Part shown: in pieces, positions 1 to 64,000 of the stretch | Numbering within the stretch: the first letter of the stretch is position 1 | Layout of the letters: each line of letters starts with the position of its first letter | From: Delphinus delphis | Lineage: Eukaryota; Chordata; Mammalia; Artiodactyla; Delphinidae | Assembly (NCBI RefSeq): GCF_949987515.2 | Contig: NC_082694.2 | Span: forward strand, 37,778,451 to 37,842,450 | DNA: 64,000 nucleotides | Direction of reading: 5' to 3' | Notes under the pieces: generated by a model | Seen by the model: only the letters and a program-made list of their open reading frames with translations | The model's database searches: none | What the model was told of the DNA's origin: nothing | Made by a program: the position numbers and the translations under genes

Positions 1-1175
1 AGAAAAATTCTCCAGTCTGTTCTCACACAGCAACCAGAGGGAGCTCTTTTTTAAAAAAAGCATCACCTGATGATAATGTTATCCCCTGCCTTTTTGTCCC
101 CTTCCCCTCCCCTTCTTCTCTCCCTCTCCCTCTTTTCTCCATCTCTATCTCTCTCTCCTTTTAAGTTTCTAGTTTGATTGGTCCAGAAAAAGAAAATCCT
201 GACTCCAGCTCAACGGGGTGAATCTCTGTACAGGACAGGAAAGCTTATAGTCTTATGACTCAGTCCAGATAAACACCAGAAAGAAAAAAGAACAGGTCAA
301 CAGTAACCTAACTGAACAAGTGAATACTCATGTGTTTCTCTTGCCTCCTTCCTTCTACCTCATTCCCATCCTGCTCTGGAAAGATCAGAGGGCACTCCAC
401 TTAGAATGCCTCTGCTAGAAAACAGAAAGAGAAATACTGGGAGGGAATTTTTTGTGCAAAAACATTTATATTCACTTTCTTCTCAGAAATGTCATGGGCA
501 GAAAGTATGAGAAGAAAATATAGAATTACATGAGGCATTGCAAACATACGTCTAATATCCTAATATCAACTTGCTGTAGGTCAGTGATTCCTCAACTTTT
601 TCAGAGTTGGAACATCATCCTTTAAAAGTTTTATAATTTTTTAAAAATTAAATGCAATTAAAATCAATTCAAATAACAATGACAGCTCTTTAACTGATGT
701 TGCAAGACCATCATTGCTCTATACTGCAATGGAAAAATTTAGATTTCAAAGTTTTTCCATTTCAGTATATATTCAGAAAACATAGTTGTTTGTGACTGAG
801 GACAGCATTTATCAGATAACTTTTATCCACAGAAGAAGCATGTAAGCATTTGTATTATGAGATACATTATGATGTTGAGGGTGGAATTTCCCCTTAAAAC
901 CCATCTCCTCCTCTCCTCCTAACTGTGCCACTAATCCTTAAATTTCATTATTAAAGGTTAATTCCTTTAAGGAGGCAATATTGTTTTATACCAAGTTTTA
1001 TCAGAACAAAGATATAATCAATTGTAAGATGTACCACTATTTTATGTGCCACTAAGAAAGAAAAACCAATGCCAATTATAATAAGACATCACCAATTGTA
1101 AGAGGTATCCCAATTTCAGAGACAGTAAAATGTGAAAAATGTGAGTCTTAAACTCTATGAAATGAAGTAATTAAG
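1..1175. other. unannotated AT-rich intergenic sequence
   Basis: No gene is recognised. A pyrimidine-rich tract (CT-rich, about 90-165) is the only low-complexity feature. Two similar 16-mers containing CCAATTGTAAGA or TCAATTGTAAGA occur near 1018-1034 and 1090-1106. They may belong to an old interspersed repeat I cannot name. Confidence 0.5.
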
Positions 1176-1179
1176 AGAA

Positions 1180-1430
1180 TGGACCTTAATATCAAACACA
1201 TCTGGATGGACATCCTGTTTCTGCCATTGGATAGATGGCTTGCCTTGGGGAAATTACTTAACTTCTTTGAACCTCTTTCTTCTCCTCTGTGAAATTAAAA
1301 TATTAATATATCCTCTGTGGTTAGCAAGAATTACCTACAACGAGATATAGAAATGTGCTTAGTGCAGAATCCAGCCCTTAGTTAGGGCTCCAAAATGAAA
1401 ACTATTATTGTTATTAAGGAATTATTATTA
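1180..1430 (+). repeat. MIR SINE remnant
   Basis: The order of words fits the mammalian MIR core in sense orientation: a sentence resembling 'ttgccttggggaaattacttaacttc', then a CTC-rich block with 'tctgtgaaattaaaatatta', then an AT-rich tail with ATTATTGTTATTA. It is strongly diverged, as expected for a pre-eutherian SINE. Confidence 0.65.
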
Positions 1431-1699
1431 CCACTGGGGATAGTGGGGTATTAAGTCCCCACTGCCTCTGATTCCTGACTTTCAATGAGTTTGTGAGATC
1501 TGAGATAAAACAGATCTTCACAGATTGAAGCTTTTGACATGACATTTGTTTGTAGGAGAGGAGATAAGTCCAGAATGGGGAAATGACTTAGGGAGGGAAG
1601 GCCGGGGGGTTGGGGAGCTGGATCACCAAGCCAAATAGTATTGTGTCTTCAAACTTTGGCTCAGGATTGCTTCTGGTTTCAACTTGATTCTACATTAAG

Positions 1700-2032
1700 A
1701 ATATACTCATACCTTTGAAAACAACGTTAAGTGAAAGAAGCCAATCAATAAAAGACCACATATTGTATATGATTCCATTTATATGAAATGTCCAAGAATA
1801 GGCAAATCCATAGAAACAGAAGTAGATTAGTGGTTTCCAGTGGCTGAGGGAAGGGGGATGGGGAGTGGTAGCTAAGGAGGATGGGTATTTAGGGTGATAA
1901 AATTAGATTGTAATGATGGTTGCATAACTCTTGAATATGCTTCAAACCATTGAACAGTACACTTTAAATGGGTGGATTTTATGGTATGTGACTGAAACCT
2001 CAATAAAGACATTCAAAAAATAAAAAAAGAAT
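1700..2032 (+). mobile_element. old L1 3' end (5'-truncated)
   Basis: This is typical L1M 3'UTR sequence: 'gattccatttatatgaaatgtcc', 'tagattagtggtttccag' and 'ggatgggga', followed by 'cttcaaaccattgaacagtaca' and 'cctcaataaagac' with an A-rich tail. Only the 3' end of the LINE is present, and no coding capacity is left. Confidence 0.75.
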
Positions 2033-2039
2033 ACATTAC

Positions 2040-2680
2040 TATATCCTGCTATTTTGAAATCTAAAACTAAACTTTAAAAAAATCACTTTACTTTTTAAAC
2101 TATAGAAACAGCTGAATACACTTAGAAAAAGAAATGTATCAACTTTACCTTAAATTACACATAAATTGATAAAACTCACAAAGTTCAGTTAAGGTTTTCA
2201 CTTTATTTCCACCCACTACATGTAAAAATGGTCAATTCTAAACATAGTCTCCAATTTTGTGAACTTCAGAAGATTTAGTCACAGGGATAATGATTTAGCC
2301 TCTGTCATGAGCCGGCATGCATTGTGCACTGGGCATGCAAAGGAGCTTCTTATAATCAGGAGGGATATTCAAAATATTTAAAAACTGGATGGAGTCAGAA
2401 ACTGAGTAACCAGAATGGATGCCAGCTGGAGACCCCTTAGTTGGTAGAATTTGGAGGAGGCTGAAGGTCCAGGAGGAAGGGCCAGGGACATTGGAAGTGG
2501 TGGGATTGCAGAATGGGGGCACTTGGAAGCTCTAGCAGGGGCATTTTAATAAGTGATACAAAAGATTTCAATATGTTATCAAATAGTTAGAGCTGTTCCA
2601 GGGCATTTCTGGTATGCCAACAGGATGCTCACCTGGTTCTCCAAGTGTGGCCTTAAAATCTTAGAAGTTTAGAGATGATC
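2040..2680. other. unannotated intergenic sequence
   Basis: No recognisable gene or repeat. Short open frames on the minus strand here have no familiar domain and are not supported as genes. Confidence 0.45.
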
Positions 2681-2689
2681 TCTTTTCCT

Positions 2690-2830
2690 CCTGACATTTT
2701 ACAGATGAGAAAACCAAGGTTGAGGAAAGATGAGTGGCTTGCTTACAATGCATGAATAGTAACAGAGTCAGAAAGAGAGTCCATTCCTCTAAAATCTCAA
2801 TCCAGATTAGCTACGGTAGGGAAAGTGGGC
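2690..2830 (-). repeat. MIR SINE remnant
   Basis: 'ttttacagatgagaaaacc' followed by a diverged 'gcttgcttacaatgcatgaatagtaacagagtcag' is the reverse complement of the MIR core and A/B-box end. Old and diverged. Confidence 0.65.
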
Positions 2831-3399
2831 AAAACATCCTCATACCAAATTAACTTGCCCATTCATCATCTTTAACCATTTCCAAATCAAAGTTGCAATT
2901 TATTTCCTAGTTGTGTGCATAGCAAAAGCATATATATTCTTCATGAGAGTAAAAGACCTTGAACGTGGAAAACAAATGGACAGTGGGTCCAGACTTCCAG
3001 GTAATTACTGTTAAATTATGTTAATGTGAAACATCATGGTACACATGTAGCATTTCTCAACAGAAGCCATGCATCATTGCTAAAGCAAATTTGAAGAGAA
3101 TAAATCAAAGGCATTTAAAATAAAATATATTGGCACATAATCTCATTTTGTAACTTTTGTCTTCCTAGTTATTAGAAAGAAAAGATTAGAAAAGAAATAA
3201 CAAAAGCTAGGCAAAAATTATTGCACTCACCTTAAGTTTTATTTAGAGAATTGCCAATAGAATGATGCAGGAAAACTTTTTGGATGCATAGGGTTTTGTG
3301 TATATTGGGGAAGAGATGAGGATATTCACTCATTCATTCATATTTTAATAATAACTACTGATATATGAATGGCCCTTCACAGTTTTAAAAGGGCTTTAC

Positions 3400-3528
3400 T
3401 GGGAATTCCCTGGAGGTCCAGTGGTAAAAACTCGGGGCTTTCACTGCTGTGGGCCTGGGTTCAATCCCAGGTTGGGGAAATAAGATTCCATAAGACATGC
3501 GGTGTGACCACACACAGACACACACAAA
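3400..3528 (+). repeat. tRNA-derived cetartiodactyl SINE, short form
   Basis: It begins TGGGAATTCCCTGGAGGTCC, has a B-box-like GGGTTCAATCCC, and ends near an A/C-rich tail. This is the short CHR/Bov-tA-like form that ends in 'gacatgcggtgtgacca' rather than the long CHR-1 body. Several bases differ from younger copies, so it is an older insertion. Confidence 0.75.
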
Positions 3529-3652
3529 AATTGCTTTCCTAAACATGTAGTAGAAGACTATTGACACAGGAAATATTTCGCAATATATTGCTAAGTGGAA
3601 ACGCAGGCTACAAAAACATATGCAGTTAAAATGTTATTTTTCTTTAAAAGGA

Positions 3653-3654
<2 letters not shown>

Positions 3655-3684
<30 letters not shown>
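3655..3684. repeat. (TG)n microsatellite
   Basis: About 15 perfect TG units. Candidate length-polymorphic locus. Confidence 0.95.
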
Positions 3685-3687
<3 letters not shown>

Positions 3688-3847
3688 CCATACATATAAA
3701 AAAGATTGAAGACACTGAAATACTATCTATTCTCCTTGGTTGATAAAATGATGGGTACTTCTTTGGTATTTTCCTTTTTCTTTTTCTGTTTTCCAAGTTT
3801 CTTGTGCTAAACATGTATTAGTTTTTAAATTAAAAAAAATTTTTTTT

Positions 3848-4200
3848 AGGGCTTCCCAGGTGGCACAGTAGTTAAGAATCTGCCTGCTAATGCAGAGGAC
3901 ACGGGCCCAAGCCCTGGTCTGGGAAGATCCCACATACTGCGGAGCAACTAAGCCCGTGTGCCACAACTACTGAGCCCGCGCTCTAGAGCCTGCAAGCCAC
4001 AGTTACTGAGCCCGCGTGCCACAACTATTGAAGCCTGCGCACCTAGAGCCCGTGCTCTGCAACAAGAGAAGCCACCGCAGTGAGAAGCCTGCACACCGCA
4101 ATGAAGAGTAGCCTCCACTCGCTGCAACTAGAGAAAGTCCGCACGCAGCAGTGAAGACCCAGCGCAGCCAAAAATGAATAATTAAATAAATTTAAAAATT
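3848..4200 (+). repeat. CHR-1 type SINE
   Basis: Head GGGCTTCCCAGGTGGCACAG is tRNA-like. The body is the long tandem 'ACAACTACTGAGCCC' type and ends '...GACCCAGCGCAGCC' plus an A/T-rich tail. The substitutions in the head show it is not among the youngest copies. Confidence 0.9.
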
Positions 4201-4229
4201 AAAATTAAATAAAATAAAATTTTAATTGC

Positions 4230-5235
4230 TTCCATCTAGGCCAACAGGCACTTGAAAAGATGTTCAACATCGCTAATATTAGAGAAATGCAGATCAAACC
4301 CACAATGAGATACCTCACACCAGTCAGAATGGCTATCATCAAAAAGTCTACAAAAAATAAAAGCTGGAGGGGGTGTAGAGAAAAGGGAACCCTCCTACAC
4401 TGTTGGTGGGAATGTAAATTGATGCAGACACTATGGAAAACAGTATGAAGTTCTTTAAAAAACTAAAAATAGAGCTACCATGTGATCCAGCAATCCCACT
4501 CCTGGGCATATATCCAGAAAACACACAAACTCCAATTTGAAATACAATATATAGAACAGATAAATAACAAGGTCCTACTGTATAGCACAGGAAACTATAT
4601 TCAATAGCCTGTGACAAACCATAACGGAAAAGAACATGAAAAAGAATGTATATATATGTATAACTTGGCTGTACAGTGGTAATTAACACAATATTGTAGT
4701 TCAACTATACTTTAATAAAAAATAAATTAAAAAATAAAAACACTTTGTTAGATTTAAAAAAAAAAGAAAAGATACATGTACCTCAATGTTCATGGCCACA
4801 CTGTTTACAATAGCCAAGACATGGAAGCAACCCAGGTGTCCATCAACAGACAACTGGCTTAACAAGGTGCACATATACAATGGTATATTACTCAGCCATA
4901 AAAAAAGAATGAAATATTGCCATTTGCAGCAACATGGATGGACCTACAGGATATCATAGTAAGTGAAGTAAATCAGAGAAAGACAAATATAGTATTATAT
5001 CACTTATATGTGGAATCTAAAAAATAATACAAATGAATCTATATACAAAAACAGAAACAGACTCACAGACACAGAAAACAAACTTACAGTTACCAAAGGG
5101 GTAATGTGGAGGGGATAAATTAGCAGTATGGGATTAATAGAGAGAAGCTACTACATATAAAACAGATAAGCAACAGAGATTTACTGTATAGCACAGGGAA
5201 CTATATTCAATATCTTGTAATAACCTATAAGTGCT
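4230..5235 (+). mobile_element. L1 3' fragment with a second L1 3' end nested inside
   Basis: 4230-4530 reads as the ORF2 C-terminus (Cys/His-rich tail with '[17 protein letters not shown]' in the + frame from 4260). The 3' part continues at about 4773 ('gatacatgtacctcaatgttcatgg') and runs to 5235. In between, about 4540-4765 is another, 5'-truncated L1 3' end ('ggtcctactgtatagcacag ... aactatactttaataaaa') with its own A-rich tail. Read without the inner piece, the outer L1 is continuous. Confidence 0.8.
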
Positions 5236-5249
5236 TCCATCTGTACTTT

Positions 5250-5440
5250 ATATCCATTGAGCCTCATGACAATCATGTGACATATAACACCTCATTTGAT
5301 AGAAGAGCATATTGAGTCTCAGAAGAAATGAGTGACCTGCTACTTGACAGGTAGCAAATATTAGAGCTTGGGTTTTCATCTTGGTCATTTGACTCTAAAT
5401 CTTATGCTCTTTCCTCTACATCACAATGCTCAGTTCTCAG
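5250..5440 (-). repeat. MIR SINE remnant
   Basis: 'cctcatttgatagaagagcatattgagtctcagaagaaatgagtgacctgc' is a diverged reverse MIR core. Confidence 0.55.
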
Positions 5441-6860
5441 AGCTGGCTTATATGATGGCTCAGGGTAGCACATTCAGAGCTATCTTTATGTTATCTTTGC
5501 AGCAGAGCGTCATCCACTCATTTGTACCTGTTAGTCATTCTGTAGAAACCAATTTTCCAATTAAACAAGTAGCTGTTCTGGAAGTGGCACCAAAGTCTTG
5601 AAGCAATTAAGCTCCCACAACAAATCCCTGCAGCTTATTCATTTGAGTAGCCTTTGTTCCAAAGCAGTACACTACGCACCACTTTCAAATCTTAAAAGCT
5701 TCCTGGATTCTCTCCTGGACTTTGTCATCTATATTACAAGCAATTTTCACGCTTATCAGTTTTTATGAGGTATGTGTTTTTCTGAGACCTTTTTCTTAAA
5801 AGCTATTTCTTGCTTCCTAAAAGACCCAGTTCCACTGTGAAAAAGCAAGAAGAGTTATGAGCAGGTAGAGCTATAGAGCTAAATGTGACCACAAGCTCTG
5901 CTGGAAGCTCTGAAAATTACCGCATTCCCTCAATACCTCACAAATGAGCTGGGAAAGCTGCTGCTGTTAGCTTTCTGGGCATAGAAAGAGTTCTCAGTCA
6001 ACTGAGAGTCCCTGCCTTAGGATTTACTGAATACTGTTTTATTCCTTGACTTTTCACACAAATTTTGCACCATCAGGTAAATGTTCTGAATGAGTGACAT
6101 TGTCCAGATCAGAAAGATTTGGAGTGGAAGCTCTATAACCATTTTGTAAGGTACAAAGGGAAGATGTAGGTTAAGCCAAAATCTTCTGGATTTTGTGTTC
6201 CTTTGCCAGATGAAACTATCTTCATCCTTCAGAGAGTTGATGTGTGGTTCTGGGCTTAATAATGATGGTTTCTAGGTGTTTATTTCTTTATTCTGCTTTT
6301 TAAAAACAATGCATATCTTTGGCCAGAGGAGAGGATGCTGATATCTAAGTAATATGACACAGATATGTCTAGACTTCATAGTCAGCCCTGTCCTGGACTC
6401 ACAGACACCTTGAAGTAGGACTCAGCACTTCTATACTTCTCAACAAGAACAAATTCGACTCCCCTGAGACATTGTTAGAAACACAGGTTTTATTACAGAT
6501 TTCATAGAGAGATGCATGAAAGGGTTATATCAAGCACCAGATGGCAAACTTTCACAGAAACTCCTATTAAACATCCCCATGCGCCCCACAAAGTTCCCCT
6601 CGGCTACCTCTTCACCCTTTAATCTTGTCCACACATAAGCTTCAGTTTTCCCTGGTTCTGGATCTCACTGCCTTGTCCCTTGTCCCTGCCCTCCCCTTCT
6701 ACCTCCTGCAAAAAAATAAATAAATAAAAAGTTTCCAATGCAGAACAAGTTAGTGAACTTTCTTAATCTTGCATCCTCATACCAATCACACTGTTCAGCA
6801 AAGAACTTCTTTTGGAATCAGTTGGGTATTATAAATTGCAAGCAATTTTTCTCTGTCACA
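5440..6860. other. unannotated intergenic sequence
   Basis: Looks single-copy. No open frame with recognisable domains and no named repeat seen, apart from a short AAATAAATAAATAAAA run near 6714-6730. Confidence 0.5.
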
Positions 6861-6872
6861 AATAGTGTTGGC

Positions 6873-7815
6873 CATCACTAATTATTAGGAAAATGCAACT
6901 CAAAACCACTCTATTACCTCACATCTATAAGAATGACTGTCATGAAGAAGAAAAGAGATAACAAATGCTGGCGAAAACATGGAGAAAAGGGAACTGTTGA
7001 GCACTCTTGGTAGAAATGTAAATTGGTAAAGACATTATGGAAAACAGTATGGAGGTTCTTCAAAAAAAACAATAAAAATAGAACTACCATATGACCCAGC
7101 AATTTCACTCCGGGGTTATATCCAAAGGAAACAAAATCAGTATCTCGAAGAAATATCTGCACCTCATGTTCATTGCAGTATTATTTACAATAGCCAAAAC
7201 ACAGAAACAACCTAAGTGTCCATCAACAGATGAATGGATAAAGAAATTGTGGTATATATACACCCAATAGAATACTATTCAGCCATTAGAAAAAAGGAAG
7301 TCTTGCTATTTGCAACAACATGGAGGAAACTTGAGGGCATTATGCTAAATGAAATAAGTCAGAGAAAGACAAATACTGTATAATCTCACATATAAGTAGA
7401 ATCCAAAAAACCAAACCCATAGAAACAAAGATAAGATTTGTAATTGTCAAAGGTAGGGGGTGGGGAGTAGGTGGGGGTTGTAGTAGCAGGGGATGATGTA
7501 ATTAGGTGAAGGTAATCAAAAGATACAAACTTCTAGTTATAGGATAAATAAGTTCTGAGGATATAATGTACAACATGATGACAACAGTTAACAATACTGT
7601 ATTGTATATTTGAAAAGTTGCTAAGAGAGTGGATATTAAAAAGTTCTCATCATAAGGAAAAAAGTTGTTACTATTTGAGTTGATGGATGTTAACGAATCT
7701 TATTGTGGTGATAATTTTGCAACATGTACATAAATTGAATAATTATGTTGTATACCTTAAAATTATACAATGATATATGTCAATTATATCTCAATAAAAC
7801 TCTCGGGGGGGGACC
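6873..7815 (+). mobile_element. old L1 3' end, with 12-bp target-site duplication
   Basis: 5'-truncated L1 beginning in the ORF2 tail ('catcactaattattaggaaaatgcaactc') and ending in the 3'UTR 'caattatatctcaataaaactctc' followed by eight G. The flanking AATAGTGTTGGC is present at 6861-6872 and 7816-7827, which fixes the insertion borders. No poly(A) tail remains; the element stops at the G run. Confidence 0.85.
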
Positions 7816-8029
7816 AATAGTGTTGGCTTACCGTGCCAATTCCTTCTGAAAAGTGGGTCCAAGTTCCGAGGAGGTTTTCTTCAAGGGTATTTCAGTAAAA
7901 ACTTGAGTCTGTCTTTAGCAGAGCCATCTAGTTGGGATGTGAAGAGACAGGGCTTGAGATGGGAGGAACCTAAGGAATTTAAAGTGAAGAAAAGAGAAAT
8001 TAAAATTTATTAACTATTGTGCTGGGTTC

Positions 8030-8180
8030 TTAACATTCTTTATTTCATTGCATCTTCACAACTAAATTTTACAGATGAAGAAACTAAGGGCTTAGAGATG
8101 TTAAAATAAATCTGTAAAGTCTCATTGCTTCTAAGAAGCACAGCTAGGATGCTAAGCCAAGTCCATTTACTCCAAAGTCT
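8030..8180 (-). repeat. MIR SINE remnant
   Basis: 'tgcatcttcacaactaaattttacagatgaagaaac' followed by 'cttagagatg' and 'cacagctaggatg' is the reverse MIR core. Confidence 0.7.
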
Positions 8181-8790
8181 AAGGTCTTTCCTTATACTCC
8201 ATCACCTACCATGGGTTTTGGATTTCCAATATTTAGAAAGCTGCCTCCTCTACCATCCCATCAAGATCCCTGGCAGCTCAGGGGTGCATCTGTCCACAGA
8301 AAGCCATTTCCCCTCTTACACTGACCTGGCCCAGGGACAGTTGGATTTAACAGCCTCTCCTGGCCCAGTCTCTCTTTGTCCCATTGCCAGTTCTATCCAA
8401 GCAGGCACATGAATCCCTGACATCTCATAGGAAGGTGAAAGTATTGGCATTGTTGGGAAAGGGATGATGGATGAACTTGAGTGCTGTAATGGAAAGGACC
8501 CTGAACCAAGATGTAGGCTACACAGACTACCACAGAATAAGTCAGTGTGTTTTCCTATCTTTGATCTCTTTGGAAACAAATGTCTGCATAAAATGAAGTG
8601 AAACAGGAAATAAAAGAGAATTCATGTTTGTGGACTGTTTCTCATAATGTCTCTCAAACATACAAAAGTAAACCTTTTTCTTTATTTTATATTTGAATGA
8701 TTTAGCAACTTGACATGAACAGATTTAGTCTTGCAGTATAAAATAGGACAGAACATATTTTAGTTCTTTCTGTCTTCTCCAAGATGCATT
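8180..8790. other. unannotated intergenic sequence
   Basis: A 95-codon + frame beginning in the MIR (8125-8412) continues here, but it has no domain and no splice or promoter context. I regard it as chance. Confidence 0.45.
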
Positions 8791-8799
8791 ATATTTATA

Positions 8800-8990
8800 T
8801 ATCCAGGGCAGGCTGTATGTAGACCTACTTCAGCTGCCCACTCAATGCCTGATGTGTCATTGCTCAAGTTACTTCTTTTCTTTCTGCCCTAATTTCATTG
8901 ACTATAAAAGGAAGAATGTAGACTAGATAACCCCCAGGTTTCCTTCCAGCCATGTGGTTTACAGAGTGGTGAACTCTGCAAAGAATGACT
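8800..8990 (+). repeat. MIR-family SINE remnant
   Basis: 'gctcaagttacttcttttc', 'ctaatttcattgactataaaag', 'tagactagataacccccagg' and 'ccttccagc' follow the order of the sense MIR/MIR3 3' half. Confidence 0.6.
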
Positions 8991-8999
8991 TCCCTTGTG

Positions 9000-9610
9000 G
9001 GAAACACTACCTCCTATTCTGTGAAGGATCTCAAACTCAACATATTTACCCACAATCATAGCTCCCTTAAGGTTATCGCCAAAAGTACAGGTAGAAAGGG
9101 GGATAAGGGACAGAATGTAAAGAAAGCTCAGTGGAAGGTGAAAGTAAGTCTGAGGAAAATGTAATTGCGGGTTAACATGACTTTGCAGTTTTTTAGGGTA
9201 TGTGTGTGGATTCCACTTACTCTAGCTATTTATCCCGAAGTTTTATTTATTATATTTTACATAATACTAACATTATAGTACATTAAAGAGTAGACCATGT
9301 GGAATTCTTGATTTTGGTTTTTGGATTTTCAGAGAAATCACTTCAGAGACGGCCTTAGCTATTTGCCCACATGTATGTGGGTACGGATTTTTCAATCATT
9401 AGCTGTTTGGATTTTAAACTTCTTCAGATATTTACAAAAATTATACATTGATATAGAAATCCACTGAGAATTAAAGGAGCCCTGTCTCCTGGTTATTTTT
9501 GTACAGTTACACATGAGATTTATTCCTGGATTAGTACAGAGAACTTTTTGACTAGACTGAGATAATCCCAGACAGCTTGTGAATATTGTCACTGACAGAA
9601 GGCAGGCCTG
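9000..9610. other. unannotated intergenic sequence
   Basis: Nothing recognised on either strand. The minus-strand open frame at 9392-9757 is low-complexity and overlaps the L2. Confidence 0.4.
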
Positions 9611-9619
9611 CATTTTGAA

Positions 9620-10735
9620 GACACTTGTCAGACTGTGACCTGTGCAGCATTTAACACTGTATCTCACTCGCTCATCCTTGAACCATTCTCTTCTCTTGAT
9701 TTCTATGACACCAGATTCTCTTATTTTCCTTCTCTTTGTCCTCTTTTTCTTGGCCACCTTTCTAGGTCACCCTTCTTTTCACAATCTACTAGTCTACCTA
9801 GGAGCTGTCATTCACTCTCAAGATGCTGATCACCACCTCTACCCTGATAAGTCCCACAGCTATATCTCTAGCCCAGACTGTGTCTTGACCTATACACCTA
9901 AACATCCAACTGCCTACTCAACATCTACACATGGATGGCCCATGGGGATCTCTAAGTCATGTCCAAAATGAATCTCATCACCTTCCCTCTAAACCTGACC
10001 CTCTCCTCTGAGTTCCCTGTCTCCACAAATGACTCCACTATCCACTCAGTTGCCTGAGCCAGAAAATTGAATAGCATCCTTGATACTTCTTCTTCCTTCC
10101 ATACCCAACACCCATCCCATCGATCATCAGACTGAGCAGAATCTAACTCTGCATCATCTCTGGAATCTGGCCACAGCTCTTCTCCTGCACTTGTGCTCCC
10201 TTAACCCAGGGGACCCCCATCTCTTACTTGGAACACTCTAATAGCTTCTCCTCTGATTCCCCACTCTGCTCCTCTTCATTCCATTCTCCACTTTACAGCC
10301 AGAGTGAGATTTTAAAAGAAGAAATCTGATCATTTTGCCCCTCTGTTTCCCATGGCTCTTAAGTTTAAGTCCATACTCCTTAAGATAGCTTACAAACCTT
10401 CTCTATCTTGAACTCCACACTCCAGAGTTAACACATTTTTTTTTTCAGTTCTTCCAGAGAGCCACAATGTCTCTCACCCACAGGCTTTTAGAAGTCCCAT
10501 CTCCTGAAAACTCCTACTTTCCTACTTTTGCTTCATTAACACTCAGAAGCCTTTCTTGACTCCCTCCCCCCAACACACATACCTAGTTATCACAGTGCAT
10601 TAACTGCCCATCTTTCTGCTAGACTACATGGTCCATGAGAGTAGGTACCCTGCCTATTTTTAGTTATATCCCAGCACCCAGCACCTGCCTAGCATATAGG
10701 AGAAGTTCAATAGATATTTGTAGAATAAATGAATA
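9620..10735 (+). mobile_element. L2 LINE 3' region
   Basis: Over a kilobase follows the order of L2: 'agccagagtgagattttaaaag', 'tctgatcattttgcccctctg', 'taagtccatactcctt', then 'gactacatggtccatgagag' and 'cccagcacctgcctagcatatagg', and finally '...aataaatgaat' at the 3' end. Open frames inside it (for example 9642-9971) are relics, not genes. Confidence 0.8.
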
Positions 10736-10739
10736 AAAA

Positions 10740-12225
10740 ATAAATGTGTCACTGCTTTGTACTAGCAGCAATATCAGTATCTTAAGCCTACTTTATTTGC
10801 ATGCAGCGTAAGCTCACTATTGAATCCAAAAAAAAGGATTCTAGTTCTGTTTTCTTTTTTTAAACTTATCTTTAAGCAGTAGAACCCTGTTTTTTTTTTT
10901 TTCCAAATGAAATGTGTGTTAGAGCCCAATTTATATAAAGTGGATAAAAATAGAGCTGCATATATTGAAACTGGGCTGGGGAAGCATCATCTACCCACCC
11001 CTTTTGATCCTGAGGGATTTCTGCAGGACTCATTAGGACACTCAGAACTTAGTTTAAAAACCACTGATCGAACCAAATCCTACTGCAACTAGGCAGGTAC
11101 ATTCATATCACTTGAGACTTTGGTTTTCAAAATCTTCTGAGAAGCATCCACTAATAGAAGAAGGTGCTTGTTTATCTAAAGAAATGAGGAATCAAATATG
11201 AGACCATCAAGTAACTCTAGTTCAGCTTTTCTGATGATGCTTTTCTAACCCAGAATGAAAGGGTAAAGTACACTTTGAAAGATTTAGAGGCTCAAAGTAC
11301 TTCAGGACATAGATTGACCACACTTTACCATGAACCTTGACATCTGGGTGTGGGGGGTGGTTCAGAGTGAGTGAAAGCATAAGAGGATTTCCCTGATGGT
11401 GTTTTTGCTTTGGTTGGAGTCTGAGGTCAATCACACGTGTAAAGTTCTAATCCTCATATGCAGGTGTGAGTTCCTTATGTTGCTGATACTCAGCATTGAA
11501 ATCTAGGATTCTTTTCATTAGGAAATTTTTTCTCACAAACAGTGTTTTCTGCTAAAGGGAGCCAACTTGCTCCAGACAGAACAGCATTTAGAAAAGCACA
11601 AGAAGAACGTTTTTCAATAGGAAATCACACAGTGAAATGTTGCTTGGGCAGATGAGCCACAGCTGGAAGTGGCTGAGAGGAAAGACTAGTCAAGGGCCCA
11701 CACAATACACTGGGGGAGGCTGTGACATCAGCTCTTATCAGAGGGCCATCAACACTTAGTGTACCAACGGAAGCCTTGGCCTTAAAACCAGCAAGAGATA
11801 ATTTCCTCTAAATTTCTTGGGGGGAAAAGTGGGAACACTTTCATGCCTATAAATACGGTTTACTTTGAATGTAGGCAAAACTTGAAGCATGAATAAAAAT
11901 CCGAGTAACTTAATGACTATACGATCAGGAAGCGTGGAACAACCTCTATTAGAGAAAAGTATGATAAAAATTTATTTTCTTTCACTGACTATAACATTAA
12001 GAAGAAATCAAGAAAAATGCTCTACATAATAACGGATAAATTTAGGAGCAAGGGTCATTGGAAAGAGGCTACCTCTAACTTTGCTTATGCTTAAAACATT
12101 GTTGACAGTCACTAAATTTGACACAATTGTACTACAAAAAATTATTCTTTGCTGAGGCAGATGAGGCAAATAGATCACTTTCGTAACAGTACAGTCAAAA
12201 CCTAAGTACTTAAGAGATGTTCAGT
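10740..12225. other. unique intergenic sequence with a possible regulatory segment
   Basis: No coding gene. About 11000-11070 may hold a degenerate hAT (MER5-like) end ('ttaaaaaccactgat'). About 11560-11790 is less AT-rich and looks single-copy, with an E-box CAGCTG, a CRE-like TGACATCA and a GATA-type CTTATC close together (see findings). Confidence 0.4.
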
Positions 12226-12229
12226 TCAG

Positions 12230-12765
12230 TTCCTGGCTAAAGAGCTTACAATCTACTTTTAGCCTCAGAAACAGGCAAGCAAATGAAGAATTGTAGAGGG
12301 TACGGCAAGTGTTGCAATAGCTGGAAGCACAGGGAGAACACAGGAGAGGAATACCTAACCCAGCATGCGTTCTGACCAGGGGAGGCTTTGACAGGACGTG
12401 ATAGCTGGGCTGTCTTGAAGGTAAATAATGCAGAAAGGAGGGAAAAGGGGAAAGGGTAGTGGAGGTGAGATGGGGGAGGGGTTCTAGATGAGAGAGCAGC
12501 ATGTGCAAAGAGGAGAAAGTGTTGCTTGTTTAGTAGTGTCATATGGTTAGAACATGAACTGTTTGTGAGGGGATGGCAGGAGATTTAGCTAAAAAAGTAG
12601 GGAGGACTAAAGCCATAAAGGACATGAAGGTGTCAAGCTAAGGAGGGTGAACATCAGTCCTTAAGGTTATAGGGAGCCATTAAGGGAAATAAACAGAGAA
12701 ATAACATGATCAGATAAGCAATTTGGAAAGAATCTATTAGTAGCAGCATGGTGTCAAAGTATAAT
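12230..12765 (-). mobile_element. antisense L2 LINE fragment
   Basis: The antisense L2 order is visible: 'aacacaggagaggaatac', 'gtgcaaagaggag', 'aaagccataaaggacatgaag', 'agggagccattaagggaaat', then 'aacatgatcagataagcaatttggaaag', the reverse of the L2 'ctgatcatgtcac' region. The two minus-strand open frames here are part of the LINE. Confidence 0.65.
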
Positions 12766-12769
12766 TTTC

Positions 12770-13310
12770 AAAAAGTTTTAAAAATGAGCCTCATGTTAAT
12801 ATAGAATGGACACTGGTCAAGAATTTTATTTAACTCATTAAATAATGAGGGAACCAGTAATTTAGGTAAGCTGGTTCCAAGACACTTGAAGAATGGGGGT
12901 TTACATAGGCTCTCAGGAGAGGAATCAAAATGAGTTTCTTATTCTTTTAAGTTAGAGACAGTTCTGGTTAGTGTTAGATCAATAGAATCTTGGGATTATC
13001 TCTTTTAGGGACAAAACTGTTTGCATCTCTACCAGGCAAAAATCTACAAGTTAACATGTAACTGCCTAGGGTGTGAGTCCTTACCTTACAAATTCCAATA
13101 ATAATAATAATTTAAAAAAACAACTCCAATGGTGGTACATTCCATAATGAAATAATTACTGGGTAGACCTGTTAAATAACACATCACATTGAAAGGATCT
13201 ACTGCACAGCCTTGGCCTTTATTTCCAAGCACTGTATGCTTTTTCTTAACAGTGGAAGGAAGAGGGGATAAGATGGAAGCTTGAAAAAAAAACAAGTTAA
13301 AAGCCAGTGT
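12770..13310. other. unannotated insert between L2 blocks
   Basis: Does not continue the L2. No gene or familiar repeat seen; (AAT)n-like tract at 13097-13110. Confidence 0.4.
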
Positions 13311-13314
13311 AATA

Positions 13315-15570
13315 ATTTTAGGAAAGGTTGGAAGATGACAAGTATAAACTAAGGCAATAGCAGTGGGATGGACAGCTAGAGAAAGGGTTTGAGCAACTTT
13401 AAGAGAATAGTGGGAATATGACTTGGCTGTTAATGCAATGTGGATACTAAGGGAAAGAAAATATCCATGGACAATTCTCAGGTATTTTGGCTTGTGTGAT
13501 TGAACAAAAGTATTATTCTTCCAGGTAGGAGTAGAGAAGGGGGAGTAGTTGGGGAGTATCGTGTAAAGGCAGGGGAGAAAGGCTGAGTTCTGTCTAGAGA
13601 GTGTTGATATGAAGGGATAATCTGCCTATGAAGGGAATCGCCAGCATGTGAGCCTGCTCTCAGAAGACCAAGCTGGAGATACAGACAGAAGAGTTATTTG
13701 CACGCAGGTAGCAGAGTGCACATGCACATTTCACTTATGCAAATCCAAATATACACCTCTGGCAAAGCAAAGGAAGAAAAAAGGGATAGAGAAAATCAAT
13801 AGTTACAATGATTTTTCCCACCATTCCTCTCATACAGCTTACGTCCCAAAATTGCCTCGTCCCAAGACGAGAGGCAATACTCTTAGCAAGTTTCCATTTC
13901 CCCAGTCTAAACATTCCCTCCTGCTGAGTGTTGGTCTTATATTTAAAGATACTGTGCCTATTTTTTTTAAAAATAGTTTTGGTCCTAAACCCAAGTCAAA
14001 TACATATAACCTGGTGCTCAGGTGAAATTCAATAATCTCTTCCAACACTGAAGGAAAAACCATGGAGGCTTATGGAATGTTGTTTTCTACTGTGTTCATA
14101 GACTATTAAAAGGATCTCTAAGGCTAAGTTATATTATACCTTATCCTTGACTTTAGAACATTCCCTCTTCATCTCCACCCCCAAAACTCCATGTCTCAAA
14201 ATGTGACCCCATTATAGGTAAAGTCGAATGTTTCAACTATGTCACTGAAGCAAATTTGAAAAAAGAGGATAGAGTCTAGGATGTAACCCCAGTGAACACT
14301 GACCGCTAAGTAGGGCTCAGACAACCAAAGATCTTGAAGGAAACTGAGAGCTGGCTAGCGAGGCAAGAGGAAGGAAAAATCAGAAGAGGATGGAAGTTAA
14401 AGAAATTTCAAGAAAGGGATGGTCTGTAACTTCAAATAACCACTGGGTAAGATAAAGGTAGGAAAATGTCCATTAGATTTGGTAATAAGAAACTGTTGGC
14501 CTTAGCACCAAATCTTACAGAGAGGTAGAGAGGGGGCAGAAGCAGTTAAGGAGTGAGATGATAAGGAAGAAGAAACAGCAAGTGTAACTTACAGCTTTTT
14601 TTTTCCAGGAAGAGTAACTATAAAGGGAAGGAGACAATTTGAAGAGAGTCACTACGTATAATTGCTCAGGTTGTGTAATGGTCAGTCCCAGAAAACCTGG
14701 TCACCATGTTGATTCTGTGAATGCTCCCTGCTGGGCACATGCAGTTCACAATAGGATGTGGTAGCCTGTTTTGAGGGGGACACTGGATTGAGGAAGAGCT
14801 GTTTGTTTGTTTAGTATTAAAAAATTAACTTTATATATTTATATATATATATTGGGAAGAATTTATATATTGGGAGGAAAGAGGTATCAGAGAGGAGGAA
14901 GTGGTGGTGTGTGTGTGCAAATGTGTGTGTGACACAGAGAGAGAGGGAGAGAGAGAGACAGCGGGGGGACAGTTGAGAACATGTGGTTCTGAATAGGCAG
15001 GAGGGGGTTTAATCAGAACACACTGGAGTATTTAACTTTGGATAGAATGAAGAATACTACTTACAGTGAAATGGAGGAAAGAGTGAGAGAAGATAATTTG
15101 ATGGTGGTACAAGTTGGGGATCTATCAGGAAGTTGAGGGTGTGTGTGTGTGTGTGTGTCAGTGTGTGTGTGTGTGTGTGTAGGAGAAAAATGCCTTGACT
15201 GAGAGTAAGGGCATGGGGAAAGGGAATTACTTTTAGCCAAATGATGGGGAAGAGAGCTTGAAGTTTGGACTAGCCACTGAAGACAAGGAAACGAGGGATA
15301 ACTCAGCACCCAAAACGATTACTGTGGTATTGAGGGTCCAGCTGATAGAAGAGACCACAATTTTATAGTGGAAACAACCCTTGGCAAAGCTTGAAAACAA
15401 ATGCTGAACTAGTAACAAGGAGTAAATGATGGAAAGATTCCATTTAAGCCTTTTTACTTTGCATTTTAAAAAAAGAGAGAGGTGAATAGGGTTTGTAATC
15501 TACTGAAGAGGCAAAAGAGTATAGGAAAAACATTATAGTCATTCACTGAGTATATCCATATGCAGACTAT
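13315..15570 (-). mobile_element. antisense L2 LINE, interrupted and simple-repeat rich
   Basis: Continues the antisense L2: 'aggcaatagcagtgggatggacag', 'ggagatacagacagaagagt', then from about 14265 'gaggatagagtctaggatg ... aacactgac', 'gaaactgagagctggctag' and 'ccattagatttggtaataag'. Approximately 13720-14225 does not match and may be a later insertion. (TG)n and (GA)n tracts lie at 14908-14960 and 15139-15181. Open frames are not credible genes. Confidence 0.55.
15139..15181. repeat. (GT)n microsatellite
   Basis: Two GT runs separated by one CA interruption; minus-strand open frames read it as a HT-repeat. Confidence 0.95.
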
Positions 15571-15579
15571 TAAACAGTC

Positions 15580-16255
15580 AACTATAAAACTAAAAGAGAT
15601 GATGTTACATAGACATCAAGTACACAGGACCACCCCTAGGGTGTGAGGGGCCATAATCAAATATATTTTTGCTCAGTTCCCTGACTATAAATACAATTTG
15701 CTTTAAAAATTGCATGACAAAATTTATGGGCCAATCTGAGAAACAGTGGTTTATCAGTGAAGATTTAAAATAGCTGATAGAAAAGATATAAAGAATTTGT
15801 TTATTGTCCAATCAGTACAGATGAATATTCTTCTTAGAGTCCAGGTACCATCTCTTCCTGTTCTTTAGTGTCAAATGAGTTGTTCTGGGCTAATTTCATA
15901 TGTCCCACAGCTGGAAAAAGGTAGCAACACCATTACTACTCACAATGCCATGGCTCTTTGGAACCTGCCTGAATTTAAACAATATAGATTTCTTACTTCC
16001 GCAGTTCCCTAATACCATTTACTGTCTTTAATACTGGTTATAGCATTACTCATGAGGCTGCACCATCTATCATGCCAATCACTCTCTCAAAGTTTGTCCT
16101 GTGCTTCCATGATGATGACCACAAACATGAGGCCAGAGTATGCAAAAAAATGTGAACAGTAATTTGTTTTCTAGTCATGTTAAACTTACTGATAGAAATT
16201 TTATAGTGAAGGCATAGAGAAACATCTTCTGATCTTCCCTTCTCTTAAACCCATT
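15580..16255. other. unannotated intergenic sequence
   Basis: No gene or named repeat recognised. Confidence 0.45.
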
Positions 16256-16274
16256 AGGACTAATCACTGCATTC

Positions 16275-16525
16275 CATATATATATACACCAATATGTATA
16301 AAATAGATAACTAATAATAAGAACCTGCTGTATAAAAAATAAATAAATAAAATAAAATCCAAAAACTCAAAAAAAAATAAAGGGAACTATATTCAATATC
16401 TTGTAATAACCTATAATGGAAAATAGTCTGGAAATAAGTGAATCACTGTGCTGTACACCTGAAACTAACATAATATTGTAAATCAACTATACTTCAATTA
16501 AAAAGTCTAATAGTTTAAAAAAAAA
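16275..16525 (+). mobile_element. L1 3' end with a very short younger L1 tail nested in it
   Basis: 'aactatattcaatatcttgtaataacctataatgg ... cctgaaactaacataatattgtaaatcaactatacttcaattaaaa' is a cetartiodactyl L1 3'UTR. It is split by about 65 bp (roughly 16319-16379) beginning 'aagaacctgctgtataaa' and ending A-rich. That matches the last bases of the younger L1 at 47397-47444, so it looks like an extremely 5'-truncated second insertion. Confidence 0.7.
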
Positions 16526-16529
16526 AGAG

Positions 16530-17386
16530 AGAGAGAAGGCACCATTGCCTTCCAAACACTTCACCAGCAGGGAGGATAAGTGAGGGACTCAGGGGCGGAG
16601 CCAGAGGATGGATCCCATTAGCTTAAGGTCAGCCCCTGATCAGGAAAGGCTTAAGACCCCCTGGGACAGCATGACTGTCATCAATCAAAAAGATTCATTA
16701 GTATTGCAGAGCAATGGCCTTTAAAAATCCCTGGAGGAGACAAGCAAGGCCACCCCTGCAGGCTGTCTGACACAAGGCCGGGAGCCTGTGGTAGAGGTGG
16801 GGTGACACTGATGAGGGAAGGAGGGTGTGCCATAGAGAACAAGACGCCCACTGCCACCCTGCCGCCCTTGGGTGCTTACACTGGGAGTGACTCCACAGTT
16901 GGAACACACGTGGGTGAGAGTCGGAGCATGGCCAATACATGCTGCTCAAGCCCAAGTCAATGCGGGGTCACCAGTACCCCAAAGCCCCGACCTTGTCCTT
17001 AGTCCTACGTGAGTGAGAATCTCCCCAAACCAGCGTGTCCACACCATCCCAGTGGCCCTGCCACCCTGCAAAAGAAATATCTTGCTGGCAATGGGAGCGA
17101 TCTGTCATCAGGTCACTCCTGAAGCCAGGCCCTGGCACCAGACCCCAGGCTCCACTTCATAGGCATGAGTCTAAAAGCTCCACTGGGCATTTGGCCAACG
17201 TGGTGGGGGAGATGGGGTGAGGTGATAAAGAGTCAGAGATTGCCCTAAAGAAGAAATGGACCCCTGAGAGAAATAAGTACCTGGGACCATATGGGTCCTG
17301 GTTAAACCGGGGTACTTTGCCCAGACAGTATTGCCAGCTGTAGTGATCCTAGTCACTGGAGGAAGACTTAAAAACTTTTCAGGAGG
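16530..17386. other. GC-richer unannotated sequence
   Basis: Moderately GC-rich compared with its surroundings. Several short open frames on both strands have no recognisable domain. I cannot assign it; it could be a decayed repeat or pseudogene. Confidence 0.35.
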
Positions 17387-17387
17387 G

Positions 17388-17599
17388 GCTTCCCTGGTGG
17401 CGCAGTGGTTGAGAGTCCACCTGCCGATGCAGGGGACACGGGTTCGTGCCCCGGTCCAGGAAGATCCCACTTGCCGCGGAGCGGCTAGGCCCGTGAGCCA
17501 TGGCCGCTGAGCCTGCGCGTCCAGAGCCTGTGCTCCATAACAGGAGAGGCCACAGCAGTGAGAGGCCCGCGTACCGCAAAAAAAAAAAAAAAAAAAAAA
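17388..17599 (+). repeat. CHR-2 type SINE
   Basis: Complete short-form CHR SINE: head GGGCTTCCCTGGTGGCGCAG, B-box GGGTTCGTGCCCC, end GCGTACCGC and an A tail of about 22. Close to consensus, hence young. Confidence 0.95.
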
Positions 17600-17655
17600 C
17601 CTTTGAGGAAAGCACTTCCCTCCACTGGGACCCATGTGGGATCAGGTCTGGGCTC

Positions 17656-17669
17656 AGGTGCAGGATGGC
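17656..17669 (+). repeat. left target-site duplication of the ORF1-only L1
   Basis: AGGTGCAGGATGGC is identical to 20089-20102. The two copies bracket the L1 segment exactly. Confidence 0.9.
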
Positions 17670-20088
17670 GGAGCTTCCGGGAAGATGGCGGAAGAGTAAG
17701 ACGCGGAGATCACCTTCCTCCCCACAGATACACCAGAAATACATCCACGCGTGGAACAACTCCTACGGAGCACCTACTGAACGCTGGCAGAAGACCTCAG
17801 ACCTCCCAAAAGGCAAGGAACCCCCCACGTACCTGGTTAGGGCAAAAGAAAAAACTAAACAGAGACAAAAGGATAGGGACGGGTCCTGCACCAGCGGGAG
17901 AGAGCTGTGAAGGAGGAAAAGTGTCCACACACTAGGAAGCCCCTTCGCGGGCGGAGACTTCCGGTGGCGGAGTGGGGGAGCTTGGGAGCCGCCGAGGAGA
18001 GCACGGCAACAGGGTGCGGAGGACAAAGCGGAGAGATTCCAGCGCAGAGGATCGGTCGACCGGCACTCACCAGCCGAGAGGCTTGTCTGCTCGCCCGCCG
18101 GGGCAGGCGGGGCTGGGAGCTGAGGCTCCGGCTTCTGTCGGAGTGCCGGGAGAGGACTGAGGATGGCTGCGTGAACACAGCCTGCAGGGCGTTAGGGCAC
18201 CGCGGCACAGACATGAGACGCTAAGGCCGCTGCTGCCGCCACCAAGAAGCCTGTGTGCGAACACAGGTCACTGTCCACACACCTTTCCGGGGAGCCTGTG
18301 CAGCCCGCCACTGCCAGGGTCCCGGGATCCAGGGACAACTCCCCCGGGAGAACGCACGGCACGCCTCAGGCTAGCAACGTCACGCCAGCCTCTGCCGCCG
18401 CAGGCCCGCCCCACACTCCGTGACCCTCCCTACCGCCCCCCCCCCCCCCCCCCCCCCCCGGCCTGAGTGAGCCAGAGGCTCCTTTAACCCCGTCCTGTCT
18501 GAGCAAAGAACAGACGCCCTCCAGCGACCTACAAGCACAGGCGGGGCCAAATCCAAAGCTGAGCCCCTGGGAGCTGTGAGAACAAAGAAGAGAAAGGGAA
18601 ATCTCTCCCAGCAGCCTCAGAAGCAGCGGATTAAAGCTCCACAATCAACTTGATGTACCTTGCATCTGTGGAATACATGAATAGACAACGAATCATCCCA
18701 AATTAAGGAGCCCTGTGGATGAAAGGCTCTTGGTGCTGCAGCCAGGAGTCAGTGCTGTGCCTCTGAGGTGGGAGAGCCAACTTCAGGACACTGGTCCACA
18801 AGAGGCCTCCCAGCTGCACATAATATCAAACAGCGAAAATCTCCCAGAGATCTCCATCTCAACGCCAGCACCCAGCTTCACTCAACGACCAGCAAGCTAC
18901 AGTGCTGGACATCCTATGCCAAACAACTAGCAAGACAGGAACACAACCCCACCCATTAGCAGAGAGGCTGCCCAAAATCATAATAAGTCTACAGACACCC
19001 CAAAACACACCACCAGACGTGGACCTGCCCACCAGAAAGACAAGATCCAGCCTCATCCACCAGAACACAGGCACTAGTACCCTCCACCAGGAAGCCTACA
19101 CAACCCACTGAACCAACCTTAGCCACTGGGGACAGACACCAAAAACAACAGGAACTACGAACCTTCAGCCTGCAAAAAGGAGACCCCAAACACAGTAGGA
19201 TAAGCAAAATGAAAAGACAGAAAAACACACAGCAGATGAAGGAGCAAGATAAAAACCCACCAGACCTAACAAATGAAGAGGAAATAGGCAGTCTACCTGA
19301 AAAAGAATTCAGAATAATGATAGTAAAGATGATCCAAAATCTTGGAAATAGAATAGACAAAATGCAAGAATCAGTTAACAAGGACCTAGAAGAACTAAAG
19401 ATGAAACAAACAATGATGAACAACACAATAAATGAAATGAAAAATACTCTAGATGGGATCAATAGCAGAATAACTGAGGCAGAAGAACAGATAAGTGACC
19501 TGGAAGATAAAATAGTGGAAATAACTACTGCAGAGCAGAATAAAGAAAAAAGAATGAAAAGAACTGAGGACAGTCTCAGAGACCTCTGGGACAACATTAA
19601 ACGCACCAACATTTGAATTATAGGGGTTCCAGAAGAAGAAGAGAAAAAGAAAGGGACTGAGAAAATATTTGAAGAGATTATAGTTGAAAACTTCCCTAAT
19701 ATGGGAAAGGAAATAGTTAATCAAGTCCATGAAGCACAGAGAGTCCCATACAGGATAAATCCAAGGAGAAACACGCCAAGACACATATTAATCAAACTGT
19801 CAAAAATTAAATACAAAGAAAACATATTAAAAGCAGCAAGGGAAAAACAACAAATAACACACAAGGGAATCCCCATAAGGTTAACAGCTGATCTTTCAGC
19901 AGAAACTCTGCAAGCCAGAAGGGAGTGGCAGGACATATTGAAAGTGTTGAAGGAGAAAAACCTGCAACCAAGATTACTCTACCCAGCAAGGATCTCATTC
20001 AGATTTGATGGAGAAATTAAAACCTTTACAGACAAGCAAAAGCTGAGAGAGTTCAGCACCACCAAACCAGCTCTACAACAACTGCTAA
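17670..20088 (+). mobile_element. L1 insertion consisting only of 5'UTR and ORF1
   Basis: The segment starts with the L1 promoter end (YY1-like AAGATGGCGG at 17683-17692) and a CpG-rich 5'UTR of about 1.5 kb, then ORF1 from 19209. It stops abruptly at the end of ORF1, inside CTGCTAAAG. ORF2, the 3'UTR and the poly(A) tail are absent. The same position in the other L1 of this window (about 43397) continues 'ctaaaggaacttctctaa'. Perfect 14-bp direct repeats flank the segment, so the sequence after 20088 is pre-insertion DNA. A 24-nt C run interrupts the 5'UTR, and the junction at 18710/18711 looks like a removed intron. Cannot be autonomous. Confidence 0.85.
18436..18459 (+). repeat. 24-nt poly(C) run in the L1 5'UTR
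   Basis: Uninterrupted C24 (G24 on the other strand) inside the GC-rich L1 5'UTR. It can form G-quadruplex or i-motif structures and is a likely assembly or length-variable site. Confidence 0.95.
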
Positions 20089-20132
20089 AGGTGCAGGATG
20101 GCACTGCACATCTCAGTCCTCTCAAGCACTAG
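19209..20132 (+). pseudogene. L1 ORF1 with one nonsense codon and a host-derived C-terminus
   Basis: L1 ORF1p is the RNA-binding chaperone of the L1 ribonucleoprotein (coiled coil, RRM, C-terminal domain). The frame runs 307 codons from ATG 19209 without an indel. A long charged coiled coil spans about residues 40-125 (ITEAEEQISDLEDKIVE). The RRM/CTD region follows (LTADLSAETLQARREWQDIL, LYPARISFRF). One in-frame TGA at 19614-19616 sits where the context 'caacatt-tga-attata' suggests an ancestral CGA, a CpG transition. The native end is missing: after LLK the frame reads 13 codons of flanking DNA (VQDGTAHLSPLKH) to TAG at 20130. Confidence 0.85.
20089..20102 (+). repeat. right target-site duplication of the ORF1-only L1
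   Basis: AGGTGCAGGATGGC, identical to 17656-17669. It follows the L1 directly, with no A tail between. Confidence 0.9.
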
Positions 20133-20540
20133 AGAGGGACCTACAAAATTCCAAGGAAGGTATTCCAAAGCTGGGGCCCAGGGCAGAGACCCAGAATGTC
20201 TAGCCTAAGGGAGGCACAGCATGTACCTGCTTTATGAAAAGAAACTCTTATATTTTTTAAAGTTCCGTGTGAGCCCCTCTCTGATACCACCTCTCTCCCT
20301 CCATACTCAGAGATAAACAATATCCTAAAATTTTCCTTTTTTTTCTTTACGGTTTTACCACATATATTTGTATTATTTAAAAAAAAAAGATAGTTTGGTT
20401 TTTCATTATTTGAACCTCACATAAATAGAACAAACTTGTATATATTCTTGCTTCTTCCTTGAATCCATGGATTAGGAGAAAATAAAAAAGGCCCGTGTAC
20501 CGCAAAAAAAAAAAAAGTTTACTTAGCTTTGATTAGTTGT
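20103..20540. other. pre-insertion flank, ending with a SINE tail fragment
   Basis: Continues the sequence that precedes 17656. At 20490-20516 'ggcccgtgtaccgc' followed by an A run equals the last bases of a CHR-2 SINE without any body. Otherwise nothing is recognised. Confidence 0.5.
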
Positions 20541-20544
20541 ATTA

Positions 20545-20815
20545 AGATTATGCAAAATGTTAACAACAGGGGAAGCTGGGTGAAAGATATATTGGAATTT
20601 TGGTACTGTTTTTGGAACATTTCAGTAAGTCTAAAATTATTTCAAAATAAAAAGGTTTTTTTTTTTAAGTGGAGAGGGAAGAGTTTGAATGAAAAGGAAA
20701 GGCAAATGCAGACAATCATTGAAGCTGAATGGTGGGTATGGAGGAGTTTGTTTTATGATTCTCTACTTTTTTTTGCATGATTGAAAATTACTACCAAAAA
20801 AATTTTTTTTAAGGA
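20545..20815 (+). mobile_element. two short old L1 3' ends
   Basis: 'acaacaggggaagctgggtga ... taaaattatttcaaaataaaaagg' and then 'gaagctgaatggtgggtatgg ... gattgaaaattactacc' are both typical L1M terminal 3'UTR sequences with A-rich ends, in tandem. Confidence 0.6.
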
Positions 20816-20869
20816 AAACAATCACAACAACAAAAATTTATCTGGTCTGGGTTTTCACTTTGTGGGACA

Positions 20870-21984
20870 ATTTTAAACAACTGATTTATTTTCTTTAAAT
20901 TTTTTTGGACTACTATTTTCTATTTCCTCTTGAAGAAGTTTTGGTAGGTTATATTTTTCTAGGAATTTATCCATTTCTCTAAATTTTCCAATTCATAGCC
21001 TTAAAGTTGTTAATAATCCTCCTTATTAATCATTTAATTATCTGCTTCAACTGTAGGTATCTCTTTTGTTCTAGTATTTATCTGTAAGAGGCTTTTCAAA
21101 GAAAGAATTTTGGGCCTTGTTAATTTTCTTTTATATTTTTTTCTATTTCATTGATTTCTGCTGTTACCTTTATTACTTCCACACTTTTATTTATTTTTAT
21201 TTCATTATTGTTTTTCTAACTTCTTAGTTCATTGTTAACTTTTCATGTTTCCTAATAAAAGCATTTAAGGATGTAATTTCTCACTAGATCTTACTTTATC
21301 TGCGTTGAATACATCCTGATTTATAGTACTTTTGTTGCCACACATTCTAGTATTTTCTAATTTCTATCATATTTCCTCTTCGGGCCACAGGTTATTTAGA
21401 AGAGGATATCTTAATTTTCCACATATGGGCTTTTTCTAGTTATCCTTTTGTTATTGATTTCTAACTTAATTGCATTATGGTCATAAACTGTGGTCTGTAT
21501 GATTTCAAACTTTTGAAAATTGTTGATATTTGCTTTATAACTCAGCATGTGATCAATTTTCAAAAATGTTCCATGTTGGTTGAAAAGAATGTGAATCCTG
21601 TAGTTGTGAGGTACAGTGTTATCAATGCTTATTCAATCAGAGCCAGCTTATTAATTGTGTTGTTATAATCTTCTATCTCCTTACTGATTTTGTCAGCTTG
21701 ATCTAATTATTTACAAGTTTACAGAACTCTTAAATTTTCCTGGAGAACTGAACCTTTTATCCTTATGAAATGGTTGTCTAAAAGAGTTTTCTGTCTTAAG
21801 GACTGTTTTGTCTGATACTAATATAGCAAGACCAACTTTCTTGTGGTTAGTGTCTGCATGGTATAATTTTATCACACTCCTAGTCTCAATTTTTCTGAAT
21901 CCTTATGTTTTAAACATGACAGATAAACAGAATATAGCAGAACTCTTTCAAACAGAACATATATGTAGGTATACACGCACACAT

Positions 21985-22021
<37 letters not shown>

Positions 22022-23720
22022 ATCTGTAAATCTTTGCCTAATATGTTGGGCATTGAGTCTATTTTTGCTTATTTTAACTCCTGAAATATTTAAATTTATT
22101 TCTACCATCTTATTTTGTGCTTTTTAATGTGACTTGAGCCTTCAATATTTCTTTTTTCTCTGTTTTCATGCACTTTTGTATTGAATATTTTTCTCTTTCC
22201 CCTTTTTTTCCTTTTTAATTAAGAAGTTATACACCCTTTTGGTAGTTATTCTGGAAATTTTAACTTGGATACTTAATATCATTACCATTCTCCCAAACAA
22301 TAAAAAGGACAGAATACTTGAACTTTGATCATTCCTCTCCCAATTTACCTGCTATTCATGGCTGTGTATTTTATTTCTAGCTAGCTCTTGAAAATCTCTT
22401 AAGAGATTATTATTATTGTTGTTCTTTTTAGCCCATATTTATTTACAATTAAACACGTATTTAGCACTTTCCTTGCTCCTCACTCCTTTATTCGTCTCTG
22501 ACCTTCCATCTGTGTTCACTTTCTTCAGGAAGAAAATGAGAGCAGCCTTTAGAATTACCTTTTGAGGGTCTGATTGGTGGCAAGCTCTCAGTTTTTGTTT
22601 GCTTGTTTGAAGACGTCTGATCTTTTCCATTGTCCTTGAAAGATAATATACAAATTTAGGTTGACAGTAGTTTTCTTTTAGTACACTGGCTTCCGTGGCT
22701 GTTAGGTTTAATTGTTGTCCTGTTGAAAATAATCTGTCTTTACTTTCTTTGGCTGCTTTTACATTTTTTCTCTTTGTTTATGGTATTCTGCATTTCTACT
22801 GGAATGTGCCTAAGTGTAAATTTCCTTTTATTTACCCGTATTGGGATTGTTGGGCTTTTTGAATCTGTGGCTTGTCATTTCTTGGAAATTCTCAGTCCTT
22901 ATTCTTTCAATTATTGCTTTCACTCCTTCCTTCCTCCACTGTCTGCCTGGAATTCTGATTAGATAATTGTTGTATTTCTTACAATATCTCCATGACTTAT
23001 AACCACTCTTTTATGTTTCCATTTCTTTGGGCTAAATTATGTAAAATTTTTCAGATCTATATTTCTTAATCCATTCTCTAGCTGTGGTTATTCTGGTATT
23101 AAATCCATCCATTGTGTTTTTAATTTCAAATATTACATTTTGAAGTTCTAGTAGTTCTTTTGAGTTTTTTTCAAATCTGCTGGGTCATGTTTTATGTATA
23201 TTTTCAATCCCTTCTCTCATTTCTTTAAATACATGTAAAATACTCATTTTATAGGCTGTGCCTGGTAATTCCAATGGCTAATGCTTTGTAGTCCGATTCT
23301 GTTGTTTGTTGTTTCTGCTGGCCCTTGTTCGTGGTTTATTATTTCCCTTTGTATTTTGTGATTTTTGACCATAAGCTCATATTTCTTTAGAACTTATTGA
23401 TGGGAATTCTTTAAGGCCTGTGTTGAAGATGGGTACCCCCAGAACAGATTTGTATTTGTTACTGCTAGGTGCCTTGGAACTACACAGTGAGGTTTACTTT
23501 AAACTTAATTCTTGACTTGAGTTTTTTGGACTCCCAGGTATAGTGTGGATTTGGGCTGCAAGCCTGTGTGTTGGCTGTGTTACAAATCCTCAAGGAATTT
23601 TTTGTTTTTTCTCTCCCTCCATTTAGAGTCATCCTCAAGGCAGGCAATTTTCCTTGCAATTTTCTGGGGGTGGAGGAAATGCGGTAGATTTATATGTAGT
23701 TCATCCTTTCACAAAATGGG
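20870..23720 (-). mobile_element. ancient antisense L1 (L1M/HAL1-like)
   Basis: AT-rich sequence follows antisense L1 order. ORF2 RT-side text lies at 20880-21300 and the endonuclease region at about 21780-22120 ('actgttttgtctgatactaatatagc'). ORF1-side text follows at 22700-23500 ('aatctgctgggtcatg', 'ttgatgggaattctttaagg'). Much is missing between blocks and it is riddled with stops. A (CA)n tract interrupts it at 21978-22020. Confidence 0.7.
21978..22020. repeat. (CA)n microsatellite
   Basis: More than 20 CA units, nearly perfect. Confidence 0.95.
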
Positions 23721-23906
23721 TAGTCTTTTGGGCATCCAGGTTTAAGAAATTAAACCTGGATGTGCAACGTCCAGGTGGATGGGTCTATACTTAGACTTCT
23801 AACTTTGTGCACACCTTAACCAATGCATTCACTCATCTGGCAAAAGCCCTCAAGGCAAAAGACTCTCTAGGTTTTTGTTTATTTCCCGGGTTCCCACTTG
23901 CATTTC

Positions 23907-24122
23907 ATTTTTTTTTTTTTTTTTTTTTTTGCAGTACGCAGGCCTCTCACTGTTGTGGCCTCTCCCGTTGCGGAGCACAGGCTCCAGACGCGCAGTCCCA
24001 GCGGCCATGGCCCACAGGCCCAGCCGCTCTGCAGCATGTGGGATCCTCCCGGACCAGGGCACGAACCCGTGTCCCCTGCATTACCAGGCAGACTCTCAAC
24101 CACTGCGCCACCAGGGAAGTCC
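23907..24122 (-). repeat. CHR-2 type SINE
   Basis: T run followed by GCAGTACGCAGGCCTCTCAC, and ending CCACCAGGGAAGTCC: a full-length CHR-2 in minus orientation. Confidence 0.95.
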
Positions 24123-24129
24123 AGAACTT

Positions 24130-24300
24130 GGGTCTTTACCCTAAGAGTAAAGGAGAGCCACTGAAGAGTTTTAAGCATGTGAGTGACATAATCTAATGAA
24201 TGTTTTAAAAGATTATTCTGGTTGCAGCAAGGGTAACATATGTAAATACGGCAAAAATTATCAATTAGGAGGTTGCTGCAAAAAGCCAAGTGAGAGCTCA
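24130..24300 (-). mobile_element. antisense L2 LINE fragment
   Basis: 'gagagccactgaagagttttaagcatgtgagtgacataatc' and 'aaagattattctggttgcagc' are the reverse of the L2 3' ORF2 region. Confidence 0.75.
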
Positions 24301-24955
24301 CAAATAGCTAAGCTACGGCGGGGCAGTGTGCGTGAGCACAATCAGATGGATCTGGAAAATATACAGGACATTATGAAGAAGAAAGTCAAAGATGCTGCTC
24401 GGGTGACTTGTTTGAGCTGCTGAGAGGCTGATGGAGCCAGTCCCTAAGAAAGAGAGACGGAAAGAGGGTCAGCCATCGTGGGGTGAGTTCAGTTTTAGAA
24501 TGTTGTGGAGCAAGGCTTTTTGTGCCCTGCTTTCTACCCCATTGGCTCACCTCTGATTTCCATGCAGCTGTGGGGAACAAGTCCCTGTACTCTGAGTTTC
24601 CTACTTATGCTTTTCTGCCACACAGCTTTCTCCAGAGCTGGGGAAATTCATTCAACCTGGCAAAGATGCAGCCTGGAAGTGCCTCAAGTTACCATTTCCT
24701 GGGGGCAGTCTGCATCTAATGGGTGCTGGGAGCTGATGGACGATATCCCAGCCTCCCTCATTCAGAGAGAGAATTCTGAGTCTCATAGACAGTGATGGTC
24801 TATGCCCATAATGATTACAGCTCAGCAATGTATCCTTTATGGACTTTTCCTCCTTCTCTGTTTTACTATTCTTGCTCCCTCACTCCTGCTTCCTGGAACT
24901 GTCTTTCCAAATAAACTTCATGCATCTAAGCCCTTGTCCTAGGCTCTATTTGAGG
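24300..24955. other. unannotated sequence between L2 blocks
   Basis: Moderately GC-rich; two overlapping + open frames (24483-24719 and 24505-24795) have no recognised domain. Probably a separate old insertion or unique DNA. Confidence 0.35.
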
Positions 24956-24959
24956 GAGG

Positions 24960-25535
24960 GATGTCCAAACTGAGATAAATTTCTGGAGGACTTCAAAGTG
25001 AAGACCCACTTCAGACCTTCAGAAGAAGAAATTTGGGGTAGAAGCATAAAGTTGTGCTTTCTTTCCAGTAAAGGCTGAAAACAAAGAAGTAGATTAAATC
25101 ATCCAGTGAGAAAAGAAAGGAGCTTATGAGGGGAACCTGAGGGACAGTAACATTTTAGGCACTGGCAGAAGAAGAGACAGGAGACTGACAAAGAGATGAC
25201 CAGAGAGGCAGGAAAAGAACCAAGAGAGTTAGCAGACATGGAAGCCCAGGGAAAAGGAAGCTTCAAGAAAGAGGGAGTGATTGGTAGTGTTAAATGCTAT
25301 TGAGAAGTCAACAAAAGTATAGATAAGTAGCCATTAGATTTAGCAAATAGAGTTCATTTGTGACTTGGTGAGAAAACAACTCTAAAAGCATGATGAGGCT
25401 GAAGCTAGGAAACAAAGAATTGAGTGTTTTGGGGAGAAGTGAGAATATGAACAGAGTAAATATAGGAAACTCTTTTAGGAAGTTTGGTTTTAAGGGGAGG
25501 AGAAAGATGAGAAGATAGCTGGTTGAATGAAGTAG

Positions 25536-25575
<40 letters not shown>

Positions 25576-25700
25576 AGATGGGAGATACTTGGGCCTGTTT
25601 AGTTCATAAGAAGATTGGCACAGAAAAAACGTTGAAGGTAGGGGAGAGTGAGGAACAACAAAGATAATGAGTTTCTAAAAAGAAAGAAAAGGATGAATCC
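24960..25700 (-). mobile_element. antisense L2 LINE (ORF2 region)
   Basis: 'ccagagaggcaggaaaagaaccaagagagt', 'gggagtgattggtagtgttaaatgctattgagaagtcaa', 'ccattagatttagcaaatagag' and 'aactcttttaggaagtttgg' match antisense L2 order. A (TG)n tract lies at 25539-25573. Confidence 0.8.
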
Positions 25701-25789
25701 CAGGTAGGTAGTTCAATTCATTCTGAGGCAGGGACTTGTCTTCCACTGAAATAACAACCTGGTTCCCTGCCTGTTTCAAAGATGATACA

Positions 25790-27095
25790 GGTGGATAATT
25801 CCAAAACATGGCTGCATATTTCTTTTGCACTAAATTGTCTTTATCTGATAAATTTTAGTTGAATTTAACCATTGATAGTACTTGATAATAAATATATATG
25901 TCCATCAACTAGTTTACTTGATGTTACCATAATATTAAGATTGTAATCCCTCAGATGTTACATGGGTATTTGCTTGACAGTGAGTGAAAAATATGTGTTC
26001 CTCAAGTAGCGGAGAGAAAGGGAAGCATCATTAAACTTTAGTGATGTGGCATTATGTGACCTCATCTGCCTTTTTTTAGGGGAAGCCAGCAAGTCATTTG
26101 CTGCTTTGTGGTCTGTTCCTCGTTTATAAACTGAGACTCATATAATTGGTATTTATGATTTGATTTATTCCTGGATATTGGTCATAAATTGAGCTTCTGT
26201 AAGTTAAACATTTAATATCTGTGAAGATAGTGTTCCTGAAGATACATTTTAATACTCTAAAATACCAAAATCAATCATGGAAAGACGAATACATGATTTT
26301 ACAATGATTTTCTAAGTTTGTCAAGAAAAAGTCAAAGTTTCAGATGCTCTTAGAGAATTCTTTTTTATCACCTGGTTGAGACTTCTTAAAAATGCCTGTC
26401 CAAAGAAGTTCTAACTAAAGAAATTTTATTTTTCTGATAAATCTCCCTGAAGCAAGAAAATGCTTCAGTGCTCTAAAGACCTTCAAACTGTGATGAAAAT
26501 TAGGGCCATCTGTCTAAAAACTATCATTGCAGATTCAGTGGTGAAATTTCTCTGAATGTTAAAGTTTTCCTTATTGCTATGTTCTCTTCCTTTTCTCCTT
26601 CTCCTGCACCTCCTCATCGTCTTCCCATCTCCATGCCTGATTTCAGCATCATTAAACACCCAGAGCACATAGTAGCTGTTATCTTTAGCAGACTCTGTGG
26701 ATAAATTATCTGATGCTATTCTACTGGTTCTTATGGCTTCTTCCCTGAATAGTTAATGTTTTGCCAACTATCTTCTAAAAGTGATCCACCCAACTTTTGC
26801 TTGCAATAAAAACTCCCTTTGATGTCTTGGGGTAGCTCTTTTTCAACATAAATGGACAACACCTTCGCAAAAGCATTGTCTAATTCAGATGTTACGGATT
26901 TGCTTCATGTACACCTGCATCCATCAAATCAAAAGTTGTTCTTTACTTCTGGCACCAATTCACATAAACGCAGCTTCAGTTCTCCTGTCACTTATGATGA
27001 GAGTCATAGGCAGTCACATCATGAGATTTGACCAATACTGGGAGAGTCATATTTACAATAATAAAGGTCATAACAGCAGGGGTCTAAAGTGAAGC
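25790..27095. other. unannotated intergenic sequence
   Basis: Largely unique AT-rich DNA. A weak MIR-like stretch may lie near 26090-26150. No gene. Confidence 0.4.
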
Positions 27096-27099
27096 AATT

Positions 27100-27225
27100 G
27101 TGAGTCAGGAACCATCTGTACTCTTCTATCAGTGTTTATTGTGAGGATTAAGAGCATAAAGTGCTTCAAAAACTGCAAAACCTTATACAAGTGGGAGGAA
27201 TTATTGTAATCCAAACCTGTATAAT
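27100..27225 (+). repeat. MIR SINE 3' fragment
   Basis: 'tattgtgaggattaagagcataaagtgcttcaaaaactgc' resembles the MIR 3' half in sense orientation. Confidence 0.55.
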
Positions 27226-27229
27226 ATAT

Positions 27230-28365
27230 ACAAAACCACACAAACCGAACAGCACTAATGCGTTGCTCATACAGGTCTGTGTAGCTAGAATTTGAAGCAT
27301 TTCTTTTCCCTAAAAATCACAGGCTTCTTCTTGCTGAGTTTCAGAAGGATTTTGGTCACCATAGAAAAAAGTAACACCCAGTGAACAATCCACCCGTGAC
27401 TAGGAAAGGAGCCATTCTTTCTCCAGCCTCCTCCCTGGTCCCTTCCATCCCTGTACATCACCCCTGGTCTTTCTCCCTGGCCTTTGGCGGAGCCCACTGT
27501 CTGCCACTCGGGAATGACATCTCTCACCTTGGAGTTTTCAGGCTTGAAAAATTCTTACAGACAGATGAAAGCACAAAACACCACGGTACCATTCAGATCT
27601 GAAACAGTTTTCCACCTCAGTGACAGACTGTTAAATAAAAAAGTTTGCCCCTCCCCAAGCTTTTAAAGGATCAGAGTTTCTTTTATTTAAGGACAAAAGG
27701 AAGAAAGAAAAACCCAGCTAACTTGTTATAAACAAAGCAATTTGAAATTCTAGTCACATTCTAGAAAAATGTCAGAAGATCGTTTTTTCCACAGAAGCCC
27801 CCCCCTCCCCATTAATGCCTTGTGTGACTTTCAGGAAGGCTTCAGGCAGTAGAATGCGTGAGAAATTCACTCTGGGTTTTGCTGTCCCACATACTCCTGT
27901 AGTGCTGAAGTACCCTATTGGCTCTGAGAAACGAAGCCTCAAAGCAATTGCCCAGCCATTTCCCCCTTAAATTTCTAAAAATTAACGCAACATGGGGGTG
28001 TTGGTTACATTCATATGTATTAATTCAATAATGTTGATTAAGTCCCAACCACACCCACACATGTTGTCCCTTTCTCTTAGCTACCCACAATTTGCTTCTA
28101 GTGTTTCTTACATCCCTAGAACAACAGCTAGAATAACAACCACAGGAATTTTCACTAGAATAAACATGATCAGTAGCCCTTGTAATTCTCCATGAAAGCT
28201 AAAAAAAGGAAAAATAGAAAAGAGTTACATGAAATATGTTTCCCTTGAGTCTACCAGTATTCATTTCCATGCTTATTTCCAATGTTAGTTACTTGAAAGA
28301 TAGTTTATAGATCTTTTAAATCTCCTTCAAAGATTAAGCTGGGAGAAATGGACCTTTGGACCTGA
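27230..28365. other. unannotated intergenic sequence
   Basis: No gene or clear repeat. Short open frames lack domains. Confidence 0.4.
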
Positions 28366-28369
28366 CCTT

Positions 28370-28535
28370 GGTATGATTCTTCATAGTTTACAGAACACCT
28401 CTGTGTTCATGATTTCTTTTCATCTGCACAACAATGGTTGGGTAGGTATTACTGTAGATGGAGAAACTGAATCTCAGAGAATTCAACTGTTACAGCTAGG
28501 ATGCTCAAAACCAGACCATCTGACACTCTCCACCA
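28370..28535 (-). repeat. MIR SINE remnant
   Basis: 'atctgcacaacaatggttgggtagg', 'agatggagaaactgaatctcagagaattcaactgttacagctagg' is a reverse MIR core with good word order. Confidence 0.75.
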
Positions 28536-28539
28536 CCCC

Positions 28540-29790
28540 ATGTTTCCTTAGGTAGATGAATACAAAGATAACAAGACATAGGAAATGATAGTATGAGAAA
28601 TCTTCAACTATAAAGAATACAGAAAAAATTTTAAACTGAGAGGATCAGAAAAAAACACATTAAAAAGACAATCCTGATTTTTTTTGTATATACACATGCG
28701 AACGCACACATATCACTGTTTACAATTTTTTAAAATGATAATCTATTTTTCTTCTAACAAGACTGATGGTGTTAATAAATTGGAAAAATAAGCAAAAACC
28801 ATTTTAACTAACATGTGTTTCTATCGATTTATTTGTGGTGGTAACACTGGGGCTGCTCATAGGCTGTCTTCTCCCACATAATAATTATTATTTACTGATG
28901 GCAAAGCTCTGTGGATGCGACTAAAGTGTCAGTGACATAAAGAAAAGCCTGTTTAAATGATCTGCAAAGCAGGGCCACAGCTGTAACTTTGCCCTGGCAG
29001 AGCCTGTCAAGTAAATAGCATGATCTTTTCAAACACAGCCATATTATTTTCTTCCCGGCATTTGTAATTTGTTAAAACTCTCAGTGTACATGCCTTTCTT
29101 CCTATTAACAATGGCAAATGGCCAATCTCTGTATTTATCTCTTGCACACACATTATTTCTATATATATTTGATCTGGTTTCTATATTTTAAGAAGTTATA
29201 TATAGATATTGAAGAATGTACCTAACTGCAAATTTTAAACAGCATTCTGTGAGTGGTATGATATAACCTATAACTCCATGATATAACACTCAAAAATGCT
29301 GAATAAAACAATTTTGTTTTAGGTGCTATCAAAGTGGCCCACAATCAATTGCTGGATCTACTTAGAAAAAAAAAAACACAAAACACACAAAACACCATGA
29401 CACTTCAAAACTGCTGATATTTGGTTTTGTAAGACATACTACATTTGATATTTATAGGCTTAGTCTTATTGCCAGAGCCCAAGAGCATCTGTCTGGGATC
29501 CCAGCCATTGTCTACCAACTTACTTGTACCTTGGTAGATATATGAATATCCAACAGCTTTCTAATTTAGAAATGATGGGTGGATTTTCAGCGACTTTGAT
29601 TTTATTCATAACTTAAAGATTAGATACTAAAACAGGAGCCACCTAACATCACTGCCAACAAAATTAATCTTTAATATAAATCCCTTAAGGCATGACTTTC
29701 CCCTCTGCACAATTATACAATCTCAGGATTTGATGAAATCTTGAAGGTTATGGAAGCCACTCTTTGCAAACAATGTACATTGATTCAGAG
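28540..29790. other. unique intergenic DNA with a candidate conserved noncoding segment
   Basis: No repeat recognised over most of it. 28830-29150 is compositionally even, without homopolymers or repeat signatures (see findings). Confidence 0.4.
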
Positions 29791-29799
29791 GTGAGGCTC

Positions 29800-29995
29800 T
29801 GGAAACAAACTGCCTGGGCAGTTCATACTTACCTTCTATGTGATACCAGGCAGGACTTTAGATTCTCTCTGCTTCTGTTGCATTTGTTAAATGGGAATAC
29901 AATAGAACGTCCCTCACTGGGTTGCCATGATTAAATGAGATAGTGCATGGCTCGGTACATGCACACATTGGATGCTCAAGAAATGTGAGCTTTTT
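29800..29995 (+). repeat. MIR SINE remnant
   Basis: 'tctggaaacaaactgcctgggcagttc', 'tctctctgcttctgttgcatttgttaaatggg', 'gttgccatgattaaatgagatagtgcatggc' and 'tggatgctcaagaaatg' follow the MIR consensus from 5' to 3'. Confidence 0.85.
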
Positions 29996-29999
29996 CATT

Positions 30000-30710
30000 C
30001 TTACAGCATTCCTGCCACATGGTCACTCAGCCTTTGGTTGAAAACCTCTAGTGACAAAGTACTTTTCACCTCCTAAGGCATCCTTCTAAGAATTTTGAAT
30101 CACTAACTCTTAAAAGTTCTGCCAGAGCTTAAGTCTCTCTTCCTCTTGCCTCTTAATGATCCTGACTACACTTCCTTGGGGCTTTCAGGAAAAAAAAAAA
30201 ATCACTGTTACACATAACAGTTTTTTTCTTTAAGTAGCTTAAAACAAGCTAATTTGGCTCTTTTTTTTTCCCTCCTGTGAGTCTTTTCCCCATGTAAAAT
30301 ATTTTCAAATATTTTCCTCATGTGCCATGTTTTCAAAGTCCCCTCCTTGTCACCACCATGATTATTTCCCTACAAATCTCTTTTGGTTTATGTCCACACA
30401 GTAGTCTTAAAATGTGATACATATAGCTAATGAAATAGTCCAGGTGAGGACTAAGAAGTTAAAAGCATATGAAATTCTGATTCTAAATAATGACAATTTT
30501 GTTTCTCCTTTTCCAATCCTTACACCTTTTGTTTCTTTCTTTCTTCTTCTCCTTTTTTCTTTTTCTTGCCTGGTTTAGTGTAAATAAAATGTGGGGAGTG
30601 GAAGAGGCAGTAGTAGGTATCGCTGTCTCCTTGATTTTAAAAGGAAGCCTCACTATGTCAAGCAAATTTTGTCAGAACTTGTACTAAAGTTTTGGAAATT
30701 GAGGTGCGGT
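30000..30710. other. unannotated intergenic sequence
   Basis: Contains a TTTCTTTCTTTCTTC pyrimidine tract at 30530-30570. No gene seen. Confidence 0.45.
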
Positions 30711-30726
30711 TAAAAGAAGCATGGAG

Positions 30727-30936
30727 AGGACTTCCCTGGTGGCGCAGTGGTTGGGAGTCCGCCTGCCGATGCAGGGGACGCAGGATCGTGCTCCGGTCGG
30801 GGAAGTTCCCACATGCCGCAGAGCGGCTGGGCCCGTGAGCCATGGCCGCTGGGCCTGCGCGTACGGAGCCTGTGCTCCGCAGTGGGAGAGGCCACAACAG
30901 TGAGAGGCCCGCGTACCCCCCCCCCCCAAAAAAAAA
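30727..30936 (+). repeat. CHR-2 type SINE with a C-run tail and 15-bp duplication
   Basis: Full CHR-2 body. The terminal GCGTACCGC is replaced by GCGTAC followed by a run of C and then about nine A. The flanking AAAAGAAGCATGGAG is repeated at 30712-30726 and 30933-30947. Confidence 0.95.
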
Positions 30937-31164
30937 GAAGCATGGAGGTTTCTGAGTTTTAATAGAGGTTAATGCCTGTGATGTCTGTATCTGACAGTCT
31001 GAAAGAAAAACAAACTATTGAAGCTGTACTTTTTTACCTTGTTTTCTGTGAAAACTGTTTGCCTTACCTTGAGGATGAGGAAGTGTTTTTGATTACACAG
31101 ATCCCCCAACAATTTTTAAAATATTAGCCAATAAAATAATCTCAACCACATTTAAATCAAACAT

Positions 31165-31340
31165 ACTGTGAAGTTTTGGCAGTGTTACAGGACTATAGCT
31201 TTCCTGATTCTGGACCTTAAGCTTTTACTAATGAAGTCCAAGATCCCAAGAGATTTTTGGCAGCCAAAGCACACTGATGCTGGCAACCTCAAAGCTCCCC
31301 CAACCAGAGGTTATGTAATTGGTATTCTGAACCCAAGAGC
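31165..31340 (-). mobile_element. antisense CR1/L3 LINE, 3' part
   Basis: 'aatgaagtccaagatcccaagagatttttggcagccaaagcacactgatgctgg' resembles the antisense terminal coding region of CR1/L3 LINEs. Together with 32740-33145 it may be one element split by later insertions. Confidence 0.6.
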
Positions 31341-31462
31341 TGGTCTTCACTCTATTCATATTAAATATTATATGATAGAAGATATAGGTAAACAGTTATA
31401 TAATATAAGGATCTCTTTCTGAGTAGGATATGAAAGGCAAGAACAATTAAAAACAATTAAAC

Positions 31463-31812
31463 GGGAACTTCCCTGGTGGTGCAGTGGTTAAGAATCCACC
31501 TACCAGTGCAGGGGATATGGGTTCAATCCCTGGTCCAGGAAGATCCCACGTGTCGCAGAGCAACTAAGCCCATGTGCCACAACTACTAAAGCCTGCGTAC
31601 TCTAGGACCCACGTGCCACAACGACTGAGGCTGCGTGTTGCAACTACTGAAGCCTGTGCACCTAGAGCCCGTGCTCCAGAACAAGAGAAGCCACCGCAAT
31701 GAGAAGCCCGCGCACCGCAACGAAGAGTGGCCCCCACTCGCCTCAAGTAGAGAAAAGCCTGTGCACAGCAACACTCAACGCAGCCAAAAATAAAAAAATT
31801 TAAAAAAATTAA
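31463..31812 (+). repeat. CHR-1 type SINE
   Basis: GGGAACTTCCCTGGTGGTGC head, long ACTACTGAAGCC body, and CAACGCAGCC end with an A/T-rich tail. Confidence 0.9.
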
Positions 31813-31819
31813 ATGATTA

Positions 31820-32585
31820 TAGATTTAACTTCTTAAAGGTGAAAATCTTTTTGTCAAAAAACTAAACTTCATAAGCAAAGGAAAAATGACAAACTTGGAA
31901 GAAATATTTGCAATATGTATTTCAAGAAAGGATTAATGTGCATAATATATAAAAGCCCTTAAGAAACGTTAAGATATACTCTAGTTAAAAAATGAATGAA
32001 AGACATGAACATAGATGCTCCAAAACAAGAAATGCAAATAGTCAATATATGCATGAAACAATGTTCAGCTTCACTAGTATTCAAAGAAAAGCAAAATAAA
32101 GCAAGACTCTAATTTGTGCTTATAAAATGGCAGGAATTTTGAAAATCATAATATTCAATGGTGAAGCAACAGAGAAACAAGTCAAGATTCTCATACATTG
32201 CTAGGAGTTTATCAGAAAGAAATAACTGTAACATTTTTCTAAAAATAATGCCATAGGAATATTCATGGTAATCTTAAAGACAAAAAGGGGGCAACATACT
32301 AATTGTGTAAATAACAGTACAGTCATGCAATTGAGAAAATATTATTTAATGATTTGAAAACCGTTTGATTTTGAAACAAAAGAAAAAAGTTTAGAAAACA
32401 GTATTACAGCATGTTTTGAGAGGAGATGATTAAATAAATTATGTCATATTAAAATAATATTGAAAAATAATAATGATTTGGAAATGTTTATGATTTCAAA
32501 GTGTTAAAATGTTAGAAAATCATAAACTGTTATACTAATTATATTTTTCACAAAAAAATAGACTGTAAAAGAAGAGAATAATTTT
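31820..32585 (+). mobile_element. old L1 3' part
   Basis: 'gaaatatttgcaatatgtatttcaagaaaggattaatgtgc' and 'gttcagcttcactagtattcaaag' are ORF2 C-terminal text, followed by a diverged 3' end. No open frame survives. Confidence 0.6.
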
Positions 32586-32625
32586 CTCAATATTTGGCAA
32601 TTGACATATATTATTATTATTATTT

Positions 32626-32704
32626 TGGAGCAGAGAAAGGTTTATTGCAAGGCGATGCAAGGAGACGAGGTGGCTCATGCCCTAAAAAGCCTCAAGCTCC
32701 CAAG
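32626..32704 (-). mobile_element. fragment of a retroviral LTR R region, probably retroposed
   Basis: On the minus strand this reads as an LTR R segment: a CTCCTTGCATCGCCTTGCAATAAACC-like stretch (in pieces: CTCCTTGCAT, then GCAATAAACCTTTCTCTGCTCC). The AATAAA is at 32641-32646 in complement, and the sequence ends about 16 bases later. It is followed, still on the minus strand, by an (AAT)n tail. This pattern suggests the 3' end of a polyadenylated LTR transcript inserted by retroposition. Family not determined; no viral gene is present. Confidence 0.5.
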
Positions 32705-32739
32705 TATTATTTTTGAAATAAAAACATTTTAATATTATC

Positions 32740-33145
32740 TTTTTGGACTTAGCCATTGTTCCAGCTTGAAGGATCCTGCTAAACAATGTGTTTTTCCTCA
32801 GTAAATTTGATAAGCATGTCCTCAACAAAAGGGGTGATAAAAATGTTGACTAGAACAAGGTCAAGGGAAGAACTTTATAGTAAAAACAAAAGCAAAAGCA
32901 AAAATAAAAACTAGATCAAAAAACAACCTCCCTCCAGAATGAAGCAATTTTTTAATTAGTGTCCTTTGGGTATGACCACTTAATAAGTTTCTAATTCATT
33001 GATTTACACTCAACATTTAGTGAAAATTTCTCAATCTTGTCTTAAGACAAGGTATTACATATCTTAATGAAGTACTTTGCTGAAGCTCAGATACACATTC
33101 AACCGCATTCCCCTAGTACATTAGTCCCTTGATTGCAATGAAGAC
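32740..33145 (-). mobile_element. antisense CR1/L3 LINE, ORF2 fragment
   Basis: 'gataaaaatgttgactagaacaaggtcaaggg', 'aacctccctccag', 'cacttaataagtttctaattca' and 'gtactttgctgaagctcagatacacattcaaccgcattcccc' follow the order of antisense CR1/L3 ORF2. Confidence 0.7.
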
Positions 33146-33182
33146 AGACTCATTTAGGTCACCTTAAGAAATTAGGGTTTTT

Positions 33183-33445
33183 AAATGTAAAATGGATGGC
33201 TAGTGGGAAGCTGCTGCATAGCACAGGTAGATCAGCTCAATGCTTTGTGACAACCTAGGGGGGTGGGATAGGGAGGGTGGGAGGGAGGCTCAAGAGGGAG
33301 GGGATATGGGGATATATGTATACATATAGCTGATTCACTTTGTTGTACAGCAGAAACTAACACAACACTGTAAAGCAATTATACTCCAATAAAGGTATAA
33401 AAAAAATAAAAATAAAAAATGAGTAATCCAAAAAAAAGAGAAATA
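33183..33445 (+). mobile_element. 5'-truncated L1 3' end with 17-bp duplication
   Basis: Cetartiodactyl L1 3'UTR ('gctgctgcatagcacagg', the G-rich block 'gggtgggatagggagggtgg', 'gattcactttgttgtacagc', 'gcaattatactccaataaag', A-rich tail). The flanks AAGAAATTAGGGTTTTT at 33166-33182 and AAGAAATTAGCGTTTTT at 33446-33462 differ by one base. Confidence 0.9.
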
Positions 33446-33469
33446 AAGAAATTAGCGTTTTTGTAAGAT

Positions 33470-33955
33470 TACACATCCAGTATCTAAAACTAAATAAATC
33501 CCAAGAATCAAGGCAGTTCTGGAGTAAATATGCTCTTTCTATTCTCTCTTTTATGACCTACATGGTGCCTCCTTCACGTACTGGCTTCTGTTTCAAGATT
33601 TGCTTTGCTCTTCTTTTGAAATTGGCTAACCAGTTTCTTCTACATTGTCCCACTCCAAGTCATGGAGAGAGCTAATCTGATTAGCTACTACTGTGCAAAG
33701 AGTAGCCCAACTCTGCTTCCCCGAGCAGGAGGCTATGGGTAAGTCATCTTCATCTAGAAGTTAAACACTGTTATGGTAGGCACTGTGACTGATGTGCCTG
33801 ATACTACTAATTTGCTAATTCTGGCAAAGAAGAAAATGAGGTTAGAATGACATGGTATGCTCATAATAAACATACTCTGTCTAATAATCACAAATTTTCC
33901 TTATATATATACTCATAGACCAAAGCATGGGGAGAAAAAAAAAAAGAGAAAATGG
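33470..33955. other. unannotated intergenic sequence
   Basis: Nothing recognised besides short AT-rich and A-rich tracts. Confidence 0.4.
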
Positions 33956-34721
33956 GAAGAAGCAATATTTGAATAAATAACACCCAATAATTTTTTAAAA
34001 TTCCAAAATACATCAGCCACAAGAAGAGCTATAAACCTTGAGATATGAATTTTTAAAAACTAGAAATTCATATCTAAACACATCATAGTCAAACACTGAA
34101 AATCAAAGACAAAGTAAAATCTTCAAAGCAGCCAGAGAAAAAGGTACAATATCTACAAAAGAACAAGAATAAGACTAATGGTTGCCTTATCATCAGAAAT
34201 AATGGAAAAAGTGGCCATGGTATGTCTGTCATCTTTAAAGATTCTGCCAACCTACAATTCTACACCCAGTGAAATATCCTTCAAAAATGAAAGCAAAATA
34301 AAGACATTCCAGACCAACAAAATCTGAGAGGATTTACTGCTAGAAAACTGATATTGAAAGAAAGAGGGAATATAATCCCAGAGAGAAGCATAGAAGTGCA
34401 AGAAGGAATAAAGAGCAATAGAGTAAAAGCCTGGGTAAATCTAAATGAATATTAACATAAAACAATAATAATAACATATTGTGGGGTTTCAATTGTATGT
34501 AGAATTAAAATATGTGACAACATTACGGCAAAAGGCAGGATAGGGGCAAGTAGAGTGTTCTAAAGTCCTTACATTGTCTGGGAGGTGGTAAAGTATTCAT
34601 TTGTGTTAGATTCAAGGCTGCATTTTTCTCTAGGGTAACCACAAAAGAAGTAATAAAGAATGCATACCTAACAAGCTAGTAGAGAGAGCTATAACACAAT
34701 TTAAAATAAATCTTAAAAAGA

Positions 34722-34847
34722 TGCTTAATGCTTAAATGCTTAAAAAGAAAGCAAGAAAGGAGATAAAAGGGAACACAGAAAAAGTGCTTAATGCTTAAAT
34801 GCTTAAAAAGAAAGCAAGAAAGGAGATAAAAGGGAACACAGAAAAAG
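34722..34847. repeat. perfect 63-bp tandem duplication
   Basis: Unit 34722-34784 is repeated without change at 34785-34847; the unit begins TGCTTAATGCTTAAATGC. 63 bp is a multiple of 3, so the minus-strand open frame simply contains the same 21 residues twice. Confidence 0.95.
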
Positions 34848-35199
34848 TGAGAGAAATAGAAAATTATATGGTAAAGCAAAAGCATTTCCAGAGTTACAAA
34901 AGACATTTCATAACGATAGAAAGATCAACTCACCAGGAAGTCATGACAATTCTAAATTTCTAAGTTCCTAATAACATAGTTTCAAAATATCATAAAGAAT
35001 ATTAACAGAACTAAAAGGAGAAATGGACAAATTCGCAATCAGAATGAAGGTTTTTAACATACCTTCCTCAGTGACTGATAGAGCAAACAGACAAAAAAAT
35101 CAAAATATAGAAGATTTAACTAACATTTAACAAACATGACCTAACTGACTTAAATAGAACACTTTCATTAGTCAGGGTTCTCTAGAGAAACAGAACTAA

Positions 35200-35242
35200 T
35201 AGAAAGAAAGAAAGATAGATGATAGATAGATAGATAGATAGA
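35200..35242. repeat. (GAAA)n/(GATA)n microsatellite
   Basis: GAAA units followed by five or more GATA units. Confidence 0.9.
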
Positions 35243-35243
35243 G

Positions 35244-35466
35244 TTTACCCTTGAACAATGCAGGCATGAAGTTCATGGGTCCGCTTACATGCGGATTTTT
35301 TTCAGTGGTAAATAGTACAGTGTCACACCATCCGAGGTTTGTTAAATCTGAGGATGCGGAATGAGGGATTCTGAGGAACCGCATACAAGAAAGGCGAACT
35401 GTAAGTTATATGTGGATTTTTGACTTTGTGGGGAGTCTGTGCCCCTAACCCCCGTGTTGTTCAACT
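35244..35466 (+). mobile_element. Tigger-type DNA transposon (non-autonomous)
   Basis: Starts TTACCCTTGAACAATGCAGG and ends CCCCGTGTTGTTCAACTTG, inverted ends typical of TcMar-Tigger elements. Interior: 'ggtccgcttacatgcggattttttt' and 'gtggatttttgactttgtgggg'. No transposase. Confidence 0.75.
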
Positions 35467-36545
35467 TGTGTGTGTGTATACACCTATATATGTATGTATG
35501 TTTGTATTTTTTTTTAATAGGAATTGGCTCACTAAGAGTTATGGAGGTAGAGAAGTCCCACAATCTGCTATCTGTAAGCTGCAGAATCAGGAGAGCCAGT
35601 GGTACAATTCAGTCTCAGCCTGAAGGCTTGAAAACCAGGAGCTCTGATGTCTGAGGACAAAAAGATGGATGTTCCAGCCCAAGAACAGAGAGAGTGAATT
35701 CACCCTTCCTTCCCCTTTTTGTTCCATTCAGGTCCCAGTGGATCGGTGAGGGGGGTTTCTTCTCTCAGCCTACTGAATCAAATGCTAATCTCTTCCAGGA
35801 ACACCCTCACAGACATACCTAGAATTAATGTGTTACCAGCTATCTGGGTATCACCTAAGTGATGTGCAGTCAGGCTGACATATAAACTAACCATCCAAAC
35901 ATTGCATCCAACAACTGAAGGAAACATTGTCTTGTCAAATGTACCTAGACATTTATTAAAATTGACCATATGCTGGGCAATAGAGCAAGTCTCAACAAAT
36001 ATTGAAGGATTAGAATAATACTAAACTCTTTGACTATGATGGAATAAAGCCAGAAATCAATTACAAAAAGATAACTAGAAGTTCCCTAGTGTTTGGAAAT
36101 AAAAACAATATACTTCTAAATATCCAATGGGTCAAAGAAGAGATCTCAATGGAAATTAGAACATATTTTCAACAAAATGGTAAGAAAAATACTACATACC
36201 AAAATTTGTAGTTTAGTAAAAGCCAAACTTAAGGGAAATTTTATAACTTCTAATGTACCTATTAAAAATAAGAGAACCTGAAAACCAATGATCTACATAT
36301 CTACCTAAAAAATCATATTCAAAGAAAGTGAAAGCCACAGAAAGTAGAAGGAAATGATAAAGATTAGAAAAGAAATTAAGAAACAGAAGACAAATATGGA
36401 GAAAACCAAATGCCAAATATTCGTTCTTTGAAAAGACTAAAACAGTTGCAAACCCCGTCAACACTGATCAAGAAAAAAACAAAGAAGGTACAAATAACCA
36501 ATACCAAGAAGAAAAGGAGAGACATCAGTATAGATCCTGTCAGCA

Positions 36546-37430
36546 TTAAGAATATACAGCTCACACCTGTCAGAATAGCTATTATCAAACAGACAAGAAA
36601 TAACAGGTGTTGGTAAGGATGTGGAGAAAAGGGAACACTTGTGCACTGCTGGTGGGAATGTAAATTGGTGCAGCCACTATGGAAACCAGTATGGAGGTTC
36701 CTCAAAAAATTAAAAATAGAGCTATCATCTGATCCAGCAATTCCACTTCTATGTATTTATCCAAGAAAATAAAAACACTATTCAAAAAGATATATGCATC
36801 CCCATGTTTACTGCAGCATTATTTACAATAGCCAAGATGTGAAAACAACCTAAGTGTCCACTGATGGATGAATAAGAAGATGATATATACATACAATGGA
36901 ATATTACTCAGACATTAAAAAAAGAATGAAATCTTGCCATTTGTGAAAACAGGGATGGACCTTGACAGCATTATGCTAAGTGAAATAAGTCAGAGAGAAA
37001 AAGATAAATAAATATGACCTTATTTATATATGGAATTTAAGAAATCAAGCAAACAAAAAAAACAAGCTTATGGATATAAAGAACAGATTGGTGGTTACCT
37101 GAGGCAAGGGGTAGGGGGAAGGGTGAAAAGGGGGAAGGGAATCAAAAGGTACAAATTTTCAGTTATAAAATGAATAAGTCATGGGGATATAATGTACAGC
37201 ATGGTGACTATAGTTAATGATACTGTATTGGATATTTGAAAGCTGCTAAAAGAGTAAATCTTAAAAGTTCTCATCACAAGAAAAAAGTTTTGTAACTATG
37301 TGTGGTGATGGATGTTAACTGGACTTACTGTGGCGATCATTTTGCAATATACACCAATATTAAATCATTATGCTACATACCTGAAACTAATATAATGTTG
37401 CATGTCAATTACAACTCAATTTTTATAAAG
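36546..37430 (+). mobile_element. L1 3' end nested in the older L1
   Basis: Starts in the ORF2 C-terminus ('cacacctgtcagaatagctattatc') and runs through the Cys/His region and 3'UTR to 'catgtcaattacaactcaattt'. The older L1 resumes after it. Confidence 0.75.
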
Positions 37431-37559
37431 GATATAATAATAAGAGGAAATTATAAATAACTGCATGCCAATGAAATGGATAGATTGCTAGAAATATACA
37501 ACTTAACAGAGTGGACAAAAAGGAAATAGCAAATATAAGTAGTTCTATCTATTAAAAAA

Positions 37560-38105
37560 TTAAATTCATCGTGGGAAAGGGATGGAGTGGGAATTTGGGG
37601 TTAGCAGATACAAACTATTATATTATAGAATGTATAAACAACAAGGACCTGCTGTATAGCACAGGGAATTATATTCAATATCCTATGATAAACCATAATG
37701 GAAAAGAATACAAAGAATGTATATATGTGTATGTATATGTATGAATATAGGTATATACATATATATACATCCTTTGTATTCTTTTCCATTACATACACAT
37801 ATATACATATATATAACTTTTTTTTTTTTTTTGGTACGCGGGCCTCTCACTGTTGTGGCCTCTCCCGTTGTGGAGCACAGGCTCCGGACGCGCAGGCTCA
37901 GCGGCCATGGCTCACGGGCCCAGCCGCTCCGCAGCATGTGGGATATTCCAACCGGGGCACGAACCCGTGTCCCCTGCGTCGGCAGGCGGACTCTCAACCA
38001 CTGCGCCACCAGGGAAGCCCCATATATATAACTTAATCACTTTGCGGTACAGTAGAAATTAACACCTTGTAAATCAACTATATTTCAATTAAAAATTTAT
38101 TTATT
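37560..38105 (+). mobile_element. second nested L1 3' end, with palindrome and SINE
   Basis: 'caaggacctgctgtatagcacagggaattatattcaatatcc' ... 'aacttaatcactttgcggtacag' ... 'tatatttcaattaaaa' is a cetartiodactyl L1 3'UTR. It is interrupted by an inverted repeat at 37698-37791 and by the SINE at 37820-38020. Confidence 0.8.
37820..38020 (-). repeat. CHR-2 type SINE with 14-bp duplication
   Basis: Minus-strand CHR-2 starting with a T run and ending ACCAGGGAAGCCC. The flanking CATATATATAACTT is repeated at 37806-37819 and 38021-38034. Confidence 0.95.
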
Positions 38106-38139
38106 TATCTTTTAATTTTTTTTAATAAATTTTTTTATT

Positions 38140-38402
38140 TTTGGCTGTGTTGGGTCTTCGTTGCTGTGTGCAGGCTTTCTCTAGTTGAGGCAAGCGGGGC
38201 TACTCTTCATTGCGGTACGCAGGCTTCTCATTGTCATGGCTTCTCTTGTTGCAGAGCACGGGCTCTAGAGCACCGGCTCAGTAGCTGTGGCACACGGGCT
38301 TAGTTGCTCCGTGGCATGTGGGATCTTCCCGGGCCAGGAATCGAACCCATGTCCCCTGCATTGGCTGGCGGATTCTTAACCACTGTGCAACCAGGGAAGC
38401 CC
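38140..38402 (-). repeat. CHR-1 type SINE
   Basis: 'ttggctgtgttgggtcttcg' start and 'accagggaagcccccc' end: a nearly full-length CHR-1 in minus orientation with some internal loss. Confidence 0.9.
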
Positions 38403-39179
38403 CCCAAAATTTTTTAAATTAAATTTATAATTTTAAACCTTCCCACAAAGAAAACTTCAGTCACAGATGGCTTCTTTGGTGAATTTTTCAAAACACAATA
38501 GGAAAAACATGAATATTACACAAAATCTTCCAGAAAACAGAAAAAGAAGGAATATTTCCAACTATTGTATGAGGTCAGTATAACTGTAACACCAAAAGCT
38601 GGCAAGAATATCACAAGAAAGAAAAATTACAGGTTAATCTCTCTCAGGAACATAGATGTGAAAGTCCTAAATAAAATATTAGCAAGTAAGTCCAGGAGCA
38701 CTCTTTGTAATAGCCCCAAACTGGGGGAAAAAAACCCAAAGTACATTACCATTTGGATGAATAAAATTCATGGTGTATTCAAACAGCAAAATATTACACT
38801 GCAATGAAAATGGACGATTTCCATTTACTTCTACACACAACAACGTGGATGAATCTCACAAATGTGATGTTGAATAAAGAAGTAAACACAAAAGGTACAT
38901 AATATAGGATTTCATTTATGTAAAAATAAAATCAGGCAAAAATAACCTACACATATAGAAATCAAGATAGCAGTGACTTGAGGAGGAGGAGGAGGAGGAG
39001 GAGGTTAATGACTGAAAGGGGATACGTGGGGGTGTTTCTGGTTGTTGGTAGCATTCTATTTCCTGATCTGGTGCCGGTTACACAGATGGGTACACTTAGT
39101 CAAAATTCATGGAGCTCTACACTTACGATTTGTATACTTTTTTGTACGCGTGTTATACTTCAATTAAGAGAAAAGAATA

Positions 39180-39393
39180 GGGCTTCCCTGGTGGTGCAGT
39201 GGTTGACAGTCCGCCTGCCAATGAAGGGGACGCGGGTTCGTGCCCCCATCCGGGAAGATTCCACATGCCGCGGAGCAGCTGGGCCCGTGAGCCATGACCG
39301 CTGAGCCTGCGTGTCCGGAGCCTGTGCTCCGCAATGGGAGAGGCCACAACAGTGAGAGGCCCGCGTACCGAAAAAAAAAAAAAAAAAAGAGAG
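39180..39393 (+). repeat. CHR-2 type SINE with 13-bp duplication
   Basis: Complete CHR-2. The flanking AGAGAAAAGAATA occurs at 39167-39179 and 39394-39406. Confidence 0.95.
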
Positions 39394-39409
39394 AGAGAAA
39401 AGAATAAAA

Positions 39410-41135
39410 CCACTTTAATTTACCTGGATTTATATCACTCTCACCAGTCTGTGTTGTTCAGAATCGATCATCCCACTCCCCTGTAAAAATTAAAACTCTA
39501 TCTGACTTTGTAACTACTTCCTTGAGGACTCGCAATTCATTGGGTTATAAATATGAAATGGCTTTATTTTTCCAATAATCTCCCCCCAAAATTGTGCTCT
39601 GCCCCTGCCATTTTCTTGCTGGGTGTCAACTCTCTTCATCACACCTTGGCTCGATTCTATTTATCCATCTCTTCAAGTTATTAGGATCATCTCATTCTGG
39701 CAAGTAAGGTTCAATTCTGTTCATTTTCTACTAAGCTTCAAACTGAATTAAAACTATTTTTCCTCCCTTCCCTCCAGAGAAAGGCAGACAAGTCTGTTGC
39801 TAGTGGCTTGGAGTATGTGGCGGGGAGTGGGGGGGAGCGGAGGGCAGAGAGGGTTGAGGGCAGGAGCGCTCTGTTCTGTATATCCTTCCCTCTCCTTTCC
39901 AGTGCTTCGCTTCTAATGTCAGGGCAAGAGGAGAAATGAAGAAGTGGCTATCTTATGTGGCTCCCCAGTAGGAAGATGGTAATTCCCTCTCTTTCGGATG
40001 CTGCTGCTTCTCTAGTTAACCCTGTCAGATTTTCAACGCTCTCTAAACTGGAGAGAATCCAAGTTCTGGCTCCTTCATTGTTGAAGGTCCTTGGGGTGCC
40101 TCCCTGCTGCTCAATTCCTTGAGGCATATCTTGCATCTACTTGACCTCCTCCACAAGGGGTCCAGTGAGCAGCCTCTCTTGGAGGGGGCAATGTGGGTGA
40201 CTGTGGTGTCCCTTCCTTCATCTAGATCATCTCTCTACTGCCCCTTCCCCTTGTCCTAGAACACTTGAGCACTCTGCCTGTCCAGGAGAGATCAGAGGTG
40301 AGACAATCACCAGTCTCCAACCTAGGAGAGGGGGAAGGTTGGGCATCTCTAAACTTTATAAGCAATTCTCTTGAATGCTCTTCTCTAGACTTTAAGAGGA
40401 AGAAGTGCCTCCATCTCCTTTATTACAGGGAGAATGGGGTGAAGAGAGGGAATAGAGTAACATTATGAATATTCTACTTCACAGAAAGCTAACCTTATCT
40501 CTACTCACCCTTTCCTTATACTTCAGGGAGTAGGGATGGGATGGGGTAGGGGATGTTTGGTGTTTGGGCTGTTTCCCTGTATTGACATTTCTTGGCCTAA
40601 CTATAGGTGGGCTGGCCTAACCACAGGTGGTCCCTGAACTTAGAATATGTGAGCTCATCTCCTTACGTGCACAGCATTAGAACTTAGCCAGGGCCCAGGG
40701 AACATCCCTGTTGACATACTATTACACTTGTCTCCAACCACCTGGAAGTTCTGTTAATCTTCACAGCATGTGATGGAAAAAAAAAAAAAAACAATTCTGT
40801 ATTAACTAAAAATATAATAGGAAAAGGAAAGGGATATAGGAAAAAATTGCAATGATTTTCTATTTTGCAAAGCAAATTTACCTTCAAGAAAATTTGGAGA
40901 GTTGTGTTATTTACCTATATAAATATAATAAATAATTTGAATTTATTTGAACTCTTTTACCTATGTGTACACCCATCATTTTAATACTAAATTGTCCATT
41001 TATAAGATTTCTGCCCTTACAATTTTGATGTGATCGGGGATCAAAACTGAACATGACTAAGCAACGTATAGTATGTTATTGAAGACAAAGTATACTATTT
41101 GTTAAAAGCACAAAACCACAGTTTAAAACAAGCAA
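39410..41135. other. unannotated intergenic sequence
   Basis: No gene; short open frames at 39948-40136 (-) and 40265-40468 (+) have no domain. An A run lies at 40776-40791. Confidence 0.45.
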
Positions 41136-41139
41136 GAAT

Positions 41140-41556
41140 GGACTTCCATTGTGGTCCAGTGGTTAAGAATCCACCTGCTAATGCAGGGGACGTGGGCTCA
41201 ATCACTGGTCTGGGAAGATCCCACATGTTGTGGGGCACTAAACTACTGAGCCTGTGCCCTAGAGCCCACGAGCTGCAACTACTGAACCTGCACCCCACAA
41301 CTACTGAGCCTGAGCTCTAGAGCCCGCAAACCTCAACTACTCAGCCTGTGCACAAATACTGAAGCCCACGCACTCTGGGGCCCACGTGCTGCAACTACTG
41401 AAGTCCGCATGCCTAGAGCCCATGTTCCACAACGAGAAGCCACTGCAACGAGAAGCCCATGCACAGCAACGAAGAGTAGTCCCTGCCTGCCGCAACTAGA
41501 GAAAGCCCGTGTGCAGCAATGAAGACCCAGTGCAGCCAAAAATAAATAAATAAATA
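41140..41556 (+). repeat. CHR-1 type SINE, expanded body
   Basis: Head TGGACTTCCATTGTGGTCC, several extra ACTACTGAGCCTG modules in the body, and GTGCAGCC end with (AAAT)n tail. The flanks TAAAACAAGCAAG and TAAAACAAGAAAG differ by one base. The body is longer than other CHR-1 copies here. Confidence 0.85.
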
Positions 41557-42510
41557 AAAATAAAACAAGAAAGGGGGGGTAAGATGTATCAATATTTAGT
41601 GGAGGGGAGGAACCAAGATGGAGGAGTAGAAGGACATGCTCTCACTCCCTCTTGTGAGAACACCAGAATCACAACTAGCTGCTGGACAGTCATCGACAGG
41701 AAGACACTGGAACTCACCAGAAAAGATACCCCATATCCAAAGACAAAGGAGAAGCCACAATGAGACGGTAGGAGGGGTGCAATCACAGTAATATCAAATC
41801 CCGTAACTGCTGGGTGGGTGACTCACAGACTGGAGAACACTTATACCACAGAAGTTCACCCACTGGAGTAAAGGTTCTGAGCCCCACGTCAGGCTTCCCA
41901 ACCTGGGAGTCCAGCAACGGCAGGAGGAATTCCTAGAAAATCAGACTTTGAGGCCTAGTGGGATTTGATTGCAGGACTTCGACAAGACTGGGGGAAACAG
42001 AGACTCCACTCTTCGACAGCGCACACAAAGTAGTGGGCGCATTGGGACCCAGGGGAAGGAGCACTGACCCCAGGGGAGACTGAACCAGACCTACCTGCTA
42101 GTGTTGGAGGGTCCCTTGCAGAGGCGGGGGGTGGCTGTGGCTCAATGTGGGGACAAGGACACTGGCAGCAGAAGTTCTAGGAAGTACTCCTTGGTGTGAG
42201 CCCTCCCAGAGTCTGTCATTAGCCTCACCAAAGAGCCCAGGTAGGCGCCAGTGTTGGGTTGCCTCAGGCCAAACAACCAACAGGGAGGGAACACAGCCCC
42301 ACCCATCAGCGGTCAAGCGGATTAAAGTTTTACTGAGCTCTGCCCAGCAGAGCAATAGTCAGCTCTATCCACCACCAGTCCCTCCCATCAGGAAACTTAC
42401 ACAAGCCTCTTAGACGGCCTCATCCACCAGAGGGCAGACAGCAGAAGCAAGAATAACTACAATCCTGCAGCCTATGGATCAAAAACCACATTCACAGAAA
42501 GATAGACAAG

Positions 42511-43416
42511 ATGAAAAGGCAGAGGGCTATGTACCAGATGAAGGAACAAGATAAAACCCCAGAAAAACAACTAAATGAAGTGGAGATATGCAACTTTCCA
42601 GAAAAAGAATTCAGAATAATGATAGTGAAGATGAACCAGGACCTCGGAAAAGAATGGAGGCAAAGATCGAGAAGATGTAAGAAATGTTTAAAAAAGATCT
42701 AGAAGAATTAAAGAACAAACAATCAGAGATGAAAAACACAGTAACTGAAATGAAAACTACACTAGAGGGAATCAATAGCAGAATAACTGAGGCAGAAGAA
42801 CAGATAAGTGACCTGGAAGACAGAATGGTGGAATTCACTGCTGCGGAACAGAATAAAGAAAAAAGAATGAAAATAAATGAAGACAGCCTAAGAGACCTCT
42901 GGGACAAACATTAAATGCAACAACATTTGCATTATAGGGGTCCCAGAAGGAGAAGAGAGAGAGAAAGGGCCCGAGAAAATATTTGCAGAGATTATAGTCA
43001 AAAACTTCCCTAACATGGGAAAGGAAATAGCCACCCAAGCCCAGGAAGGGCAGAGAGTCCCGTACAGGATAAACCCAAGGAGAAACATGCCGAGACACAC
43101 AGTAATCAAATTGGAAAAAATTATAGACAAAGAAAAATTACTGAAAGCAGCAAGGGAAAAATGACAAATAACATACAAGGGAATTCCCATAATGTTAACA
43201 GCTGATTTCTCAGCAGAAATTCTACAAGCCAGAAGAGAGTGGCATGATATACTTAAAGTGATGAAAGGGAAGAACGTACAACCAAGATTACTGTACCCGG
43301 CAAGGATCTCATTCAGCTTTGATGGAGAAATGAAAAGCTTTACAGAGAAGCAAAAGCTAAGAGAATTCAGCCCCACCAAACCAACTCTACAACAAATGCT
43401 AAAGGAACTTCTCTAA
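42511..43416 (+). pseudogene. L1 ORF1, broken
   Basis: Encodes the L1 RNA-binding protein in pieces. Frame 1 runs from ATG 42511 to a stop at 42702. The coiled coil then continues in another frame (42684-42914, ITEAEEQISDLEDRMVE). The C-terminal domain returns to the first frame, with an internal TGA at about 43162-43164, and reads from 43192 to TAA 43414-43416 (LTADFSAEILQARREWHDI, LYPARISFSF). The breaks are two compensating single-base-type indels (near 42660-42690 and in 'gggacaaacattaa' near 42905) plus the nonsense codon. Confidence 0.85.
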
Positions 43417-43474
43417 CTGGGAAACACAAGAGAAGAAAAGGACCTACAAAAACAAACCCAAAACAGTTAAGAAA

Positions 43475-46400
43475 ATGGTCATAGGAACATACATATCGAT
43501 AATTACCTTAAACGTGAATGGATTAAATGCTCCAACCAAAAGACACAGGCTTGCTAAATGGATACAAAAACAAGACCCATATATATGCTGTCTACAAGAG
43601 ACACACTTCAGACCTAGGGACACATACAGACTGAAAGTGAGGGGATGGAAAAAGATATTCCATGCAAATGGAAATGAAAAGAAAGCTGGAGTGGCAATAC
43701 TCATATCTGATAAAATAGACTTTAAAATAAAGAATGTTACAAGAGACAAGGAAGGACACTACATAATGATCAAGGGATCAATCCAAGAAGAATATATAAC
43801 AATTATAAATATATATGCACCCAACATAGGAGCACCTCAATACATAAGGCAACTGCTATCAGCTATAAAAGAGAAAATTGACAGTAACACAATAATAGTG
43901 GGGGACTTTAACACCTCACTTACACCAATGGACAGATCATCCAAATTGAAAATAAATAAGGAAACAGAAGCTTTAAATGATACAATAGACCAGATAGGTT
44001 TAATTGATATTTATAGGACATTCCATCCAAAAACAGCAGATTACACTTTCTTCTCAAGTGCACACGGAACATTCTCCAGGATAGATCACATCATGGGTCA
44101 CAAATCAAGCCTCCATAAATTTAAGAAAATTGAAATCATATCAAGCAACTTTTCTGACCACAATGCTATGAGAGTAGAAATGAATTACAGGGAAAAAAAT
44201 GTAAAAAACACAAACACATGGAGGCCAAACAATACATTACTAAATAACCAAGAGATCACTGAAGAAATCAAAGAGGAAATCAAAAAATACCTAGAGACAA
44301 ATAACAATGAAAACACGACGATCCAAAACCTATGGGCTTCAGCAAAGGCAGTTCCAAGAGGGAAGTTTATAGCTATACAAGCCTACTTCAAGAAACAAGA
44401 AATATCTCAAATAAACAATCTAACCTTACACCTAAAGGAACTAGAGAAAGAAGAACAAACAAAACCCAAAATTAGCAGAAGGAAAGAAATCATAAAGATC
44501 AGAGCAGAAATAAATGAAATAGAAACAAAGAAAATAGCAAAGATCAGTAAAACTAAAAGCTGGTTCTTTGAGAAGATAAACAAAATTGATAAACCATTAG
44601 CCAGACTCATCAAGAAAAAGAGGGAGAGGACTCAAATCAATAAAATTAGAAATGAAAAAGGAGAAGTTACAACAGACACTGCAGAAATACAAAGCATCCT
44701 AAGAGACTCCTACAAGTAACTCCATGCCAACAAAATGGACAATCTGGAAGAAATGGACAAATTCTTAGAAAGGTATAACCTTCCAAGACTGAACCAGGAA
44801 GAAATAGAAAATATGAACAGACCAATCACAAGTAATGAAATTGAAACTGTGATTAAAAATCTTCCAACAAACAAAAGTCCAGGACCAGATGGCTTCACAG
44901 GTGAATTCTATCAAACATTTAGAGATGAGCTAACACCTATACTTCTCAAATTCTTCCAAAAAATTGCAGAGGAACGAACACTCCCAAACTCATTCTATGA
45001 GGCCACCATCACCCTGATACCAAAACCAGACAAAGATACTACAAAAAAAGAAAATTACAGACCAATATCACTGATGAATATAGATGCAAAAATCCTCAAC
45101 AAAATACTAGCAAACAGAATCCAACAACACATTAAAAGGATCATACACCATGATCAAGTGGGATTTATCCCAGGGATGCAAGGATTCTTCAATATACACA
45201 AATCAAGCAATGTGATACACCATATTAACAAACTGAAGAATAAAAAACATATGATCATCTCAAGAGATGCAGAAAAAGCTTTTGACAAAATTCAACACCC
45301 ATTTATGATAAAAACTCTCCAGAAAGTGGGCATAGAGGGAATCTACCTCAATATAATAAAGGCCACATATGACAAACCCACAGCAAACATCATTCTCAAT
45401 GGTGAAAAACTGAAAGCATTTCCTCTAAGATTAGGAACAAGAAAAGGATGTCCACTCTCACCACTATTATTCAACATAGTTTTGGAAGTCCTAGCCACAG
45501 CAGTCAGAGAAGAAAAAGAAATAAAAGGAATACAAATTGGAAAAGAAGAAGTAAAACTGTCAGTGTTTGCAGATGACAGGATACTATACATAGAGAATCC
45601 TAAAAATGCCACCAGAAAACTACTAGAGCAACTCAATGAATTTGGTAAAGTTGTAGGATACAAGATTAATGCACAGAAATCTCTTGCATTCCTATACACT
45701 AATGATAAAAAATCTAAAAGAGAAATTAAGGACACACTCCCATTTACCACTGCAACAAAAAGAATAAAATACCTAGGAATAAACCTACCAAGGGAGACAA
45801 AAGACCTGTATGCAGAAAACTATAAGACACTGATGAAAAAAATTAAAGATGATACCAACAGATGAAGAGATATACCATGTTCTTGGATTAGAAGAATCAA
45901 TATTGTGAAAATGACTATACTACCCAAAGCAATCTACAGATTCAATGCAACCCTATCAAATTACCAATGGCATTTTTTACGGAACTAGAACAAAAAAATC
46001 TCAAAATTTGTATATAGACACAAAGACCCTGAATAGCCAAAGCAGTCTTGAGGGAAAAAAATGGAGCTGGAGGAATCAGACTCCTTGACTTCAGACTATA
46101 CTACAAAGCTACAGTAATCAAGACAATATGGTACTGGAACAAAAACAGAAACATAGATCAATGGAACAAGATAGAAAGCCCAGAGATAAACCCATGCACC
46201 TATGGTCAACTAATCTATGACAAAGGAGGCAAGGATATATAATGGAGAAAAGACAGTCTCTTCAATAAGTGGTGCTGGGAAAACTGGACAGCTACATGTA
46301 AAAGAATGAAATTAGAACACTCCCTAACACCATACACAAAAATAAACTCAAAATGGATTCGAGACCTAAATGTAAGACCGGACACTATAAAACTCTTAGA

Positions 46401-47285
46401 GGAAAACATAGGAAGAACACTCTTTGACATAAATCACAGCAAGACCTTTTTTGATCCACCTCCTAGAGTAATGGAAATAAAAGCAAAAATAAACAAATGG
46501 GACCTAATGAAACTTCAAAACTTTTGCAAAGCAAAGGAAACCATAAAGAAGATGAAAAGTCAACCCTCAGAATGGAGAAAATATTTGTAGACGCATCAAT
46601 GGACAAAGGATTAATCTCCGAAATATATAAACAGCTCATGCAGCTCAATATTAAAGAAACAAACAACACAATCTAAAACTTGGCAGAAGACCTAAATAGA
46701 CATTTCTCCAAAGAAGACATACAGATGGCCAAGAAGCTCATGAAAAGCTGCTCAACATCACTAATTATTAGAGAAATGCAAATCAAAACTACAATGAGAT
46801 ATCACCTCACACCAGTTAGAATGGGCTTCATCAGAAAATCTACAAACAAATGCTGGAGAGGGTGTGGAGAAAAGGGAACCCTCTCGCACTGTTGGTGGGA
46901 ATGTAAACTGATACAGCCACAATGGGGAACAGTATGCAAGTTCCTTAATAAACTAAAAATAGAATTACCATATGATCCAGCAATCCCACTACTGGGCATA
47001 TACCCAGAGAAAACCATAATTCAAAAAGACACATGCACCCCAATGTTCATTGCAGCACTATTTACAATAGCCAGGTCATGGAAGCAACCTAAATGCCCAT
47101 TGACAGACAAATGGATAAAGAAGATGTGGTACATATATACAATGGAATATTACTCAGCCATAAAAAAGAATGAAATTGAGTCATTTGTTGAGACATGGAT
47201 GGATCTAGAGACTGTCATACAGAGTGAAGTAAGTCAGAAAGAGAAAAACAAATATCATATATTAATGCATGTATGTGGAACCTAG
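43475..47285 (+). pseudogene. L1 ORF2 (endonuclease/reverse transcriptase), broken
   Basis: ORF2p nicks target DNA and reverse-transcribes L1 RNA. The APE-like endonuclease is in the first 240 codons ([29 protein letters not shown]). The RT domain follows, with [32 protein letters not shown] and the catalytic FADD at 45566-45577. FADDR carries R where most L1s have M or T. The C-terminal Cys/His segment is [16 protein letters not shown]. Breaks: in-frame TAA at 44717 and TGA at 45863, a frame change before 46048, TAA at 46240, and another frame change before 46680. It starts 58 nt after the ORF1 stop, as usual for L1. Confidence 0.9.
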
Positions 47286-47449
47286 AAAAATGGTACAGAT
47301 GAACCGGTTTGCAGGGCAGAAGTTGAGACACAGATGGAGAGAACAAATGTATGGACACCAAGGGGGGAAAGCTACGGGGGGGTGGGGATGCCTAAAAAGA
47401 ACCTGTTGTATAAAAAAAAATTAAATTTAAAAATTAAAAAAAAACTAAT

Positions 47450-48245
47450 ACTAAACTTTCTTTGGGTTATTTGTATTGAAGTATGTTAATATAAATGTTT
47501 CAGACATTACATGAAATTCCTAAAAATCTTTTATGTTCTGGTATAATGTTATGTCATAATTCTAGTTATTACTTTAAACTGTATATCTCAGAAATAACTA
47601 AATTTCCTTGTCAATTGCATTATTATGAACTTTCATCAAATCTTTAACCGTGGTCATTTTTAAGTGTTTTGTCATTTACGGACAGTCTGGGTGTACTCTG
47701 ATGCTTTTGCAAAAATGTTCCTATAAAAGGGTTTCATCTTCAAGGAATTCATGGAAAAGACTCTGACAAGTACAGGTTTCTGGTAACTGACTATAATGCT
47801 GAACTGAATGAATAAGCATTTTCAGAACTCTAATGGAAAACTGATGAATTCATAAAAGTGCTAACAAAAGATCAAGATGAGAAAAAAATTAATTACATGG
47901 GACTGAGTGAACTGATGAGGATGATTTTAATTTTTGTGACTTTGAATTTAAAAAATGTGATAAAAAAAGATTAACTTACTTAAGTGAGGTATTATTTATA
48001 AAAATAAGTTTAAAAAAATCAAGAAAATGAAAGACTTCATCTGTTTTCTTTTCTAATGTCTGTACGTTGGAGGAAGATGTAATGGTATTCCTGGCATGTC
48101 ATTTTGCCCTTCGGAACCATCAAACATTATAGATGAGATTACGTAGAATTATTTAAATATGGTCGTGTATCTTTACCTTTCTGGTCAATCACAATTTCTG
48201 TTTTTTTGTTTTATTTTTTTTTTAATAATGAGTTTTTGTTTTGAA
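47450..48245. other. unannotated sequence, partly repeat-like
   Basis: About 47730-47960 has a composition and phrasing reminiscent of an old dispersed repeat ('gactctgacaagtacaggtttctgg', 'gatcaagatgagaaa') but I cannot name it. The rest is AT-rich. Confidence 0.35.
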
Positions 48246-48256
48246 AAAAAAATTTA

Positions 48257-48458
48257 GGGCTTCCCTGGTGGCGCAGTGGTTGAGTCCGCCTGCCGGTGCA
48301 AGGGACACGGGTTCGTGCCCTGGTCCGGGAAGATCCCACATGCCGCGGAGCGGCTAGACCCGTGAGCCATGGCCGCTGAACCTGCGCGTCCGGAGCCTGT
48401 GCTCCACAACGGGAGAGGCCACAACAGTGAGAGGCCCGCGTACCGCAAAAAAAAAAAA
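48257..48458 (+). repeat. CHR-2 type SINE
   Basis: GGGCTTCCCTGGTGGCGCAG head, GCGTACCGC end and A tail. A ten-base AAAAA-(T/C)TTAG-type duplication flanks it. Confidence 0.95.
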
Positions 48459-48459
48459 A

Positions 48460-49100
48460 CTTAGTGGAGGGGGAGGAATATTTTATTACAGTCACTAAAA
48501 GGTAAGGATTAATTTCCTTTTAGAAAGGGGGACATAATGCACATTTTACAGTGCAATATAAAAAGTATTACTAGCACAATAATACTATCACACTAAAAAT
48601 GGAACTTATTACTTATTCAGTAAAATGGCCACTTGCTCCTAATCAGTATCATAATTCACTAGACAGATCTGAGGTTCCCTTAAAGGTTTTGCTTTACTGA
48701 TCTTCCCTGGGTTTGTCATTCTCATTTCCCACATAGTTTGACGCATGGAGCAGCTGCTTGCTATAGCACATGAAGAGTGCGGTAATCTAACACAAAGAAA
48801 TGTCACAGAACCAAAAAACTATAATATACACAGTATTTTTAAAGGGAAAGAACTTTCTAGTAAGAATGCTCAATGGGTATGTCTTTGAAGACAAAATATT
48901 AAAGTCAGACTTAAAATATCACTTAATATAGTAAGAAAAATTCCTTTTATGAGGTTTGACTGTCTATGTAATTCATAGCCTGGTTCTTTCTTATAAACCT
49001 TTGAAAAGTGTTGTGAATAGAATATATTATACTTGGGATTCCAAAAGCTTTTTACTATTCATTAACAATTTGAGGATTATAAGATTACACTTCAGGTAAT
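48460..49100. other. unannotated intergenic sequence
   Basis: No gene or named repeat recognised. Confidence 0.45.
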
Positions 49101-49120
49101 TTAGAATAAGATTTTTTAAA

Positions 49121-50053
49121 ACTGAAGTATAGTTGATTTACAATATTGTGTTAGCTTCAGGTATAAAACAAAGTGATTCAATTATTTTTTTTAGATTATG
49201 TTCCATTATACGTTATTAGAAGATATTGAATATAGTTCCCTGCATTATACAGTAAAGCTTTTTTGCTTATCTATTTTATGTATAATAGTGTGTATCTGTT
49301 AATCCCATACTCCTAATTTATCCCTCCCTCCCTTTCCTCTTTGGTAACCATAAATTTGTTTTCTATGTGAGTCTGTTTCTGTTCTATATATAGATTCATT
49401 TGTATTATTTTTTAGATTCCATATATAAGTGATATCATATAATATTTGTCTGATTTACTTCACTTAGTATGATATTCTCTAGGTCCATTCATGTTGCTGC
49501 AAATGGCAATATTTCATTCTTTTTTATAGCTGAGTGTATCCCACATCTTCTTTATCCATTCGTCCATTGATGGACACTTAGTTTGTTTCCATGTCTTTGC
49601 TATTATAAACAGTGCTGCTATGAACATTGGGGTGCATGTCTTTTTGAATTAGAGTTTTCATCTTTTCCTGATATATGTCCAGATGTGGGATTGCTGGGTC
49701 ATATGGCAAATCTATTTTTAGTTTTTTTTGAGGAACCCCCATGCTGTTTTCCATAGTGGCTGCACCAATTTACATTCCCACCATCAGTGTAGGAGGGTTC
49801 CCTTTTCTCCACACTTTCTCCAGCATTTATTATTTATAGACTTTTTGATGATGGCCATTCTGACTGGTGTGAGGTGATACCTCATTGTGGTTTTGATTTG
49901 CATTTCTCTAATAATTAGCGAGGTTGAACACCTTTTCATATGCCTGTTAGCCATCTGTATGTCTTCTTTTGAGAAATGTCTATTAAGGTCTTTGGCCCAC
50001 TTTTTGATTGGATTATTTGGTTTTTTGATATTGAGTCATATAAGTTGTCTGTA
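49121..50053 (-). mobile_element. 5'-truncated L1 with perfect 19-bp duplication
   Basis: Antisense L1 from its 3'UTR (49121) to the ORF2 C-terminal region ('ttcttttgagaaatgtctattaagg' near 49970). TAGAATAAGATTTTTTAAA flanks it at 49102-49120 and 50054-50072. The + open frame at 49887-50084 is an antisense shadow. Confidence 0.95.
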
Positions 50054-50165
50054 TAGAATAAGATTTTTTAAATGTGGATGCTGATGTGGAATCATATCTA
50101 AAGATATTGTGCCATATATAACTTACCTTTAAATTTATCTAAATTCTTATAAATATCTCACAGTT

Positions 50166-50273
50166 TTTGTTTGTTTGTTTGGCTATGTGGGATCTTATTT
50201 CCCTGATCAGGAATTGAACCCAGGCCCTCCTCAGTAATAGCGCAGAGTCCTAACCACCGGACCACCAGGGAAT
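50166..50273 (-). repeat. short tRNA-derived SINE with 10-bp duplication
   Basis: Minus-strand short-form SINE ('ggctatgtgggatcttatttccc', 'caggaattgaacccagg', 'ggaccaccagggaa'). TCTCACAGTT is at 50156-50165 and 50274-50283. Confidence 0.9.
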
Positions 50274-50638
50274 TCTCACAGTTCATTTTAAGGCAATAAA
50301 TTGATTAACATGTTCACTTTAAAATATTGTTTCTAAACTCTTTATTAATATCAAGTGGAAAGAATTTATACCTTTATTATATTAAGAAGTAATTTTAAAT
50401 TATTTAATAACTCACCAAATCAGTTTCTTGTCACATCGGGTAACATGTTATTACCAAACAACTTTGCCTCTGGTCAAAGAAAAACAAATCATTGCACAAG
50501 GCTCAAAATTTTTGTGAAAATAAATATTTAGGAAAGTAAACCACAGATGTAATTGAATCCCAGTGAAATACATTAAACAATTATGAGAAGTAGCTATTAC
50601 TCTGACCATCAAGTTTGGTATAAGAAGTAAACAGTTTA

Positions 50639-52015
50639 GCCCAAACTGCCCTCAGCCGGCCGGTCGGCCGGCTCTGTTATGGCGATCTGCAGCCCCAGCA
50701 TCGTGATTAGCAATAATTAACCAGCTTATGACCTAGATTTATTTTGTATACCTAATCATTATGCTGAGGATTTGGAAAAGGTGTTTATTCCTCATGGACT
50801 AATTATGGACAGGACCGAACGTCTTGCTCAAGATGTGAAGAAGGAGATGGGAGGCCATCACACCGTGGCCCTCTGTGTGCTCAACGGGGACTACAAATTC
50901 TTTGCTCACCTGCTGGATTACATCAAAGTACTGAAGAGAAATAGTGATAGATCCATTCCTATGACTGTAGATTTTATCAGACTGAAGAGCTACTGTAATG
51001 ACCAGTCAACAGGCGACATAAAAGTAATTGGTGAAGATGATCTCTCAACTTTCACTGGAAAGAATGTGTTGATTGTGGAAGGTATAATTGACACTGGCAA
51101 AACAATGAAAACCTTGCTTTCCTTGGTCAAGCAGCATAATCCAAAGATGATCAAGGTTGCAAGCTTGCTGGTGCAAAGGACCCCTTGAAGTGCTGGATAC
51201 AGACCAGACTTTGTTGGATTTGAAATTCTAGCCAAGTTTGTTGTAGGATATGCCCTTGACTATAATGAATACTTCGGGGATGTGAATCATGTTTGTGTCA
51301 TTAGTGAAGCTGCAAAAGCAAAATACAAAGCCTAAGATGATAGTTCAAGTTGAGTTTGGAAACATCTGGAGTCCCACTGAAATCACCAGTAAAATTATCA
51401 AATGTTCTAGTTCTGTGGCCAGATGCTTAGTTGAGATTATTGCATGTAACTTCTTAGAATTTTATCTGTTGTATTTTAGAAATGCCAGTTGCTGCATTCC
51501 CAAACTCTTTATTTGCACTGTCAGCCTATAGACTATCATTTCCCTTTGGGTGGATTGCTGTTTTACTCGTGAATGAAAAACCTCTTAAACCACATCACTA
51601 TGGAACGAAAATATTGACATTGTATATGTAAAGAACATTTGAAGAAAAGAATATATTAGTTTTTTAACTGGTATTTTACTTTTTACATATTCAGGGAAGA
51701 ACAGAAGTGATTGAGTATTGTTAATTATACCACTGTGTGTTCAGAAAAGTAAGAAACAGTCAGTTTCATATCAGTCACAGCACTTAGAAGTATCGTTATG
51801 TCGGATAAACCACACGTCCTGGAATTATTTTAGTAGCTTTTAGTAGTATTAACTGTAATTTCCCACTTGTTCAAATTATTTTTGGTGAATCTTTGTCAAC
51901 AGATTGATCTGTACCTTTTAAATACAGATCAATAAGTTCCAAAAACCTACCACTTTTTGAATTCTTCAACATAAAAATCCTTAAAATAAAGGCTGTCTCT
52001 TTAAAAGAGAGAAAA
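50639..52015 (+). pseudogene. HPRT1P: HPRT1 processed pseudogene (retrocopy)
   Basis: Intronless copy of hypoxanthine-guanine phosphoribosyltransferase, the purine-salvage enzyme that joins hypoxanthine or guanine to PRPP. The reading frame spans 50679-51335 (219 codons including TAA), the exact length of functional HPRT, with no indel. Two nonsense codons break it: codon 14 (TAA 50718-50720) and codon 170 (TGA 51186-51188, from CGA). Key residues are also altered: the PRPP-binding motif reads [11 protein letters not shown] (Asp to Gly after VE), and the loop usually LKGGYKFF reads LNGDYKFF. 5'UTR and 3'UTR are present, with AATAAA near 51986. The 14-bp AAGTAAACAGTTTA flanks the copy at 50625-50638 and 52016-52029, so it was made by L1 machinery. 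'P' in the symbol denotes pseudogene. Confidence 0.97.
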
Positions 52016-52052
52016 AAGTAAACAGTTTAACTTTATAGGGTTATTTATTAAT

Positions 52053-52257
52053 TTTTTTTTACATCTTTATTGGAGTATAATTGCCTTCCAATGGTGTTAG
52101 TTTCTGCTTTATAACAAAGTGAATCAACTATACATATACATATATCCCCATATCTCCTCCCTCTTGTGTCTCCCTCCCAGTCTCCCTATCCCACCCCTCT
52201 AGGTGGTCACAAAGCACCAAGCTGATCTCCCTGTGCTATGTGGCTGCTTCTACAGGA
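52053..52257 (-). mobile_element. 5'-truncated L1 3' end with 12-bp duplication
   Basis: 'acatctttattggagtataattgcc' to 'ctgtgctatgtggctgcttctac' is the antisense L1 3'UTR. TTATTTATTAAT occurs at 52041-52052 and 52258-52269. It lies directly beside the HPRT1 retrocopy. Confidence 0.9.
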
Positions 52258-52584
52258 TTATTTATTAATCTTGCTGGAAATGATTCCCATGATTTTGAGA
52301 ATGGAGACTCCATACTTCTCTTTAGATCCTTAGTAATAGGTTTAGAATATGGGAAACCCAAATTATACTAGTCTATTGATTCCACAAAAGTAGATTCCCT
52401 TTTTTGTTCTGCAGTATTTCACCAGTGTGATTGCTTTTTATAAATATTGTGAGAATAAACTAACAGTAACATTTGGAAAGTTTTTCGAGCCCTTTGTGAC
52501 ATCAATAATGGCAGGATTCTTTCCAAACCACAAGTTTTTCCTCTCAAAACCCTTCTCTATTTTTGTACCATCATTTCCTCTTCC

Positions 52585-52587
<3 letters not shown>

Positions 52588-52623
<36 letters not shown>

Positions 52624-52812
52624 GGTACGCGGGCCTCTCACTGTTGTGGCCTCTCCCATTGCGGAGCACAGGCTCCGGACGCGCAGGCTCAGCAGTCATG
52701 GCTCACGGGCCCAGCCGCTCCACGGCATGTGGGATCTTCCCGGACCGGGGCACGAACCCGTGTCCCCTGCATCGGCAGGCGGACTCTCAACCAGTGCACC
52801 ACCAGGGAAGCC
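52588..52812 (-). repeat. CHR-2 type SINE with a 30+ nt T run
   Basis: Minus-strand CHR-2 ('gcggtacgcgggcctctcac' to 'accagggaagccc'), preceded by more than 30 T. It sits in a CCTCTTCCTATTTTT-like duplication. Confidence 0.95.
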
Positions 52813-52814
52813 CT

Positions 52815-53195
52815 TCCTCTCTATTTTTAATAAGATTTATTTCAAACTATGAAATGCATGGTTATTGTAGGAAATTTGAATAATAAAAGTAAAAATACCC
52901 ATAATTCGATCGATTTTTCCTCCAGAATTTTGATGAAATAATTGCAATCTGAACAAGATATGTTACATTTTTTTTCAATGCTAGGAAAAAAATCTTTAAA
53001 GGAACTCAAGCACGCAAAAAAAAAAAAAGAATTCATGGACACACTCATGGACCATTTTATGGTTAATTGCATCCACTGGGAAAGCAATAGAGGTATTGCC
53101 TCACAGATACAGTTGAATTCAAAAACTTAAATACTAGCATGATTTCACTCCATTGTAGGTATTTCTTCTTCACAAATATCATTTTAATAGATGTG
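52815..53195. other. unannotated intergenic sequence
   Basis: AT-rich; nothing recognised. Confidence 0.4.
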
Positions 53196-53199
53196 TCAA

Positions 53200-53405
53200 T
53201 GATAGCTATCACTTATAGAAAGCCTTATTTAATGAAATAATCTTTACATCAACCATAACAGTAAATTAGCACTAGCCTCACTTTACAAAACAAAGGTTTG
53301 AAAACAACCGCATAGCTCTTAGGTGGTGAAGTGAGAATTTGAGGGGATTTGAACACTGCTCTCTCTGCTTCCAAAGGCATCCTTTCCACTACAGCCCAAC
53401 ACCTC
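53200..53405 (-). repeat. MIR SINE remnant
   Basis: 'cctcactttacaaaacaaaggtttgaaaac', 'catagctcttaggtggtgaagtgagaatttgagg' and 'tccactacagcccaacacc' are the reverse MIR from core to head. Confidence 0.7.
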
Positions 53406-53409
53406 ACCA

Positions 53410-53885
53410 TGAATATCATAATCTGCTTAACTAGGTCCTGGGGTTGGGCATTTCAAATGCTCCCCCGACCTTTTTTCTTTTTTTTTTTTTTAACTAAAAT
53501 CAATAATGTTAGAAGTAATATCTTGGAGTATGAAACTTTGTTTTTATGATTACTTCCCCAAAATAGAGCTTAAAATCTGGATTAGTGTGTTAAAGGCAGG
53601 AATATATTTAAGGCAATTTGTACACATTGTTAATTGCTTTCCTCAGTGAGATTGTTCAAATTATAATCCAATCAGCAGAGCATGAGGCTTCCTGCTCCAC
53701 TGTGCTCTTTATAAAAATCTTGGTTAATTTAATAGATCAAAATTGACTCTTTGTTGCTAAGTTTAAAATTGTTTTGGTTGCTATAGTTAACTGTGTTTTA
53801 ATACATCAATTCTCCATTCTACAGAGTGAAGGCTGGCTAAGTCTTTGAACTAGAAATGGGAAGATAGGGAAATGGTCTTTAGACT
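53410..53885. other. unannotated intergenic sequence
   Basis: No gene. Short poly(T) at 53478-53492. Confidence 0.4.
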
Positions 53886-53889
53886 TTTT

Positions 53890-54190
53890 ATTCCCTTTAT
53901 TCATTCAATGGTTATCTAGTTCCTATTCTAGGTCAGGCATTGTGCTAGTGTTCAGGATATAAAGATGAAAGCCCATCCCTGACCTCAAAGAGCTTGTGAA
54001 CTAGCAAGAGAAACAGACATAAATAGACTGTAGTACAGTGTGACTGGCACTGTGACCAAAGTAACACAGAAGAATATGCTTTGAGAAACACAGAGGAGGG
54101 CACTTAAACCAGCTTCAGGGAGGTCCTAGAAGCCATTTTGGAGGTGCTGAGGGCTGAGCTCCACCTTGAAGAGAAGCAGAAGTTAGCCAA
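53890..54190 (-). mobile_element. antisense L2 LINE 3' end
   Basis: 'ttcattcaatggttatctagttcctattctaggtcaggcattgtgctagtg' and 'cctcaaagagcttgtgaactagcaagagaaacagac' are the classic reverse L2 3' end. 'cacagaggagggcacttaaacc' continues it. Confidence 0.85.
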
Positions 54191-54474
54191 CTTTTTCCTG
54201 ACATCTCCAACCAGAATTAATTGCTTCCTCATCTATGTTCCTTTACTAAAATATAGTGTACTTATTTGTTTCCACGTCTCTCGCTTGGCTGTTCTTCTTG
54301 ATGGGGAGGGACTATATCCCTATTAGCCCAAGACAATGCCCCAAAATGAGTAGGAATGCAATTAACATTTGTTGAATTATTTTGAAATTCTACCCATATA
54401 GTGATTTCCTCCCATACCTTCCTCTTGACATTTATATAAATATGTGTGGTTTTTCTTTATATTGTAAAAATAAT

Positions 54475-55140
54475 ACTGTTCACCACATACCCATCAGAAT
54501 GGCTAAAAGGAAAGCATGGAAAATGACAAGCGCTGATGACGGATTTGGAGCAACAGAAATGCTCATACGTCACTGGAGGCAGTAGAAATTGGTACAGCCA
54601 CTTTGGAAAAGTGGCAGTATCTATGAAAGCTGGGTTGTACCTCATAAGCCAACAATTTCATTCCTAGGAACAAGTTCAACACAAATACATGCATATGTTC
54701 ACCACAAAGCATATTTTCACCAAAAGCAGCACTACTGATAGTAGCTCCAAACTAGAAAATACACAGATGCTCATCAGCAGTAGAATGGATAAACTTATTG
54801 TGGTACGGCCACACCGCAAGGAAAAAGAATCTACCCTTAACAATATGAAGGAATTTCATAAGAATAATTTTGAGGGCAAAGAACTAGTGTTTTTTTTTAA
54901 GCACTTATTGGATGATTACTTTTATATAAAGAATAAAAATAGGCAAAACTATTCTATGCTATAGAAGTCAGGAAAGGTCGGTTAGAAGTGGAGGATTAGT
55001 CACTGTAAGGGAATAGGCATGGAGAGCTTCTGGGGGTGCTGGTAAGTTTCTGTTTCTTGATCTGGGTTTTGGTTACACCTGTATATTCGGTTTGTTCCTT
55101 TTTCTGTATATGTATTATACCTAAATGGTTTTTTTTTTAA
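54475..55140 (+). mobile_element. old L1 3' end
   Basis: 'acatacccatcagaatggctaaaag', 'attggtacagccactttggaaaa', 'aacaatttcattcctaggaac' and 'cagtagaatggataaacttattgtggtac' is the L1 ORF2 tail and 3'UTR, much mutated. Confidence 0.8.
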
Positions 55141-55407
55141 ACATGTCTTATTTGAGAGAAAGCTGGAAAATACATAATGTTCAAAATTTTTTAAATCACC
55201 TACAATCTACTACCTAGAAATTACTATTAACATTTCGGATTATTTCCTTCTAGTCTTTTTTTGAAGCCGCAGTGCTTGTGCCATCTCCTCCCCTTCTCTG
55301 CTTCCCACATATTTACACACACATTTACTAAATTAGGTTCATTCCTATTTAGTTTTACTTCTGGTTTTTAATTTTACTTAAATTTAATCCATATTATCAA
55401 ATACTCA

Positions 55408-55675
55408 GGGCTTCCCTGGTGGCGCAGTGGTTAAGAACCTGCCTGCCAATGCAGGGAACATGGGTTCTATCCCTGGTCCAGGAAGATCCCACATGCCTCG
55501 GTGCAACTAAGCCTGTGTGCCACAACTACTGAACTTGTGCTCTAAAGCCCGAGAGCCACAACTACTGAAGCCCGCGTGCCTAGAGCCCGTGCTCTGCAAC
55601 AAGAGAAGCCACCGCAATAAGAAGCCCGCGTGCAGCAACGAAGACCCAACGCAGCCAAAAAAAAAAAAAAAAAAA
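55408..55675 (+). repeat. CHR-1 type SINE
   Basis: GGGCTTCCCTGGTGGCGCAG head, 'cacaactactgaa' body, CAACGCAGCC end and A tail of about 21. Confidence 0.95.
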
Positions 55676-55679
55676 TTCG

Positions 55680-56085
55680 TTGCAAGCATGTTTTTAAACT
55701 GCTGCAATGTATTCCATCAAATATATATGTAATATATGGTGTATATATATAAAATATTCCTAATATAATCATAAATTCCTGGGAGAGAGTTGTGTGTGTG
55801 GCATGTACATATATGAAATATTCCTAGTATATAATAACATATATTCCTAGAAGAGAGTACACACACATACACACAAACACGTATAAGCTACTGGGTCATG
55901 AACGTTCTCTAAGCTCTGCCTTCATTCTGCATTTCCTTCCAGAAAGGTTGCATCTCACTGGCAAGGTTATTAGAGCTCCTTGTATCACAGTCCAATCCCA
56001 GGTCATTTATTATTTTTTTTATTCGTTGTTAAAGTGGTGGAACTTAAAATAGGACTAAGGAATCCGCGGTTTTGCACCTGGCTAG
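55680..56085. other. AT-rich sequence upstream of TMEM17
   Basis: (TA)- and (CA)-rich stretches at 55720-55890; no feature other than proximity to the promoter. Confidence 0.5.
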
Positions 56086-56161
56086 GCGCTCAGCAGGAAT
56101 GGGTTCCCCCGCACTCCTCTCCCTTCCAGGGAGCCCCACGCCTCGGTCGTGCAGTGCGGCC

Positions 56162-56171
56162 GCGCGTGCGC
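56162..56171 (+). promoter_or_regulatory. NRF1-like site
   Basis: GCGCGTGCGC differs from the NRF1 palindrome GCGCATGCGC at one base; it sits about 98 bp upstream of the TMEM17 ATG. Confidence 0.5.
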
Positions 56172-56198
56172 CCGGGCCCCCAGCGCCCTCGCCTCCCG

Positions 56199-56212
56199 GT
56201 TGCCGTGGGAAC
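56199..56212 (+). promoter_or_regulatory. RFX X-box motif
   Basis: GTTGCCGTGGGAAC matches the X-box GTTGCCATGGCAAC at 12 of 14 positions and keeps both half-sites. RFX2/3 bind such sites to drive ciliary genes. The motif ends 57 bp before the ATG of TMEM17. Confidence 0.7.
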
Positions 56213-56268
56213 CTCAGAGCACCACAGCGCCCGAAGACGCAGCAGTGAGCCAGTACCAAGGCCAGAGC

Positions 56269-56368
56269 ATGGAGCTGCCAGATCCGGTCCGCCAAAGGCT
56301 GGGAAACTTCAGCCGGACCGTGTTCAGTGACTCCAGCCGGACCGGGCCGGAGTATAACGAGGGTCCGG
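56269..56368 (+). CDS. TMEM17: TMEM17 exon 1 (coding part)
   Basis: 100 nt, 33 codons plus one base (phase carried into exon 2). Donor CCGG|GTGAGT is close to consensus. Encodes the cytosolic N-terminus. Confidence 0.95.
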
Positions 56369-59300
56369 GTGAGTGGCGGAGGCCCAGCGCAGGACGTGTG
56401 GCCCTCGGAAGACCTGGCGCCGGTTTTGGAGCGGCCAGATTTTGCCCAGACCTAAGATGGCGGTTTCGCCTTCAGGTGGTTCTCCGCAGTGCGGGAAGCT
56501 CCTTGGAGGAGGGGCCAGGCCGAGGGATGGGGCTGAGATGGGGACCAGATACCCCGGCCCCGTAACCCAGCGGGTTCCGGGTAGATAGTGCTGTGACCTG
56601 GCCGGCTAATGGCAAGCGGGGTGGCTGAGGTGGCGCCGGCCTTCCTCAAAAAAGAATATAAAAGCCGCCTTCGCAGCCCGCGTCCGGTCCCTTGCCCTCC
56701 GAGAACGCTGAGAAGGCCGACTTTGCTTTTCCTCTACGGCATTCGCCCTGGCTTTTCTGGCCAGGGTGGAATGGAAACAGCCCAGGCAATCCCTTCTTTC
56801 CACTTACTATCCCCTACCCCAGTAAAATATCTTTTCCTTTTCTCCTTTCCTAGCAGAACAAGTACTTTCCACCACAAGTCCATTTTCTGGCAGAAGACAT
56901 GGAAAGAAATGTTATTTTAACGCTATCCAATACAGAGTGGCACCTGCCACTCTAGCAGCGCCTTCAACAAAACTCGCACTCTCCCTGCCTTCTCCTTCCC
57001 ATCCCCTATTTATACTTCTTGTCCTAAATCAAGTAACAAAATAGCACGATGCTACATCCAACATGACAAGTGACAACGCAGTTTTCTGCAAAACAGTTTC
57101 CCTCTCTTAAATCATGATAGACAACATACTGTCAACCAAACCCACGCAGCTTTTATCACTGAACTGTGCTGGGAAATAGAAATCTTTTCCTCTTGCTTGG
57201 TTTAGGGAGTTTTTAAAGGGGGCAAAGAAAAGTCATTTCCCATCGTTTCAATTTTTCACCCTGATTACTTGCCTGTCCTCTCAATTTAGGCCTGGTCTTG
57301 ATTTAGGATGTACAGAGAAAAACATAATGTGAAAAATTAGGTTATTATGTTTTTGATTCTAAAGCCAAGGCACTAAAATCTGATGATATAAAGTATCAGG
57401 GGTTTTCTGTAAAGGGCCAGATAGTAAATATTTTAGACCTTGCAGGCCGTAGGTCTCTGTGGCAGTCATAGGTAATGGTAATTGAATAGACATGGCAGTG
57501 TTCCAATAAAACTTTATTTGTGAACACTGAAGTTTGAATTTCATGATTTTCAGTGTCACAAAATATTATTATTCTTTGATATTTTTTCCTCAACCATTTA
57601 AAAATGTGAAAAAACATTTTTAGCTCACTTGCTGTACAAAAACAGGCAGCTGGCTGGTAGTTTGCCCACCCCTGATTTATATTACATAATGTTTTAATTT
57701 AAATTCCGTTTACAGAAGTCAACTTGTACTTTTGCAGAATTTAGTAAATTCATGTCTTGAGCTTTCAAGGTTAATTTACATATTAACTTGATTTTCAACT
57801 GCATGATGGTAAGTTTGATCTGAAATATAGACATAACTCTTAAGATGCTCATGTACAAAATTCTTAACATAAAAACTTCTTCGCAAAATTTGACTACAGT
57901 GTTTGCTCTAAAGGTATTAAAATTTTCAGCTTAACTAATTTATCACTATTTTTCCACATTTTCTTCCTTGTGGATCTGAATTAGGTTTGATTATTTGTAC
58001 TGTAATTGCAAGCATGTATTATGACCACAGCTGACCAAGAGTTGTCCTATTGTTATGAGAAAATCCTAGGCAAGTGAGTTACCTTCAGATTTAACAGACT
58101 GTAAGAATGCATTCCTTTATAAGTGGTAATTTAATAAATGGGTGCAAGCAAAAGTAGACATAATAATCAGGGATATTCTTGGAGCTAAAGGAAAAACCTG
58201 GCTGTGAGAGACCATGACTATCTTATATTTTAAAACTGTTAAATGATAGATATAAAATACTCAGATGCGGAGAAAAAGACATAAAAATCTGTTTTTAAGA
58301 AATTTATTTTAGGGGCTTCCCTGGTGGTGCAGTGATTAAGAATCTGCCTGCCAATGCAGGGGACACAGGTTCGAGCCCTGGTCCAGGAAGATCCCACATG
58401 CCACGGAGCAGCTAAGCCTGTGTGCCACAACTACTGAGCCTGCGCTCTAGAGCCCATGAGCCACAACTACTGAGCCTGTGTGCCACAGCTACTGAAGCCC
58501 ACGCGCCTAGAGCGAGAGCTCTGCAACAAGAGAAGCCACCGCAATCAGAAGTCTACACACCACAACCAAGAGTAGCCCCCGCTAGCCACAACTAGAGAAA
58601 GCCCACACACAGCAACGAAGACCCAACACAGCCAAAACTACATAAATTAATTAATTTTAAAAAATATTTATTTTAGAGCCTTTGTAAATTCTTTCATTTA
58701 GAGCAGTGGATTTCAAAATATATATCTGCTCTTAAATTGTTGGAATTTAGTCAAATTGAGGATGCATTTGTAGGGCCCAATTTAAAAAATCAAATTCTTA
58801 ATTTAGGACCCTTCTCCTTATATGAAAGCAAAAGGTACTATGTAATCAGCCTTAGATAAATGAAACTCATGTATCATGAATGGCTACACTGGTAATGCCC
58901 TTATAATAGTATGTTTTCATTCATTCATTAATGAATTCATTAATTCATTCTTTCTGCTTATGCATATTTTGTATTTTCCATGTGTAAAGCAAGATGCTAG
59001 GTTCTATGAGGGCCTCAAATTTGGGTAGAATGTGGTCTGTGCTTACAATGAGCCTGTGTATAAGTAAAAGAGAAGGAAAAAGGACTCATATTTATTGAGT
59101 GCCTACTAAGTGCCAGGCATAGTGCTAGGGTGAAGTAATTTATATTATCTTTAATCTTCACAAGCAACCTGTGAGGTAATTTTAATGTTACTGTTTTACA
59201 GGTGAATAAATTAAGGCTCAAAGAGGTTAAATAATTTATTCCAAGTCTGGCATCTAGAGTTCTGAGGGAGTTTGGGGGGTTCCGGGTTTACTTGGACTCC

Positions 59301-61577
59301 AGAGCTCATTGTCTCTTCAGTAACCAGATTGCGTCTCAAGTGAGGGGAGTGTGGCTCTTTGCTAGCACTTCTTACACATAGACTAGAGTGATAAGTACCT
59401 AGAGGGGAAAGAGATTTATGCTGGAGTGGGGGAATGGGATCAAGAAAGGATTTATGGAAAAAGTGGCATTGAATTGGATATGAATGAACAGGTAGGATTA
59501 GGATATGCTGAAAAGGGGTGTCTGTTTAATTATAATTTGGGGAGATTAGATTTTGCATGAGATTAGTTTATATGTGAGCGATTAGTTGTTATGTATTTTA
59601 TGTGTTCATTTCATAGGCTCTTTACACAGAACTCTACAAAGGAGGTAATGATTATTATTGTTATCTGTTCAATAGGATTCGTATTGATATTCCACATTTA
59701 ATTTATACCAGTAGTATGCAAAAAAGTCAGCAGACTGTAATGGGAAAATGATAAAGTAATTGAAAAATATGAAACATACCCCCAAGTAGCCAACATAGGA
59801 ACTAAATAGTATTATGATGACTATTTCCCTTCACTGTCAATGATTATAAATAGGCTTAAAATTTGGAGTTTCGTTAAGCTGCTGCTATGGTTATTAAGTC
59901 TAAGGAACTAAAGGACGTATAGGGCAGAGACCAGGGTTAAGAGTTTGTTCCTTTTCTCTCTCTTTCTTCCGTAGATAATGAAATGGTTTCCAGTTTGGCA
60001 TTGCAGATGTCACTTTATTTTAACACTTATTTTTTCCCACTTTGGTGGGTGAGCAGCATTACGATGCTTCAGATGAAGGTAAATCTACACTTTACTACTT
60101 CTGCTGAGGTCTCTTCTGCCGTCCCTAGCGTTGTTACATTGTCAATAAAATTAAAGTTCTTCATATTTTTTTTTAATCTCAGGTCAGTCTTACTATATGT
60201 GAGATTTTATGAACATGTTTCTTTTTGTTTTTTTTAGTATTCAATCTTGCCTGATTACTACAAATTCATTGTGGTCACCGTTATCATCCTAATAACCTTA
60301 ATTGAAGCTATCAGGTTGTATCTGGGCTACATGGGGAACCTGCAGGAGAAGGTAGGCTCTTCTTTCCTTTCTCTCAGTGCTACACATAAATGCAGTAAGA
60401 TTTTCCTAACAAGGAAAAGGCAGTGAGATGTGATGGAAGGAACAAAGGCCTGTAGTTAAGGCCTAGCTCCAACTTCACCACATCTGTCACTGTGGTCTGT
60501 TTGCTTAATCTCTTGAGCCTTGGTTTCTTCACATATAAAATTGGGGAAATATTTACTTCACAGATTTGTTAGGATTAAGTAATTTATATAACGTACCTGA
60601 ACATAGTAAACACTTAAGAAGTGATAGTTTTCCCTCTTCTCACCAGTCTTGAAAATACTTGGTCAATTAAACGTGATTATTTAGATCCTGAATAAGAGAA
60701 TGGGGGGAAATGATAAACTCATTTCCTCTGCAAGGCTCATGTTTTCTGAATCATCATGCTGCCTAAGCATTTACAGTTACCAGAATTTAGGGATAATCCC
60801 TAAAGATTTCTGTGTTCTTTCAGGCCTTTCATAAGGGCCTGTCCCACTGTATACTGTCCCAAGTATTTCTTGCTTTTTCCTAATCCAAGCATCCATTCCA
60901 GGTGATGTGTTGTTTCCCAGTCATATTCATTCCACATCTTTGCTTACTTAAGTTCTTGCCTCTTCCTCCTTCTACCCAACTTTAAAAGCCTACCTCCTTG
61001 AATTCTGTCTTTTACCTACCCTACTTACCCTCTTATTTCTTGTAGCATTTAGTCTATAATGCTAAGTGGTGCATTTCATTATTCACTGTAGTATTCTAGG
61101 ACTGTCCCATAAGTAAGTTTTCTCTTCCAGTCTAGACTGTAAGTTTTCTGAGGACAAGGACCATGTTGTATTCCTTTTGATTTACAGAGCTCAAAATGTA
61201 CGTTCACCGTAGTGCCATCAAGTAGTATCACTTGCTCATTGATGCAAACAGAAGACTGTACTTCACTGATCTGATACTCATCATGTGTGTCATTGCAGGT
61301 TCCTGAGCTGGCTGGCTTTTGGCTTTTGAGCCTTCTATTGCAGTTGCCTTTAATTCTATTCTTGCTCTTTAATGAAGGCCTAACGAATCTGCCCTTGGAA
61401 AAAGCAGTACATATCATCTTCACTATATTCCTTACTTTCCAAGTTGTTTCAGCATTTCTTACCCTAAGGAAAATGGTAAATCAGTTGGCAACTCGTTTCC
61501 ACCTCCAAGACTTTGACCGGCTCTCTGTGAGCAGAGGAGACATGAGAAGAGTGAGATCCTGTATAGAAGAGATTTGA
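56269..61577 (+). CDS. TMEM17: transmembrane protein 17 (ciliary transition zone)
   Basis: Four coding exons: 56269-56368, 59975-60078, 60238-60351 and 61299-61577. Each intron has GT at its start and AG at its end. Together they give 597 nt = 198 codons plus TGA, the length I know for mammalian TMEM17. The protein starts MELPDPVRQRLGNFSR and ends DMRRVRSCIEEI. Four hydrophobic segments are visible: about residues 37-62 (LALQMSLYFNTYFFPLWW), 72-95 (YKFIVVTVIILITLIEAI), 112-135 (FWLLSLLLQLPLILFLLF) and 145-168. TMEM17 belongs to the MKS/tectonic complex that gates proteins at the ciliary transition zone; that role is known for the family, not shown here. The start is chosen for its family N-terminus and position after the CpG promoter. 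Confidence 0.97.
56454..56463 (+). promoter_or_regulatory. YY1-like site in TMEM17 intron 1
   Basis: AAGATGGCGG is the strong YY1 core motif, about 85 bp downstream of exon 1 and inside the CpG island. Confidence 0.55.
56665..57390 (+). other. TMEM17 intron 1, proximal part
   Basis: Unique sequence with falling GC content; open frames here (such as 56609-56920) are CpG-island artefacts. Confidence 0.6.
57397..57674. mobile_element. hAT-type DNA transposon remnant in intron 1
   Basis: Begins CAGGGGTTTTCTGTAAAGGGCC and ends TAGTTTGCCCACCCCTG. These are inverted CAGGGGT ends. The interior 'gtgttccaataaaactttatttg' is typical of a widespread non-autonomous MER1-group element. No transposase. 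Confidence 0.8.
57680..58310 (+). other. TMEM17 intron 1, unique sequence
   Basis: AT-rich; nothing recognised. Confidence 0.5.
58313..58660 (+). repeat. CHR-1 type SINE in intron 1
   Basis: GGGGCTTCCCTGGTGGTGCAG head and 'cccaacacagcc' end with an A/T-rich tail. The flanking (A)AATTTATTTTAG-like sequence is partly duplicated. Confidence 0.9.
58665..59070 (+). other. TMEM17 intron 1, unique sequence
   Basis: (TTCA)-type short runs at 58915-58955; no other feature. Confidence 0.5.
59075..59340 (-). repeat. MIR SINE in intron 1
   Basis: 'actcatatttattgagtgcctactaagtgccaggcatagtgctaggg' through 'gttttacaggtgaataaattaaggctcaaagagg' is a reverse MIR, relatively well preserved. Confidence 0.85.
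59975..60078 (+). CDS. TMEM17: TMEM17 exon 2
   Basis: 104 nt after a long pyrimidine tract and TTCCGTAG acceptor; encodes NEMVSSLALQMSLYFNTYFF and the first membrane segment. Donor AAG|GTAAAT. Confidence 0.95.
60238..60351 (+). CDS. TMEM17: TMEM17 exon 3
   Basis: 114 nt, in phase 0 on both sides. Acceptor TTTTTTTTAG, donor AAG|GTAGGC. Encodes YSILPDYYKFIVVTVIILIT and the second membrane segment. Confidence 0.95.
60435..60620 (+). repeat. MIR SINE in intron 3
   Basis: 'gatgtgatggaaggaacaaagg' head, 'tctcttgagccttggtttcttc' core and 'atttgttaggattaagtaatttat' tail follow sense MIR order. Confidence 0.75.
61299..61577 (+). CDS. TMEM17: TMEM17 exon 4 with stop
   Basis: 279 nt. Acceptor CATTGCAG. 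Encodes VPELAGFWLLSLLLQLPLIL, the last two membrane segments and the basic C-terminus; TGA at 61575-61577. Confidence 0.95.
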   Translation, partial: VPELAGFWLLSLLLQLPLILFLLFNEGLTNLPLEKAVHIIFTIFLTFQVVSAFLTLRKMVNQLATRFHLQDFDRLSVSRGDMRRVRSCIEEI

Positions 61578-63340
61578 CCCAGTGCTGTTGAGTGAAAATC
61601 TGAAAGATCATTCTAGAAAACTGCAGGAATTAGGAAAACACCAGAGGGCTAGCACGAGAAAAAGGATAAAGCAAGTGTTTTGAACTGTATGCTCTCTGGC
61701 TCTGAAATTCCAAGGTTGGGGGCAATGATAAGACTATTTGCACATCACATGAAAGCAGTAAATCAACCCTAAAGCCTATGTGTTGTCTACCTGATGTCAA
61801 ATATCTGAAATTTTTTGTTGTTGTTGACTTTTTCAGGTGTGTAAAAACCTGTATTGGTGGCATTACATCTTTACTGTAATATTTCTAGTTAGTGCCTATA
61901 ACTAGAAATGTGTATATTTCTTTTAACCTTGTTGGCTATCTATGTGTTGGCAGTATGTCTGAAGCACGTGGAAATGCTTGTCAGTATTCCGATGTATTAA
62001 GACTACATTTGTAAACTAAGACACCAAATTTTCATGTCTGCTAGGGTCTTAGCTGTTATGCTGAGGTTAAGAAGAAAACAGGTGGATTATCATGCTATTT
62101 AAGAAATGTTTTTATTCTAAAATTGTTACTTTCATAAAACCGTGTTCAGGGACTTCCCTGGCAGTTTGGTGGTTAAGACTTCACCTTCCAGTGCAGGGGA
62201 TGCAGGTTTGATCCCTGGTCGGGGAGCTAAGATCCCACATGCCTCACGGCCAAAAAACCAAAACATGAAACAGAAGCAATATTGTAACAAATTCAATAAA
62301 GACTTTAAAAATGGTCCACATCAAAAAAATCTTTCAAAAAAATAAATAAGTAGATAAATAAAACCGTGTTTGGTATTTATGGCGGTGCTGTGTAAAATGT
62401 CTTTACAATAAGGTATAAAATATTTATGTTAAAGTATCTGTAGGAATCATTCCTGTCTTGTACAGTTCTTTTGGGCTGTGGGTTTGTTATTTTTATTACA
62501 GAGTTTGCTTGGGTGTATCTGAACATTATTTTTAAGTGACTGTTGGATTTTCTTAAGGGATATAATGTTTTCTGTCCTATAGGGAAATGTGCCTTTATAA
62601 GTAATGTATTTTACTGAGAGATAGTTGTAGCTACCTTAAAAATCATTCTTTCTAATCTTCCTGTTCTGTAATTCATGCTTATTTTAGGACTTCCATGCTG
62701 TGCCTTATACATTCTTATATTGCTTAATTTTTGAAAATTTTTTTATTTCCCACTCTTAATCACACCTGACCAGTCTATTTATGCTCTTTCTATTATTATA
62801 TATAAAGTTCAGTCAAATTTTTCTACCCCCATGCACTGGCTGATTAGCCTTTCCCCTATACCAAAGCTGTCACTAGGTATATTCCAATAATTTGAAATTC
62901 AAAATAGAATTCTGTTTGGATAGTTTACTAAAACATATTTGTTGTGTTTGTTTCCAGATAGGAATAGATAGGTGAGTTTATAAGAAAATATAAAATAAGA
63001 ACACTAAATCTACATAGCAGATAAATTAAGGGGATGATGAAGAAAGAATTTTCTATTTAATAGTTGTTTCCAGAATTTTATTTTAAATATCAGAGCCTCT
63101 GAAACATTTAAACTTTAAGGTTAAAAGAGTAATCACTAAAATGTTAAGAGTGATAATCAAAAATTTTAACAACTATAAAAATTGGGGGAAAATGTATTCA
63201 ATTTATTAAAATTTAAAAAAAATTTTGCTCTAATAGCCATATTGCTTAAAATACAGATATAATAAGGATGGGAAAAAAGAAACTAAGAAAATCCATTGAG
63301 AACATGACCAAGTTATTTGTTTTTTGTCTAAACAATAAAA
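61578..63340 (+). other. TMEM17 3'UTR region
   Basis: The end of the transcript is not certain. AATAAA occurs at 62295-62300 (inside a SINE) and at 63334-63339. A 3'UTR of about 1.7 kb ending after the latter is plausible; the first would give a shorter form. Confidence 0.5.
62147..62357 (+). repeat. tRNA-derived SINE in the TMEM17 3'UTR, with 13-bp duplication
   Basis: GGGACTTCCCTGGCAGTTTGG head, GGTTTGATCCC B-box, 'catgcctcacggcc' and a 3' unit with 'aattcaataaagac'. ATAAAACCGTGTT is repeated at 62134-62146 and 62358-62370. It donates an AATAAA on the transcript strand. Confidence 0.95.
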
Positions 63341-64000
63341 CCATGATTTTGTGTTAGGCTGAACCAATATTTTCTTTTGGAGTATAGCTGGTTCCCTATG
63401 TAAGCATACGAAAATCAAGATAGATATTTGATTTTGTGTGTCAGCACATTTGGAGTTTAGGCAGTCCTTATTTTTACTTTATTTGAATAAGTTTGCCCAT
63501 CCTTAATTCCAGTTACATCTTCCTCTTCAGGGTTCACAGCACTGTTCTGAAGTTTTCTAGTTAAGACATTGAGCTTCACAAACACTTTGTCTTTCACATA
63601 TTTTTTTTTTCCAGGGTTTTTTCCTAATTATAGACAAGGTGGATGTGAATTTCTGTAAATCGGAATGATTTTTAAAAATTGGATTTTAATCAACATATGT
63701 TTGAATGCCTAGTTTGTACAAGAAAGAGTGGAGAGTTCATAGACACATAAATGTGCTCCCTGTTCTCAGGGGTACAACGTTGGAAGTAAAGTCTAACTTC
63801 ATCAGGGAGGTGCAGTGAATGAGTTTCTACCTAATAAGTACCTGACAGCTAACAGTCCTTGGCTTCCAGTGCATCTCCTCTCTTTTTTCCTAGCATTTGG
63901 TGGCCAGGATTAGCACACTAGCCCTTCATCAACACCATCTAGCAATCACTATTCCTCTCATTGTCAGAGCACAGGGAAGGGACATGGGGCGGGAGGGGCA
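63341..64000. other. intergenic sequence downstream of TMEM17
   Basis: No gene or repeat recognised to the end of the window. Confidence 0.5.

Follow-up and report, generated by a model that had tools for sequence, protein, structure and literature searches.

The window analysed here, a stretch of mammalian DNA of 64 kb, contains an L1 segment bordered on either side by the same 14-bp sequence (Table 1). The front end of this L1 is apparently complete, and more than half of the L1 length is missing together with the tail. The earlier note had described the insert as a 5′UTR with ORF1. As to its L1 identity, this is borne out by BLASTN, which gave one match to the insert within the window, namely the window's other L1 (42373-43405; 81.3% identity over 1,036 columns, the alignment taking in the first three bases of the right duplication and ending at 20091). 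It is borne out as well by Pfam, whose matches are the L1 trimerization domain for the piece of ORF1 upstream of an in-frame stop, and the RBD-like and dsRBD-like domains for the piece downstream of it. ORF1, however, is not whole. After LQQLLK its reading frame passes into the flank, so that the stop and the three codons before it are absent, as are the whole of ORF2, the 3′UTR and any tail. Scans of viral contigs and of prokaryote genome contigs returned no L1 relatives of the insert, as expected since the DNA is mammalian.

Table 1. Positions of the insert, its borders and the features discussed in the text (numbered from the first letter of the window)
Feature	Position	Strand	Remark
Left copy of the 14-bp target-site duplication, AGGTGCAGGATGGC	17656..17669	+	Exact repeat
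3′-truncated, tailless L1 insert	17670..20088	+	2,419 nt minimum; L1 letters possible to 20091
AAGATGGCGG, YY1-site-like motif	17682..17691	+	Insert position 13; compared with the human L1 YY1 site
Uninterrupted run of 24 C inside the L1 5′UTR	18436..18459	+	
ORF1 piece	19209..20088	+	In-frame TGA at 19614-19616; no frameshift; last three codons and stop absent
Right copy of the 14-bp target-site duplication, AGGTGCAGGATGGC	20089..20102	+	Exact repeat
AGG, 3-bp overlap of L1 and target at the 3′ junction	20089..20091	+	
Matching place in the other L1	43399..43416	+	ORF1 continues through GAACTTCTCTAA (E L L stop)

At its 5′ end the insert opens with GGAGCTTCCGGG, followed by AAGATGGCGG, which is thus preceded by 12 nt. 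The YY1 site of human L1, CAAGATGGCCG, occupies nt 12-22, and its presence has been used to call an L1 full length (PMC2912911); AAGATGG starts at position 13 in human L1 too. The window's other L1 carries AAGATGGAGG at 41615, preceded by GGAGGAACC, which is similar to the start of the insert. The agreement in spacing between AAGATGGCGG and the human YY1 site suggests that the L1 5′ end is complete and that the left duplication stops at the expected L1 +1, human L1 rather than the consensus of this subfamily being the yardstick of this spacing argument. One end of the insert thus resembles the end of an RNA, which is counted in favor of internal priming. The sequence GATGGCGGA is found at 17664-17672 and again at 17684-17692, 20 nt apart and spanning the left junction. 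These are its only two copies in the window, the first made up of target GATGGC plus L1 GGA, the second lying inside L1. The left duplication thus ends in six bases that resemble L1's own 5′ motif; chance, or an overlap used in 5′ joining, may account for this. As for the run of 24 C, it may be a real expansion or a feature of sequencing or assembly. CpG has an observed/expected ratio of 0.63 over 17670-18700, higher than in the flanks, where it is 0.28 on one side and 0.14 on the other; this value for the 5′UTR, the identity of the duplications and the single stop in ORF1 are compatible with a fairly young insertion, to which they assign no date.

The earlier note had placed the 14-mer AGGTGCAGGATGGC exactly at the borders of the L1, and a sequence scan confirmed both positions. 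With both strands searched, AGGTGCAGGATGGC occurs twice in the 64 kb, the copies being identical at 14 of 14 positions. We compared 10,000 random pairs of borders with the same 2,419-nt spacing, allowing 15 nt of slack and leaving out the real locus with 60 nt on either side. None had 13 nt or more in common; four had 12 nt, and each of these lay within an A-rich part of the window's other L1. A chance repeat as the source of the AGGTGCAGGATGGC pair is ruled out by this control. A previous control that included the real locus had yielded 14 nt in 5 of 4,000 pairs. Non-simple 14-mers repeated 1-6 kb apart form 60 pairs in the window, 51 of them within 55.4-62.2 kb and 6 within 4.4-7.2 kb, clusters that look like shared repeats; the remaining pairs are 17571/20497 (a SINE tail), 2835/6772 and the AGGTGCAGGATGGC pair. 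The target-site duplications of full-length L1 have a published peak at 14-16 bp (PMC2912911), and the perfect 14-bp duplication is counted in favor of an internally primed, L1-mediated insertion.

At the 3′ junction, the L1 side reads CTAAAGGAAC and the target side CTCAGGTGC, and the two are joined as CTAAAGGTGC, with AGG common to both. As previously stated, the other L1 continues with GGAACTTCTCTAA from this point; compared with it, the insert falls short of the ORF1 stop codon by 11 bases, or by 8 if AGG is counted as L1. The reported lack of poly(A) likewise holds, there being no A-run beyond L1's own AA between CTGCTAA and the right duplication. A microhomology of five bases, AAAGG, had been proposed for this junction: its AGG is present, while its first two As presuppose a poly(A) that has since vanished. 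Three or more shared bases are expected at 5.1% of random junctions by formula, and were found in 6.5% of 200,000 random pairings of the locus flanks with the other L1. The 3-bp overlap is therefore marginally beyond chance and amounts to weak complementarity between target and RNA; complementarity of 2-18 nt has been reported for tailless tRNA copies. When the RNA of the related L1 was folded, CTAAAGG had a mean unpaired probability of 0.75, a value equalled or exceeded by 25% of 7-nt windows. In the folded fragment of the element itself, which comes without the downstream part, the break site is mostly paired.

The target was correctly described as not being a typical endonuclease site: on the top strand TC/AGGT agrees with TT/AAAA at 2 of 6 positions, and 60% of all positions in the window match TTAAAA as well as it does. 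SINEs of the window, which we take to belong to the CHR family, served as controls. Searching for their start motif with at most 2 substitutions gave 12 matches, of which 9 have a poly(A) and 5 a clean duplication (at least 10 nt, at most 1 mismatch, at most 5 nt from the start). All five sites are A-rich (TT/AAAAGA, TA/AGAGAA, GA/AAAAAA, TT/AAAAAT and TT/AAGTTA) and, scored by hand, they reach 3-6 of 6 against TTAAAA, compared with 2 for the L1 target. The search for right copies began 8 nt inside the SINE tail, and leading As may belong to the tail; the sites were read from the left copies. By the same script, no clear duplication was found at the other four tailed SINEs, and none longer than 5 nt at the other L1. 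Nor does the target match TT/WAAAAWW, the consensus that Noll et al. (PMC5322556) give for their tailless copies, as a tendency and not a requirement. Downstream of the insert, at 20489-20516, lies AGGCCCGTGTACCGC followed by poly(A), a 28-nt stretch that shares 96% identity with the tail of another SINE, the one at 17386; it is a lone SINE tail and perhaps represents an extreme case of 5′ truncation.

Other features of the window can be noted. The second L1, at 41603-47440, is near full-length and contains pieces of ORF2 with endonuclease and reverse transcriptase domains in several frames. At 50772-51188, an uninterrupted frame of 138 amino acids resembles hypoxanthine-guanine phosphoribosyltransferase (PDB 1bzy residues 31-168, E 2.6e-76); it looks like a processed HPRT1 pseudogene and, as such, is likely to be a product of the L1 machinery. 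On the minus strand, 50199-50271 has an Rfam tRNA match (32.2 bits, the gathering score being 29) and could be a tRNA pseudogene or the head of a SINE.

Our preferred reading, to which we assign a probability of about 0.6, is that the insert arose when reverse transcription by the L1 machinery was primed internally, perhaps at a staggered break that was already there. The priming event, the source of the nick and the order of the steps, as we infer them, would be the following. The template would have been an L1 RNA whose 5′ end was intact, reverse transcribed by the L1 machinery, the primer being the 3′ end of the lower strand of the target, ...GCACCT-3′. Instead of pairing with the poly(A) tail, this end would have annealed at the AGG located three codons short of the ORF1 end. 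Extension of the cDNA to the 5′ end of the RNA and joining to the other target strand would have followed, and the filling in of a 14-nt stagger would have generated the duplications. Because the target is not endonuclease-like, we propose that the stagger may stem from a pre-existing break and not from a cut by ORF2p. A primer ending in CCT-3′ can form three pairs at the internal site and one, through its T, on poly(A). We favor internal priming for this reason, and also because the site is unlike the A-rich sites of the SINEs and because a precedent exists: one Alu, full length but tailless, with duplications and without an endonuclease site, has been explained in this way (PMC5402677). Against this reading stand a target at odds with TT/WAAAAWW, an overlap that barely exceeds chance and the lack of clear support from RNA folding for a break in a single-stranded region. 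One could envision, more specifically, that ORF2p primed on the end of ORF1 from a break with 14-nt 3′ overhangs, without any endonuclease cut, and so closed the break with an L1 patch of 2.4 kb. The duplications would then mimic an ordinary insertion, and a seemingly complete promoter region would face the downstream flank. This fuller scenario is a tentative one, and we hold it to be rather doubtful.

The earlier note had set internal priming beside a deletion without ranking the two. In the latter scenario, a full-length insertion with poly(A) subsequently lost everything from ORF2 to the tail through microhomology of AAAGG at the ORF1 end with the A(n)GG border of tail and duplication. Exactly the same sequence is predicted, and the window alone cannot separate the two accounts; suitable partners are not rare (there are 20 instances of AAAGG in the other L1, and 8 in the insert with the junction counted), and for monomeric Alus Noll et al. 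(PMC5322556) point out that internal priming is not easily distinguished from recombination between A-stretches. However, a deletion calls for two events, the second of which would have had to take the entire tail precisely up to the duplication. The first would have had no more than a single T available for priming on poly(A) at TC/AGGT, and the first two As of AAAGG are, on the tail side, assumed. On balance we now favor internal priming and consider the deletion unlikely. A spliced L1 (SpIRE; PMC5860796) was rejected by reasoning, as the spliced mRNA would go on into more distal parts of L1, none of which is found here.

The atypical target and the short overlap would also suit an event in which a break with 14-nt 3′ overhangs captured a piece of L1 DNA, or the cDNA of a cleaved tailless RNA, as filler, with no priming on L1 RNA involved, the more so as a staggered break can yield duplications (PMC5402677). 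Such an origin strikes us as improbable: if the filler was DNA, its start at the expected L1 5′ end would be a coincidence, and truncated source RNAs for tailless 5S and U2 copies, when sought, gave none that was convincing in the account of Noll et al. (PMC5322556). It is also worth considering that a full L1 is present at the locus and was collapsed in the assembly or between haplotypes, since the basis here is the assembled window only. Yet a join overlap of 3-5 bp is judged too short for merging by an assembler, the join falls exactly at the duplication border and the window contains no N, all of which makes an artefact very improbable.

Internal priming, the reading we retain, relates the insert to known cases. 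The structure had been called unusual, which it is; it is not unprecedented, however, and belongs to a described class (PMC5322556, PMC5402677, PMC4859970). A screen of human L1 by Noll et al. (2015, PMC5322556) counted 708 full-length, 90 3′-truncated and 5,593 doubly truncated copies, with duplications in every case, under relaxed conditions and as “data not shown”. The insert, judged by eye, fits the description they give of tailless retropseudogenes: a 5′ end intact to within 5 nt, a loss of 10 nt or more from the 3′ end, a duplication of 8-35 nt and a small gap to it or none. Internally primed L1 insertions were the subject of Srikanta et al. 2009 (Gene), cited in PMC5402677 and PMC4859970; as rendered by these papers, they are 3′-truncated and tailless like the insert, although the title names hominins and the insert is in another mammal, putatively a cetacean to judge by the type of its SINEs. 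The endonuclease is described as dispensable for some of these insertions, and staggered breaks as a possible source of their duplications (PMC5402677). Internal priming usually brings together an A-rich stretch and a T-rich end (PMC4859970), whereas the insert would have used AGG. The same source classes internal priming among the 3′ truncations and assigns to it a disease-causing L1 (EYA1), which has no duplication. Twin priming and priming within Alu tails, as treated in PMC2837659 and PMC3415434, have little bearing on the insert. A limited literature collection contained no paper on LINE internal priming in cetaceans.

Endonuclease-independent L1 insertions are typically without duplications and reportedly show 3′ truncation, a trait shared with the insert. 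Another likeness is the atypical target of these non-classical L1s (Sen et al. 2007, via citing papers). Their usual lack of a duplication sets them apart from the insert, which has perfect ones; endonuclease-independent Alu insertions, too, typically lack them (PMC5402677). In non-classical L1s a peak of 3-bp 3′ overlaps, the length seen at the insert, has been described from 11 junctions only, the author ascribing it to the size of the set. HAL1 (half-L1) elements have ORF1 without ORF2 and carry duplications, as does the insert; they are described as poly(A)-bearing and nearly 2,100 in number in human, and membership is ruled out because the insert is tailless.

The insert is most likely a rare but already described kind of L1 accident. 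It provides a clean example, from a non-primate mammal if the attribution in the earlier note holds, of an L1 that seemingly started to be copied inside its own RNA. From a collection of such copies one could gauge how strictly ORF2p depends on a poly(A) end and on cutting by the endonuclease. Furthermore, as the 5′UTR is apparently kept whole and the L1 3′ end is absent, any transcript initiated in this copy would enter the flank.
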